50,364 nt of DNA from a bacterium ADurb.Bin212 (GTDB lineage Bacteria; Patescibacteriota; UBA1384; XYA2-FULL-43-10): contig MWCM01000010.1 in assembly GCA_002070055.1 (NCBI GenBank), positions 1-50,364 on the forward strand, given 5' to 3'. The position numbers and the translations under genes are program-made. The notes below the pieces were generated by a model. It was not told where the DNA came from. It searched no databases and was given only the letters and a program-made list of their open reading frames with translations. Every line of letters starts with the position of its first letter. Position 1 is the stretch's first letter. Shown in pieces: positions 1 to 50,364 of the stretch.

Positions 1-354
1 TCGGCACAAATTATGGTTTTACCCCTAATCTCTTTTGCTTTTGGTAAGATTTCGCTTATCGCTCCAATCAGCAATGTTCTTGTGCTTTGGATAATTCCCT
101 TGGCGATGCTTCTGGCATTTATTACCGGTTTTGCGGCAATTATGGTAGCCCCGATCGGCACATTTTTCGCTTATATTACTTGGCCGGTTCTTTATTATAT
201 AATTGCAATATCAAAGATCTCCGCAACATTGCCTTTGGCGATGCTTGAGGTTAAAAAAAGCAGTTATCTAATTTCCATATTATTTTATTCGCTAATATTC
301 ATATATTGGCGCTCACAACAAAAAAGGATAGTCGGTGAAAAAGAAATTAGTTAA
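1..354 (+). CDS. ComEC/Rec2-like DNA-uptake channel, C-terminal fragment (cut by window edge)
   Basis: The reading frame is open from base 1, so the gene starts outside the window. The visible ~117 residues are almost wholly hydrophobic, with about three membrane segments (around VLWIIPLAMLLAFITGF, IGTFFAYITWPVLYYIIA and YLISILFYSLIFIYW) and a short basic tail. This matches the end of the ComEC competence domain, which forms the inner-membrane channel for single-stranded DNA. The stronger support is the next gene, a ComEC-type metallo-beta-lactamase that overlaps it by 20 bases; in many bacteria the two are one polypeptide. Another polytopic membrane protein is possible, since no diagnostic motif lies in this fragment. 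Confidence 0.6.
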   Translation, partial: SAQIMVLPLISFAFGKISLIAPISNVLVLWIIPLAMLLAFITGFAAIMVAPIGTFFAYITWPVLYYIIAISKISATLPLAMLEVKKSSYLISILFYSLIFIYWRSQQKRIVGEKEIS

Positions 355-1195
355 ATATATATTCGGTCTTCTAATAATAATTTTGGTTGCCATCTGGGCG
401 GAGATCGCAAAAAGCCCCAAAGACAACGGGCTAAAAATATATTTTTTTGATGTTGCTCAGGGTGACGCCACTTTGGTCTCGAAGGGAGATTATCAGATAT
501 TAATCGATGGTGGGCCGAGTAGCGATGTCTTAAGCGGGGTTGGAGAGGTAATGCCGCCAAGGGACAGAGAGATCGAGGCGGTTGTTTTAACTCACCCTCA
601 TGCCGATCATCTGGTTGGCTTAAATCAAATATTGGAGCGCTACAATGTTAAACAAATCTATTTAAGCGGTGTTCTACATACCTCAAATCAGTATTTAGAA
701 TTTTTGCAGAAAATTAAAGATAGCGGAATTTCTTCGGAAGTGCCACAGATTAATCAGCAATTCGTGCCGTTTGAGGGGGCAGTTTTTGAATTCTTGTGGC
801 CTGGCGATAAATATCGAAATAAAGAGGTAGATAATTTAAATAACAGTTCTCTTGTTACAAAATTTTGTTATTTAGAGCAGTGCGCTTTGTTTATGGGTGA
901 TTTAGAAACCGATGCCCAAGCAGAGATGTTTATGGGAAACTCCCTGACCGACTACTCGGCGCAGATCTTAAAAATATCTCACCACGGCTCAACTAACGGT
1001 ACCAATCAAACATTATTGGAAAAAGTTAGGCCAAAATATACAGTAATTTCTGTGGGAGCAGACAACAAATACGGACATCCACATAATGCAACACTTAAAT
1101 TAATAGAGCAATTTGGCGTTAGCATCTTGCGAACCGACCGCGACGGCACAATAATATTTGAACTGAGTGAAGCCACAATCATCGTTAATAAATAG
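335..1195 (+). CDS. ComEC-type metallo-beta-lactamase domain protein
   Basis: 286 residues. One N-terminal membrane segment (about residues 8-22) is followed by a metallo-beta-lactamase fold. The metal motif HPHADH is at residues 87-92, and SHHGS and GHPH motifs follow near 216 and 247; this set is typical of the C-terminal hydrolase domain of ComEC/Rec2, thought to degrade the non-transported DNA strand. The start is GTG at 335, preceded by AAAGGA, and lies inside the end of the upstream ComEC-like gene in another frame. The overlap implies translational coupling. Here the domain has its own membrane anchor instead of being fused to the channel. Confidence 0.8.
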   Translation: MKKKLVKYIFGLLIIILVAIWAEIAKSPKDNGLKIYFFDVAQGDATLVSKGDYQILIDGGPSSDVLSGVGEVMPPRDREIEAVVLTHPHADHLVGLNQILERYNVKQIYLSGVLHTSNQYLEFLQKIKDSGISSEVPQINQQFVPFEGAVFEFLWPGDKYRNKEVDNLNNSSLVTKFCYLEQCALFMGDLETDAQAEMFMGNSLTDYSAQILKISHHGSTNGTNQTLLEKVRPKYTVISVGADNKYGHPHNATLKLIEQFGVSILRTDRDGTIIFELSEATIIVNK

Positions 1196-1286
1196 TCGAA
1201 ATGGAAAAAATATCGGATCTGTGTTATTTTAGACCCTGTAACCAACGAATACAAAGTTTTTGACAATAATTACCCAATATTAAATA

Positions 1287-1350
1287 TTTCCCGCATTGCG
1301 GGACCCTCGCCTCGATTCGGCGAAGCGGGCCGCCAAAGGCGGTGGCTTAA
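1287..1350. repeat. Intergenic GC-rich repeat, family A, copy 1
   Basis: About 64 bases with three short hairpins in a row: CCCGC-attg-CGGG, CGCC-tcgattc-GGCG and GCCGCC-aaa-GGCGG. A near-identical copy lies at 9932-9996 and a shorter relative at 4689-4732. It sits just upstream of yebC in AT-rich sequence, so it may be a REP-like or MITE-like element. A long reading frame runs from here into yebC, but the hairpin-rich part is not likely to be coding. Confidence 0.7.
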
Positions 1351-1376
1351 TTCATTATTCATCATCTGGAGTTTCT

Positions 1377-2102
1377 ATGTCAGGACATAGTAAGTGGGCA
1401 ACCACTAAACACAAAAAAGCCTTAGTGGATGCTAAGCGCGGCAAAATTTTTACCAAGATGGCGAAACTTATTACTATCGCGGCGCGAGATGGAGGTGGCG
1501 ACCCAAGTTCGAATCCCAGCTTGCGCACAGCTATCGATAACGCCAAAAGCGTGAGTTTGCCAAAAGAGAATATTGAGCGCGCCATACAACGAGGTGCCGG
1601 CGGGGGAGACAGCGCCAAAATCGAAGAGATTATATATGAGGCTTATGGTCCCGGCGGCATGGCATTAATAATTGAGTGTTTGACCGATAACAAAAATCGC
1701 ACCGTGGCAGAGGTCAAAGCAATTTTAAATAAACTGGGCGGATCATTTGCAACTGCCGGTAGCGTCTCCTATCTTTTTAGTAAAAAGGGCGAGATTTTCA
1801 TTGACGGAGGCAAAAACTCAAAAAGCGCCGACGAGCTGGAGGAGGCGATTATAAATTCTGGGGCTGATGATTTTGAACAAGATGAAAGCAACTATATAGT
1901 ATATACTAGCCAACAAAATTTACATATGGTCAAAAAAGCACTAGAAGATACTGGCATTGTGGTTGAATCGGCAGAGCTAACATATATTGCCAATACCTAT
2001 AATGAACTTGATCCAAACAAAAAAGAGTCCGCCGAAAAGCTACTGGACACTCTTGATGATTTGGATGATGTTAATAAAGTATATACTAATATAAACTTGT
2101 AG
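1377..2102 (+). CDS. yebC: YebC/TACO1-family protein
   Basis: 241 residues from the ATG at 1377, the usual family length. It opens with the signature MSGHSKWATTKHKK and contains NPSLRTAIDNAK, LPKENIERAIQRG and EAYGPGGMALIIECLTDN, all hallmarks of YebC/PmpR. Known roles in the family are relief of ribosome stalling at difficult peptide motifs and, in some members, transcription regulation. The frame is open upstream to 1296, but that extension encodes the repeat element and lacks family similarity, so 1377 is chosen. No strong ribosome site is visible before it. The usual neighbour ruvC is absent here; it lies 18 kb downstream. Confidence 0.95.
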   Translation: MSGHSKWATTKHKKALVDAKRGKIFTKMAKLITIAARDGGGDPSSNPSLRTAIDNAKSVSLPKENIERAIQRGAGGGDSAKIEEIIYEAYGPGGMALIIECLTDNKNRTVAEVKAILNKLGGSFATAGSVSYLFSKKGEIFIDGGKNSKSADELEEAIINSGADDFEQDESNYIVYTSQQNLHMVKKALEDTGIVVESAELTYIANTYNELDPNKKESAEKLLDTLDDLDDVNKVYTNINL

Positions 2103-2195
2103 ATAAGTTCGAATAAATATTTTTTTGGAGCCGGCCAAGCCATTAAAATTAAAAAAATTATTTATTTTTAAGCTTAATATTTATATATATTTTTT

Positions 2196-2603
2196 ATGAA
2201 AAAGAATAAAGCTGGAGCGGTAGTTAGAAAAGTCGAAAGTGGAGTAGTGCACATTTTGTTATTGCACAACCTTCCGCATGATTATTGGCTACTACCCAAA
2301 GGTCATATAGAAGATGGCGAAAGCGCCAAGGATGCGGCCAAGCGCGAGTTGCTTGAGGAAACCGGTCTGAATGTTAATTTAATAAAATTTTTAGGCGTTG
2401 CCACCTATCTTGATAATAATAACAATGAAGTTTTATTAAATATTTTTTTAGCCGAAGCAGTTGATGGGGAATTAACTCCGGAAGACGAGGATCACGAGTT
2501 AATATGGTTACCGCTAAATGAGGCCATCGATAAATTATCATACCAGAATCTTAAAGATTTCCTGATCTCTTGTGCCTCTAGCATAGAAACTATTAATTCA
2601 TAG
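2196..2603 (+). CDS. Nudix hydrolase
   Basis: 135 residues. A complete Nudix box runs from G36 to L58 (GHIEDGE...RELLEETGL), fitting Gx5Ex7REUxEExGU, with E51, E54 and E55 as metal ligands. Nudix enzymes cleave nucleoside diphosphates linked to another group. The start GAVVRK and the PKGHIE context resemble the Ap4A/bis(5'-nucleosyl)-tetraphosphatase group, but the exact substrate cannot be fixed from sequence. No Shine-Dalgarno site is seen; an AT-rich TATATAT tract lies just before the ATG, which would fit a leaderless message. Other nucleotide-sanitising candidates (two HAM1-like genes) follow nearby. Confidence 0.88.
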   Translation: MKKNKAGAVVRKVESGVVHILLLHNLPHDYWLLPKGHIEDGESAKDAAKRELLEETGLNVNLIKFLGVATYLDNNNNEVLLNIFLAEAVDGELTPEDEDHELIWLPLNEAIDKLSYQNLKDFLISCASSIETINS

Positions 2604-2636
2604 ATTTATTTATTATTTTGATAACACATAATACCC

Positions 2637-2888
2637 ATGTCAAAGAAATGGTTTAAGGCAAAAACATATGGTTATGGCTGGTATCCCGCCACTTGGCAGG
2701 GCTGGCTTTGCATTCTTGGTTATGTGGTTGTTTTAACCGCCTCAAGCTGGCTTTTAGAGGCCAATCTCGCCATAAATTTAGTTCCATTTATACTAATAGT
2801 TTTTCTTTCAACCGGTTTGCTAATATATGTCTGCTACAAAAAGGGTGAACCCGCCTCTTGGCGCTGGGGCGAGGATGATAAAAAATAA
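2637..2888 (+). CDS. Small two-helix membrane protein, CPR-type
   Basis: 83 residues. An aromatic N-terminal part (KTYGYGWYPATWQGW, residues 9-23) leads into two membrane helices (about 25-42 and 48-67) and a short charged tail (SWRWGEDDKK). Similar small proteins with a YGWGW/TWQGW start are common in Patescibacteria, as far as I recall, but no function is known to me. It lies 33 bases after the Nudix gene on the same strand. Confidence 0.75.
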   Translation: MSKKWFKAKTYGYGWYPATWQGWLCILGYVVVLTASSWLLEANLAINLVPFILIVFLSTGLLIYVCYKKGEPASWRWGEDDKK

Positions 2889-2951
2889 TAAAACAAAAAC
2901 AAAGTATACTATCTGTTGACCCGCCCATTTTTGTTGATTTTTAGATAAATT

Positions 2952-3500
2952 ATGAAGATATATTACGTTACAAAAAATAAATACAAGCTGGCTCACGCCA
3001 TTGAGTACACTAAAAGGTTTGGTGTAGACATAGAGCAATATCAAACTGATATTCCCGAGATTCAAGCCCCAACTGTTTACGAAGTAGTAACACACAAAGC
3101 ACTCAGAGCATGGGATGATCTTAAGCGTCCTCTTATTGTGTCGGATTCAGGCTGGGAGATCCCATCTCTTGGCGGTTTCCCAGGGCCTTATATGCACGAA
3201 ATAAACAATTGGTTTTCACCTGAGGATTTTTTAGCTTTAATGCGGGACAAAAAAGAAAGAACAATTATTCTCAACCATTATATTGCCGTGGTTCTTGGCG
3301 GTAAGGTCAAAATATTTACCGAGCAAAGCCGTGGCCGTTTTATTAATCAGCCAAGGGGTGAGGGATCTGCACTCGATCAAGTCGTGGTAATGGGCGAAAG
3401 TCACAAAACAATCGCAGAAAACACAAATGCCGGTAATGTTTCGGCAGACGGGCAGGCAATTTGGAAAGAAGTGGTGGAGTATATACTAAACAATAATTAA
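2952..3500 (+). CDS. HAM1/RdgB-like non-canonical purine NTP pyrophosphatase, paralog 1
   Basis: 182 residues. The N-terminus MKIYYVTKNKYKL matches the family's TxNxxK substrate loop, and PEIQA (35-39) followed by VSDSGWEIPSLGGFPGPY (63-80) matches the SDSGLxVxALxGxPG core. The late motif VSADGQAIW also fits. Such enzymes hydrolyse ITP/XTP-type nucleotides to monophosphates and keep them out of DNA and RNA. The usual Leu in SDSGL is Trp here, in both paralogs, so the substrate may differ from standard RdgB. It is about 66% identical to the product of 4013-4561 with no gaps, so the two arose by duplication. The stop is 1 base before the GNAT gene. Confidence 0.85.
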   Translation: MKIYYVTKNKYKLAHAIEYTKRFGVDIEQYQTDIPEIQAPTVYEVVTHKALRAWDDLKRPLIVSDSGWEIPSLGGFPGPYMHEINNWFSPEDFLALMRDKKERTIILNHYIAVVLGGKVKIFTEQSRGRFINQPRGEGSALDQVVVMGESHKTIAENTNAGNVSADGQAIWKEVVEYILNNN

Positions 3501-3501
3501 T

Positions 3502-3972
3502 ATGAACACCATCAAATTTAATAATTTAGCCGATTGTAAATACTTGGTAGATCAAATAGCTCGATATTGGCAAGCCGAATGGTCGAGTGACAAGAGTGCT
3601 AGCGGATTTGAAAAGCAAAAGCAGAGTATTCTAAAGAAGTTAAATAGAGATAGGGCGCCTCTTATTCTGGTGGCACATAGGGGTGATGAATTTATAGGCT
3701 CAGCCGCTCTGTTTCTAAACGATTTGGAGGCGCGGCCGGATCTTAGCTTTTGGATGGGCGGTATATTTACGGTGCCACAGTATCGTGGACAAGGCATTGC
3801 CAAGGCGCTGATTGAGAAAATTGAGAGTAAATCTAAGGAGTTGGGGTATAACAAAATCTACCTCCACACCGAATCTGCCGCAGGTCTTTACGCTAGTCTA
3901 GGTTGGCAAAAACTCTGCGATACTATTACGGATCAAGGGGAGAAAACTGAGATTTATTATAAAAACCTGTAA
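3502..3972 (+). CDS. GNAT-family N-acetyltransferase
   Basis: 156 residues. The acetyl-CoA binding region is clear: IFTVPQYRGQGIAKALIEKI (about 92-111) holds the RGQGIA pyrophosphate loop of motif A, and LHTESAAGLYASLGW (about 120-134) is the motif B region. The family moves an acetyl group from acetyl-CoA to an amine; the acceptor cannot be told from sequence. It lies between two HAM1-like paralogs, one base after the first and 40 bases before the second, so the three are probably one transcript. Confidence 0.88.
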   Translation: MNTIKFNNLADCKYLVDQIARYWQAEWSSDKSASGFEKQKQSILKKLNRDRAPLILVAHRGDEFIGSAALFLNDLEARPDLSFWMGGIFTVPQYRGQGIAKALIEKIESKSKELGYNKIYLHTESAAGLYASLGWQKLCDTITDQGEKTEIYYKNL

Positions 3973-4012
3973 AACTATTAAGGCAAATAACATTGAAGAT
4001 TGTGGTATCAAT

Positions 4013-4561
4013 ATGAAAATACTTTATGTCACCAAAAATGATAATAAGCTTGCTCATGCACAGCAGTTTACTGCGGGCAGCGGCATTGAGATTAAGTCTA
4101 GCAAAATAGAAGTTCCGGAAATCCAGGCGGCTAGTGTCCATGAGGTAATAAAACACAAGGCTCTGAGCGCTTGGAACTTGTTGCAAAAACCGCTAATTGT
4201 CTCCGACTCCGGCTGGGAGATCCCGGCACTTGGCGGATTCCCCGGGCCATATATGCATCATATAAACAGCTGGTTTACGCCAGAAGATTTTTTGGCATTA
4301 ATGCAAAAAAAACAAGATAAAAAAATAGTACTAAATCACCTTATTGCCGTGGTTTTAAATGGTGAGCCCAAGATATTTACAGAAAAAACTTATGGTAAAT
4401 TTATCTCCCAACCACGAGGTCGGGGAACGTCTTTAGACCGGGTTGTGGTGATGGGTAAAAGCCACGGGACAATTGCCGAAAATAACAATGCCGGTATTGT
4501 CTCAGCCGATGGCCAAGCCATTTGGAGTGAGATAGTGGAGTATATACTAACCGGGAAATAA
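4013..4561 (+). CDS. HAM1/RdgB-like pyrophosphatase, paralog 2
   Basis: 182 residues, colinear with the product of 2952-3500 (about 121 of 182 positions identical in my hand alignment, no gaps). It has the same TKN loop, PEIQA, VSDSGWEIPALGGFPGPY and VSADGQAIW motifs, and again Trp where the family usually has Leu. The paralogs differ mainly in residues 21-34 and 101-104, which may mark different partners or substrates. Both keep the catalytic Asp-Ser-Gly core, so both are expected to be active. Confidence 0.85.
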   Translation: MKILYVTKNDNKLAHAQQFTAGSGIEIKSSKIEVPEIQAASVHEVIKHKALSAWNLLQKPLIVSDSGWEIPALGGFPGPYMHHINSWFTPEDFLALMQKKQDKKIVLNHLIAVVLNGEPKIFTEKTYGKFISQPRGRGTSLDRVVVMGKSHGTIAENNNAGIVSADGQAIWSEIVEYILTGK

Positions 4562-4688
4562 GCGTTTTTTTATCAATCCTAAGGCTTGAAAACGTTAAAA
4601 TTTATGAGTAGATTTAGGTTGATATAAATATATTTTATTAGTGCATTTAATTAATTGTCTACATAGGCTTAATTCTTTATTCACCTCA

Positions 4689-4732
4689 TTCTGCGGGATT
4701 CCGCCAGAGGCGAAGGCTTAATTCTGCCTCCG
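4689..4732. repeat. Family A repeat, degenerate copy
   Basis: The stretch around ATTCTGCGGGATTCCGCCAG and GCGAAGGCTTAATTC repeats the start and end of the family A element at 1287 and 9932 but lacks the middle hairpin. It looks like a decayed or internally deleted copy. Confidence 0.5.
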
Positions 4733-4827
4733 AGGATGGTAAATATTCCAAACATCCAACGCCCCAGGGGGTGGGGTATTGAATATGTCTGGTAATATAA
4801 TATATAAAAATTAATCAAGGAGAGACT

Positions 4828-4893
4828 ATGGTGTGCCATTTGCAAAGATCTGGCGCCAAACTTGATTTATTTTGTCAATATTGCAAAGATTAA
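4828..4893 (+). CDS. Possible 21-residue Cys-rich mini-protein
   Basis: An ATG at 4828 follows a strong AAGGAGAG Shine-Dalgarno sequence, with a TATAAT box about 27 bases upstream of the ATG. The 21 codons encode a peptide with Cys at 3, His at 4 and a C-terminal CQYC pair, suggestive of a metal-binding knuckle. Strong ribosome sites are rare in this genome segment, which is why I list it. Against it are the short length and lack of any known family. Confidence 0.3.
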   Translation: MVCHLQRSGAKLDLFCQYCKD

Positions 4894-5093
4894 CTCAAAG
4901 ATTGCGGGATATTATAAGCGCAAGACATGTATTCAATAAATAGGATTTTCTATTGCTTGCCAGTTTGTTACTCTTTAAAAATCTAAAGTTTTCTAAACAA
5001 TTATTTACTTTTATAACTCTCTTATTTTATGTTATTATGAAATAAATAGTATATTTTATAATAATTAACATATTATTAATTCCCAGGGGCAAT

Positions 5094-8000
5094 ATGAGGA
5101 AATACCTTTTTAAGTTTCTAGTTTATACTTTAACCATCTCTGTTAGCTGTTCTCTCTACGGGTATAACTATGCCCAAGCATCAGTGTCTACAATCTCGCT
5201 CGAAAATAATTATGAATTATCCGAAGGTAGCAACATTGACGCTGCGGCATCTGCCGATGGTGATACATATGTAGTTTACGAACGCTCCGGCAGTATATAC
5301 CTAACCAAAAATCGAGACGACGAAGCGTTAATCGGAGCAGGATCATCGCCTAGTATTGCTTTGGACAATTCAGGCGCGCCACACATAGCATACATAAATA
5401 GCGGATCCGTTATATATGAAATCTTCGATGACGATTGGGATAACGAAATAAATGTTGGCATCGGTTCTAATGCCAGCTATGTGGATATCGATACCGACTC
5501 CAATGGCAAAGCGCATATCTTTATGCGAACCTTCTACTATGCTGGTGACGATTATAGTAATACAGATCTTATCTATATATCAAATGTAAACGGATCTTTT
5601 GAATATATTTTAGGGTGGAATGGCTATCGAGATTACTCATCTTCGGGTTCTTGGGGAGCGGCTTATTATAATACACATCCAATTTCAATTTCTATTGATG
5701 ATAGTGATAATTATCATCTTCTCTTCTGGCATACAAGTATCTGGCGTTGGCCAAATGGAAATGATGTAGGATATGACTTACAGTATCACACAAACATTGA
5801 CGGTGCTTCAGTAAATCTTGGGGGAAATCATACTCTTTACAAAAACTCTTTGGCTATCGACGCGCTTGGTCGAGCCAATGTCGTTTATAACGGAATAAAA
5901 CATGGCTTGATATCGGGTGGTGTGTGGGCGGAAACAGATATGGGATCTGCTTCCAGGCCTTCCATTGCTTCCAATAGTACAGCTATTGCTACAGCCTATG
6001 TAGGCAACGGTGTAAATTACTTTGAAGCTTACAGTGATGGCGCTAACCAATCAATCGCTGTGGATGCTTTGGGTGACAATCCCGCTCTTGCCTTAAATGA
6101 TGAAAATCGTTTTGTCTATTACACCAAGTCCGGGAAAATCTATCTAGCCACCGATAAAACGATTAATAATTTACCGACCATTACAGGAGTGGAAGACGGC
6201 GGCATCTATAATTCCGACAAAACTATTAGTTGGGATTTTGGAACAGGGGAGTTAAACGGTTTACCGGTTACTTCGCCTTGCGTCGTTAGTAATGAAGGCA
6301 AATATTCTCTATCTGTAACCGAAGAAAGCAAAGTTGCTTCAGTTGCTTTTGAAATTGATAAAACCGTACCGGTTATCACCATTGACCCCCACAACACTTC
6401 TCCCACCAATCAGGATATTACGGTTACTGCTAGCACCAACGAAGGCACACTTAATACCAACACTCACACTTTTACTGATAACGGTAGTTTTGAATTTATG
6501 GCTACAGATGCTGCCGGTAACCAATCATCAGAAATTGTTACCATAAACAACATAGATAAAGTAGCCCCGACTATCAAAATAGATTTTTACAGTACCGACC
6601 CCACAAATCAGGATATTATCGTTACCGCCACAACCAACGAAGGCACGCTTAATGTTGATTCTTACACCTTCAGCCAAAACGGCTCATTCGATTTTATCGC
6701 TACAGATGAAGCAGGCAACACTTCCACTTACACTGTTACTATCAGCAATATCGACAAAGAGGCGCCAACCATTACCATAGACCCGTTTTCTACGGCTTGG
6801 ACAAATCAAGATGTTACCGTTACTGCTTCTACCAACGAAGGCATGCTCAACGCAACTTCTCACACCTTCAGCGAAAACGGCTCATTCAATTTTGTGTCAA
6901 CAGACTCGGCGGGAAATCAGACTACTACAACAGTTAGTGTTAGCAATATAGATAAAATTAAGCCAACAGGCGCAACTGTTACTTTACCTTCAAGCGGCAG
7001 TTATGTTCGTCAGACCATAAAAATTGAGGCTAATGCCATAGATAACCAAAGTGGTATAGAAAAAGTTGAGTTTATCTCTTCTTTGTCTGGAAAAATTGCC
7101 GAAGATAACACCTTGCCCTACGAGACTAATTGGGAGACAACTCTTGCTCCGGAAGGGGAACACAATATTTGGATTAGGGCTTATGATATTGCAGGAAATA
7201 TTAGCGATTCTGCGCCACTTACAATTAATGTAGACAACACTGCACCCGTTATTACTATTGATGCTTATAATACCAATTTAACCAATCAAGACATCACAGT
7301 CGTGGCTACTACCAACGAAGGCACGCTTAATGTTGATTCTCATACCTTCAGCCAAAACGGTAACTTTGATTTCGTAGCCACAGATTTAGCCGGTAACCAA
7401 ACCACTAAAACCGTAATTATAAGCAACATCGACAAAACTGCTCCGGTTATTACCATAAATCCATACAGCACAGCTCCTACCAATCAAGATGTTACCGTTA
7501 CCGCTTCAACCAACGAAGGCATGCTCAACGCAACTTCCTACACCTTTACCGAAAACGGCAGCTTTGAGTTCGTAGCCACAGACGAGGCAGGGAACATTAC
7601 TACAAAAACCGTAACAGTACCAAACATCGACAAAAACGTTCCAGTTATTACTATTCAACCTTTCCCTATAGCTCCCACCAACCAGAATATTAATGTAGTT
7701 GCCACTACCAACGAAGGCATGCTCAACGCAACTTCCTACACCTTTACCGAAAACGGCAGCTTTGAGTTCGTAGCCACAGACGAAGCTGGCAACATTTCCA
7801 GCAAAACTGTCACCGTGTCAAATATTGATAAAATAGCTCCAATTATTACCGTAGATCCCTTTAGTACAGCTCCCACCAATCAAGATGTCACTGTAACTGC
7901 CACAACTAACGAGGGAGCCATAAATGCCATTTCTTATACCTTTATTGAGAATGGCAGCTTTGAGTTCGTAGCCACAGACGAGGCCGGCAATCAATCTTCG

Positions 8001-9035
8001 CAAATTGTAACTATTAACAACATCGATAAAACCGGTCCAACTATTATTATTGGCCCATATAACACAGCTCCTACCAATCAAGATGTTACCGTTACCGCTT
8101 CAGTTAGCGATGGCACCTTAAACGCAGACTCTCACATCTTTTCAGAAAACGGCAGCTTTGAGTTTGTGGCTACCGATGATTTGGGCAACATATCTAAATT
8201 TATCGTTACAGTTAATAACATCGATAAGGCTTCACCCAAAGGAGCAGTTAGTTCGCTTGCCTCAGGACAAACTTTGCGCTCCACTGTATCACTAATTGCC
8301 TCTGGCGTAGATGATGGTAGCGGTATAGAAAAAATAGAGTTTTATCACGCCAGCACCGAAACTCTTATTGGCACCGCAACATCATCACCTTATAGCATAA
8401 ACTGGGATACAACCAAACTAGAAGACGGTGCTCATAAAGTTTGGACTATTTCTTATGATAAAGCCGGAAACTCCACGGTTTCAGAGAAAATTGATATTGA
8501 AATAGATAATACCGCACCGGTAATTACTATTACGCCGTATTCATTAGAGCCCACAAGTGGGAGCGTGACTGTTTATGCTTCTGTAGATGATGGCACACTT
8601 AACTCCGTTTCCCACATTTTCACCGAAAATGGCAGTTACATCTTTATGGCTAGCGATAGCGTGGGCAACATTTCTACAAAAACTGTTACAATTGCCCATA
8701 TTATTGCCCCACAAAACAATGTTCAGAACACTTCTACTGTTGTAACTCCAATAAGTAATTTAACTCAAGATACCTCTTTAAATGATCAAATAAATGACGC
8801 AAACAGCATTGTTTCTTCGGCACAGGCATCGGATGATACATTACAGACCCCAGATCAAGAGCAGCAAGAGACCCTGTCTAACGATAATCAAAAAACTGAG
8901 TCAAGCGACCCCGAGGTAAAGGGTGAAAAATCCGAGAATAAAACAACAAACAACAATTACCTCTGGTGGATTGCTCTTGGTGTGGCAGTCATTGCTATGG
9001 CTTATTTCCTTCTTAGGGGTAAGCGCGCCAACTAA
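5094..9035 (+). CDS. Giant surface protein with Ig-like repeats and C-terminal membrane anchor
   Basis: 1313 residues. It has an N-terminal signal peptide (about 1-30), a beta-rich region that looks propeller-like (about 55-360, with repeated DSGAPHIAYINSG-type strands), then about ten ~66-residue Ig-like repeats with the pattern APTNQDVTVTASTNEG ... GSFEFVATDEAGN. Two different Ig modules of a 'SGIEKVEF' type are set among them. A Ser/Gln/Asn-rich linker and one membrane helix (about 1288-1307) ending in RGKRAN close the protein. It is most likely a cell-surface stalk or adhesin anchored in the membrane. AGGGGC precedes the ATG. The long size is typical of CPR surface proteins that may mediate host contact. 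Confidence 0.85.
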   Translation: MRKYLFKFLVYTLTISVSCSLYGYNYAQASVSTISLENNYELSEGSNIDAAASADGDTYVVYERSGSIYLTKNRDDEALIGAGSSPSIALDNSGAPHIAYINSGSVIYEIFDDDWDNEINVGIGSNASYVDIDTDSNGKAHIFMRTFYYAGDDYSNTDLIYISNVNGSFEYILGWNGYRDYSSSGSWGAAYYNTHPISISIDDSDNYHLLFWHTSIWRWPNGNDVGYDLQYHTNIDGASVNLGGNHTLYKNSLAIDALGRANVVYNGIKHGLISGGVWAETDMGSASRPSIASNSTAIATAYVGNGVNYFEAYSDGANQSIAVDALGDNPALALNDENRFVYYTKSGKIYLATDKTINNLPTITGVEDGGIYNSDKTISWDFGTGELNGLPVTSPCVVSNEGKYSLSVTEESKVASVAFEIDKTVPVITIDPHNTSPTNQDITVTASTNEGTLNTNTHTFTDNGSFEFMATDAAGNQSSEIVTINNIDKVAPTIKIDFYSTDPTNQDIIVTATTNEGTLNVDSYTFSQNGSFDFIATDEAGNTSTYTVTISNIDKEAPTITIDPFSTAWTNQDVTVTASTNEGMLNATSHTFSENGSFNFVSTDSAGNQTTTTVSVSNIDKIKPTGATVTLPSSGSYVRQTIKIEANAIDNQSGIEKVEFISSLSGKIAEDNTLPYETNWETTLAPEGEHNIWIRAYDIAGNISDSAPLTINVDNTAPVITIDAYNTNLTNQDITVVATTNEGTLNVDSHTFSQNGNFDFVATDLAGNQTTKTVIISNIDKTAPVITINPYSTAPTNQDVTVTASTNEGMLNATSYTFTENGSFEFVATDEAGNITTKTVTVPNIDKNVPVITIQPFPIAPTNQNINVVATTNEGMLNATSYTFTENGSFEFVATDEAGNISSKTVTVSNIDKIAPIITVDPFSTAPTNQDVTVTATTNEGAINAISYTFIENGSFEFVATDEAGNQSSQIVTINNIDKTGPTIIIGPYNTAPTNQDVTVTASVSDGTLNADSHIFSENGSFEFVATDDLGNISKFIVTVNNIDKASPKGAVSSLASGQTLRSTVSLIASGVDDGSGIEKIEFYHASTETLIGTATSSPYSINWDTTKLEDGAHKVWTISYDKAGNSTVSEKIDIEIDNTAPVITITPYSLEPTSGSVTVYASVDDGTLNSVSHIFTENGSYIFMASDSVGNISTKTVTIAHIIAPQNNVQNTSTVVTPISNLTQDTSLNDQINDANSIVSSAQASDDTLQTPDQEQQETLSNDNQKTESSDPEVKGEKSENKTTNNNYLWWIALGVAVIAMAYFLLRGKRAN
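6360..8705 (+). repeat. Tandem Ig-repeat coding region, about 198-base period
   Basis: Coding repeats inside the giant surface gene. Neighbouring units keep long exact DNA identity: bases 7509-7585 and 7707-7783 are identical over 77 bases, 198 bases apart, and part of the same stretch recurs near 7950-7982. This points to recent duplication or gene conversion between units. Confidence 0.85.
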
Positions 9036-9049
9036 CAGGTTTATCGATA

Positions 9050-9625
9050 ATGGATTTAAATACCTCTGTAATCAAAAAGGCCAAGGCCTATCAAAAGCAG
9101 ATCATTAAAAACTATGGCCATGATCCATACAACTTGTTGTCTCACTTCGATGAAATGGAGTTATGGGCAGACAAACTCTTAAAAATGTTCCCTGAAGCCA
9201 AAAGGGATGTCGTTTTGCTAAGTGTTTGGTTGCATGATAGCGGCCACTACTTGGGCAATCCAGAGGAGGATCATGCAGTAAAATCAGAAAGTATCGCCAA
9301 CGATTTTCTAAAAGAATTAATAGATAAAAATACGCGCAAAAGAGTTTGTGCTGCAATCCGTTGTCATAGATGTAAAGATGTTCAGCCGGTATCAATAGAG
9401 GAGAAGATTGTCGCCTGCATTGATTCGGTTAGTCATATGACCGGGCCGATGTATTTGGATATAGCAAAAGAGGGCAGAATAGAATACTGTATGGGTAAGA
9501 TTGATAGAGATTATCGGGATGCTGGTCTAATACCAGAGATTCAAAAACAGATCGAACCAATTTATCACTCCTGGAAAACATTAATTAGCGAATATAGTAA
9601 GCTTAACTTGGTCACAAAGAAATAA
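9050..9625 (+). CDS. HD-domain phosphohydrolase
   Basis: 191 residues. The HD metal-site pattern is present: H32 (LLSHFDEME), H62-D63 (WLHDSGH) and D125 (ACIDSVSH). The layout resembles the small, stand-alone HD hydrolases (YedJ/YpgQ-like group). HD enzymes remove phosphate from nucleotides or related esters; the substrate is not evident. It starts 15 bases after the giant surface gene, with no good Shine-Dalgarno site, and may be read through from it. It is the first of three HD proteins within 3.5 kb. Confidence 0.82.
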   Translation: MDLNTSVIKKAKAYQKQIIKNYGHDPYNLLSHFDEMELWADKLLKMFPEAKRDVVLLSVWLHDSGHYLGNPEEDHAVKSESIANDFLKELIDKNTRKRVCAAIRCHRCKDVQPVSIEEKIVACIDSVSHMTGPMYLDIAKEGRIEYCMGKIDRDYRDAGLIPEIQKQIEPIYHSWKTLISEYSKLNLVTKK

Positions 9626-9678
9626 CTTGTCGATAATAAGTCGATATCATTTTTTAATGAATCTAAGAAAGGAAAGTT

Positions 9679-9876
9679 GTGGATCAGTTGTTGCAACAAA
9701 ACTATTTAGTAATTTTGTTGGTGTTGTGGCAAATTCCGTGGAAGGGATGGGCGCTCTGGAAAGCATCTCGTAATAATGATAAGTCTTGGTTTATTGTTCT
9801 CTTAATTCTACAAACATTGGCTATTTTAGATATTCTCTACATCTATGTTTTTAGCAAGAAAAAAAGCAACAGTTAA
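9679..9876 (+). CDS. DUF5652-type small membrane protein
   Basis: 65 residues starting at GTG 9679 behind AAAGGAAAG. Two membrane helices (about 8-22 and 37-58) flank the motif WQIPWKGWALWKASR, and the end is LDILYIYVFSKKK. This is the pattern of DUF5652, a family found widely in CPR bacteria with no known function. Confidence 0.8.
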   Translation: MDQLLQQNYLVILLVLWQIPWKGWALWKASRNNDKSWFIVLLILQTLAILDILYIYVFSKKKSNS

Positions 9877-9931
9877 AGTGACTTCTCGGACAAGAGTTTT
9901 TATTCATTGATTTTCTAAGCCTAATTCATAA

Positions 9932-9996
9932 TTTCCCGCGTTCTGCGGGACCCTCGCCTCGATTCGGCGAAGCGGGCCGCCAGAGGAGGTGGCTTT
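9932..9996. repeat. Intergenic GC-rich repeat, family A, copy 2
   Basis: Nearly identical to 1287-1350: the shared core includes GCGGGACCCTCGCCTCGATT followed by CGGCGAAGCGGGCCGCC. The loop and final arm differ at a few bases (CAGAGGAGG against CAAAGGCGG), so the third hairpin is weaker here. It lies in a 214-base spacer before the second HD gene. Confidence 0.7.
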
Positions 9997-10090
9997 ATTC
10001 CTAACAACATATAGAATATACCGAAGACAATAACTCTCGATTTCCCACTCTTAAAGTGGTATATTAAGGTTAAATTAAGGACTAAAAAAT

Positions 10091-10714
10091 ATGTCAAAAC
10101 CAGATGAGAATAAGAAAATAATGTATCTAATTCAGCAAGTGGGAACGCTGATGCTGATGCAGCGCAACCATGTGCGCAACCTGGGCAATATCACCTTCGA
10201 TACCATCGCCTCGCACTGCTTCCACGTGGCGGTCATCGCCTATTGCATTACCCGCATGGAGGGTTTTTCTCACGCCGATGGCATGAGGGCGCTCTCAGTT
10301 GGTTTGCTCCACGACCTAGCCGAAGCTCGCACCGGCGACAACGACTTTGTCTCCAAAAATTACACAACAATGGATGAAACACGAGCAGTGGAAGATCAAT
10401 TCAGTGGTTTTGATTTTGCTGAAGACCTCAAAAAGGAGATCGAGGAGTATGAGAAGCGCGAAACGAAGCTTTCTAAATGCATTAAAGACGCCGACCACAT
10501 TGCCCAAATGTATATGGAATGGACCCTCTCCTGGCAGGGCAATAAGCTCGCCGAGAAGTGGTTTAAGGGAGACATGATCCACCGTGTTCCGGCCCTACAC
10601 ACCAAATCAGCCAAAAAACTTGTAGATCTCATCAAAAACTCCGACCCACAGGAGTGGTGGTGGAATCAGTTTGTTGATAAGGGCGGGCCGAATCTAAAAC
10701 ATTTGAATGGTTAA
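10091..10714 (+). CDS. HD-domain phosphohydrolase, YfbR/HDDC2-like 5'-nucleotidase
   Basis: 207 residues. HD motifs: H42 (ASHCFHVA), H74-D75 (LLHDLAEAR) and D135 (KDADHIAQ). The segment SVGLLHDLAEARTGD is typical of YfbR/HDDC2 enzymes, which release phosphate from deoxynucleoside 5'-monophosphates. AAGGAC lies before the ATG. The 5' part is GC-rich for this window (57% in 10141-10200, against 40% in 10381-10440), with C-ending codons, so the gene may be a fairly recent arrival. Confidence 0.85.
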   Translation: MSKPDENKKIMYLIQQVGTLMLMQRNHVRNLGNITFDTIASHCFHVAVIAYCITRMEGFSHADGMRALSVGLLHDLAEARTGDNDFVSKNYTTMDETRAVEDQFSGFDFAEDLKKEIEEYEKRETKLSKCIKDADHIAQMYMEWTLSWQGNKLAEKWFKGDMIHRVPALHTKSAKKLVDLIKNSDPQEWWWNQFVDKGGPNLKHLNG

Positions 10715-10716
10715 TC

Positions 10717-10822
10717 AACGCCCCACCCCCTGCAGTGCCCTGCGTAATTTTACATGTAGTAGGGGGCCATTAATGCTCTATACAACTATGCCTTTTAGTG
10801 TGCTATAGCACACTAAATGGCA
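10717..10822. repeat. Intergenic repeat, family B, copy 1, with large palindrome
   Basis: It opens with CAACGCCCCACCCCCTG, then GGGCCATTAAT, and ends with a 34-base near-perfect inverted repeat at 10789-10822 centred on GTGCTATAGCAC. A copy lies at 14382-14460. As RNA the palindrome would form a very stable hairpin, so it might end transcription of the HD gene, but no T-tract follows it on either strand. Confidence 0.75.
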
Positions 10823-10905
10823 TATATATAGAATAATTGAAATGTGTTGAAAATCTCTGCACAAATAAATACAAAGCGTTTCGTATTGTGTTATTATTAG
10901 ATCAA

Positions 10906-11838
10906 ATGGAAGATTTGAACTTTATCGAATCGGTTACAGAGAGGGATATTGATCTGCTAATTTTGGAAGAACTAACAGTTTCTTTAGACTTCTTTAAGTG
11001 GTTTGTTCGTAAGATTTGCAATAAAGATGTTGAGAGAGTTATTGGTGTCTGGCACTCAATAACAGACAAAAGGTTTGGTGAATCTGATCTGGCATCGATA
11101 TTTGTGACTAAAGACGGAAAAAAGTTTGGCTTGCTAATTGAAAATAAAATAGATGCTTTGCCGCAGCCAGATCAATGCAACAGGTATAATGAGCGTGGGA
11201 AACTAGGAGTTGAGAATAAAACTTGGCAGGAATATCTGGTTTGTTTAATTGCGCCAAAGATGTATATTGCCAAAGATAGGGAGGCAGGACTTTATCAAAA
11301 CAAAATATCTTATGAGGAAATAGAGGAATATTTGTGCTCTGAGGGAAGTGAGCGAAGTATATTTAAAGCCAAGTTGATAAAAAATGCCATTGAGCAAAAC
11401 AGGAGAGGCTATACTATCGAGCCGAATGAGAGAGTGACTGATTTCTGGAAAAAGTATCACGCATACGCCAGTGAAAATTATCCAGAGCTTGAAATGCCTT
11501 TTCCTGGGCCAAAACCATCTGAATCGGATTGGCCTGATTTTCGCCCGCGAGCATTGAACAAAAAAGCAAATTTGGTTCATAAACTATTCAAAGGCGTCGT
11601 GGATCTGCAGATACCGGGCATGGGCGACAAAATTCAAGAATTATCAAAAGTTGTAGAGGAAAAGATTGAAGATGATATTGAGATTGTAAAGACCGGGAAG
11701 AGCGCATCGCTACGAATTGGCGTGCCAGCAATTGATAGATTTGATTCCTTTGAAGAGCAATTTGACAAGGTTAAAATCGGGTTTGCTGCGCTATCTAGGC
11801 TCATGAAAATTGCTGTAGAAATTAAGAATATATTGTAG
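10906..11838 (+). CDS. PD-(D/E)XK nuclease superfamily protein
   Basis: 310 residues from ATG 10906; the frame is open to a TTG at 10837, but the family-like part starts at MEDLNFIESVTERDIDLLIL. The nuclease core is visible: GESD (E59, D61), then LLIENKIDA (E79, K81) and PDQCNRY, the E-D-ExK pattern of PDDEXK_4-type proteins. The C-terminal half is predicted helical with an unknown role. This family includes restriction-like and defence-associated nucleases, but no methyltransferase is nearby, so a restriction role is not supported. It sits directly after the family B palindrome and between two HD phosphohydrolase genes. Confidence 0.75.
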   Translation: MEDLNFIESVTERDIDLLILEELTVSLDFFKWFVRKICNKDVERVIGVWHSITDKRFGESDLASIFVTKDGKKFGLLIENKIDALPQPDQCNRYNERGKLGVENKTWQEYLVCLIAPKMYIAKDREAGLYQNKISYEEIEEYLCSEGSERSIFKAKLIKNAIEQNRRGYTIEPNERVTDFWKKYHAYASENYPELEMPFPGPKPSESDWPDFRPRALNKKANLVHKLFKGVVDLQIPGMGDKIQELSKVVEEKIEDDIEIVKTGKSASLRIGVPAIDRFDSFEEQFDKVKIGFAALSRLMKIAVEIKNIL

Positions 11839-11901
11839 CCGGCATATGATATGATATATACGGTATCGATTAGCAAAAAGTTAACTAGAACGGAGCCCAA
11901 A

Positions 11902-12525
11902 ATGAATCAGAAAATTTCACAAATTTTAGAAATGCTACATATCGCCGAGAAGCTTAAAATGGAGCTAAGGCACAGCTGGCTCTCGAATGGTCGGCAGGAA
12001 AGCTCGGCCGAACATAGTTGGCGGGTTTGCCTGATGTTGCTTCTTCTTGCCCCAGAGACGGGTTTAAAAATTGATGTGCTAAAAGCCCTCAAAATGGCTG
12101 CTATCCATGATTTGGTGGAAGCGGACGGCTATGATATTCCAGCTTACGAGAAACATCGCAAAGAGGAGAAAAAACGTGTAGAACTGGCGGCGGCTAAGAA
12201 GTATAAAAAACTTTTAAATAGCCCTGCTGGTGATGAAATCTATGAACTTTGGCAGGAATATGAAAAACGCGAAAGTGTTGAGGCCAAATTGGTAAAAGCT
12301 CTCGACTCTTTGGAGGTGCGTATACAGCACAATGAGTCGAGTTTGGATTATTGGATTGATATTGAATATCCTCGAAGTTTATACGCAGCTGATGATGAAA
12401 CGAAAATTGATGAATTCCTTAAAGAGTTTAACGAACAAATAAAACAAGAGTCTCGAGATAAAATGATTGCTGAGGGTGTGGATTTATCAGCGATAGAAAA
12501 GCAAGCCGATGAGTTGAGAGGGTAG
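11902..12525 (+). CDS. HD-domain phosphohydrolase, YfbR-like
   Basis: 207 residues from ATG 11902, which has a CGGAG ribosome site 6 bases upstream; the frame extends to 11851 but the extra 17 codons contain this site. HD pattern: H38 (ESSAEHSWRV), H69-D70 (AAIHDLVEAD) and a late Asp in VKALDSLE. This is the HD_3/YfbR layout, expected to dephosphorylate (deoxy)nucleoside monophosphates. It is related in fold to 10091-10714 but distant in sequence. Confidence 0.85.
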   Translation: MNQKISQILEMLHIAEKLKMELRHSWLSNGRQESSAEHSWRVCLMLLLLAPETGLKIDVLKALKMAAIHDLVEADGYDIPAYEKHRKEEKKRVELAAAKKYKKLLNSPAGDEIYELWQEYEKRESVEAKLVKALDSLEVRIQHNESSLDYWIDIEYPRSLYAADDETKIDEFLKEFNEQIKQESRDKMIAEGVDLSAIEKQADELRG

Positions 12526-12527
12526 CC

Positions 12528-12562
12528 AAATGCCACCTTACAGGTGGTAGCGAAGTGGCATT
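12528..12562. terminator. Inverted repeat between convergent genes, possible terminator
   Basis: The outer arms AATGCCA and TGGCATT enclose an inner CCACCT/AGGTGG hairpin. It lies exactly between two convergent genes and could stop transcription from both sides, but no T-run follows, so an intrinsic terminator is not certain. Confidence 0.4.
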
Positions 12563-12584
12563 AGTAAGCATAGAATAGAACTTA

Positions 12585-14249
12585 TTATTGCAATATTGAT
12601 GCCAAGTACTCTTGCGAGAAGGTGAAGCTATCGCCGATCTCAACGTGGCGATAATTATTCTGAAGATCTTTAGTAATGGCTATCTCGGCTTTCAATCTGG
12701 CTGTGGCATCGTTTGCACCGCCAAAATCATTGCGATAGGCCGCGATGGCTTTGCGAGCTATTAAGCTTAAACCATCCCCGCTTTGGGCGTTGATAATGTA
12801 TTCCTTATATTTTGACGTGTTTGTGCTAGAAGCATTGGATGAGGACTGAGCATAAGTAGGAGATTCCTCGATAATGCAGTAATTAGTTCTCCTATTGTAT
12901 TCGGCGAGAACTTCGTTGCTGACTTTGCTTTCGGTGCTCAGAACTCCCATAAAGATCATCAATGAGAAAATTAGTATGCCGAATGTTGAAGCAACAAAAC
13001 GTTGAAAAATATTGGCACAGGTATGAGGATCCGCAAGGTGCTTGTGGCTAAGCCCAAGAAAGCGGCGGTAAAGCCAAACAAAAAAGCCAATTATTCGAGT
13101 GATCAAATTGAAAATACCATAGAGAGGAGCGAGTAAAACGACTAAAATGTTCTCCTGGCGCTTCATCTTTAGGTAAGGAATGATTTCCAAGAGAGAATAA
13201 AAGAGCCAAAATGGGATAAGAAGCAGGAAAGAGGAAAAAAGCAGAGGAAGTGAGATAAGACGCAAAATGTCTGTGGCAATCATAAATAATGAGTAAAACG
13301 CTTCGAAACGCAGTTTTGATGGCGTTCTTCGAGCAAAAGCCAAACAAATAAAATGATTGATATTGTTCCATAGACCAGGCCACCAGCCATACACTCTTTG
13401 CTGGTAGAGTTCTAAAATATTTTTCGGAGCATGAGTATAAACAATTTGATCAACTAATACTACACCGCGTGGTTTTTGGCCTAAATGAATCAAAAGAGTG
13501 CGTTGTAAATCTTCACCACTAAAATGGCCGGAGTGTTTTTCAATTTGTTTTACTAGCACGTCACGGCGGAAAAGACCGCAAGCTCCGGAAATGCAGGAGA
13601 CTGAAGCGGTTGCAGAATGAAATTTTTTACCGATAGAGGCGCTTTTACGATATTCGTGACGTTGAAACTGATGAAAAAGCGATTGACCAAAAGGTAAAAC
13701 ATTAAAAGCAACAGCATCGTATGAACGCAGCAAATTGGTTGGAATGATGGCTCCGTTTATCTCCGTATCATCGTCTAGAAGCAGAATATATGGCTGTTTG
13801 ACGCGCATCAAAGCATAATTTATTGCGGATACCTTACCGAGATTTTGTTCCAAAGAGATCACTTCAACGCCAAGTTTTTGAGCGATCTTTTTGGTAGCAT
13901 CGCTAGAGCCGTCATTTACCACAATAATTTTTGAATTGGGTAAAGCTTTCTTGGTCGATTTAATAGTATTAGCAATCGTGTTTTCGGCATTGTGAGCGGC
14001 GATTAAAACAGCTAGCTTAGTTTCGTCTGTCTGAAGGCGAAAATCTTGAGTCTTGCTGTACAGAGATTCGATAGCAAGTATAAGGCCGTCAATAAGGAAA
14101 GAAACCAGTATAAAAATTCCGAGCCAATTTAAAAAGCTACCATATGGTTTAATAATGAAGCAGGAGATGATAATAACATAAGCTAAAATCAAAAAGGCCA
14201 AAAGATTGGCGTAAATTTTATCGATAAATTTTGATTTAGATTTACTCAT
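12585..14249 (-). CDS. Membrane glycosyltransferase family 2 with C-terminal LysM-like tail
   Basis: 554 residues. Two N-terminal membrane helices (about 15-33 and 42-60) precede a GT-A domain with VLIAAHNAEN (81-90), the nucleotide-binding VNDGSSD (111-117), the metal site LLDDDTEI (157-164), the general base region SGEDLQRT and a QQRVYGWW motif that stands for the QxxRW of processive enzymes. Several more helices follow. The last ~75 residues (INAQSGDGLSLIARKAI...) resemble the LysM-like tail that CPR GT2 proteins often carry. Likely a polysaccharide synthase of the cellulose/hyaluronan synthase type. Confidence 0.85.
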   Translation of the reverse strand: MSKSKSKFIDKIYANLLAFLILAYVIIISCFIIKPYGSFLNWLGIFILVSFLIDGLILAIESLYSKTQDFRLQTDETKLAVLIAAHNAENTIANTIKSTKKALPNSKIIVVNDGSSDATKKIAQKLGVEVISLEQNLGKVSAINYALMRVKQPYILLLDDDTEINGAIIPTNLLRSYDAVAFNVLPFGQSLFHQFQRHEYRKSASIGKKFHSATASVSCISGACGLFRRDVLVKQIEKHSGHFSGEDLQRTLLIHLGQKPRGVVLVDQIVYTHAPKNILELYQQRVYGWWPGLWNNINHFICLAFARRTPSKLRFEAFYSLFMIATDILRLISLPLLFSSFLLLIPFWLFYSLLEIIPYLKMKRQENILVVLLAPLYGIFNLITRIIGFFVWLYRRFLGLSHKHLADPHTCANIFQRFVASTFGILIFSLMIFMGVLSTESKVSNEVLAEYNRRTNYCIIEESPTYAQSSSNASSTNTSKYKEYIINAQSGDGLSLIARKAIAAYRNDFGGANDATARLKAEIAITKDLQNNYRHVEIGDSFTFSQEYLASILQ

Positions 14250-14569
14250 ACTTTAACAATAGTTTTCGAGAACAAAGTTCGCGAGAACGATATACGGTAC
14301 CACACAACTAGATCATTGTCAATAACACGAAGATGAAATATCTAGTATGGGACAAAATATCTATAATTCCCAAACAAAAGCCTAACGCCCCACCCTCTGG
14401 GCCATTAATACTCTACGCAACTATGCCATTTAGTGTGCTATAGCACACTAAATGGTAGGTGCGGTTAGCATAATCAGAATTAATGTAAACGTCAGCGTAA
14501 ACACAGGTAAAATACGATTCTTAATAGGACGGGTTACAAAATATATAATAGAAACCTACGAAGTTTATT
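14250..14569. other. Divergent intergenic region upstream of metK
   Basis: 320 bases between the minus-strand glycosyltransferase and the metK promoter. It holds the second family B repeat. No ORF is convincing here. The promoter of the glycosyltransferase must lie at the left side, but no clear box is seen. Confidence 0.5.
14382..14460. repeat. Intergenic repeat, family B, copy 2, with perfect 30-base palindrome
   Basis: It shares TAACGCCCCACCC, GGGCCATTAAT and CAACTATGCC with copy 1 and ends in a perfect inverted repeat at 14426-14455 centred on GTGCTATAGCAC. Copy 1 has about 27 extra bases between the GCCCC and GGCCATTAAT blocks. The arms are more conserved than the spacer, which suggests the palindrome itself is the functional or mobile part. 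Confidence 0.75.
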
Positions 14570-14598
14570 TTGGTTTTTCTTAATAGTTCTGCTATAAT
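14570..14598 (+). promoter_or_regulatory. Promoter of the SAM riboswitch-metK transcript
   Basis: TATAAT at 14593-14598 with TTGGTT at 14570-14575, 17 bases apart. Transcription would start near 14605, just before the riboswitch aptamer. Confidence 0.7.
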
Positions 14599-14611
14599 TT
14601 AGCCACAATCT

Positions 14612-14735
14612 ATTTATCAAGAGTGCAGTTAGGGCACTGGCCCTGTGACCTGCCGGCAACCATTAAGTAAGCGTAAGCGAGCCTAAAAGGTGCCAAAGCC
14701 AGCCCGAAAGGGAACGATAAGCCAATTCTTTGGAT
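14612..14735 (+). promoter_or_regulatory. SAM-I (S-box) riboswitch aptamer
   Basis: The conserved S-box blocks appear in order: TTATCAAGAG (14614-14623), GGGCACTGGCCC, TGCCGGCAACC (near 14651), AAGGTGCCAAAGCC (14687-14700) and CGATAAG (14715-14721), whose GATAA closes the P1 stem with TTATC. Bound S-adenosylmethionine stabilises P1 and lets the downstream terminator form, turning off metK. The position before metK and the adjoining terminator support this reading. The CGAAAG tetraloop-like P4 is also present. Confidence 0.85.
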
Positions 14736-14737
14736 AC

Positions 14738-14764
14738 GTTGCTCTTTGGGGAGCAACTTTTTTA
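14738..14764 (+). terminator. Riboswitch expression-platform terminator
   Basis: GTTGCTC (14738-14744) pairs with GAGCAAC (14751-14757), followed by TTTTTT. It lies between the SAM-I aptamer and metK, so it is the SAM-controlled terminator. Confidence 0.85.
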
Positions 14765-14780
14765 ATATAATGGGAGGATT

Positions 14781-15740
14781 ATGAAAACAGCAGAAAGCGT
14801 AAGTGCCGGGCACCCCGATAAGGTTTGCGATCAAATAAGCGACGCAATACTGGATGAATGTTTAAAGCAAGACCCGGAATCCAGGGTGGCGGTAGAGGCA
14901 CTGGGTGGGCATGGCAAGATTTTTGTATGTGGAGAGATAACAAGCCAAGCCAAGCTTGAGGTGGAGAAAATTGTTGAGCAAACTTATCGCGGTATTGGCT
15001 ATAACGATAAAGTCAGCATAATTTCTAATTTAGTACAGCAGAGCCCCGATATCGCCATGGGGGTAGATAGTGGCGGAGCTGGAGATCAGGGCATTATGGT
15101 GGGGTATGCCTGCAGCGAGAACGAGGCGATGATCCCGCAGGAACTGTATTTGGCGCGCCAAATATTGGCTAATCTACCAGATGGTTTTGGGCCGGATGCC
15201 AAATCGCAGGTAACATTAGATAATAAGGGAAAGATAGAAACGATAGTCATTTCGGCTCAGCATGCAGAAGGACAAGAGATGCAACCGCTGGCAGAATTGG
15301 CAGGGACATTTTCTCCTAAGTGTTACTTTATTAATCCAACGGGAAAATTTACAGTCGGAGGTTTTGCCGGTGATACCGGGCTCACAGGTCGCAAATTAGC
15401 TGTAGATAATTATGGGCCGCAGATTCCTATCGGTGGCGGCTGTTTCTCTGGTAAAGATCCCAGCAAAGTTGATAGAAGTGCCGCCTACATGGCCCGCCGT
15501 ATAGCGGTGGATCTGTTGCGGGCCAAGGGGGCGCGTGAAGTTTTGGTAAAAATCGCCTACTCCATTGGTGTTGCCCAACCGGTAATGGCGAGTGCGGAGA
15601 TTGACGGAAAAAGCCAGAAAATTTGTGGATACGATTTAACGCCACGTGGTATCATTGACTTTTTAGATTTAAAGAGGCCTATATATCGCCAAACAGCAGT
15701 TGCCGGGCATTTTGGCCACGGTTTTGTCTGGGACAAATAG
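14781..15740 (+). CDS. metK: S-adenosylmethionine synthetase (compact form)
   Basis: 319 residues, against about 380-400 in most bacteria. It makes SAM from methionine and ATP. Core motifs remain: ESVSAGHPDK (5-14), GAGDQGIMVGYA, FINPTGKFTVGG, DTGLTGRKL and GGGCFSGKDPSKVDRSAAY, and the end GHFGHGFVWDK. The shortening comes from loop deletions, for example between the catalytic GDQG segment and PDAKSQVTL, not from loss of an end. A GGGAGG site precedes the ATG. Control by the upstream SAM-I riboswitch gives end-product feedback. Confidence 0.95.
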   Translation: MKTAESVSAGHPDKVCDQISDAILDECLKQDPESRVAVEALGGHGKIFVCGEITSQAKLEVEKIVEQTYRGIGYNDKVSIISNLVQQSPDIAMGVDSGGAGDQGIMVGYACSENEAMIPQELYLARQILANLPDGFGPDAKSQVTLDNKGKIETIVISAQHAEGQEMQPLAELAGTFSPKCYFINPTGKFTVGGFAGDTGLTGRKLAVDNYGPQIPIGGGCFSGKDPSKVDRSAAYMARRIAVDLLRAKGAREVLVKIAYSIGVAQPVMASAEIDGKSQKICGYDLTPRGIIDFLDLKRPIYRQTAVAGHFGHGFVWDK

Positions 15741-15832
15741 CGGTAAAATGATGCTACTGGTTTATATATATAAAATCTAAATTAAAATAGAAAGATGGTG
15801 TAAAATGTAGGCATCTAGGATGAAAGGTTAAA

Positions 15833-16567
15833 ATGAAAGACATTAAAAAAATTGTGAAGGATCATTACAGCGAGGTGGCTGCAAAATCAATGAATTGTTG
15901 TAGCTGTGGATCTCAAAAAAGTGCCAATGAAATTTCAAAAAGTATCGGTTACTCGGACGCAGATCTTGAGCTCACTGATGCAAACTTAGGTTTAGGTTGT
16001 GGCAACCCAGTTGCTATGGGGAATATTAAAAGTGGAGACACTGTTCTTGATTTGGGATCTGGCGCTGGCTTTGATTGTTTTTTAGCATCAAAAAAAGTGG
16101 GTAATAAGGGCAAGGTAATTGGAGTGGATTTTTCTCCACAAATGGTAAAAAAAGCTCGTGAAAATGCTAAAAAATATAAAATTAATAACGTGGAATTCAA
16201 ATTTGGCGATATCGAAAATTTACCCATCGATGACTCCTCGATAGATGTTGTAATTAGTAATTGTGTGATAAACCTTGCTCCGGACAAAAAGAAGGTTTTT
16301 TCAGAAATACAGCGCGTTCTTAAACCGGGCGGGAAAAGCTATGTATCGGACATTGTTTTATTGGGTAGTTTATCAAAAGAACAAAAAAGCGACGCCTCCC
16401 TTATTGCCGGTTGTGTCGCTGGCGCGTTATTGAAAGAGGAATATTTGGCAATTATTGAGTCAGTCGGTTTGACGACGAGAATACTGTCAGAAGATGTTGA
16501 AATTAGTAAAAAACAATACCACGGTATCCCACTGGAAAGTTTAAAAGTTGAGATAAATAAGAAATAA
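15833..16567 (+). CDS. arsM: Arsenite S-adenosylmethionine methyltransferase
   Basis: 244 residues. Class I methyltransferase with [15 protein letters not shown] as SAM-binding motif I. The ArsM-specific features are seen: [20 protein letters not shown] and IAGCVAGAL, which supply the three conserved arsenite-binding cysteines, plus a CCSCG pair near the N-terminus. ArsM methylates As(III) to less harmful or volatile forms. AAAGG lies before the ATG. It follows metK by 92 bases, so the SAM maker and a SAM user sit side by side. No arsR or arsenite pump is in the window. Confidence 0.88.
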
Positions 16568-16816
16568 AATATTATTAGCTCTAGACTTGTTACTATTGTC
16601 TATTCGCGGTCTATTTTTTTGTCTTTCGAGCGCCAGTTTATTTCAAATGAGACGGAGTGTTTACCAGGGATTTGCCATCTGGAGAACCTTAAAAATAAAA
16701 ACTGAAATTTATTTTCGGCAATTTTTCCGAGTCCAAATCGATTTAGGGTTAACTCAATATCGATTACCATAATTGTATAGTATTAGTAGCAGATAAAGTT
16801 GTTAGGATGTGTGTTA

Positions 16817-17503
16817 TCACTTTTTTACCCGATATTGCAGGTGAAGATAGGATTTTTTGAGTTTTGTTATGGAAATTAACTCAAGCGGCACAATTTTGCT
16901 CAGGTCTTTAAGTGAGGCGAAGGATTGTCCATCAACAAGCGTGGAGGTGTCTTTGCCGCCTATGATCAGTGGAGCAATCACCACAGAGACCTTGTCTATT
17001 AGACCGTCTCGCAGTAATAAAGCGTTAATATTACCACCTGATTGCACTGTGACTCGCTTCATGCCGTAAAGGGATCCTAATTTACTCCATAAATCTATAA
17101 AATCAATTTTTTGTTCATAGAAAATAATTTCCAAATTTTCTTGATTAGCGCTAAACGCAGGGTGATGTTTATTTGCCGTGACTAAATATAAACGTTTGGT
17201 CCTTTTGCATAGGTTTATTACGCCTTGTAGCGTTAAATGTGAGTTATCGGCGATAATAAAGGTAACGGGGATTTTATCAATCTCCTTGCTTGGCTTATTC
17301 ATGCCAATTTTTGCCATAACCCGACCGGTATTGAAAGAATTGATATCGGTGCTTTTCTCGATATCATAGTACTGATGCAAACCCTCTTTCACTCCGGTAA
17401 TTTTGGGCAGGTCTTGGTCAAAATCAAGGCTATCATTACTGCCTGTTGATATTTTTCCGTCCAGCGACATAAGCATGTATAGTTGTGTTCTTGGTTTTAT
17501 CAT
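16817..17503 (-). CDS. RibD C-terminal-type (dihydrofolate reductase fold) reductase
   Basis: 228 residues. The start RTQLYMLMSLDGKIS is the nucleotide-binding first strand of the RibD_C/HTP reductase fold. VQSGGNINALLLRDGLIDKVSVVIAPLIIGG-type motifs (SGG near 165, then PLIIGG) match 5-amino-6-(5-phosphoribosylamino)uracil reductases and related NADPH-dependent enzymes. No deaminase domain and no riboflavin genes are near, so a role in riboflavin synthesis is not shown; such lone RibD_C proteins are common. The 249-base gap before it (16568-16816) holds no convincing gene. Confidence 0.8.
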   Translation of the reverse strand: MIKPRTQLYMLMSLDGKISTGSNDSLDFDQDLPKITGVKEGLHQYYDIEKSTDINSFNTGRVMAKIGMNKPSKEIDKIPVTFIIADNSHLTLQGVINLCKRTKRLYLVTANKHHPAFSANQENLEIIFYEQKIDFIDLWSKLGSLYGMKRVTVQSGGNINALLLRDGLIDKVSVVIAPLIIGGKDTSTLVDGQSFASLKDLSKIVPLELISITKLKKSYLHLQYRVKK

Positions 17504-17644
17504 ATCTACACGCTACTAAAATAAAAAAAATAGGTCAAATATGCTTTTATGTTTTTTATTAATATAATTAGCATCGAATGTTGGTATGCTGCTAGCTTAA
17601 CGAAATTATCAATTAATAAACAACCCATATTTTCGGTTGCTGGA

Positions 17645-18349
17645 TTACTTTTTGCCGGTTTCAATTTTTTTCATCGTTTCGCGGTAGGCGATAGCAGGAA
17701 GAGAGTCTTTGTTGCGTTCTAAGTATTCTTTTACCTCATGACTACTTAATCTTGACATCTCGCGCAAAAGCCACGAAACGGCTTTGGTTATTAGAATATC
17801 CTTTTCGGACTTAAGTTTTTCTATGGTTTCAAATGCAAGATGACGCAATTTGGGATCAGCGCAATTTCGGTTTGGCTTAACCTGCAAAACCAAGCTGGCA
17901 CGACGCAACTGGATATTTTTGCTAATTCTACATTCATTAATGATATTTTCGAATTCAGTCCAACGCTCAAGCACCTCTTTGAAATCAAATAACGATTGGC
18001 AAATGCTATCACATTCCGCCCAGCCGTTACTGTTCTGTAACCAGCTTTTTATTCGGCTCATTTTCAGAGACTTTCTAACCTGTGGCAAACGGGTTAAAAG
18101 CTTGCCGGCAAAATTGTAATCATCAAAAATGTCGCTAGCAAAAAGCTGGTCCAGAATTGCTTTTACCTCTGCGGCCTCGCGTTTTTTTAGATCATGAGCC
18201 ACAAGATTTAGAACCTTGTTTCTGTCCGGAGATTTTAAACCGATGAATTTTCTTTTTGTGCCCAGATATTTTTGCACCCACTCTGCTTCTATGTCTTTGC
18301 ATGGGGCTGAGGCATTGTGAATCATTTTTTGAATGTCTGTAACGTTCAT
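17645..18349 (-). CDS. DNA alkylation repair protein, AlkD-like (HEAT-like repeats)
   Basis: 234 residues, nearly all helical. RRASLVLQVKPNR and ILITKAVSWLLREMSR match the conserved AlkD/AlkC core, where a Trp and helical HEAT-like repeats hold damaged DNA. AlkD-type glycosylases remove positively charged alkylated bases such as 3-methyladenine. The start abuts the stop of 18350-18847 (no gap), so both are likely cotranscribed. Confidence 0.8.
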   Translation of the reverse strand: MNVTDIQKMIHNASAPCKDIEAEWVQKYLGTKRKFIGLKSPDRNKVLNLVAHDLKKREAAEVKAILDQLFASDIFDDYNFAGKLLTRLPQVRKSLKMSRIKSWLQNSNGWAECDSICQSLFDFKEVLERWTEFENIINECRISKNIQLRRASLVLQVKPNRNCADPKLRHLAFETIEKLKSEKDILITKAVSWLLREMSRLSSHEVKEYLERNKDSLPAIAYRETMKKIETGKK

Positions 18350-18847
18350 TTAGGCCATCTCGGCGATAATTACGGTATAATTTTTACCATAGGCTTTGGC
18401 ACATTTTGGGCAGGTGGTGTACCACATATACCATTTATTTATCTTTTGTCCTTGATTTTTGGCGTATTGCTCAAAGTCTTTGCACCAAATACCTGTATCT
18501 TTAAAATCGCCCTCGTATACCTTTGACAGGAATTTGCCGGAAAATGTTACATTTTCTGCTCCCTCCACCTCTTTGTCAACCGCCAGATAAATATCCATAT
18601 TCCACTTGCTTGTGTGGTCGGAGAGGCAGAGATTGTCGATAGTTTTGGCTCCTGCGGATTCAACCTTGTTCATCAGTTTGGTGATAACCGATCCAAAATT
18701 AAGAGGCATGAACATAAATGTTTTTACCCTGCCTTTGATAAACTTTTTCTCCTGCCACTCAAGCACTTTCTTATTCCATGGTTCGGGATTGAAACGCGGG
18801 CAACATCCGGTTTCACCATTTTCGTTTAATTCCAGTTCCTTGGTCAT
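18350..18847 (-). CDS. Conserved cytosolic protein of the 'hydrolase/GyrI-like' type
   Basis: 165 residues from ATG 18847, which follows an AGAAG site; the open frame reaches 18952 but the added part overlaps another small gene. Visible traits are GCCPRFNPEPWN (near 14), PLNFGSVITKLM, LSDHTSKWNMDIYLAV, FSGKFLSKVYEG and the end TTCPKCAKAYGKNYTVIIAE. I recall a family with this CCPxF...CPKCAKxYG pattern, annotated only vaguely as hydrolase. The CC and CPKC cysteines may bind metal. Function is unknown. Confidence 0.7.
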   Translation of the reverse strand: MTKELELNENGETGCCPRFNPEPWNKKVLEWQEKKFIKGRVKTFMFMPLNFGSVITKLMNKVESAGAKTIDNLCLSDHTSKWNMDIYLAVDKEVEGAENVTFSGKFLSKVYEGDFKDTGIWCKDFEQYAKNQGQKINKWYMWYTTCPKCAKAYGKNYTVIIAEMA

Positions 18848-18857
18848 TTTGCTTCTT

Positions 18858-19031
18858 TTATTTGGGCAATTTGTTAAACTGGCCCTTTGTAATAAATATT
18901 CTAATAATATTTTGTGGCAGATCTTCTTTGGATAATTCGAACCGGTTGCCAAAATCCCAGCCTAGCACTTTTTTGGTTTCTGCTTTGATATCTATATAGT
19001 AGCGAATGTTTTTATCTGGTAATATTTTCAT
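18858..19031 (-). CDS. 57-residue conserved-looking small protein
   Basis: An ATG at 19031 (minus strand) follows GAAGGG and opens a 57-codon frame ending 11 bases before the next gene. The peptide reads MKILPDKNIRYYIDIKAETK at the start, then GWDFGNRFELSKEDLP and an ending with FITKGQFNKL. It overlaps the end of the DUF1801 gene by 20 bases, and its length fills the spacer, as in a coupled operon. Balanced amino-acid content and the ribosome site support a real gene. No family is known to me. Confidence 0.65.
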   Translation of the reverse strand: MKILPDKNIRYYIDIKAETKKVLGWDFGNRFELSKEDLPQNIIRIFITKGQFNKLPK

Positions 19032-19365
19032 CCCTTCTTGCCCTCACTAGACTTTTAATAAAATTATAAGGAATCGGTTTGTCTAATATAAATTGCATTG
19101 TGCCTTTTCCTGTTTGGTATTTTTTAATCTCATCCGCTAATTTTCCATCGGCTTTTGGCACGGGGTATATGCCAATATGGTTTTTAAAAGCGGCATAGTA
19201 TAGAAGCGGCTTGCCGTTAAGTCTAAATGATGCCACGCCGTAGCCCATCGCCTCCTCGGCATCTGGCATCTCGGCTTTAACTAGCTCGCGAATTTTTTGC
19301 AAAATCTCAGATTGTTTTGAGGGCTGAGAAGCTATATATTTTTCTACTGTCTCATACTTGTTCAT
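19012..19365 (-). CDS. DUF1801/YdhG-like protein
   Basis: 117 residues. The family pattern is clear: VEKYIASQPS near the start, MPDAEEAMGYGVASFRLNGKP (about 34-54), LLYYAAFKNHIGIYPVP and the late GTMQFILDKPIPYNFIKSLV. These proteins have a small TATA-box-binding-like fold; one Bacillus member is named an iron chaperone for frataxin, but the general role is not settled. It leads the small minus-strand operon with 18858-19031 and 18350-18847. Confidence 0.82.
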   Translation of the reverse strand: MNKYETVEKYIASQPSKQSEILQKIRELVKAEMPDAEEAMGYGVASFRLNGKPLLYYAAFKNHIGIYPVPKADGKLADEIKKYQTGKGTMQFILDKPIPYNFIKSLVRARRDENITR

Positions 19366-19377
19366 TTGGTTTGTAAT

Positions 19378-19620
19378 TTACATTTGTAGGTTGCTAAAAA
19401 CTTTATAAAGCAAATAAGCCGGCCAGAAAAATGCCTTAATGATAGCTAATACGTCTGGCCAAAATCCGCTTACTTGTTGCACGTTGTAAACTGCAACACC
19501 AATTATTCCCATGCAATATATTGCACCCATTCCTCCGTCGTGATGATGTTTAAACCAGTGTTTTGGCGGTAGATTGCATTCACACTCAATATTTTTGTCC
19601 TTATCATTTTTTTGAGTCAT
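19378..19620 (-). CDS. Small membrane protein, unknown
   Basis: 80 residues. An acidic, Cys/His-containing start (CECNLPPKHWFKHHHDGG) is followed by one or two hydrophobic stretches (about 32-48 and 55-74). The CEC and HHH residues could bind metal. It is 12 bases upstream of the DUF1801 gene on the same strand. Function unknown. Confidence 0.6.
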   Translation of the reverse strand: MTQKNDKDKNIECECNLPPKHWFKHHHDGGMGAIYCMGIIGVAVYNVQQVSGFWPDVLAIIKAFFWPAYLLYKVFSNLQM

Positions 19621-19696
19621 TTTCTCCCATTCTTATTTTGCTAAACACTAGCCTAATTTTAGCGCATTTTTTGTGTCGTTTAAAGCAAGCTTGTTA

Positions 19697-19705
19697 TGAT
19701 ATAAT
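19697..19705 (+). promoter_or_regulatory. Extended -10 promoter of ruvC, implying a leaderless mRNA
   Basis: TGATATAAT (TGn plus a perfect TATAAT at 19700-19705) lies 6 bases before the ruvC ATG. Transcription should start at or next to the A of the start codon. No Shine-Dalgarno sequence is present, in agreement. Confidence 0.7.
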
Positions 19706-19711
19706 TAGACT

Positions 19712-20203
19712 ATGAAAATACTGGGGATTGATCCGGGTACTGCATTACTTGGTTGGGGCTTAATCGATTTTGATATAAAGGGAGAGCGGCCGCTCAAATA
19801 CGGATGTATAGAGACCGGCTCCAGCGTGCCTATGCCACAGCGCCTGGCAAAAATATATCGCGAACTTTCTGATATTATAGAGAGAGACCAACCCGATGAA
19901 GTCGCTATTGAGGAGTTGTTTTATTTTAAAAATGCCAAAACGGTTATAGCGGTGGCGCAGGCCCGCGGAGTAGCCATTATTTGCGCCGAAAATATGGGTT
20001 TGCCGGTGTATGAATATACCCCGTTACAGGTTAAGCAGGCTATTACCGGATATGGTCGTGCCGATAAAAAACAGATGCAAGAAATGATTCGCATTACTTG
20101 TAAGCTGGATCACTGTCCTAAGCCAGACGATGCAGCCGATGCTCTGGCTGTAGCAATATGTCACGCGCAGAGTAACAAACTTGCGTCTAATGGTATGAGA
20201 TAA
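19712..20203 (+). CDS. ruvC: Holliday junction endonuclease RuvC
   Basis: 163 residues, the usual length. It resolves Holliday junctions by paired nicks, as a dimer with RuvAB. Catalytic acids are in place: D7 (ILGIDPGT), E67 (AIEELFYFKN), D140 and D143 (DDAADALA). In most bacteria ruvC adjoins ruvA and ruvB; here ruvA is 7.6 kb and ruvB about 9.9 kb downstream, with glycan genes between. The start follows an extended -10 box directly. Confidence 0.96.
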   Translation: MKILGIDPGTALLGWGLIDFDIKGERPLKYGCIETGSSVPMPQRLAKIYRELSDIIERDQPDEVAIEELFYFKNAKTVIAVAQARGVAIICAENMGLPVYEYTPLQVKQAITGYGRADKKQMQEMIRITCKLDHCPKPDDAADALAVAICHAQSNKLASNGMR

Positions 20204-20222
20204 AAGTTTTTATGGAGGGTAT

Positions 20223-21227
20223 ATGCCAGAACTTAGACAAAATATCATAACTGGTGATTGGGTTGTTATTGCCCCAGAACGCGCCAAAAGACCGCAAGAT
20301 TTTATTGTTCCCACGTCCCAAGTCAACACCAACAAAGATAATTGCCCTTTTTGCGAGGGCACTGTGGGCTACAAAAGCAACCAAAAAATTAGATCGGCTT
20401 CAACTGAAAATTTTTACGTTATTGAGAATAAGTTCCCCGCGTTTGTTGAGTCAGAAGATAAGGCCTCTGTGCGTAGCTTTTATCCAGAAAAAGGTTTTTA
20501 TAGAGCCAGGGCGGCAATTGGGGATCATGAGGTGGTAATTTCCAAACATCATGATCTTAATTTGATGACCTTTTCCAAAACAATGATGATGGAGATGTTT
20601 GAGATTTTTTGTGCTAGATACGATGCAATTAAAAAAGATAAAAGTATTGTATCTATAATGCCAATATACAATCATGGTGTAGAAGCCGGGGCTTCCGTTA
20701 GCCATCCCCATGCCCAGATATTCGCATCGGGAATTATTGCCAATACTGTTGGCAGGGAGCTTAGCGGTGCCGAAAAATATTATGGTATAAACGGTAGCTG
20801 TGTATTTTGCGATATTATTGATCATGAAAGACATGAAAAGGTTAGAATTGTAGAAGAAAACGCGGATTATTTAGCCACTACTTTTTATGCTTCCCGCTTC
20901 CCCCTTGAAACATGGGTTTATCCCAAGCGTCATGATAGCCAGTTTGAGAACACTCCCAAAAAAGAGCTCAAGAACCTTGCCGATATTATGCATAATGTGT
21001 TACAAAGATTGGAGAGGAATATTCCGCGCATGCCCCTCAATTTTTATATTCATACTTTGCCAACAATCCATGATAAATCAAACTCTTATCACTGGCATTT
21101 AGAGATTGTTCCAAGGCTGGCCAATTATGGCGGCTACGAGATCGGTAGCGGGGTGATAATTGATGTTTTGTCTCCAGAAGCCGCTGCAGAGTATTTAAGA
21201 AAAGGAGGATCTAGTGGGAGAGGGTAG
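20223..21227 (+). CDS. galT: Galactose-1-phosphate uridylyltransferase
   Basis: 334 residues. It swaps UMP between UDP-glucose and galactose-1-phosphate. RQNIITGDWVVIAPERAKRP is the typical start; zinc ligands are CPFC (near 40) and CVFC (near 197); the nucleophile motif is SHPHAQIFAS, with Ala in place of the common Gly of HPHGQ; YHWHLEIVPR follows. A GGAGG site precedes the ATG. The HPHxQ variant also occurs in related nucleotidyltransferases such as ADP-glucose phosphorylase, so a different sugar is possible. It heads a coupled operon of glycan genes through 26351. Confidence 0.88.
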   Translation: MPELRQNIITGDWVVIAPERAKRPQDFIVPTSQVNTNKDNCPFCEGTVGYKSNQKIRSASTENFYVIENKFPAFVESEDKASVRSFYPEKGFYRARAAIGDHEVVISKHHDLNLMTFSKTMMMEMFEIFCARYDAIKKDKSIVSIMPIYNHGVEAGASVSHPHAQIFASGIIANTVGRELSGAEKYYGINGSCVFCDIIDHERHEKVRIVEENADYLATTFYASRFPLETWVYPKRHDSQFENTPKKELKNLADIMHNVLQRLERNIPRMPLNFYIHTLPTIHDKSNSYHWHLEIVPRLANYGGYEIGSGVIIDVLSPEAAAEYLRKGGSSGRG

Positions 21228-22344
21228 TCATAACCCTGAGTTTATTAGCTTAAGCCAACAGGAAGTAGAAGATTTTAATTTTAAACCCGTTGATGCCTTA
21301 ATCGTCTTGGGCGCCGCTATTAATTCAGATGAAAAGCTTGAGAGTGTTAGGCGTTATGATGCCGATTTGTTAAGTAATCCTGAGTCAGCACTTCGATTGA
21401 GGCTCCCTATTCCCGCCAAGTTGCGTTGTGTGGCTGCCGCAGAATTATTTCTAACTGGCAACGTGGGGGATATTATTTTCGCAGGTGGCAAAACTGCCAA
21501 GAATAAAGGTGTGGATAGCTCTGAGGCCGAGCTAATGTCACACTATTTTTTGCGCATCGTTGCTAAAAGGGCAAAATCAAGAATTAGAACTGAATACAAA
21601 AAAGAAAATTTGGATGATTCCTCAGAGCAGGAAGAGGAGATAGAGGCACGCGTTAACCAAGTGCTTGAAGATGCCAGGAGTCGCTTGGTATTAGAAGATC
21701 AATCCGAGAGTACTTTACAAAATTTTGCTAACACAGCAAATTTAATCGACCAAAATCGCTCAAAATACCAGGACACAGGAATTCTTACAAATGGTTTTCA
21801 TCTTCCCAGGGCGTTAAAGATAGCACAGACTTTTGCAGAGCAAAGCAGTGGTTATGATGCTGAATCATTTGCGAGCACAAACACACATTATCACAACCTA
21901 GCTGAGCGTTATTTTGATCCAGAAAGAAACTTGGATTTCAGGCAAGAAGCATTGTTACTTGTAGAGGAAGCAATTATTGGTGGCATGGCTGATTCATCAA
22001 TGCGTGAAGTAATTAAGCAGAGGCTGGGCAGTAGTATGGATCGTCGTGCAGAGGGTGAACAATACGGGATGAACGTATTAAAATATCTGCCAGAGTATTG
22101 GTTGCCCGATTTGGTTTATGTACAAGATCCGTCGCGTCTCAAAATGATTTTAGAACAAAATCCCGAGGCTCGCCAGTTGGTAGAATCGATTTCGGGCGAG
22201 GATATTGAAAGCTCTGATAGGGAAAAATTAATAGAGGCAATTTCTCAGGTTAAAAGAATTGTTCCCAGGGGAGTTTGGGGCAAGCCTGGCTTTGATGCTG
22301 AGAGTGCCGCTAAAGAATTAAGAGGAAATAACAATGAAAACTAA
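21214..22344 (+). CDS. YdcF/SanA-like (DUF218) protein
   Basis: 376 residues from GTG 21214, with AAAGGAGG six bases upstream and a 14-base overlap with galT. ALIVLGAAIN (near 24) is the first strand of the DUF218 fold; DIIFAGGKTA, SSEAELMSHYF and QSESTLQNFANTANL carry the conserved GG, E and ES/T...N motifs, and GILTNGFHLPRALKIA matches the late TS.yH..RA pattern. Members bind SAM or act on envelope precursors, but mechanism is unclear. The C-terminal third (after about 250) is an added helical part. Context suggests a glycan role. Confidence 0.72.
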   Translation: MGEGSHNPEFISLSQQEVEDFNFKPVDALIVLGAAINSDEKLESVRRYDADLLSNPESALRLRLPIPAKLRCVAAAELFLTGNVGDIIFAGGKTAKNKGVDSSEAELMSHYFLRIVAKRAKSRIRTEYKKENLDDSSEQEEEIEARVNQVLEDARSRLVLEDQSESTLQNFANTANLIDQNRSKYQDTGILTNGFHLPRALKIAQTFAEQSSGYDAESFASTNTHYHNLAERYFDPERNLDFRQEALLLVEEAIIGGMADSSMREVIKQRLGSSMDRRAEGEQYGMNVLKYLPEYWLPDLVYVQDPSRLKMILEQNPEARQLVESISGEDIESSDREKLIEAISQVKRIVPRGVWGKPGFDAESAAKELRGNNNEN

Positions 22345-23503
22345 ATCGAAAGTATTATATTACGCCGGTTGGAACAGTTTCACTCACATAGGCTGTGCCT
22401 ATAATTTGGCTAAGATCATGCCAGAAGTTGATTTTCATGTTGCTTCAGCAGAAAAATGGCCGTTTGAACCACTGCCAAATCTAACTTTTCATAAGCTGTA
22501 TCGCCCCAATTGCGCCATGCGCATAGATGAGAAATTTTATCTTCATACTTATCCTTATGAAAAGGAACTGGGCGATGTTAAGCGATATAGAAAGCACTTT
22601 TTTAGTTATTTGGATTTAGTAAAAAAAGTAGACCCAAACCTAATTTTGGTTGATATAACACTAGAGATTGCTGTTTGGAGCAAATACTTAGGTTACCCGG
22701 TTGGACTATTTTATGAGACCTTCGACAGCAATAACCTCCGCCACCAGCTTGCCTGGGATAACGTTGATGAGATATTCGTTAGATATCCCAAGAAATTTAT
22801 TGAACAGATAGAGAATAACATCAACCTCAAAATGGTTTTCTTGGGCGGTGTCTCAAAATTTGACTTAATTAATAAGATGCCATCGAAAGAGGAGAGTGCC
22901 GCTGAAATTGGCCTAAAAAACGACAATCGTAAGGTTGTAACAATACTATCCAGTTCTCACTCCCATAACAACGCGCAAGTTCGTCGCTATTTTGAGACGA
23001 TATGTGAGGCAATGAATGGAGAGTCTGAAAAATATCAGGTTTTTATGCTTTATCCAAAACAAGATGGTATTATTAAACATCTTCAGCATAAATACAAAAA
23101 TATCAATTATGTTGTGGGTGTTTTTAATAAGGTCCATAATTATCTAATTAACTCCGACATGGTAATAACAGGAGCCGGTATGGGGGCCACCATGGAATCG
23201 GCGTATTTTAGAGTCCCAATGCTCATGATACCGGTGCCGTGGATTATTAGCGAACAAATGATGAAAGCAAAAGCGCTGGAAGATATCGGTGTTGCCCGTG
23301 TTGTTGACCCTATTGATATGACTCCGGAGGTTATTAGAATGGAAACCGATGCGATATTATCTAACCCTGAGACAATAGAAAAGATGAAAGATGCGGAAAG
23401 GGCTCTAATAGACAAAAAAGGCTACCAAAGGTTGGCCCAAAAAGTTCGCAAAATGTTGAGGAGCAGTTCGGCCATTAGTAAAAGTAGTGTGTTAAATGAT
23501 TAA
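22334..23503 (+). CDS. Glycosyltransferase, MurG/GT28-like (GT-B fold)
   Basis: 389 residues. It has two Rossmann-like halves: YYAGWNSFTHIGCAYNLAKI near the start and a C-terminal half with VTILSSSHSHNNAQ, NYVVGVFNKVHNYLINSDMVITGAGMGATMESAYFRVPMLMIP. The late GAGMGATMESA...PMLMIPVP segment is the nucleotide-sugar-binding GG.gT..Ea...P...iP pattern of GT28/GT1 enzymes. The start overlaps the upstream gene by 11 bases. Donor and acceptor are unknown. Confidence 0.8.
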   Translation: MKTKSKVLYYAGWNSFTHIGCAYNLAKIMPEVDFHVASAEKWPFEPLPNLTFHKLYRPNCAMRIDEKFYLHTYPYEKELGDVKRYRKHFFSYLDLVKKVDPNLILVDITLEIAVWSKYLGYPVGLFYETFDSNNLRHQLAWDNVDEIFVRYPKKFIEQIENNINLKMVFLGGVSKFDLINKMPSKEESAAEIGLKNDNRKVVTILSSSHSHNNAQVRRYFETICEAMNGESEKYQVFMLYPKQDGIIKHLQHKYKNINYVVGVFNKVHNYLINSDMVITGAGMGATMESAYFRVPMLMIPVPWIISEQMMKAKALEDIGVARVVDPIDMTPEVIRMETDAILSNPETIEKMKDAERALIDKKGYQRLAQKVRKMLRSSSAISKSSVLND

Positions 23504-24668
23504 AAGGCCATTAAAAATCGCATTTGTATCTTTGCCAGACAGCATATTTAACGATGGTGCAGTTAGGTCTGGTTCTGTAATTGTGAATGACCAGTTGATC
23601 TTCTTCTTGAGAAAACAGGGCCATCACGTTCTTGAGCTCAAGCCGGCAGAATCCCGTGTTGAACTTAGAAAGTTGAGTGGTTTTGGAAATGCTCTAATGT
23701 TTCAAGATCTACTGCGACATATTGATGAAATCAATAAGTGTGATTTGATTGTTTCTACGAACTATTTTGGAGCCAGCATCCCTGAGATTAAGATTCCTCA
23801 AGTAACCATATTTCATCATTGTGCTAAAACTTTACTTAGTTTTATAGATGGCGAAGCAGAAATTGTTGATAAAAATATATTGCAGAAATGGCAGAGAAAA
23901 TTTTTGCGTTACGGTTTATTTTATAAGAATGAAGAATCATTTCACGATAGAATTGTATCGCTGCTCGAGCAGTATGCTTGTGAAAACTCCGCCTCTGTAA
24001 TTGCGGTAAGTCGGTCTATAAAAGATGAAATTATTTCAAACTACTCTATCTCTGCCGAAAAAGTTCAAGTTGCATACAACTCAGTACCTGAGTCTTGGCT
24101 AAATAGACAGGTTCAAAAAGATTTTTCGGTTAATAAAATGAATTTAATTTGCGTCACCAGAATGCCAGGCTCTGAGCCAGGCTTAATGATGAAGGGTATT
24201 GATAGAATCTTCGAAATAATGACTAGTGTGAGAGGATATAATAAAATTCTGGTAGCCTCGACCCATAACCAGAATTACAGGCAAATGGTTAAAGAACAAT
24301 TCAGGGATGTCGAGGTTAAATGGAATCTGAGCCACGAAGAGGTTTCGGAAGCATTTTTATCATCACATATTTCAATCCACTGTTCTCGTGTTGAATCTTT
24401 TGGTCTTACGCTCGTAGAATCTATGCTAATGGGTAATATTGTTCTTGTTTATCCCGTTGGAGTTGCTCCGGAAATAATTAAACATGGAGAAAATGGTTTT
24501 ATAGTAAGAAGTGTTACAGACATAAAGAAGCTGTTAAAGCAGATTCCCAAAATGAACAATCTTGCAGAGATTTCAACGAATGCTCGGGCAACTGTTATTA
24601 ACAAAATGTCACCTGACAATTTTATTCAAAGCTATTTAGATGTTTTTGAAAAAATAGTAAAGGAGTAG
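23496..24668 (+). CDS. Glycosyltransferase family 4
   Basis: 390 residues, GT-B fold. AVSRSIKDEIISNYSISAEKVQVAYNSVPESW (170-200 region) is the typical hinge, and HISIHCSRVESFGLTLVESMLMGNIVLVYPVGVAPEIIKHGENG holds the E-x7-E pair (ESFGLTLVE) of GT4 enzymes. It overlaps the GT28-like gene by 8 bases. Likely adds one sugar to the cell-surface glycan made by this operon. Confidence 0.85.
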   Translation: MIKRPLKIAFVSLPDSIFNDGAVRSGSVIVNDQLIFFLRKQGHHVLELKPAESRVELRKLSGFGNALMFQDLLRHIDEINKCDLIVSTNYFGASIPEIKIPQVTIFHHCAKTLLSFIDGEAEIVDKNILQKWQRKFLRYGLFYKNEESFHDRIVSLLEQYACENSASVIAVSRSIKDEIISNYSISAEKVQVAYNSVPESWLNRQVQKDFSVNKMNLICVTRMPGSEPGLMMKGIDRIFEIMTSVRGYNKILVASTHNQNYRQMVKEQFRDVEVKWNLSHEEVSEAFLSSHISIHCSRVESFGLTLVESMLMGNIVLVYPVGVAPEIIKHGENGFIVRSVTDIKKLLKQIPKMNNLAEISTNARATVINKMSPDNFIQSYLDVFEKIVKE

Positions 24669-24673
24669 ATAAT

Positions 24674-25363
24674 ATGCCTAGAATAAGTTGTGTGGTAGCA
24701 ACACGGGATCGAGATGAATACATTAAAGAAATGGCGGAGTCGATTATTGCTCAAACAGAGAGTGACTGGGAGTTAATAATTGTTGATGATCATAGCAAAC
24801 CAGAAGACAAAACAGAAGAGATAATTAAGGCCCTTAACGATTCGAGAATCAAATATTACAGGCTAAATGATCAGAATGGTATGGGAATTGCCTGTGCCAG
24901 AAATTTTGGCAATGAGGTTGCTAGTTCAGATATTATCGCAGTCATGGATTCGGACGATATCTGCTACCCTAATAGATTTGAGCTAACACTGGAAGAAATG
25001 GCGAGCTCGAAATCAGATATCTTATATAGCGATATTGACTATTGGTATTTTGAAGAGTATGGGCGTATCGAAAAATATCAGTCAAGAAATTTTAATATTG
25101 AAGATTTCAAGCGTTTTGACTTTATACCTCATGCCTCCTCGTCCTACTATCGGCAGATAGTTTTGGACCACCCATATAACTCATTTTTCCGAAAAGCTGA
25201 AGACTATGATCTGTTTTCTAGGTTATACTGTGCCGGCTATAAATTTCACTATACTGCAAATAGTTTAATAAAATACAGAAAGCATAGTGGCTCAATTACC
25301 ATCTCGAATGATGGCTTATTTGAATACCCTGAATTAGTAAGAAAGAATAGGAATTGGAGATAG
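24674..25363 (+). CDS. Glycosyltransferase family 2
   Basis: 229 residues, a minimal GT-A enzyme. ISCVVATRDRDEYI (4-17), LIIVDDHSKPED (35-46) and IAVMDSDDICYPNRF (the DXD region) are clear; the late segment KAEDYDLFSRL gives the ED base motif. No membrane helix is present. It follows the GT4 gene by 5 bases with AAGGAG upstream. Confidence 0.88.
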   Translation: MPRISCVVATRDRDEYIKEMAESIIAQTESDWELIIVDDHSKPEDKTEEIIKALNDSRIKYYRLNDQNGMGIACARNFGNEVASSDIIAVMDSDDICYPNRFELTLEEMASSKSDILYSDIDYWYFEEYGRIEKYQSRNFNIEDFKRFDFIPHASSSYYRQIVLDHPYNSFFRKAEDYDLFSRLYCAGYKFHYTANSLIKYRKHSGSITISNDGLFEYPELVRKNRNWR

Positions 25364-25367
25364 TATA

Positions 25368-26351
25368 ATGAATCGAATAGAAGCTGAAACAATTATTAGA
25401 CAGATCGCTGATGAGATTGGTCTCACCGACCTGTCTCCTTTTGATCACAAAAAAGGCTACGATGCTAAATTATCAAGAGCAGTTTTTGAAGGAAATAATG
25501 TAATATTCAAGATATTGCCCAAAACAGAAGAAAAAAGAATTTCAAACTATTTAAGAGAAGCAGCTGCTTGTAAAATAATGACCGAAAATGTTGCCGGGAT
25601 AAATATTACTGATATTATTACTACTGGTTGGCATGGCGATTACTTTTGGTTGATTAGAAGATATAAAGATGGCGAAGCTTTGTCTCCTTACTTTTCGACC
25701 GATCTGGGACTTTTCGGTTACGATGAAATTCAGGATAAATATCTGCCCAAGCTTAAACAGATATTGGACCGGGTTAATGAGAATTTGATAAAAATTCGAG
25801 CTATCGGGCCACAAAATAAACACTACGCCGGTTTCGAGCATCCGAGGTTTGAGACTGACCTCATGAAATGCAACCCGCAATACATAGAAAAGGGCTTTGG
25901 CATTAGTCTAGACAATCAAATTGCATATTACGATAAATGCTCTGATGATTATTACCTTCCTGAAAATTTATCTTATTCAATTTCCGACCTCGTCCCTGCT
26001 AACATTATTATAGGCCCAAAAGGAGATGTTATACTGAGCGATTTTGAGTGGTTCTCATACGATCACGTATTAACTGACCCCGTGTTTTTATGGCTTTATC
26101 TTTGGAAGCATCCAGAATTTCAGGAATATTGGTATGAAAGTGCTATAGCGCCAATTTCCGATCAAGATTTATTTCGAGCAGCAATAATTAGGCATATAAT
26201 ATGCTGGTATCGCAATTTATACAGTCCAGAAAGAGATATTACAGATAAGCTTCTGGCTAATCGTGAACTTTGGAAAAAACACCGTTGGACCAAATATTTA
26301 TTAGCCGCCGGAGAATCATTTGATGCCTTGATGAAAGTTAAACAGGTTTAA
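25368..26351 (+). CDS. APH-like kinase family protein
   Basis: 327 residues. The kinase-like fold is inferred from the N-lobe (KLSRAVFEGNNVIFKILP with a candidate ATP-binding Lys) and the pair SDLVPANIIIGPKGDVILSDFEWF, which stands for the catalytic loop (HxDxxxxN) and DFG-like metal site. The His of the loop is Ser here. Such aminoglycoside-phosphotransferase-like proteins often phosphorylate sugars or choline. Being last in the glycosyltransferase operon, a role in decorating or activating glycan parts is my inference. Confidence 0.7.
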   Translation: MNRIEAETIIRQIADEIGLTDLSPFDHKKGYDAKLSRAVFEGNNVIFKILPKTEEKRISNYLREAAACKIMTENVAGINITDIITTGWHGDYFWLIRRYKDGEALSPYFSTDLGLFGYDEIQDKYLPKLKQILDRVNENLIKIRAIGPQNKHYAGFEHPRFETDLMKCNPQYIEKGFGISLDNQIAYYDKCSDDYYLPENLSYSISDLVPANIIIGPKGDVILSDFEWFSYDHVLTDPVFLWLYLWKHPEFQEYWYESAIAPISDQDLFRAAIIRHIICWYRNLYSPERDITDKLLANRELWKKHRWTKYLLAAGESFDALMKVKQV

Positions 26352-26416
26352 GTCTTATATAAAATATAATATTATGAGCAATTAAAGACTCATTTTAAGC
26401 TAAAGGAAGTTAACAA

Positions 26417-27853
26417 ATGAAAAAAATTGAAATCAACCCACATTTATTTAGGTCTTTGGACATTCGCGGGGCAGAGGCGGAATTTGTTAAAGCACAAAAT
26501 ATCGAGCCTGGAAGCGCCAAAGAAAAATCTGCACACGGTTCTATTTTGAGTCCGGAAATCGCTAAGGTTATTGGTAGAGCTATTGCCGTTAGTCAAAAAC
26601 CGAAGAGGGTGGTTGTTGGCCACGATGCAAGACGTACTTCGCCGGCCCTATCCAAAGCCTTAATTGATGGTTTGTTAGAGCAGGGTGTCGATGTGGATTT
26701 TATTGGGTTGGTTACTACGGATAAGCTATATTTTGCGATCGGACATTACAAATATGATATCGGTGTAATGAACACAGGTTCCCATACCATAAAAGAGTTG
26801 AACGGTTTCAAAATATCAAAATACAAAGAGGGCAAGGTAATGCCGGTTGCTAAAGGAAGCGGTATGGAGCAACTCAAAGAAGTAGCCTTAGAACAGAATT
26901 TTCCTGAAGTCGAAGATAAAGGCAAATTGAAAAAAATTGATATCTCTGAAGATTTCGAACAGTATATTTTATCTCATTTTGACTACCAATCCTTTAATGA
27001 ACAAAGAGTAATTTGTGATGGCGGAAACGGCTCGGCCGGATCTGCTTTTGAGGGTATAATCGATAAATTACCTATTAAGGCCACTAAGCTTTATTTTGAG
27101 CCCAATGGAGAATTCCCAAATCACGAGCCGGATCCCATGGTGCCAGAGAACCTAGAGGAGTTAGTTGATAGACTAAAAAATGGAGAGGGGGATTTCGGTG
27201 TGGCTTGGGATGGTGATGCCGATAGGATATCTTTTATTACTCCAGACGGGGAGATTTTAACCGGAGGATTTATTACGGCTATGTTGTTGCCATGGGTCTT
27301 TAAAAAGCATCCACATTCGACAGTAATATGTACCCCTCCGATGAGTTGGGCTTGCCGTGAGATTGCCCTAGAACATAATGCAAAAGTCGAACTGGCCGAG
27401 GTCGGCAATTCATTCGTAAAAAATGCTATGGAAAAGTTTCAGGCGCCTTTTGCCGGTGAAGAGGCAGACCACTTTATGTTTAATGAATCATTCAATGCAG
27501 AAAGTGGTATACTACCACTCATGATTATTTTGGAAAGATTAACTAAAAGCGGACAGAGTTTTGTAGAGTTGCTAGAAGAGGCAAAAAGGGGCTATTTTGT
27601 AACAGGTGATGTTAATATTGAAGTTCAGGATTATGAAAAGCTGCTCAAAGCTTTGAATACTTATTACCAATCCAATGGCTTTAGTAGCAAATTAAGTCTT
27701 GGCGATTTGCAAGTGGTGCTACCAGACTATCATTACAACATCCACCCTTCCCATAATGATCCCGTGGTTAGGCTGAACTTAGAGGCAAAATCTAAAGAGT
27801 TACTCGAAAAAGGTGTTGAAGATGTGAAAAAGTTAATAAAGGAGCTTTCGTGA
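26417..27853 (+). CDS. Phosphohexomutase (phosphomannomutase/phosphoglucomutase), paralog 1
   Basis: 478 residues, four-domain alpha-D-phosphohexomutase. It would move phosphate between C6 and C1 of hexoses. The phosphoserine loop is TGSHTIKELNG (S122) in place of the common TASHNPxxYNG; the metal site is DGDADR (265-270); the sugar loop is GEEADH (347-352), where most have GExSGH; the phosphate-binding part is near VRLNLEAKS. AAGGAAG precedes the ATG. The changed loops are shared with its paralog at 28570, so both belong to a variant subgroup. Its stop overlaps ruvA. Confidence 0.88.
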   Translation: MKKIEINPHLFRSLDIRGAEAEFVKAQNIEPGSAKEKSAHGSILSPEIAKVIGRAIAVSQKPKRVVVGHDARRTSPALSKALIDGLLEQGVDVDFIGLVTTDKLYFAIGHYKYDIGVMNTGSHTIKELNGFKISKYKEGKVMPVAKGSGMEQLKEVALEQNFPEVEDKGKLKKIDISEDFEQYILSHFDYQSFNEQRVICDGGNGSAGSAFEGIIDKLPIKATKLYFEPNGEFPNHEPDPMVPENLEELVDRLKNGEGDFGVAWDGDADRISFITPDGEILTGGFITAMLLPWVFKKHPHSTVICTPPMSWACREIALEHNAKVELAEVGNSFVKNAMEKFQAPFAGEEADHFMFNESFNAESGILPLMIILERLTKSGQSFVELLEEAKRGYFVTGDVNIEVQDYEKLLKALNTYYQSNGFSSKLSLGDLQVVLPDYHYNIHPSHNDPVVRLNLEAKSKELLEKGVEDVKKLIKELS

Positions 27854-28431
27854 TTGCCTATTTAAAAGGCAGGGTTATTCACGCGCGTTTCGGGCAAATT
27901 ATTGTAGAAACGGCAGGGGTTGGTTATAAAATTAGTGTTAATCCTCAGATTGATCTCCCCGAAGATTGTGTTGATACAAAGTGCCAAGTAGAGCTGTTTG
28001 TCCATGAACATATTCGTGAAGATTGCTATGATCTATACGGTTTTTTGACTTATGGGGAGCTGGAAATGTTTGAGAGGCTAATTTCAGTTTCCGGAGTTGG
28101 CCCCAAGGCAGGCATTAATATTATGGCGGCGGCTGACACTAAAAAAATTTATTCTGCCATTGAGAATTCTGACTTGTCCTTTTTTACCTCAATATCCGGC
28201 ATTGGCAAGAAGGTAGCTGCCAAAATAATATTAGAGCTAAAATCAAAACTTAGTAATCAAGATAATTATGAAATAATCTCGGGTAGCGACTCCTCCAGTG
28301 ATGTTCTGGAAGCAATGGCTACCCTTGGCTATAAAAAAACAGAAATTCAAAATTTTCTTACCAAAATTCCCGAAGATATTGTCGAAACTGAGGAGAAAGT
28401 AAGATGGCTTCTAAAGAATCTTAAAAAGTAA
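27850..28431 (+). CDS. ruvA: Holliday junction helicase subunit RuvA
   Basis: 193 residues from GTG 27850, which overlaps the phosphohexomutase stop (GTGA) and follows AAGGAG. MIAYLKGRVIHARFGQIIVETAGVGYKI is the OB-fold start (first 20: MIAYLKGRVIHARFGQIIVE). Two helix-hairpin-helix motifs, SVSGVGPKAGINIM and SISGIGKKVAAKII, bind DNA; the small domain III that contacts RuvB is at the end. RuvA holds the four-way junction for RuvB. Confidence 0.95.
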   Translation: MIAYLKGRVIHARFGQIIVETAGVGYKISVNPQIDLPEDCVDTKCQVELFVHEHIREDCYDLYGFLTYGELEMFERLISVSGVGPKAGINIMAAADTKKIYSAIENSDLSFFTSISGIGKKVAAKIILELKSKLSNQDNYEIISGSDSSSDVLEAMATLGYKKTEIQNFLTKIPEDIVETEEKVRWLLKNLKK

Positions 28432-28471
28432 TTTGTATTAAATTGCTGTAATTAAGTTCTTGTAAGTATTA

Positions 28472-28503
28472 GAAAAATTCGGCCTGCTAGGCCGAATTTT
28501 TTT
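28472..28503 (+). terminator. Intrinsic terminator after ruvA
   Basis: AATTCGGCC-tgcta-GGCCGAATT followed by T5: a nine-pair stem and T-tract. It separates the phosphohexomutase 1-ruvA transcript from the next promoter (TATAAT at 28529-28534). Confidence 0.9.
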
Positions 28504-28569
28504 CGATATTTTTCTTATTGTTGCTGGATATAATATCAAGGTTAACAATTATTATTAGGAAGAGTGAGG

Positions 28570-30009
28570 ATGAAAAAAATTCGTATCGATCAAAATATTT
28601 TTAGAGCCTATGACATTCGTGGGGCAGAAGAGGCATATGTAAAGTCACAAATAATTAAGCCCGGCTCATTAATGTCAAAAAGCGCTCATAGCGCAATAAT
28701 TAATCCTGATGTTGCTTATGTTGTTGGTAGGGGAGTGGCAAAGCTGTTTGGGCCTGGAAATGTTGTCGTAGGCAGAGACGCTCGGCTTACCTCTCCAGCA
28801 TTGAGCCGGGAATTAATTAGAGGGCTAACGGATGGCGGGATAAATGTAAGTGATTTAGGCTTAGCAACCAGCGATTTGGTGTATTTTGCTGCTGGAAAGT
28901 ATAAATTTGATATGGGCATAATGGTAACTGGCTCTCATACCATAAAATATTTAAATGGCATAAAAATCTGCAAGTTAACAAACAATACCGTAACGCCAAT
29001 TTATTGTGATAACGGACTCATGGATCTAGCGGAAGTTTGTAAAAAGCAACAATTTGATCCTGTGAGCAAAAAGGGAAAATTAACAGACTTTAACTGTATC
29101 GATAGTTTTACGGAAAGCATGTTATCTCTATTCCCTAAATATGCAAAATTTCCGGAAATTAAGCTGGTTTTGGATTCCGGCAACGGCATGGCATGGAGTA
29201 TTTATGGCAAAATTATCGAGGCCTTGCCGACAGAAATCATAAAGCTGAACAGTGATCCTGATGGTAATTTTCCGGCTCATGATCCTGATCCAATGGTTGA
29301 TAAAAACATGGAGCCATTAATTGAGGTCGTTAGAAAGCGCAACGCCGACTTTGGCGTGGCTTGGGATGGTGACGCCGACAGGATCGCATTTATTACCGCC
29401 CAAGGTGAAATTCTCACTGGTAGCCATATGGGGGCTTTGTTATTGCCATGGGTGGCAAAAAAACACCCCAGAAAAGCAGTCGTGGTAACTCCACCTATGA
29501 CCAAGGCATTTTTCGAAATAGCAGAAGAACTTTATGTGCCGGTAATTTATGCTAAGGTCGGTAATTCTCATGTGAAAAAAGATATGGATAAATATAATTC
29601 CCCTTTCGGTGCGGAGGAAGCTGATCACTTTATGTTTCAGGAGTCGTATGGAGCAGAAAGTGGAATAATTCCACTTTTAATAATGTTAGAAAGAATTATG
29701 GAAAGCAGAAAAGATTTTGATCATTTACTATGCGAAGCCATGCGAGGTTATATTGTTTCCGGAGATGTTAATTTTGAGGTGCATAGCAGTCAGCAAGTTT
29801 TATCTGCGATTAAAAAATATTTTAAGAAATCTGCACTAGAAATTGATTCGTTAGACGGCTTAAGAGTTGAGTTGGCAGATTGGCGGTTTTGTCTTCGCCC
29901 CTCTAGTATTGATCCGGTTGTCAGATTAAATTTGGAGTGTAGATCAAAAAAATTGATGAAGGAAAAGATATTTGAGATAGCCGAAATCATATCAAAAGCC
30001 CGAGATTGA
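28570..30009 (+). CDS. Phosphohexomutase, paralog 2
   Basis: 479 residues from ATG 28570; a GTG six bases upstream is in frame, but the paralog also starts MKKI, so ATG is chosen. About 74 of the first 130 residues match the product of 26417-27853. It shares the altered phosphoserine loop TGSHTIKYLNG (S122), DGDADR and GAEEADH. A TATAAT box at 28529-28534 lies after the ruvA terminator, so it has its own promoter. The two enzymes may serve different hexoses. Confidence 0.88.
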   Translation: MKKIRIDQNIFRAYDIRGAEEAYVKSQIIKPGSLMSKSAHSAIINPDVAYVVGRGVAKLFGPGNVVVGRDARLTSPALSRELIRGLTDGGINVSDLGLATSDLVYFAAGKYKFDMGIMVTGSHTIKYLNGIKICKLTNNTVTPIYCDNGLMDLAEVCKKQQFDPVSKKGKLTDFNCIDSFTESMLSLFPKYAKFPEIKLVLDSGNGMAWSIYGKIIEALPTEIIKLNSDPDGNFPAHDPDPMVDKNMEPLIEVVRKRNADFGVAWDGDADRIAFITAQGEILTGSHMGALLLPWVAKKHPRKAVVVTPPMTKAFFEIAEELYVPVIYAKVGNSHVKKDMDKYNSPFGAEEADHFMFQESYGAESGIIPLLIMLERIMESRKDFDHLLCEAMRGYIVSGDVNFEVHSSQQVLSAIKKYFKKSALEIDSLDGLRVELADWRFCLRPSSIDPVVRLNLECRSKKLMKEKIFEIAEIISKARD

Positions 30010-30081
30010 TAATGGCGTATTTGTAGTTTTTGTGCTACATTTAACAAAGAATTACTGAGTATTGTTTATTTTGGTGTTTTT

Positions 30082-31110
30082 ATGGAAGTTGACCTAACTC
30101 AAAACCTGGTGTCGGCGGAGGAGAGCGAAGAGGATGAAATTCTTTTTTCGTTGCGACCCAAAAGTATGGCTGAATATATCGGCCAACAAAATATTAGAGA
30201 GAATCTCTCTATATGTTTAATAGCGGCCAAAAAGCGTAAGGAACCGGTGGAACATCTGATGCTTTATGGCCCTCCCGGACTTGGCAAAACTACATTGGCT
30301 CATATTGTAGCCAATGAAATGGGGGCGAATATTCGAGTGACTTCGGGTCCCGCAATAGAGAGAGCGGGGGATTTAGCCAGTATTTTAACCAATCTCTCTG
30401 ATGGTGATATTTTATTTATTGACGAGATCCATCGTTTGAATCGAAATATTGAAGAGGTTCTTTATCCAGCCATGGAAGATTATGCTATTGACCTAATTTT
30501 AGGTAAAGGCCCAAGCGCCAAAACTATGCGCATAGATTTGCCGCGTTTTACGCTGGTTGGAGCAACTACCAAGATGGGCTCTCTTTCTTCACCTCTTCGG
30601 GACAGATTCGGCGTTTCTTTTCGATTGGAGTTCTACTCTGAAGAGGAACTGTCAGAAATCATAAAACGGGCTGCCAGTATTTTGAATATAGATATCGATA
30701 AAGAAGGTATAGAAGAGATTTCCAAAAGGGCACGCAGAACCCCAAGAATTGCCAATCGGATCTTAAAAAGAGTTAGGGACTTTGCAGAGGTAAAGCATAG
30801 TGGCAAGATAACTAAAAGCATCGCCAAAGAAGCGCTGAAGTCCTTAGAGATAGATGAGTTGGGCCTTGATAAAAACGACAGAGAGTATTTGAGCTGTATC
30901 ATTAATAAATTTGGCGGTGGGCCGGTTGGTGTTGAAACAATCGCTGCGGCCATCTCTGAAGACCGCGATACTATAGAAGACATGATTGAACCATACCTTA
31001 TTCAAATAGGGTTTATTGACAGAACAAGGAGGGGCAGGGTAGCCACTGGAGCAGCCTTTGCTCATTTGGGTGTGGCCGAGACTTCTGACTCACAAAAAAG
31101 ATTAATTTAG
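30082..31110 (+). CDS. ruvB: Holliday junction branch migration ATPase RuvB
   Basis: 342 residues. AAA+ motor: Walker A GPPGLGKT (63-70), Walker B DEIH (114-117), sensor-1 [19 protein letters not shown] and the winged-helix end [17 protein letters not shown]. RuvB hexamers drive branch migration on RuvA-bound junctions. It is separated from ruvA by phosphohexomutase 2. Confidence 0.96.
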
Positions 31111-31161
31111 CCGAATTTTTTATCCATAATAATAAAATTGAGACGAACGGAGCGTTCTTAA

Positions 31162-31743
31162 ATGGGGGCAGAAAAAAGAATTTTGGTGCATGTTTGTTGT
31201 AGTTCGTGCTTTAGTTATGTTTACAACGTTTTATCTAACGAAGATTTTGAAGTTGTCGCGTATTTTTACAATCCATCCACTCATGGCAGATCTGAATATA
31301 ATAAGCGTTTGTTGGATGTCGAACGTTTTTGTAAAGAAAATAAGGTAAAGTTAATTGTTCCGGATTATGATGTTCAGGATTTTTTTGCGCCACTTATGCC
31401 GATGCAAGACAAGAGCTCAATCAAATACATATCCGACAAAAAGCGCTGGCAGAGCAAAAGATGTCAGTTTTGTTACGATTTAATACTAACAAGAACTGCC
31501 AGCGCAGCAAAAAAATACAAAATCCCAAATTTTACTTCAACTTTTCTTGCTACTCCATATAAAGACCACGAAGAGCTAATGAACATAGGACTTGAATTAG
31601 AGAGAGAAATTGGTGTAAGATTCTTTTACCGTGATTTTCGCAAAGGCTACTGGCAGGGTAGAAATTATGCCAGGAGCCATAAAATGCACATTGCCACGTA
31701 TTGCGGTTGTTCATACAGCGTAGAAGAAGGTCTTTTGGAGTAA
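31162..31743 (+). CDS. queH: Epoxyqueuosine reductase QueH
   Basis: 193 residues. Cysteine motifs of QueH (DUF208) are all present: VCCSSC (C12, C13, C16), KRCQFCYDL (C101, C104) and YCGCSYS (C181, C183). They bind an iron-sulfur cluster and a second metal for the final reduction of epoxyqueuosine to queuosine in tRNA. ACGGAGCG lies upstream of the ATG. QueA, the enzyme for the step before, is 1.2 kb downstream; no other queuosine gene is in the window. Confidence 0.92.
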   Translation: MGAEKRILVHVCCSSCFSYVYNVLSNEDFEVVAYFYNPSTHGRSEYNKRLLDVERFCKENKVKLIVPDYDVQDFFAPLMPMQDKSSIKYISDKKRWQSKRCQFCYDLILTRTASAAKKYKIPNFTSTFLATPYKDHEELMNIGLELEREIGVRFFYRDFRKGYWQGRNYARSHKMHIATYCGCSYSVEEGLLE

Positions 31744-31746
31744 AAT

Positions 31747-31959
31747 ATGTTAGTATTACTATTATTTTACATTTTCTATCTCATTGCTTTTATTGTTTAC
31801 AGCGCCTTGGGTGTTTATCACCTTTGGAGGTTTGGCTATATTGGAGATCTTACTAAACCTGTGATAACTGCCTATATTGTGATTTCTGCAATTGTAATCT
31901 TATTCTCTATTGTAATTATTCTTACCAGACAGTGGCCTACCAGTTTTAATCTAATTTAA
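31747..31959 (+). CDS. Small two-helix membrane protein
   Basis: 70 residues, mostly hydrophobic, with helices at about 2-23 and 38-58 and a short polar loop (HLWRFGYIGDLTKP). It is 3 bases after queH and 13 before the PH-domain gene, so it belongs to the operon. Function unknown. Confidence 0.65.
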   Translation: MLVLLLFYIFYLIAFIVYSALGVYHLWRFGYIGDLTKPVITAYIVISAIVILFSIVIILTRQWPTSFNLI

Positions 31960-31972
31960 ATACGAGTAAATT

Positions 31973-32905
31973 ATGCCAATTGTTGGAAAATATTTCCCCA
32001 GCCAAAAAACACAAGAGAAAGTTTTTCTATTGTTGAGAAGACATTGGTTTACGTATTTCGGTTTTGTGGCTGTTGCGGTCATAATGAGTATTCCTTTGCT
32101 TGCCGTTATTATTGTCTGGATAAATCGTCCAGACTATTTCTCGGCTACAATGGGCAATATCGCAATAATTTTGGTTTTCGCATATGTCCTTTTTGCCTTG
32201 GCAATTATGCTTTATGGTTTCATTGATTATTATTTAGATGTTTATATCGTTACAAACGAGAGAATTGTAAATGTTGAACAAAACGGTTTTTTTAGAAGGA
32301 AGATCTCAGAATTACATCTTCATCAAATTCAAGATGTTTCTGCTAAAGTTGATGGTATGTTCTCGACGATGTTGCACTATGGGAATGTGTATATTCAAAC
32401 TGCGGGTGAGCGCGAGAATTTTATTTTTCAATCTATACCTAATCCGTATCGAGTTTCTAAACTGATTGTCGATTTGCACGAAGCACAAATTCAAGAGAGA
32501 TTCGAAGACACCTTAAAATCGGCTGAAAATAATATGATCAATAAAGACCGTCAAAATAGTCAGAGTAACCGCGACAATCTTGATATGGAGATGGCTAACC
32601 CTAAATTACTGAGTGAAGTAAGGAGCCAGACTAAAAAGTTTTTGTCAGAGGAGGGAAATGAAGATTCTGATATATATGATGAACTAAACAGTAATGTTGC
32701 AGAGACACAAAGCACAGAATTACTTAATAATATTGACAACGACACCTCAAATCATAAAGATATAAAAGCCGATGAGGAAACAAGAAAAAAAGTAGAAAAA
32801 AAATCTCCCCCCAAAGGCCAAAAAGACTCAAGAAAGAATGCTACATCGAAACAGAAAGGTAAGACTGAGGGAGAGATGAAAGAAAACGTTGAAATTGATT
32901 TTTGA
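31973..32905 (+). CDS. Bacterial PH-domain (YdbT/bPH2-like) membrane protein
   Basis: 310 residues. Two membrane helices (about 28-50 and 60-85) are followed by the bPH2 pattern: DVYIVTNERIVNVEQNGFFRRK, LHLHQIQDVSAKVDGMF and YGNVYIQTAGE (each part within residues 89-145). The last ~120 residues are charged and of low complexity, likely disordered, ending in a Lys-rich tract. The family is membrane-bound and of unclear role, sometimes tied to stress or membrane tethering. Confidence 0.8.
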   Translation: MPIVGKYFPSQKTQEKVFLLLRRHWFTYFGFVAVAVIMSIPLLAVIIVWINRPDYFSATMGNIAIILVFAYVLFALAIMLYGFIDYYLDVYIVTNERIVNVEQNGFFRRKISELHLHQIQDVSAKVDGMFSTMLHYGNVYIQTAGERENFIFQSIPNPYRVSKLIVDLHEAQIQERFEDTLKSAENNMINKDRQNSQSNRDNLDMEMANPKLLSEVRSQTKKFLSEEGNEDSDIYDELNSNVAETQSTELLNNIDNDTSNHKDIKADEETRKKVEKKSPPKGQKDSRKNATSKQKGKTEGEMKENVEIDF

Positions 32906-32928
32906 TTCTCTGGTCTTCTTGAATTATT

Positions 32929-34041
32929 ATGTCATCAAATTTAAAAGATTATAATTATGCTCTTCCAGAAGGATTGATTGCTACAGAACCGCTAGTCTGT
33001 CGTGATCAATCTAAACTTATGGTGTTAAAAAGAAGCAGTGGGCAAATCGAGAATAAAAAGTTTTCAGACATTCTCGAATATTTTCATGAGGGCGATCTGC
33101 TTGTATTAAATGACACGAAGGTTTTTCCTGCACGGCTCATCGGTTACAATCAAAATGGGGCAGCAGTTGAGATTTTGCTTTGTAAGCCCGTAGCGGATGG
33201 TATTTGGCAGGCTTTGGGCAAAAATTTAAAAGAAAGAGACCTGGTAAAATTTGACTCTTCTAAACTTCAAGCGGAGATTGTGTCAAAAAGCGGCAGAGAG
33301 ATATTGGTGAGATTTAATACCGTCCAAAATCTGCTCTGGGATGAAATAGAAAAAATTGGCCAGATGCCGCTTCCGCCATACATATCTAAAAAAAATACGC
33401 GTCATGATAGCTTTCACCGAGAAAGATATCAGACTGTTTTTGCTCAAAAAATCGGGAGTGTGGCCGCACCAACTGCGGGGTTACACTTTACTTTGGAGAT
33501 TATCGAAAAATTACAAAAAAAAGGAGTTATAGTAGAGCATTTAACTTTGCATGTCGGCTTGGGGACGTTTTTGCCGGTAGAAAGCTCTGATGTGTCACAA
33601 CACAAAATGCATAGTGAGTATTACCACGTGTCAAAAGAGTTAATCGATAAGATCATTCATACAAAAAGCGCCGGAGGAAGAGTAATATCTGTTGGAACCA
33701 CAGTTTGCAGAGCTATCGAGACGGTTTTCTCCGAGCCCGCTATTGCTGAATTGTTATTAAAAAACACTCGATTAATAGCTTCTAATGCCCTACAAAGTTC
33801 AATGGAATCAAAACTGGAAGAAGTTTCTGACATATTTGGCGAAACAGACATTTTTATCTACCCGCCATATAAATTTAAATGTGTCGATGGTTTAATCACT
33901 AATTTTCATCTCCCAAAATCAACTCTTTTAATGTTGGTTTCTGCTATGGCTGGCAGGGAGTATATTTTGGAGGCTTATCAACACGCTGTTAAAAATGGAT
34001 ATAGATTTTATTCTTACGGCGATGCTATGTATATAGAGTAA
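32929..34041 (+). CDS. queA: S-adenosylmethionine:tRNA ribosyltransferase-isomerase QueA
   Basis: 370 residues, slightly over usual length. It moves the ribosyl part of SAM to preQ1 in tRNA to form epoxyqueuosine. Conserved parts: DYNYALPEGLIATEP at the start, DLLVLNDTKVFPARLIG, GQMPLPPYI, RYQTVFAQKIGSVAAPTAGLHF, LHVGLGTFLPV, SVGTTVCRAIE and TNFHLPKSTLLMLVSA. It uses SAM, as do MetK's other clients here. Paired with queH, it suggests the cell modifies tRNA with salvaged preQ1. Confidence 0.95.
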   Translation: MSSNLKDYNYALPEGLIATEPLVCRDQSKLMVLKRSSGQIENKKFSDILEYFHEGDLLVLNDTKVFPARLIGYNQNGAAVEILLCKPVADGIWQALGKNLKERDLVKFDSSKLQAEIVSKSGREILVRFNTVQNLLWDEIEKIGQMPLPPYISKKNTRHDSFHRERYQTVFAQKIGSVAAPTAGLHFTLEIIEKLQKKGVIVEHLTLHVGLGTFLPVESSDVSQHKMHSEYYHVSKELIDKIIHTKSAGGRVISVGTTVCRAIETVFSEPAIAELLLKNTRLIASNALQSSMESKLEEVSDIFGETDIFIYPPYKFKCVDGLITNFHLPKSTLLMLVSAMAGREYILEAYQHAVKNGYRFYSYGDAMYIE

Positions 34042-34092
34042 TTATTATCAAAGGAGATTTTATATTAAAAAGTCCTTTGCTATAATTGTAAT

Positions 34093-35751
34093 ATGACAAG
34101 GGGAGGGGAAAAATTTGCCATCAAGTTACTTTTCGCGGTTTTTCTGTTGGCGATTGACTGTTGTCTTTTTTGTTCTGATAAAGCTTTTGCCGCGCAAAAT
34201 AATTTGGTGATAAATGAAATATTTCCATCGCCTTCTTCTGGTGAAAAGGAGTGGGTGGAAATATATAATTACGGTGAACTGCCGTTGGACCTCTCAAAAT
34301 TTCAGCTGAAAGATGGCGCCGGCACGGCAAAAGATCTATCAAGCACAGAAAGATTTATTGAGGCAGGAGAATATTATGTATTTGAAATTAACTCCGGTTG
34401 GCTCAATAACTCCGGAGAAATTATATATTTAGTCGAAAGATCAAGCCAGACAATTTTAGATCGTGTTGCTTATGGTGATTGGGATAAGGAAACATTGCCA
34501 GACGTATATCTCTTTAGCCCAGACAATAATGCCCCTGTCGCCACCTCGGGAAAATCAATATCCAGAATTCCAAATGGCACAGACACAAATATTGATAAAA
34601 ACGATTTTCGTCCGGTGGCAAGTTCTCCTGGTAATGAAAATGTTATGCCGGTTTTTTCGAAAGATATCAAAATTAATGAAATAGTTCCAACTCCGGCAGA
34701 TGGTGCCATAAACGAATATGTGGAATTAATCAATCTGGGAGGTGAAACAATTGATCTATGCGGCTGGGTTCTTGATGATATCGAAGGCGGTTCCTCGCCA
34801 TATCTTATAGCGGATGGTATATCGATTGCTCCGTTTGGTTATGTCACTTTTTATAATTGGCAAAGCGGAATAACTTTAAATGATAGTGGCGACAGTGCTC
34901 GCCTATATGATCCGAACGGAGAAGAAAGAGATAAGGTTGAATTTATAAAAGGAAATAGAGGGCAGTCATATTCGTCTATTGATGGATTGTGGCGCTGGAC
35001 AACCACTCTGACTCCATCTTCCAGCAATATTTTAACCTTAGAACCGGAAAGCATTAATGAAGATCCTCCAAACACGGTTATAACAATAAAACAGGCCAGA
35101 GGTAGCCAAATTGGATCAACGGTTCTAATAGAGGGCTATGTTACGGCTGCGCCCGGAATATTGGGTAAGCAGATTTTTTATATTCAGGATTTGAGTGGAG
35201 GCGTGCAAGTTTATAACTACTGGGCAAAATTTCCATTATTAAAAACCGGACAATTTGTTCGGGTATTGGGAGAGATGGCTGCAAACGCAGGAGAAATCAG
35301 ACTAAAAACTATCTCCGAATTAGATATTATAGTATTACAAGAGGTGCAAGATCAGGATCCCCAAAGAGTATCTTTATATGACTTAAATGACGATTTAGTG
35401 GGAACATATATTAAGATCCAAGGCACAGTCAAATCTACATCGGGAGAAAATTTTGTGGTTTCCGGATCACCGGAGATTGCAGTTTCTATAAGAAAAAGCA
35501 CCAAGATAGATAAGCCAAAAATGGCTAAGGGAGACAAGGTTGAGATTAGTGGCATATTGAGTGTGTATAATAGTAAGTATAGAATCTTGCCTTTTGATGT
35601 CGAGGGTGTTAAGATACTATCTTCAGGCGTTCTCCCCCTAACAGGCTTTAATAAAGAAGCAAAATGGAATTTATTTCAGAGAGTCCGGAGCAAACCAAGA
35701 TTTTTATACGCCAACTTGCCTCGAAGATTTCAGCTGGCGATACCGTACTAA
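34093..35751 (+). CDS. Secreted lamin-tail-domain (LTD) protein with OB-like domain and LPLTG motif
   Basis: 552 residues. A signal peptide (about 1-35) leads to two LTD domains, LVINEIFPSPSSGEKEWVE (about 37-55) and IKINEIVPTPADGAINEYVE (about 195-214), then an OB-fold-like part (VLIEGYVTAAPG...IFYIQDLSGGVQVY) as in secreted nucleases of the YhcR type. LPLTG is at 514-518, but no membrane helix follows; the last 29 codons run into tsaE in another frame. TATAAT at 34081-34086 lies 6 bases before the ATG, so the mRNA is probably leaderless. A CAAAGGA/TCCTTTG hairpin precedes it. Confidence 0.8.
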   Translation: MTRGGEKFAIKLLFAVFLLAIDCCLFCSDKAFAAQNNLVINEIFPSPSSGEKEWVEIYNYGELPLDLSKFQLKDGAGTAKDLSSTERFIEAGEYYVFEINSGWLNNSGEIIYLVERSSQTILDRVAYGDWDKETLPDVYLFSPDNNAPVATSGKSISRIPNGTDTNIDKNDFRPVASSPGNENVMPVFSKDIKINEIVPTPADGAINEYVELINLGGETIDLCGWVLDDIEGGSSPYLIADGISIAPFGYVTFYNWQSGITLNDSGDSARLYDPNGEERDKVEFIKGNRGQSYSSIDGLWRWTTTLTPSSSNILTLEPESINEDPPNTVITIKQARGSQIGSTVLIEGYVTAAPGILGKQIFYIQDLSGGVQVYNYWAKFPLLKTGQFVRVLGEMAANAGEIRLKTISELDIIVLQEVQDQDPQRVSLYDLNDDLVGTYIKIQGTVKSTSGENFVVSGSPEIAVSIRKSTKIDKPKMAKGDKVEISGILSVYNSKYRILPFDVEGVKILSSGVLPLTGFNKEAKWNLFQRVRSKPRFLYANLPRRFQLAIPY

Positions 35752-36095
35752 TGTATGGTGATTTAGGCAGTGGCAAGACAACCGCTACAAAATATATTGC
35801 AGATTTTTTTGGTGTAACAGAACATGTAACGAGTCCAACATTTGTGATCATAAAAAGTTATAAAACTAATCAAAACTTGCATGGTGTGGCCGAGGTTTTC
35901 CATATGGATGCTTATCGTTTACATGGTGCACCTGATGCAGAGTCCGTTGGCCTGTCTGAAATCTTTTCCAATCAGGAGTCTATTCTGATTATCGAGTGGC
36001 CGGAAAATATTGCCAACATACTGCCAAATGAATGTAAAGAGATAAGATTTGAGCACCTGGGTGGCAACAAACGCAAAATCTCTAGCAACTTCTAA
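35664..36095 (+). CDS. tsaE: tRNA t6A modification ATPase TsaE
   Basis: 143 residues. Walker A is GDLGSGKTT (32-40); SPTFVIIKSY and HMDAYRLHGAPDAESVGLSE and IIEWPENI complete the TsaE pattern. It works with TsaB and TsaD in making N6-threonylcarbamoyladenosine in tRNA. The ATG is preceded by AAAGAAG and lies 88 bases inside the upstream LTD gene. Confidence 0.95.
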   Translation: MEFISESPEQTKIFIRQLASKISAGDTVLMYGDLGSGKTTATKYIADFFGVTEHVTSPTFVIIKSYKTNQNLHGVAEVFHMDAYRLHGAPDAESVGLSEIFSNQESILIIEWPENIANILPNECKEIRFEHLGGNKRKISSNF

Positions 36096-36130
36096 TCGGC
36101 AAACATTAATATTAATACTTTAGTTTTAAT

Positions 36131-36514
36131 ATGTATCTTTACATTAATACCGGCTCAGATAGATCGAAAATATCTCTGTTAAATGAAAATTTGCAGACTA
36201 TTTCTGAGCAAAGTTTAACTGAGCCCCGCCAACAGTCGGAGGAATTGCTGGCCGCTATTGATAATTTGTTAAAAATTAACCACGTACCAAAAAATGTTTT
36301 GAAGGGGATATTAGTTTTTAGGGGTCCTGGATCTTATACTGGTTTACGGGTCGGCATAGCTACAGCCAACGCTTTATCTTTGGCATTTAATATAAAAGTC
36401 TGGCCTGTGGATAATAGTGTTGCGTTGGATAAAAAACTACTTTTAAACAATAACGGGGGAGCTCCGGTTGCACCATATTATTTAAAAAGCCCCCACATTA
36501 CACAGCCAAAGTAA
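36131..36514 (+). CDS. tsaB: tRNA t6A modification protein TsaB (short form)
   Basis: 127 residues, against about 220 in most bacteria. MYLYINTGSDRSKISLL is the ASKHA start, and FRGPGSYTGLRVGIATANAL is the TsaB signature. The C-terminal domain is mostly missing, as is frequent in CPR. It acts as the scaffold partner of TsaD. It follows tsaE by 35 bases. Confidence 0.9.
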   Translation: MYLYINTGSDRSKISLLNENLQTISEQSLTEPRQQSEELLAAIDNLLKINHVPKNVLKGILVFRGPGSYTGLRVGIATANALSLAFNIKVWPVDNSVALDKKLLLNNNGGAPVAPYYLKSPHITQPK

Positions 36515-36570
36515 CATGGACAGTTCGGCTAGATAGCGCTAGAATAGTAATGTTGCAGAAAGGGATTTTG

Positions 36571-37929
36571 ATGTTTTTAAAAAAGAAGAAAAAAACTGAC
36601 ATCACTATAAAGGAGAAGAAGCCAGTAAAAAAATGGAAGCGCGTTTTGCTAATCATTTTTTTGAGCTTGTTTGTTGTTATCGCCGCTCTTGCCGCATATA
36701 TTTATGCGACCGGTTACAAGATTTTTGATAGTGGCAATCTAACTGCTTCTCCGTTTTTCAAAAAAATCTCCGGTCAAGAATATAAGCTTCGAGGAGAGGG
36801 CGATGGACGGATAAACGTGGTTATGCTCGGCATGGGAGGGGCAAATCATCCCGGCGGCACACTTACCGATTCAATTATGGTTATTAGCTTGAATCCCGAA
36901 GAGAAATCTTTCGCTATGCTTTCTATACCTCGCGACCTTTATGTGCCCATACCTGGGACAAAATACAGCCGTAAAATTAATGAAGTCTATAAAATTGGGG
37001 AAGACAAGAAAGACGGTTCTGGAGGAGAATTTGCCAAAGAGGCAATAGGGGCGGTTTTAGATCTGCCGATACATTATTACGTTACGGTTGACTTTTACGG
37101 CTTTGTGAAAGTTGTTGATTCTGTTGGTGGGCTCGTTGTTGATGTTGATAAAGCGCTGTATGACCCGCTTTTCCCGGACGATGACATGAAAGGTTATAAT
37201 CCATTTTATGTTAAGGCCGGTTCTCAGAAGATGAATGGAACAACGGCTTTAAAGTATGCCAGAAGCCGGCAAACTAGTTCCGATTTCGATCGAGCAGCAA
37301 GACAACAAAAAGTAATTGAGGCATTAAGAAATAAGCTTTCTGAAAGCGGTTATCTCACTAATCCTAAGAACTTAGTCTCACTTCTAAATATTGTGAGCGA
37401 CCATCTTAGAACTGATTTTACTCCAGACGAGGTTGTGGCCTTGGCTGGTCTCGTGAAGGATATGGATTTTTCTAAAACTGTTTCAAAGGTTCTAAGCAAT
37501 GGTGCAGATGGAGAGTTGGTTAGCGATTCCTCAAGCGGTACTTATGTTTTAATGCCAAAAGGGGGGGACTGGAGTGTAGTTCAGAGGGTTGCCCACGAAA
37601 TATTTACCGACCCGGATCTAAAGAAAGAATCTGCAAAAATTGAGGTATTAAACGGGACTAGTGTTGCGGGCCAAGCCGGTAAGCTTGCAGAAACCCTAAA
37701 AAGCTATAACTACAATGTTGTGTCAATAGCTACCGGAGATGCTGTGGCAAAAACCTCTATTATCGATTACTCTGATGGCAAGAACCCAATTACAATTTCT
37801 TTTTTAGAAAAAAGACTCGGTGTTAAGGCGGTTCAGAAAAGTAAAGAGAAATCTTCGGCTTCGGTTGATATTTCTATTTTAATCGGAGATGATTACAAGG
37901 GGTTTGCCAAAGAGCTTTCATCGGAGTAA
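36571..37929 (+). CDS. LytR-CpsA-Psr (LCP) family protein with LytR_C domain
   Basis: 452 residues from ATG 36571, behind AAAGGG; an ATG at 36550 is in frame but has no ribosome site. A Lys-rich cytoplasmic start, one membrane helix (about 22-44), the LCP domain with INVVMLGMGG, GTLTDSIMVISLNP, SIPRDLYVPIPG and the Arg-rich YARSRQTSSDFDRAARQQ, then a LytR_C domain (AKIEVLNGTSVAGQAGKLAE). LCP enzymes transfer glycan polymers from lipid carriers to the cell wall. This fits the glycan genes earlier in the window. Confidence 0.92.
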   Translation: MFLKKKKKTDITIKEKKPVKKWKRVLLIIFLSLFVVIAALAAYIYATGYKIFDSGNLTASPFFKKISGQEYKLRGEGDGRINVVMLGMGGANHPGGTLTDSIMVISLNPEEKSFAMLSIPRDLYVPIPGTKYSRKINEVYKIGEDKKDGSGGEFAKEAIGAVLDLPIHYYVTVDFYGFVKVVDSVGGLVVDVDKALYDPLFPDDDMKGYNPFYVKAGSQKMNGTTALKYARSRQTSSDFDRAARQQKVIEALRNKLSESGYLTNPKNLVSLLNIVSDHLRTDFTPDEVVALAGLVKDMDFSKTVSKVLSNGADGELVSDSSSGTYVLMPKGGDWSVVQRVAHEIFTDPDLKKESAKIEVLNGTSVAGQAGKLAETLKSYNYNVVSIATGDAVAKTSIIDYSDGKNPITISFLEKRLGVKAVQKSKEKSSASVDISILIGDDYKGFAKELSSE

Positions 37930-37932
37930 ATA

Positions 37933-38496
37933 ATGGAACTAATTAGAAAAAATATGCGTAAAATTATCTCTACGCTACTTTTGATTTGGTCAACAGTTTT
38001 CTTCTGTCTAATGAGTCCTGTTGTGGCTGTGAATATCGCAATTATAACCGTTTCGGTTGTGCTGTTTCTTTTGATTATATTTAATAAAGATTCAGTTATC
38101 TCTATTTTATATTTAAATTTCATTTCAGGTTATGTTTTATACGGATATATATTACTTGGCAATGCGCCCGTTTGGTTGGTTATGATTGGGATGCTTATAA
38201 TTAATATCTATTTAACTTCTGGATTATTAAATTACAACAACATAGACCAAAATCTTAAAAGGATATATCTAGTTGTTTATGCTTTGTTGATTGTTGAGAT
38301 TTTCTTATTCTTGGGGTATTTCATTTTGAGTCCAGCCAATCGAAGTTTGATTCTAACCCTGTGCCTATATCTTATTTATGGATACAATGATGAGGTAATA
38401 AAAAAAGATATTTATGACGGCTTCTACCGTTATGTTGTGGTATTTTTCCTGATATTTGTTACAATTGTTATGTCTGCCTCTTGGGGCAATATTTAA
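37933..38496 (+). CDS. Polytopic membrane protein, unknown
   Basis: 187 residues with five or six hydrophobic segments and few polar residues, for example ISTLLLIWSTVFFCLMSPVV and LVVYALLIVEIFLFLGYFIL. Starts 3 bases after the LCP gene and ends 17 before the PpiC gene. No family recognised. Confidence 0.65.
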   Translation: MELIRKNMRKIISTLLLIWSTVFFCLMSPVVAVNIAIITVSVVLFLLIIFNKDSVISILYLNFISGYVLYGYILLGNAPVWLVMIGMLIINIYLTSGLLNYNNIDQNLKRIYLVVYALLIVEIFLFLGYFILSPANRSLILTLCLYLIYGYNDEVIKKDIYDGFYRYVVVFFLIFVTIVMSASWGNI

Positions 38497-38513
38497 TATA
38501 AATCGGAGAACTG

Positions 38514-39509
38514 ATGAAAAAAGTAGTTTCAAGGTTAAAAGGATTGGCACAAACTCTTAAGAAACCCAATTTAATTAAAAAGTCTAATGCGAAAAACAGC
38601 ACCAAAAAGACATCGAAACAAACGTCAAGAAGGGGTCTTTCTTTTTTGGCTATAGTAATAATCTTAATTTTTTTGGTTGAGTTTTCTTTTGCTCTCAGCA
38701 TTTACGCATTTAAATCGACAGACAATATTACAAAATCGGTTGCCAAGGCAATTCCTTATCCGGCCGTCTTCGCCGCCTCAGGTGTTTCAACCGTTAATGA
38801 TTTCTGGGCAGAGAAGGAGTATATTGAACACTTCTACAATTCAACCAAACAAACCGATTACAGTGAAGAAGATCTAGTAAAGCAGATATTAAAGCAGGAA
38901 GCCGAAAATGTGATTATCAAAAAAGAGGCCATAACATATAAAAAATCAGTTTCAAAAGAGGAAATTGAAGAATCTATGGCCCAGATTTATGAAGGAAATG
39001 GTGGAGAGGAAGAAGTTGAAAAGGCGCTTCAAGATTTGTATGGCTTAAGCGTTGATGAGTTTAAAAATCTTGTAGAGATCCAGTTGCTTCGCGATAAAAT
39101 CAACAAGGAGGTTATTGCGAGAGTTGTAGCTAGACATATATTAATCCGAGTCGAAGAAGGTGCAAGCGAAGAAGTCGTAAATGAAGCCAAAACAAGAATA
39201 ACTGGTTACCTGACAGAGATAAAAAACGGATTAAGCTTTGATGAGGCTGCGAATAAATACTCAGAGGATGTTGGGAGTAATCAAAATGGGGGGTTATTGG
39301 AATCTTTTGCCCGTGGCGATATGGTTGAGGAGTTTGAAAAAGTTGCCTTTTCCTCTGCTATCGGTGATATTTCTGAACCATTTCAAACCTCTTTTGGTTG
39401 GCATATTCTTAAAGTAGAAGAGAAGACCGGATATGTTGAAGAAAGTTTTGATAATTGGATAGATGAATTAATGGCAAAGAATATGGTAATTTATCTATTC
39501 AAAGGATAA
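38514..39509 (+). CDS. Membrane-anchored PpiC-type peptidyl-prolyl isomerase/foldase
   Basis: 331 residues. A basic start and one membrane helix (about 44-63) are followed by a SurA_N-like helical part (EEDLVKQILKQEAENVIIKK) and a parvulin domain: ARHILIRVEEGAS, GLSFDEAANKYSEDVGS, NGGLLESFARGDMVEEFE and PFQTSFGWHILKVEE. It is the PrsA/SurA type and should help fold exported proteins, such as the giant surface proteins here. Confidence 0.9.
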   Translation: MKKVVSRLKGLAQTLKKPNLIKKSNAKNSTKKTSKQTSRRGLSFLAIVIILIFLVEFSFALSIYAFKSTDNITKSVAKAIPYPAVFAASGVSTVNDFWAEKEYIEHFYNSTKQTDYSEEDLVKQILKQEAENVIIKKEAITYKKSVSKEEIEESMAQIYEGNGGEEEVEKALQDLYGLSVDEFKNLVEIQLLRDKINKEVIARVVARHILIRVEEGASEEVVNEAKTRITGYLTEIKNGLSFDEAANKYSEDVGSNQNGGLLESFARGDMVEEFEKVAFSSAIGDISEPFQTSFGWHILKVEEKTGYVEESFDNWIDELMAKNMVIYLFKG

Positions 39510-39510
39510 G

Positions 39511-39651
39511 TTGAAAAAGTCTTCACCAAGAATTAAATATTTGTTTTCAATAATTGCTCTTTTAATGATCGCTATTGCTACCTATAGTTTTGTGGTTCTA
39601 ATGAACAATGCTTCACAAACTCCATCAAGACAAAATACTGAAATAAGATAA
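39511..39651 (+). CDS. 46-residue single-helix membrane protein
   Basis: TTG start at 39511 with AAAGGA four bases upstream, overlapping the end of the PpiC region by none. The product has a basic start (KKSSPRIKY), one membrane helix (LFSIIALLMIAIATYSFVVL) and a polar tail. Composition matches the host. Its stop lies 1 base before the -35 box of attenuator unit 1. Confidence 0.55.
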   Translation: MKKSSPRIKYLFSIIALLMIAIATYSFVVLMNNASQTPSRQNTEIR

Positions 39652-39652
39652 T

Positions 39653-39680
39653 TTGACAAATGCAATTTGTTTGCTATATT
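39653..39680 (+). promoter_or_regulatory. Promoter of attenuator unit 1
   Basis: TTGACA (39653-39658) and TATATT (39675-39680), 16 bases apart. The leader ATG is only 8 bases after the -10 box, so translation should begin at or next to the transcript's 5' end. Confidence 0.8.
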
Positions 39681-39688
39681 AATATCGT

Positions 39689-39769
39689 ATGATAAAAGAT
39701 TCATTTGCATCTAGCAGAAACTTGCTAGCCCTACTACTAGGACTATCTTTTTCTTTGCGGCGCAAATGA
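39689..39769 (+). CDS. Unit 1 leader peptide, Leu-rich, 26 residues
   Basis: A 26-codon ORF ending TGA. The middle reads NLLALLLGLSFSL and has seven Leu, five of them as CTA. This resembles leu-operon leader peptides. It probably has no protein function; ribosome movement through it would set the fold of the RNA. The bases of its late codons, TTGCGGCG (39755-39762), are complementary to the terminator's CGCCGCAA (39807-39814), so a ribosome at the stop codon would mask the antiterminator arm, and one stalled at the Leu codons would free it. The ORF overlaps its own CTAGCA/TGCTAG hairpin at 39711-39728. Confidence 0.7.
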   Translation: MIKDSFASSRNLLALLLGLSFSLRRK

Positions 39770-39802
39770 TCTTTTAAATTCATAAGTTCTTTCTATAAAA
39801 GG

Positions 39803-39834
39803 TAACCGCCGCAAGGCGGTTATTTTGTTTTTTT
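39803..39834 (+). terminator. Unit 1 intrinsic terminator (attenuator)
   Basis: TAACCGCC (39803-39810), loop GCAA, GGCGGTTA (39815-39822), then a T-rich tract. Its 5' arm and loop (39807-39814) can instead pair with 39755-39762 in the leader ORF. The two pairings exclude each other. Confidence 0.85.
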
Positions 39835-39918
39835 AACAACCCACCACCTGGGTTGTTGGGTGTCTGTGCCTTTTGATGCAATCATCAAGGAGCACAAAGC
39901 ACCCAAGGAGGAACAGCG

Positions 39919-40212
39919 ATGAAAGCCATTACATTGCCAGGGTTCAACTCTACAGGACGGAAGGAGGTTAATGTTGGGTTATTGTGGGATCACCGGAGCA
40001 ATCGTTGGCTTGCGGTCATCAACGATCCCACGTGGAGATGCGAGGTTGCTAGTGACTCCGAGCAGGAAAGGGCTGTCAGAAAGGCAACCAATCGCCTATT
40101 CGCTGTTGTCGACGGGTATGACCCGGAGTCGTATCCACACCATGAGGTTTGGGTCGCTTACTGCGCGGCCCGGGAGATGCCGGCATCTCCCATCTACTCC
40201 ATCCCGGTCTAA
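39919..40212 (+). CDS. GC-rich orphan gene 1 (97 residues)
   Basis: 97 residues from ATG 39919, behind a perfect AAGGAGG. The product begins MKAITLPGFNSTGRKEVNVG and holds several Trp and Arg; no signal, helix or known motif is seen. Codons end mainly in G or C, unlike host genes. The 5' untranslated part from the terminator holds two hairpins (AACAACCC/GGGTTGTT at 39835-39858, and TTGATG/CATCAA near 39872-39887). A strong hairpin follows the stop. Expression depends on read-through of the unit 1 attenuator. Function unknown. Confidence 0.7.
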   Translation: MKAITLPGFNSTGRKEVNVGLLWDHRSNRWLAVINDPTWRCEVASDSEQERAVRKATNRLFAVVDGYDPESYPHHEVWVAYCAAREMPASPIYSIPV

Positions 40213-40224
40213 TCGGGGAGCCGT

Positions 40225-40254
40225 GGTCCCGGGCGGCGTATGCCGCTCGGGACC
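40225..40254 (+). terminator. GC-rich 3' hairpin of unit 1
   Basis: GGTCCCG (40225-40231) pairs with CGGGACC (40248-40254), and GCGGC with GCCGC inside it. No T-run follows; the next promoter's -35 box starts 8 bases later. It may end or protect the transcript and marks the right edge of the GC-rich block. Confidence 0.6.
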
Positions 40255-40261
40255 GCCAGAC

Positions 40262-40290
40262 TTTACACAAATAATGGTCTTTGATATAAA
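40262..40290 (+). promoter_or_regulatory. Promoter of attenuator unit 2
   Basis: TTTACA (40262-40267) and TATAAA (40285-40290), 17 bases apart; the leader ATG is at 40298, 7 bases after the -10 box. Confidence 0.8.
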
Positions 40291-40297
40291 ATAATCA

Positions 40298-40372
40298 ATG
40301 AATTTAAACCTAACCTCAATTATAACTATTATTATTTCAATTATTATCCCGCTTTTGGCGGTTGCTTTTTAG
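40298..40372 (+). CDS. Unit 2 leader peptide, Ile-rich, 24 residues
   Basis: A 24-codon ORF ending TAG. The core TSIITIIISIIIPLLAV has eight Ile, plus Thr, Leu and Val, like ilv or thr leader peptides. The last codons include GGCGG (40357-40361), then TT, then GCTTTTT (40364-40370). These can pair with CCGCC (40397-40401) and AAAAAGC (40389-40395) just before and in the terminator, giving a 12-pair antiterminator with a small internal loop. A ribosome that reaches the stop would cover this arm. Confidence 0.72.
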   Translation: MNLNLTSIITIIISIIIPLLAVAF

Positions 40373-40396
40373 ATCACGAACTATAACAAAAAAGCG

Positions 40397-40420
40397 CCGC
40401 CTCAACTAGGCGGTTTTTTT
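40397..40420 (+). terminator. Unit 2 intrinsic terminator (attenuator)
   Basis: CCGCCT (40397-40402), loop CAACT, AGGCGG (40408-40413), then T7 and GTTTTT. Its 5' arm is shared with the antiterminator pairing to the leader's last codons. Confidence 0.88.
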
Positions 40421-40478
40421 GTTTTTGGCTGGGTTGACGTCGTCCTTCAATCCGGCACAAGAACAAACGGAGGCAACA

Positions 40479-40694
40479 ATGACAACGGAAGAGATCATGG
40501 GCACTGCCAGGGCCATTGCTTTGGCGTTTTGCGTCGCCTACCAGGATCACCGGTTCAGCGCCAAGGAATTTGGCGATGAGGTGTATGTGGTCTTTATGGG
40601 CATCTTGAAGGTTGTGCGGATTGACGAGGAGGTAGCCCGAAAATGGGTTCTCGATGATGACATTCACCTTGGGCAGTGTGGTGCGCCGACGTAG
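40479..40694 (+). CDS. GC-rich orphan gene 2 (71 residues)
   Basis: 71 residues from ATG 40479, preceded by CGGAGG; the frame is open from 40419 but that part holds the terminator tail and ribosome site. The product starts MTTEEIMGTARAIALAFCVA and is likely helical; KEFGDEVYVVFMGILKVVRI is a mixed strand-helix stretch. No known family. The stop codon TAG lies in the loop of a perfect ten-pair hairpin (40680-40705), so the gene end and 3' hairpin are fused. GC-rich codon use, unlike neighbours. Confidence 0.65.
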   Translation: MTTEEIMGTARAIALAFCVAYQDHRFSAKEFGDEVYVVFMGILKVVRIDEEVARKWVLDDDIHLGQCGAPT

Positions 40695-40705
40695 CTCGGC
40701 GCACC
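40680..40705 (+). terminator. GC-rich 3' hairpin of unit 2, stop codon in its loop
   Basis: GGTGCGCCGA (40680-40689) pairs perfectly with TCGGCGCACC (40696-40705); the six-base loop CGTAGC includes the TAG stop. A T5 run follows after five bases, so it may act as a terminator. Confidence 0.7.
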
Positions 40706-40728
40706 ACAACATTTTTCAATCAACTTTA

Positions 40729-40757
40729 TTGACACCTATGCAAAGTGTTGGTAGTGT
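40729..40757 (+). promoter_or_regulatory. Promoter of attenuator unit 3
   Basis: TTGACA (40729-40734) and TAGTGT (40752-40757), 17 bases apart; the leader ATG is at 40765, 7 bases after the -10 box, the same geometry as units 1 and 2. Confidence 0.75.
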
Positions 40758-40764
40758 ATAAACA

Positions 40765-40830
40765 ATGAATTTAATTATGAGAAATTATTTTTGGTTTTAC
40801 TTTTTTGCCGGACTTGGTCGGGTGATTTAG
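40765..40830 (+). CDS. Unit 3 leader peptide, aromatic-rich, 21 residues
   Basis: A 21-codon ORF ending TAG. The core NYFWFYFFAGLG has four Phe, two Tyr and one Trp in a row of eight, like pheA/pheST leader peptides. The last codons include GGTCGG (40816-40821) and TGATT (40823-40827), which can pair with CCGGCC (40863-40868) and AGTCA (40856-40860), with two G-U pairs. A small AATGC/GCATT hairpin (40832-40852) lies between the arms. This mirrors unit 2 with different sequence. Confidence 0.72.
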   Translation: MNLIMRNYFWFYFFAGLGRVI

Positions 40831-40861
40831 TAATGCCATAAATATTTGCATTGTGAGTCAT

Positions 40862-40885
40862 ACCGGCCAGCAGGCCGGTTTTTTT
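40862..40885 (+). terminator. Unit 3 intrinsic terminator (attenuator)
   Basis: ACCGGCC (40862-40868), loop AGCA, GGCCGGT (40873-40879), then TTTTTT and more T-rich sequence. Just after it, CTGCA/TGCAG and a T-run/A-run pair (near 40880-40889 and 40919-40929) could make a second structure before the gene. Confidence 0.88.
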
Positions 40886-40949
40886 GTTTGTTTGCCTGCA
40901 GTATTTGCAGACAAGGCATACAAAAAAACAACCCTCAGGGAGAACAAGC

Positions 40950-42284
40950 ATGCTCAACTTGACGCAGCCGATGGCGGGTAAAGCAGTTGAAGTAAGCCAG
41001 ATGATCCAGGAGATGGGCCTTGTATACGGCCAAGGGAAGACCTTCCTGGCTTCCTCGCAGGCGGCAATCCTAGATCATGGAGAGGTTGCTGAGCTGGGGC
41101 GTGTCTCTGGCGCGGTCCTGCGTTGCACGCCTCGGCTCTATGCTGAGACGGACGAGAGAAGGATGTTCGATGTTGGGGTGTCATCTTTGGCAAAAGAGCT
41201 TAATGCTCTGCGCCAGGAGGCTCCACGATTCTATCGGGTCGATGCCGTAGTCACGTCAGGGGGGTTGCGGGTTGCCGAGATTGAAAGCATCCCAGCTGGT
41301 CTCGGGTACATGTCGTCTGTCTATGAGGCTGCAGCGAGTGCTGGCATAATCGGCGCTGACCATGTGCCCGACTATGCCGGCTTGTTCGTAAGTGCTGTCG
41401 GTATGGGGCACCCTGTTGTTGGTATCGCGGTCTGCGCTGATCGCTGTCACTACCGCAGAGACAGCGAGGTGTTCGCCCAAAACTGTCTGGCCAAAGGGCA
41501 CGAGATGGTTATGGTGGACCCACATGGCGTGGTGATGAATGGCCGATCCGATCTGCCGCTGGTAGACGGCAAGCCGATGGCGGTGCATGTGCGTGCAGGG
41601 GCGTATCGCTACAGTGATGTTCCTGCAGCCGATGAAGTTGGGCTGATTGAATGCTGGAGGTCCGGAGCCAACATTCATCCGCCGCTTCAGACAATCTTCT
41701 GGAGTAAGGCTGAAATGGCCTCTCTCTGGAAACCGGAGTTGCAGGAGTGGTGGAGGGGCTTGATAGGAGGAGATCTTGATGTTGCCCACCGGATCTTCCC
41801 CCAGACAGCCTACCTGGATGGTCGAGTTGAACCAGAACACATTCCCGACCTTGGGACGTGGGAAAGGGTCGGAAACTTCGATCGCAGGGGGTTTAAGAAC
41901 TGGGTCATTAAGGGGAGCACTGGCATCTCCGGTGGCCGGGCCATGGATTTCGGTAGTCATGACATTGTTATCGGGGCTGCCGGCAACATGGACACGGCCG
42001 GCTGGCGGGATGCTGTGCAGTCATCGCTGAACATGCTGGCTGCTGGTAGTGGACTTCGTATCATCCAAGGCTTTTCCAACCCGATCAAGATCCAGATGCA
42101 CACCATCGCCAACAAGCTGCTCTCAACGGAGCAGACCATTGGCCAGCTGAGGCCCTTGGCGCGGATCTACTACGCCATCATTGATGGCGAGTCGAGATTC
42201 ATGGGTGGCAGTCTCAACTGTCGCAACTCGCTTGTTGTTCACGGTGCCAGCGACGCGGTGCTGGCACCAATCATACTGGGCTAA
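40950..42284 (+). CDS. GC-rich orphan gene 3, possible ATP-grasp ligase (444 residues)
   Basis: 444 residues from ATG 40950, behind AGGGAG; the frame opens at 40884 inside the terminator region. No membrane segment. Parts fit an ATP-grasp fold by eye: GLRVAEIESIPAGLGY (near 110), NWVIKGSTGISGGRAMD with a candidate ATP Lys (K321) and Gly-rich loop, LRIIQGFSNP (near 370, like the Q-x-F strand), and ARIYYAIIDGESRFMGG (near 404). The end holds SLVVHGASDAV. ATP-grasp enzymes join a carboxylate to an amine via acyl-phosphate. GC is 58% in 41341-41400. A 3' hairpin follows. The fold is inference only. Confidence 0.6.
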   Translation: MLNLTQPMAGKAVEVSQMIQEMGLVYGQGKTFLASSQAAILDHGEVAELGRVSGAVLRCTPRLYAETDERRMFDVGVSSLAKELNALRQEAPRFYRVDAVVTSGGLRVAEIESIPAGLGYMSSVYEAAASAGIIGADHVPDYAGLFVSAVGMGHPVVGIAVCADRCHYRRDSEVFAQNCLAKGHEMVMVDPHGVVMNGRSDLPLVDGKPMAVHVRAGAYRYSDVPAADEVGLIECWRSGANIHPPLQTIFWSKAEMASLWKPELQEWWRGLIGGDLDVAHRIFPQTAYLDGRVEPEHIPDLGTWERVGNFDRRGFKNWVIKGSTGISGGRAMDFGSHDIVIGAAGNMDTAGWRDAVQSSLNMLAAGSGLRIIQGFSNPIKIQMHTIANKLLSTEQTIGQLRPLARIYYAIIDGESRFMGGSLNCRNSLVVHGASDAVLAPIILG

Positions 42285-42296
42285 AAAAGGAGGAGT

Positions 42297-42336
42297 CCAG
42301 ACAAGAAACTCTGGAGCCGTCGTGACCGGCGGCTCC
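42297..42336 (+). terminator. Double 3' hairpin of unit 3
   Basis: CCAGA/TCTGG (42297-42314) and GGAGCCG/CGGCTCC (42313-42336) are adjacent and share two bases, so only one may form at once. No T-run follows. GC-rich sequence ends exactly here. Confidence 0.5.
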
Positions 42337-42368
42337 ACAAATAATATTATTAAGTTATAATATATTGT

Positions 42369-43463
42369 ATGAATAATGAGATTATAAAAATTAGCCAGCA
42401 GCTGATAAAATTTAAAACGGAAACCGGGAATTTTAAAGAAATTAGCAGCTGCTTTGATTTTATTAGCTGTCTACTTGGTGATACAGGTAATTATAAATCA
42501 AAAACAATCAAAAAAAACAGCCATCAAAGCATGGTTATCTCAAAAAACAAAGAACCGGATATTTTTTTAGTTGGACATATTGATGTGGTGCCAGCTCTAG
42601 ACAAAATGTATGAGCCGAAGGTGAAGCGTGGCAGGATTTATGGCAGGGGAGCTTGCGACATGAAATGCTCAATTGCTGCAATGTTACTTGCATTTAGAGA
42701 AATAATCAAAAATAATACAGCTGCATCAATTGGTATAATATTAACTTCCGACGAGGAGGTGGGTGGTTTTTCTGGGGTTAGTCATATTTTATCTTTAGGA
42801 TACAAATCAAAAATAGCGATAATTCCAGACGGTGGCCCTAACTTCAGTATTGTTGAAAAAGAAAAGGGTGTTCTTCACTTGATGCTTTACGCCAAAGGAA
42901 AATCTGCTCACGCTTCGAGGAATTGGTTAGGAGAAAATGCCATTGATATATTATGTGACTCTCTACTTTCAATTAGGCATCTCTTTCCGCGAGATAATCA
43001 TAATAATTGGGAGAGAAGCATAAATATTGGCAGAATACAGGGTGGAGATGCGGTGAATACAGTCCCCGCCAGGGCTTTTGCAAACATAGACATCAGACTC
43101 ACTGAGAGCGACAATGCAGATATGATAATAAATATGATAAGAGCGGCTGCGGGTGATAAAGTTGTCGTTAAAGTTGATATTAATGAGCCAACAACAAATA
43201 TATCCAGAGAACATCCCGAGGTCATCAGACTACAAAATATTTATCAAAGAAAAACAGGGAAATTTATGGGCTTTGAACGCTCTCACGGTACAACTGACTC
43301 GCGCCATTTTTACAAGCGAGGAATTAATAGTTTAATTTTTATGCCTGATGCAGGTGGCCATCATAGCAACAACGAATGGGTGGATATTGAGTCCTTGAAT
43401 CTGTATTACGAGATTTTACTTGATTATATTTACGATTATCATTATCATTTCAATAAAGAGTAA
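42369..43463 (+). CDS. M20-family metallopeptidase (DapE/ArgE/CPG2-like)
   Basis: 364 residues. Metal and catalytic motifs: VGHIDVVPA (His and Asp), YGRGACDMKCS (bridging Asp), TSDEEVGG (catalytic Glu and ligand), PDGGP and the late GGHHSNNEWVDIE. The dimerisation domain starts near KGKSAHASRNW. The family removes acyl or amino-acid groups from small peptides or N-acyl amino acids; substrate not clear. TATAAT at 42356-42361 lies 7 bases before the ATG, so the mRNA looks leaderless. Host-like composition (38% in 42901-42960). Directly follows unit 3. Confidence 0.9.
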   Translation: MNNEIIKISQQLIKFKTETGNFKEISSCFDFISCLLGDTGNYKSKTIKKNSHQSMVISKNKEPDIFLVGHIDVVPALDKMYEPKVKRGRIYGRGACDMKCSIAAMLLAFREIIKNNTAASIGIILTSDEEVGGFSGVSHILSLGYKSKIAIIPDGGPNFSIVEKEKGVLHLMLYAKGKSAHASRNWLGENAIDILCDSLLSIRHLFPRDNHNNWERSINIGRIQGGDAVNTVPARAFANIDIRLTESDNADMIINMIRAAAGDKVVVKVDINEPTTNISREHPEVIRLQNIYQRKTGKFMGFERSHGTTDSRHFYKRGINSLIFMPDAGGHHSNNEWVDIESLNLYYEILLDYIYDYHYHFNKE

Positions 43464-43484
43464 TAATTAATATCTGGTGTTATT

Positions 43485-43859
43485 ATGAAAACGATTTTAG
43501 TTGTAGAAGACGATCAAGCATTGCAAGATGCAGTGTGTATGAAGCTTAAAAAGGAGGGCATTAATTGCCTGACGGCCAAAAGCTCACAAGAGGCGATAAA
43601 GCACTTAAAAAGTGCTGAAGCAATCGATGCGGTCTGGTTGGACCATTATTTGATAGGCGATCTAAACGGTATAGAAATAGTCGAAGAGTTGCGCCAAATG
43701 AAGAACAGGCACAATCTTCCGGTGTATGTTGTATCTAATACCGTTTCTCCGGAGAAGGTTGAAGAGTATTTTAAACTGGAGGCAAAAAAATATTATGTCA
43801 AATCAGACTATCGTCTCGAAGAGATAGTCGAAGATATTAAGTCGGGTTGGCAGGAGTAA
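43485..43859 (+). CDS. Stand-alone response regulator receiver domain
   Basis: 124 residues, receiver only. ILVVEDD (4-10) gives the acidic pair, VWLDHYL the phospho-acceptor Asp (near 53), VVSNTVS the Thr/Ser switch, and YYVKSD the conserved Lys. No output domain and no histidine kinase in the window, so it likely acts by protein contact, like CheY or Spo0F. Confidence 0.9.
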   Translation: MKTILVVEDDQALQDAVCMKLKKEGINCLTAKSSQEAIKHLKSAEAIDAVWLDHYLIGDLNGIEIVEELRQMKNRHNLPVYVVSNTVSPEKVEEYFKLEAKKYYVKSDYRLEEIVEDIKSGWQE

Positions 43860-43862
43860 CTC

Positions 43863-44732
43863 CTATTTGAACCGGGCAACAGCCCCTATTATTGAACTGT
43901 GATCAATTAGTGATGACTTTATAACCTGAAAGTCTTTTTTGGCGTGAGGGTGAAGTGCGTTTGAAACCGAATTATAGAGGGCTTCCTGAAATAGATCGTA
44001 GGATCTGGAGATTTTGCCGGTTAATATTACTTTGTTGATACCAGTCAGGTTTATCATGGATGATATGGCAATGCCTAAATATGGAATGTTCTGTAGAATC
44101 AAACTAGAGGCCACCTGATTAGAATTTTGTGCTAAGTTAAATAATTCGTAAACATCTTCAACCTCAAGACCTGATTTTTTTGCTTGGGAAATCAACGACC
44201 AACCAGAGAAGTATGTTTCCAAACAATCTAAACCTCCACATGTGCACCTTCTGCCATTAGAAGCAACCTTTATATGCCCAATTTCGGAGAGTAGGTTGCT
44301 CTGCCATGGACCGGTGTGACTAATGTAATAAGATGAGCCGATGCCGGTTCCAAGCGCAACTAGACCGATATTCTCTTCCCAGAGGTCATTACTCGATATC
44401 TCTCCGAGTAAAGCCATATCGGCGTCATTTCCAACCATACACTCTTCTCTTTGTAATAAATCTTTGACATTGATTCCATTTAAATATTCGAGGTTGGGAC
44501 AAAGATCAATATTACCGTTTGTATAATCTACTACTCCGGGGACGGAAAAGCCAAGACGAGTTTCATTGTTTATATTTATTGAGTTTAGTATCTCCCACAG
44601 CACAGTCCTAAATTGGTCGATATTGTCTGGTGTCCCACGTTCAATAATCTCACTTGAGATATGATTGTCCTCTACCCAGGCAACTTTTAAATTTGTTCCG
44701 CCAATGTCGATGCCAATTTTATTGTTAGCCAT
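43863..44732 (-). CDS. ROK-family sugar kinase/regulator-like protein
   Basis: 289 residues. GIDIGGTNLKVAWVE is the phosphate-1 loop; VGNDADMALLGE holds the catalytic Asp region; ALGTGIGSS is phosphate 2; RRCTCGGLDCLETYFSG is the ROK zinc motif CxCGxxxCxE. No DNA-binding part, so a kinase such as glucokinase or N-acetylhexosamine kinase is likely. It may feed the phosphohexomutases in this window. GGAGGG upstream of the ATG. Confidence 0.9.
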   Translation of the reverse strand: MANNKIGIDIGGTNLKVAWVEDNHISSEIIERGTPDNIDQFRTVLWEILNSININNETRLGFSVPGVVDYTNGNIDLCPNLEYLNGINVKDLLQREECMVGNDADMALLGEISSNDLWEENIGLVALGTGIGSSYYISHTGPWQSNLLSEIGHIKVASNGRRCTCGGLDCLETYFSGWSLISQAKKSGLEVEDVYELFNLAQNSNQVASSLILQNIPYLGIAISSMINLTGINKVILTGKISRSYDLFQEALYNSVSNALHPHAKKDFQVIKSSLIDHSSIIGAVARFK

Positions 44733-44763
44733 GGAATCCCTCCGATTCGTTATAAAAAACTTA

Positions 44764-47700
44764 TTATATCTCTGTTTTATTCAAGTAAATAGTGTCTGAA
44801 AGTGGCTTGTATCCTACATCTATTACTTTATCAATAATCTTTGGCGTGGTAAACCCGGGCTTGTCACACAAAATATTATATTTGCCTTTGCTGACCAGTA
44901 CTGCATAGTGACCCTTTAAGTCACTAGCAACAGTCCTAATAAGATGATTATTTTCTTGGTTAAAAATTCTTATTAACGCCAAGTCTATGGGTTCAAGTTT
45001 GGTTGATTCTAGAACTAAACCGTAGGCTTTTACATTATTTAAGCGAGATATTTGCATTATCCATAAAGGTATATAAATAATTAGAATTATCAAATTGATT
45101 AGATTTGGGCAATAAGCTAAAGCCAGAACAGATACAATTGTACCCAAGGAAATCAACGGCCAATTAAAGATAATTAGGTATTTTTCTATAATCGATAAAA
45201 TGCTAACATTTTTTGCATTTTTGTTGAGTGAGTCTAAAGACCTCATCGGAATATTTGCCAAAATTGCCTGTTCGTCATCGGTAATATTTATTGTTTCTCC
45301 AAGATAATTATTCTGATATTTCAAGCCCTGTTGGCTGAAAATATTTGTTGAAGCGATCTCATAATTTTGTTTCTTAACTTTTATAAAATATCTTCCCTTG
45401 TGGGCGATAAATCCGTATCTACCTTCTTTGTCGGATACGGTTGTTTCAATTAATCTCTTGCTGTCAGCGTCATAAAGAGTGATGAGGGCATTGGCAATAG
45501 CAAAGCCGTTTTCTGAATCATAAATTATTCCCCAGTCATTTTTTTTGCGTTTACCTGAAGACAATATCCCATACATATGCTCATAAAAAGATGAATAAGC
45601 AATTGCATTTTGAATGTGTGGTATTGCCAAAATTGCAGAAGCAAATATCAACGCCAATGCTGTTAGCGCTTTGGCAATATCGTCAAGTAGGTTTTTAACC
45701 TTGTCTATTGCTGCTCCAACTTGAGAGTTTGATATTTCAAAGTTGTCGTCGCTTGTATCACTTGCCAAGAATACTCCGTTTTTATCGTAAGCGGATATTT
45801 TTACTCTCGCTTCTTTTGTTGTTAGCTCGTTAATTAGCGGGATATCCCAGCGGTAGGAGTTTTCGGTAGAAAGGCTGTCAACAGGTATCATCTCTTGTTT
45901 ATTTGTGCCTTTGTTATCTTTGGTGATTTTCCAATCCCAATTTTTGCCGCTGTCCACCGATAGATGTAGGGAGACAAAACTTATAACATCTTGTTCATAA
46001 GTGTTTTCCCACTCTACAGCATATTGTTTACCTATAAGCCAAAACTCACCGCCGTTTGGAGTTTTAACGGTAATTTTACCCCGATTTGACTCTTTTTTTG
46101 CAACAATATTCAAAATATAATTCTCATCACATGTAGGGTCGTAATAAACAACAGAAAAATCCTGCGGAGTGGTTGCATTTGAGCTAACTGACAATTTCCC
46201 CTTATTGTCGAATTTGGCAATTGATGATGGGGATACCTGTAAATTAGAGTTGGCGATAGGATTTTTTTGGCCATTCTTTTTTAGTTCTATATCAAAGCTT
46301 ACATTGGGCCATTTACTAACTTCGCTCTGTGTTAAATAATAATATTGTGTATTAGCGGTGCTGGCTCGGATAGTATTCTCGGGCAAGCTAAAGTAGTATT
46401 GGTTTTCCTTACAAACAGGATCAATTTGCCCTCGGTATATAACAAAATTCTTAGATATATCCTCTGCGTAAGATGAGCAACCAAAGGGGTTAGCTTCAGT
46501 ACGATACATATTAATTCTAATTTTTACCTGGTCGCTGACGACGCTTTCGATCTTGGGGATATAGAATCTATAAGTGTTGTTTTTTAGCTTTGTCTGCCAA
46601 TTTGTATCGGCAAAAATACTTTGCCATGAGCTTTGAGCGGGGAAGTTTGCATCTTTTATGGCACTGGCGATTCTGTTCCATTCGCTACCATTATTATAAG
46701 AAATATCTATATTGTAGTGGATATTCCACCCCTCAATTAAACTTTTAGCGCTCGATTTGTTGAGCCATTTAATATCAATAGAGCTCCCAGTGGCATATCT
46801 TTCTCCCGCCAAGGGAGATTGTATTTCAATTTGGTTGTTGCATTCGATGGTATCACACCAGCTCGGATTGGGCAGAGGGCAAATAAGGGGGCAAGCGGGG
46901 CAGACTCCTCCGCAGTCTATACCTGTTTCGTCTTGGTTTTGAACTCCATCGGAACAGGTTTCCTCTGGTGGTTCTTCGCAGGCAGGACAACTTCCACCGC
47001 AATCGATACCAGTCTCATCTTGGTTTTGGATACCGTCACTACAGGTAGGGCAGGCATCACAGCTACCACCACAATCTATACCTTCCTCATCACCATTTTG
47101 TATGCCATCACTACAAGTAGGAGCCACAGGGCAGGGATCGCATACTCCACCGCAATCTACATCTTCTTCATCTTGATTTAAGATCCCATCGGAACAACTT
47201 TCTTCTGGGGGGCAAGCATCACAGCTACCGCCACAATCAATACCAGTCTCATCACCATTTTGTATGCCATCACTACAAGTAGGAGCATCGGTAGTGGTAT
47301 AGTTTACAGTATAATCAGAGAGAGTAGGGGTAGAAAAACCATCGATAGAATATAAAGTAGATTCAACTTGCAAATAGCGATAATACGAACCATCCTGCTC
47401 AGAGGTAACCAATGAAGATATATCAATACCTGTATCGGAGTAATTTTGAGCATCGGTCCAACTTGTCCAGTTTATGGAATCAATTGATGTTCTGAATCGA
47501 AAAGTTAGGGATGTGTTCGCTGGCACTGTTTGTGATGAGGTGAAAGAACCCCAATTTGCGAATTCGTTACCGCCATCTATTTGAGACGATGCAGATATAT
47601 GAATAGCGGGGTTTTCTCCTGTGTAAGTAAATTCATCTATTGTATCTTCATTGTAGTTTGCAACATATATTCTATTTGTTCCATCGTTTCTCCCATCGCC

Positions 47701-48852
47701 AATTACAATTTCTTTAAAAGAAGCACCACTATCACTACCTACGGTTCGCTCAAACCAATTGCCATCCACAAAAGGGAAGTAACTAATTTCATAAAGTGTT
47801 GAACCTGACGAATAATATATTCTATTTGTTCCATCGTTTCTCCCATCGCCGAAAGCAATTTTCTCGATTGTGTGAGTAGCAGTAATAGTAGCTGTATTTA
47901 TCCAATTACCATCAGAATAAGAAAACTCTTTTAATTGAGTGCTACTGCTATCGTGGAAATACAATCTATTTATTCCATCGTTGCGCCCATCGCCAAGATA
48001 TATTTGTAGTGTCCCCGCGATTATGTTGCCATCATAAATATTATTAGCTGTCCACGATGAACCATCGGGAGAAAATTCGTAAATATCACCCTCTTGGGTA
48101 TATACATACATTCTGGTCGTGCCATCATTTCTACCATCTCCGCCTGCGATCATTATTCTATTAGAACTTGCGTCTGGAGCTGCCAAAGACCAAATTGCTG
48201 TATTGTTTTTCCATAATTTGTATTCTCTTCCTTCTAGCGTGAGGTCTCTTCCTGAAACAAAATAGACATCATCGCCGTTTACAAATAAATCTCCAGAGTA
48301 ATCAGGAGTCCATGTACTTGCCAGTAAAGTATTCTGCCAATTTCCGGAAATATATTCATGTTTAACCGCCCCCATCATACCTCCCGAATATACCTTGCCT
48401 GGGGTCTTTGCATCTACATACCAACGATAACTACCTGCGGCGGCAAAAATTTGAGAGTTCCACGAGCCTTCGGAATACCAAACTTCTCCAATTTTATTTG
48501 AATCGATGGCAGCGAAATACAGTTTATTATTCCCGTCTCCTCTGCCATCTCCTAAATCCAAACTGCTTATACCATAATCTATAGAGCCTAGATTTCCAAG
48601 CGTGGTACTATCCCACGAGATTGTCTTATCGGAAATTGAAATTGAATTATCGCTTGTGTCGATATTAGTTAATTCGCCTTGTGCCCAATCTGCTTGTGTG
48701 GTAAGCGTAGCAGATAAATTCGCAGCTCCAGCTGAATTACTGTTTTTTCTTACATTGTATTGGCTGGTAAAAAAAGACACCAAAAAAGAACTCAGTGCAA
48801 TTACACCCAAAATTATATACAGCCTTTTGCGTTTTTCTATGCCCCTCATCAT
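44764..48852 (-). CDS. Giant surface protein with propeller, Cys-rich repeats and C-terminal membrane/CarboxypepD-like part
   Basis: 1362 residues. Order: an N-terminal membrane helix (about 10-27); a propeller-like region (about 97-420) with repeated GDGRNDGTNRIYY; an F5/8-like beta part; five Cys-rich repeats of the form CSDGIQNQDETGIDCGG (about 522-660); Ser-Thr-rich Ig-like modules (SPLAGERYATGSSIDIKW and TPNGGEFWLIGKQYAVEW); a membrane helix (about 1050-1075); then two carboxypeptidase-regulatory-like domains split by a helix pair (about 1224-1267). Likely a large adhesin or contact protein. The start could also be the second Met. Confidence 0.82.
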   Translation of the reverse strand: MMRGIEKRKRLYIILGVIALSSFLVSFFTSQYNVRKNSNSAGAANLSATLTTQADWAQGELTNIDTSDNSISISDKTISWDSTTLGNLGSIDYGISSLDLGDGRGDGNNKLYFAAIDSNKIGEVWYSEGSWNSQIFAAAGSYRWYVDAKTPGKVYSGGMMGAVKHEYISGNWQNTLLASTWTPDYSGDLFVNGDDVYFVSGRDLTLEGREYKLWKNNTAIWSLAAPDASSNRIMIAGGDGRNDGTTRMYVYTQEGDIYEFSPDGSSWTANNIYDGNIIAGTLQIYLGDGRNDGINRLYFHDSSSTQLKEFSYSDGNWINTATITATHTIEKIAFGDGRNDGTNRIYYSSGSTLYEISYFPFVDGNWFERTVGSDSGASFKEIVIGDGRNDGTNRIYVANYNEDTIDEFTYTGENPAIHISASSQIDGGNEFANWGSFTSSQTVPANTSLTFRFRTSIDSINWTSWTDAQNYSDTGIDISSLVTSEQDGSYYRYLQVESTLYSIDGFSTPTLSDYTVNYTTTDAPTCSDGIQNGDETGIDCGGSCDACPPEESCSDGILNQDEEDVDCGGVCDPCPVAPTCSDGIQNGDEEGIDCGGSCDACPTCSDGIQNQDETGIDCGGSCPACEEPPEETCSDGVQNQDETGIDCGGVCPACPLICPLPNPSWCDTIECNNQIEIQSPLAGERYATGSSIDIKWLNKSSAKSLIEGWNIHYNIDISYNNGSEWNRIASAIKDANFPAQSSWQSIFADTNWQTKLKNNTYRFYIPKIESVVSDQVKIRINMYRTEANPFGCSSYAEDISKNFVIYRGQIDPVCKENQYYFSLPENTIRASTANTQYYYLTQSEVSKWPNVSFDIELKKNGQKNPIANSNLQVSPSSIAKFDNKGKLSVSSNATTPQDFSVVYYDPTCDENYILNIVAKKESNRGKITVKTPNGGEFWLIGKQYAVEWENTYEQDVISFVSLHLSVDSGKNWDWKITKDNKGTNKQEMIPVDSLSTENSYRWDIPLINELTTKEARVKISAYDKNGVFLASDTSDDNFEISNSQVGAAIDKVKNLLDDIAKALTALALIFASAILAIPHIQNAIAYSSFYEHMYGILSSGKRKKNDWGIIYDSENGFAIANALITLYDADSKRLIETTVSDKEGRYGFIAHKGRYFIKVKKQNYEIASTNIFSQQGLKYQNNYLGETINITDDEQAILANIPMRSLDSLNKNAKNVSILSIIEKYLIIFNWPLISLGTIVSVLALAYCPNLINLIILIIYIPLWIMQISRLNNVKAYGLVLESTKLEPIDLALIRIFNQENNHLIRTVASDLKGHYAVLVSKGKYNILCDKPGFTTPKIIDKVIDVGYKPLSDTIYLNKTEI
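46870..47285 (-). repeat. Coding Cys-rich repeats (CxDGxxNxDExxxDCGGxCxxC)
   Basis: Five units, each with two DGxxN/DExxxD acidic runs and four Cys. The acidic runs look able to bind calcium and the Cys pairs to form disulfides outside the cell. The nucleotide copies are close to each other, as expected of recent duplications. Confidence 0.85.
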
Positions 48853-48884
48853 ATGTATATATTATAGATCAAAATGATAATAAA

Positions 48885-48915
48885 ACAAACAAGCCACCCC
48901 GCGGTGGGGTGGCTT
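48885..48915 (-). terminator. Intrinsic terminator after the GC-rich GT-C gene
   Basis: On the minus strand AAGCCACCCC, loop ACCGC, GGGGTGGCTT, then GTTTGTTTTATT. A ten-pair stem with T-rich tail, ending the 48935-50134 gene and insulating the surface protein gene. Confidence 0.88.
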
Positions 48916-48934
48916 GTGAACTGCCCGGAAGTCG

Positions 48935-50134
48935 TTAGCGGCTTGGCGCCCGGGCGGGGCGCGAAAGCCGAGGGGTGGCCCATAGGGCCAAACGAGGCTG
49001 CCATATGGGCCAGCGCTCGTAGAGCCACGTGAGCCAACAAGCTCCAATCAGCGCCGCGAGGGCGCTGTACCCGGCACTTGGGAGTGCCAAGTAGTGCGGG
49101 AACCTGTTATAAGAGTAGATGGGTGCGACTGGCAGGTAAAACACCAGTACCCATGCCCATAGCACGAGGGCCAGTTGCCAACGGTGACGGAACACCACTG
49201 CGCTGGCGGTAACAGCTACTAGCTTGGTGATGTCTCCCCAGAAGCCGGGATTCAGCAGGATCCATGCGTCAGATCCTGCATAGGCTTTGGCGGTGACAAT
49301 CAACCACTCGATCGGCGCCAAATACATGCGCGCCGTTAGTCTCCAAAACGCTTCGGTGCCGACCATGGCACCTGCACCTGGGTCCATGAAGCCCGGGATC
49401 ATTACTGCGCGCAGTGCTATGTAAGCCACTGCGATGCCCCAAATTCCAACCACGCCGGTAACGGCCTTTCTCCAGCTCCAGCCCTGCTGGCCGGAGAGGA
49501 GAATGACCGCCAAGGAGATGAACGCCGGAGCAACCAGCGTGTTCTCCTTGGACATGAGACCAATCATCATGGCGGCTGCTGAGCCCGCCAGCCACCACCG
49601 GCTCCTCTTGCCCTCAGCACGGAGGTGCAAAAAGAAGCAGGCGACGGTGGCGCAGATCGCCGGCGCCGAGATCAAGTCGAAGCGGGCGGCGAACCAGCCG
49701 GCTGTGAAGCCATTGGCTGGTGCCGCCGCGTACAGGATGGCGCCGATACCACCGGCCAGAGGGGACGCCAGCAGAACCGCCAGCATCCATCCGAAAGCCA
49801 GGGCACCGACGATGTGCCACGCTAGATCAGTGCATCTGAAACGATACGCCGTTTCAGATGCTGTCAACTCGGCCATTGAACCATCGCGGGGCCGGCTGGA
49901 AATCTGCCGGTCTAGCCAAAGAGAGGCGAGCCCCAGTGGCCTGTAGTACATCCACCCAGGCCGTACAAACTTCTCGGCCATCTCTCTGGGCGTTTCGATT
50001 TCGAGGAGCATGTGCAAAATGCTCCTCTCGTCGAACTTGTCCGGCGCCCTATGCAACCGATCCCCACCGTACTTTACGACGGAGATTGAGACAACTACGG
50101 CAACAACCACGACGACCAAGAAAATACGCTTCAT
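48935..50134 (-). CDS. GC-rich polytopic GT-C-like membrane glycosyltransferase
   Basis: 399 residues from ATG 50134, behind AGGAGG; an ATG at 50182 is in frame but lacks a ribosome site. About nine to ten membrane helices. WMYYRPLGLASLWLD (near 61), FAARFDLIS (near 150) and GLMSKENTLVAPAF (near 190) resemble the YYRP...RxDl...KE pattern of TMTC/PMT-like GT-C enzymes that use lipid-linked sugars. GC is 70% in 49681-49740. It has a sigma70-type promoter, a long 5' hairpin and a terminator, so it is a complete single-gene unit. Clearly of foreign composition. Confidence 0.72.
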   Translation of the reverse strand: MKRIFLVVVVVAVVVSISVVKYGGDRLHRAPDKFDERSILHMLLEIETPREMAEKFVRPGWMYYRPLGLASLWLDRQISSRPRDGSMAELTASETAYRFRCTDLAWHIVGALAFGWMLAVLLASPLAGGIGAILYAAAPANGFTAGWFAARFDLISAPAICATVACFFLHLRAEGKRSRWWLAGSAAAMMIGLMSKENTLVAPAFISLAVILLSGQQGWSWRKAVTGVVGIWGIAVAYIALRAVMIPGFMDPGAGAMVGTEAFWRLTARMYLAPIEWLIVTAKAYAGSDAWILLNPGFWGDITKLVAVTASAVVFRHRWQLALVLWAWVLVFYLPVAPIYSYNRFPHYLALPSAGYSALAALIGACWLTWLYERWPIWQPRLALWATPRLSRPARAPSR

Positions 50135-50176
50135 GGCGGCCCTCCTGTATGTGACCCGCTTAAGCGAGTCTATTGC

Positions 50177-50222
50177 TTCCATCAGGCTGATTATTTGTGT
50201 TAAACAAACAGCTTGATGGAAA
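50177..50222 (-). promoter_or_regulatory. Large 5'-UTR hairpin of the GC-rich GT-C gene
   Basis: TTCCATCA and TGATGGAA form the outer stem, followed inward by GCTG/CAG and TTTGT/ACAAA. It lies between the promoter and the ribosome site. No T-tract follows, so it is not an obvious terminator; it may be a control or stability element. Confidence 0.5.
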
Positions 50223-50251
50223 CGGAATTTTTAAAGTGCCAAAGCACCTTA

Positions 50252-50280
50252 TCTATAACATAAATATCTTATTCTGTCAA
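50252..50280 (-). promoter_or_regulatory. Promoter of the GC-rich GT-C gene
   Basis: On the minus strand TTGACA (50280-50275) and TATAGA (50257-50252), 17 bases apart. Transcription should start near 50245, about 110 bases before the ATG. Confidence 0.78.
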
Positions 50281-50288
50281 ATATACAA

Positions 50289-50357
50289 AGGCTCCTCACC
50301 ACTTAGTGTGGTAAATCTAAGCCTATCTACGCACAGAAAAGTTGTAGTGCAACTTTT
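50289..50357. other. Two hairpins at the window edge
   Basis: AGGCT/AGCCT encloses CACCAC/GTGGT (50289-50324), and AAAAGTTG pairs with CAACTTTT (50337-50357). The second is symmetrical and could end transcription on either strand, perhaps of a gene beyond the window. No gene is seen in 50281-50364. Confidence 0.5.
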
Positions 50358-50364
50358 AGTATCA

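Follow-up and report, generated by a model that had tools for sequence, protein, structure and literature searches.

Candidate amino-acid attenuators preceding GC-rich orphan genes in a patescibacterial genome

Trp-type attenuation is known from genes through which cells synthesise amino acids, charge them onto tRNA or take them up. What would such devices govern in a cell that appears, judging from its gene content, to be incapable of making leucine, isoleucine, phenylalanine, tyrosine or tryptophan? The question is raised by the window analysed here, a stretch of 50,364 nucleotides from the small genome of the uncultured bacterium ADurb.Bin212 (Patescibacteriota), in which three consecutive units (39653-40254, 40262-40708 and 40729-42337) share one plan. 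On the evidence of sequence and of modelled RNA folding, each is probably a ribosome-mediated (trp-type) transcription attenuator joined to one gene, and would thus represent a new kind of target for this mechanism.

Three tandem units and their genes

In each unit, a promoter leads into a leaderless leader ORF of 21-26 codons, beyond which come a terminator with a U-tract, an orphan gene of high GC and, at the 3' end, a hairpin, all on the forward strand. A sequence-only reading of this DNA had described this tandem arrangement, and all of its parts were found, with corrections to the -10 box of unit 3 and to the 3' hairpins. It had placed the leader ORF 7-8 bases beyond the -10 box, and the measured gaps are indeed 8, 7 and 7 bases. 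The transcript is predicted to begin at the leader ATG or 1-2 bases from it, and the leader would therefore be read without a Shine-Dalgarno (SD) site.

Unit 1 begins with a promoter (39653-39680) matching the consensus at 11 of 12 positions (TTGACA, a 16-nt spacer and TATATT, with TG before the -10). Its Leu-rich leader, MIKDSFASSRNLLALLLGLSFSLRRK (39689-39769, including the stop), has seven Leu codons, most of them (five) CTA, which makes up 14% of native Leu codons. Within the leader, segment 2, TTTGCGGCG (39754-39762), can pair with segment 3, CGCCGCAA (39807-39814), as an antiterminator spanning 39754-39814, and the intrinsic terminator (39799-39835) has a 12-bp stem and a U-tract. The leader RNA as a whole folds at -44.5 kcal/mol (z -5.4). 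Gene A (39905-40212) comprises the SD site AAGGAGG and a 97-aa orphan ORF (39919-40212; GC 0.55, GC3 0.62), and is followed by a GC-rich hairpin (40225-40254) without a U-tract.

The unit 2 promoter (40262-40290; TTTACA, 17-nt spacer, TATAAA, TG before the -10; 11 points) precedes the leader MNLNLTSIITIIISIIIPLLAVAF (40298-40372, including the stop), with eight Ile residues. In the antiterminator (40357-40401), GGCGGTTGCTTTTT (40357-40370), which extends as far as the stop codon, pairs with AAAAAAGCGCCGCC (40388-40401), and the terminator (40396-40424) consists of GCCGCC/GGCGGT and a T-run. Gene B (40469-40694) has the SD site GGAGG and a 71-aa orphan ORF (40479-40694; GC 0.54, GC3 0.67); a hairpin with a 13-bp stem and a short U-run lies at 40677-40708.

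In unit 3 (promoter 40729-40757), TTGACA and a 17-nt spacer are combined with a weak -10, TAGTGT, that has TG just upstream. Sigma70-type promoters had been ascribed to all three units; the assignment holds for units 1 and 2, but that of unit 3 is rescued only by its TTGACA and TG. The leader MNLIMRNYFWFYFFAGLGRVI (40765-40830, including the stop) carries the aromatic run YFWFYFF, and its antiterminator (40816-40868) pairs GGTCGGGTGATT (40816-40827) with GAGTCATACCGGCC (40855-40868). The terminator (40862-40887; z -4.1) is formed by ACCGGCC/GGCCGGT and a T-run. Gene C (40950-42284) encodes a 444-aa orphan (GC 0.57, GC3 0.64), for which an AlphaFold model made without an alignment has a mean pLDDT of 31, and its 3' hairpin (42312-42337), TGGAGCCG/CGGCTCCA, is again without a U-tract. 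GC-rich 3' hairpins are thus present in all three units as had been claimed, but the U-tract that follows is absent in units 1 and 3 and short in unit 2; compared by eye, the hairpins share no common sequence.

When each leader is compared with nucleotide-shuffled versions of itself, the proposed enrichment is borne out for Ile (p=0.002) and Leu (p=0.016), whereas the aromatic run, though present, reaches only p=0.07. The leaders are host-like in composition, and the rise in GC begins 3' of the terminator U-tract, so that the 5' UTR and the gene are GC-rich.

The description of the controlled genes as orphans stands: Pfam and NCBIfam searches with A, B and C gave no match above cut-off, and no relatives or orthologues were detectable. 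No downstream gene is recognisable as a member of the metabolism (making, charging, uptake) of the sensed amino acid. Likewise, the supposed lack of amino-acid synthesis agrees with a search of this genome with 18 E. coli Leu/Ile/Val/Trp/Phe/Tyr biosynthesis proteins, which found no homologue, while the same search detected relatives of yifB and ppiC as positive controls.

Leader folding with a ribosome in place

The leader tail is able to pair with the 5' arm of the terminator in all three units. Leader RNA was folded with a ribosome set on each codon in turn. Antitermination was predicted with the ribosome on the Ile codons of unit 2 or the aromatic codons of unit 3; for the Leu leader of unit 1 it was predicted in the transcript as it stands before the terminator is made. 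With the ribosome at the leader stop, the terminator was free in all three. For example, the unit 2 antiterminator is present with the ribosome on Ile codons and gone beyond codon 13, and the terminator probability of unit 3 is 0.8 for a ribosome at codon 2, drops to 0.0 over the aromatic codons and is 1.0 at the stop. In unit 1, segment 3 is sequestered at about 0.8 until the ribosome clears the Leu codons, as it is in E. coli thrL, trpL and leuL.

In these folds of the leaders, a check proposed earlier, terminator and antiterminator exclude one another in units 1-3, with the exclusivity of 2:3 and 3:4 pairing in unit 1 seen only in the fold preceding segment 4, as for thrL, trpL and leuL. 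At equilibrium, unit 1 prefers the terminator whatever the ribosome position, but so do three of the four E. coli attenuators tested (thrL, trpL and leuL), and equilibrium folding alone is thus an unfair test. In the same folding test, the segment-3 profiles of thrL, trpL, leuL and pheL are identical in kind to those of these units; ilvL was not scorable. The switch was found in 6 of 7 natural units, relative to 6 of 42 leader/terminator swaps, and in 9 of 420 shuffled leaders. Taken together with these E. coli controls, the sequence and the ribosome-position folding support the view, first suggested from sequence, that each of the three leaders is built like an amino-acid attenuator.

Recurrence and the GC-rich gene class

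When 1.15 Mb of this genome was scanned for a promoter score of at least 10, 3-14 bases from -10 to start, a 10-40-codon leader and a terminator rich in U, exactly five candidates emerged, with thresholds chosen once the units had been seen, and all five combine antiterminator/terminator exclusivity with GC-rich DNA downstream. Twelve dinucleotide-shuffled genomes yielded one match in total, or 0.08 per genome. The search for the plan in related genomes that had been advocated found it at two further places here and in three more units of genome G002, from the same order but another family. These precede a 105-aa gene (L114:1170, minus strand; leader MKMIATKTWFFFYFRSDHQAGIL; GC3 0.60), an 81-aa gene (L129:184; GC3 0.74) and a gene resembling a GNAT acetyltransferase by eye (L130:4017, minus strand; GC3 0.59), relative to a genome mean GC3 of 0.47. 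A Leu-rich look-alike in G001 (L097:238) was dropped for want of a clear gene downstream, and other switch-like matches, including L116:838, L123:3424, L140:3067 and C25:1195, either show no convincing promoter-leader-gene unit or adjoin tRNA genes.

The genes behind these leaders belong to a broader set; this genome has about 36 GC-rich genes, and many GC-rich units have a promoter and 3' hairpin and no leader. The sequence-only reading had taken the three controlled genes to be imported and of foreign composition. They are GC-rich, but a GC-rich radical-SAM gene occupies the same locus in two families (GC3 0.76 and 0.70), with its promoter and 5' UTR conserved and nearby native genes similarly diverged, and high GC also marks the PlsY genes (GC3 0.57-0.67) of six genomes from this class of bacteria (G000, G001, G009, G023, G045 and G051), in most of which the flanks are clearly AT-richer. 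A recent import would have a composition that same-locus orthologues do not share, and neither of these two GC-rich members fits that description. Comparison of the radical-SAM protein with the genome collection found no donor in a scan that detects close relatives only. Because at least one gene has been retained by descent at one locus across two families and PlsY is GC-rich in six genomes, high GC is, as far as these comparisons indicate, a lasting property of the gene class and no proof of recent import. Lasting GC-rich genes in AT-richer genomes are a separate puzzle, and they counsel caution when recent import is deduced from high GC.

Integron cassettes, which would share an attC-type recombination site at the 3' end and go with an integron integrase, were considered since these are single genes with 3' hairpins, and were set aside on the by-eye comparison in which the hairpins had no sequence in common. 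CACAAATAAT, found at GC/AT borders, was rejected as a cassette border motif, showing no enrichment at other islands. TTTACCACACTAAGTGGTGAGGAGCC, upstream of several GC-rich units, was rejected as an operator; it is also present where contigs end, and most likely represents an insertion-sequence terminus.

Proposed mechanism, alternatives and known systems

With ample Leu, Ile or Phe/Tyr/Trp, the ribosome would reach the leader stop and cover segment 2, the 3:4 terminator would form and transcription would halt. With charged tRNA scarce, the ribosome would stall on the control codons, allowing 2:3 pairing to block the terminator, and the GC-rich gene would be transcribed, its strong SD site then serving for translation. 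Such a switch would report failed scavenging instead of governing synthesis, and would turn on single orphan genes of the GC-rich class.

The same folding switch would serve leaders that sense slowed translation generally (through ribosome-targeting antibiotics or global stress), as in erm, msrD and topAI-yjhQ, with the amino-acid runs incidental. The lack of a recognisable amino-acid metabolism gene downstream fits this idea, as do the leaders at C8:46548, L129 and L130, which have no significant single-amino-acid run (the first two also show no significant amino-acid bias). It is nevertheless an unlikely explanation: the predicted antitermination window sits on the Ile or aromatic run in units 2 and 3 and L114, the Leu codons of unit 1 are mostly the minority codon CTA, and a Pfam comparison of the downstream genes revealed none resembling a ribosome-protection or efflux gene.

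That the terminators merely insulate single-gene transcription units, with the short ORFs being chance frames in AT-rich promoter DNA, is suggested by the many GC-rich units with promoter and 3' hairpin and no leader, yet it is very improbable. Each terminator lies 3' of its unit's own promoter and, as an insulator, would therefore silence the gene; the fit of leader to terminator is specific, as the swaps reveal, and the plan is scarce in shuffled genomes and recurs in another family. Least credible is that what the leader region yields, whether a hydrophobic small peptide or a short terminated RNA, is itself functional, with read-through being secondary. The leaders are hydrophobic and trans-acting leader peptides exist, such as peTrpL (PMC7298713), but the peptide sequences differ between units while the RNA switch is common to them, and sequence conservation would be expected of a peptide with a function.

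If amino-acid attenuation is indeed at work, these elements would be sensors of host or environmental supply in a cell seemingly without the corresponding pathways, and the leader codons would spell out the conditions expected to induce genes of unassigned function, providing a handle on them. It is tempting, if speculative, to suggest that this class of bacteria with small genomes maintains a separate set of GC-rich single-gene units, each equipped with a strong promoter, an SD site and a hairpin, that has been stable across family divergence, and that part of the set forms a starvation regulon. Its trp-type attenuators would each sense the supply of a scavenged amino acid and turn on lineage-specific genes, perhaps for host-cell contact or exploitation.

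In the literature searched, attenuators of this type were not found reported for Patescibacteria, and the Rfam Leu, Phe, Thr, Trp and His leader families, T-box and riboswitches gave no match above threshold in 39500-42500 (the best leader match, Thr_leader, scored 24 bits against a gathering score of 55). In Actinobacteria, classical attenuators precede trp, trpS, leuS and ilvB (PMC1262725), and the present units would likewise place this mechanism outside Proteobacteria; unlike here, the actinobacterial attenuators control the gene for the corresponding amino acid or its tRNA synthetase. The leader ORFs of msrD (PMC10314930) and topAI-yjhQ (PMC12121999) also open a non-biosynthetic downstream gene upon ribosome stalling, but sense drugs or general translation stress, whereas the codon runs described here point to single amino acids. 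The closest likeness is to E. coli leuL, ilvL, pheL, trpL and thrL, with a leader ORF bearing a control-codon run, segment 2 at the leader end and a U-tract, with segment 3 common to antiterminator and terminator and, for all of these except ilvL, with the same ribosome-position profile. Unlike these trp-type attenuators, the present units precede orphans instead of recognisable biosynthesis genes, in a host showing no homologue of the matching pathways; their leader ORFs are leaderless, and three different sensors stand in tandem.

Unit anatomy and the predicted folding switch

The genome of bacterium ADurb.Bin212, of which the window is contig C10, measures 1.22 Mb at 39% GC (about 1.15-1.16 Mb was analysed), and its relatives are small genomes of a single phylum, in keeping with a placement in Patescibacteria/CPR. 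Sequence inspection confirmed the three tandem units of common plan described in the sequence-only reading. In unit 1, a TTGACA-16-TATATT promoter is followed after 8 bases by a Leu-rich leader (39689-39769), a terminator (39799-39826), and gene A (39919-40212). Unit 2 consists of TTTACA-17-TATAAA, 7 bases, an Ile-rich leader (40298-40372), a terminator (40396-40414), and gene B (40479-40694), and unit 3 of TTGACA-17-TAGTGT, 7 bases, an aromatic leader (40765-40830), a terminator (40862-40879), and gene C (40950-42284). Because their starts lie only 6-8 bases past the -10 box, the leaders are predicted to be leaderless at the RNA end; genes A, B, and C each have a strong SD site of their own. 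The leader regions are AT-rich and host-like, and GC richness sets in past the terminator.

In all three units, segment 2 (the leader's 3' end) is able to pair with segment 3 (the terminator's 5' arm). Folding of the leaders, which that reading had proposed, was done with the ribosome set codon by codon and only the RNA 3' of it folded, and mutually exclusive antiterminator and terminator pairing was predicted in all three, in unit 1 only in the fold before segment 4. In unit 2 the terminator probability stays at ~0 through codon 13, which lies within the Ile run, and is 0.9-1.0 after it. That of unit 3 is 0.8 at codon 2, falls to 0.0 across the aromatic codons, and ends at 1.0. In unit 1 the terminator persists at equilibrium, but segment 3 is ~80% sequestered before segment 4 is synthesised, until the ribosome clears the Leu codons. 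Under the identical test, E. coli thrL, trpL, leuL, and pheL gave a segment-3 profile like that of unit 1, with equilibrium switching also in pheL only. Switching occurred in six of seven natural units, versus 6/42 leader-terminator swaps among those seven; shuffled leaders switched in 9 of 420 trials.

Recurrence in the genome and its order

A genome filter for a strong promoter and leaderless spacing yielded five candidates, a count that shows how rare such units are, not how often a blind search would find them, since the filter was set once units 1-3 were known. Besides these units, it returned C8:46548(-), with leader MKRFESFVVSVILLFPPCG preceding a 115-aa gene, and C11:125, with leader MIRFFKKSILEADVS preceding a 27-codon GC-rich frame. 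Each of the five passed the folding test and is followed by GC-rich DNA (0.51-0.57); twelve shuffled genomes gave one match altogether. No attenuator meeting the filter criteria was detected ahead of a native AT-rich gene.

The same plan, whose presence in related genomes had been named as a check, occurs at three loci in G002, a genome of the same order and another family. An aromatic leader, MKMIATKTWFFFYFRSDHQAGIL, at L114:1170(-) precedes a 105-aa gene adjoining another GC-richer gene, and the units at L129:184 and L130:4017(-) precede an 81-aa gene and a gene resembling a GNAT acetyltransferase by eye. Their third-codon-position GC (GC3) is 0.60, 0.74, and 0.59, respectively, versus 0.47 +/- 0.07. 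At L129:1-150 and L130:4150-4278, apparent transposase gene ends immediately precede two of these units.

The controlled genes are indeed orphans: among 11 genomes of the order, no homologue was found of genes A and B, the C8 gene, or the G002 105- and 81-aa genes, and none was found of gene C in 380 phylum genomes, the genome, viral, plasmid, and phage collections, or the PDB. Thus, the plan is recurrent in the order and the genes are not.

The GC-rich gene class

The genome holds about 36 GC-rich genes in some 45 islands, with GC3 mostly 0.6-0.8 versus 0.38 +/- 0.07 and a preference for C- and G-ending codons throughout; numerous islands also occur in G001 and G004. In G006, a genome of another family, the orthologue of the radical-SAM gene C1:15495-16634(-) is 57% identical and lies at the corresponding location, with the same adjoining regulator gene (73%), gltX nearby (59%), a conserved promoter and 5' UTR, and a GC3 of 0.70 (0.76 here). 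PlsY genes are GC-rich in this genome, G001, G009, G023, G045, and G051, with clearly AT-richer flanks in most cases, and are not GC-rich in G008, G034, and G040. Since radical-SAM and PlsY genes are GC-rich in several relatives, high GC is maintained or repeatedly kept, and the "foreign" composition ascribed to the controlled genes does not follow from it.

Other features of the class were also seen. Members encoding PlsY, radical-SAM, and HAD proteins are also GC-rich in other families. The class, which includes 48935-50134(-) in the window, is made up of units of one gene each with a promoter, a strong SD, and a 3' hairpin, and many of its members encode orphans with signal peptides. GC-rich paralogues encoding secreted proteins are shared between two genera (L090:2502-3038 and 4126-4692 in G001; C1:40930-41433(-) here, with an internal stop). 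Repeated ends of ~75 bp, TTTACCACACTAAGTGG...GAGGAGCC, probably those of insertion sequences, lie at contig breaks in this genome (C9:50, C10:50315(-), C11:50, C5:50, C14:50, and C18:50) and in G002 (L113, L133, and L139); for three of the six here, the -35 of a GC-rich unit follows 9 bases downstream. Upstream of C5:11989, a stem, CCTTTGAGCCTA...TAGGCTCAAAGGAG, closes around the SD region of a long 5' UTR, which may act as a further RNA switch ahead of the GC-rich gene there.

Candidate signals and relation to known attenuators

Searches with 18 E. coli Leu/Ile/Val/Trp/Phe/Tyr synthesis proteins found no homologue at E<=1e-3 in 1.15 Mb of the genome; two control proteins did find homologues. 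Ribosome stalling from a shortage of charged tRNA would then report failed amino-acid uptake. It is also possible that the leaders are general translation-stress sensors, likeliest for those having no clear codon run, and the antitermination window of units 2 and 3 is predicted to lie on such runs. As amino-acid attenuators gating orphan genes, the reading first proposed, units 1-3 are well supported in architecture; their function, as predicted from sequence, is not yet well supported. No report of such attenuators in Patescibacteria was found in the limited set of literature searched. Compared with trp-type attenuation, the usual target is absent behind the predicted units, yet by mechanism they fit its testable defining features.
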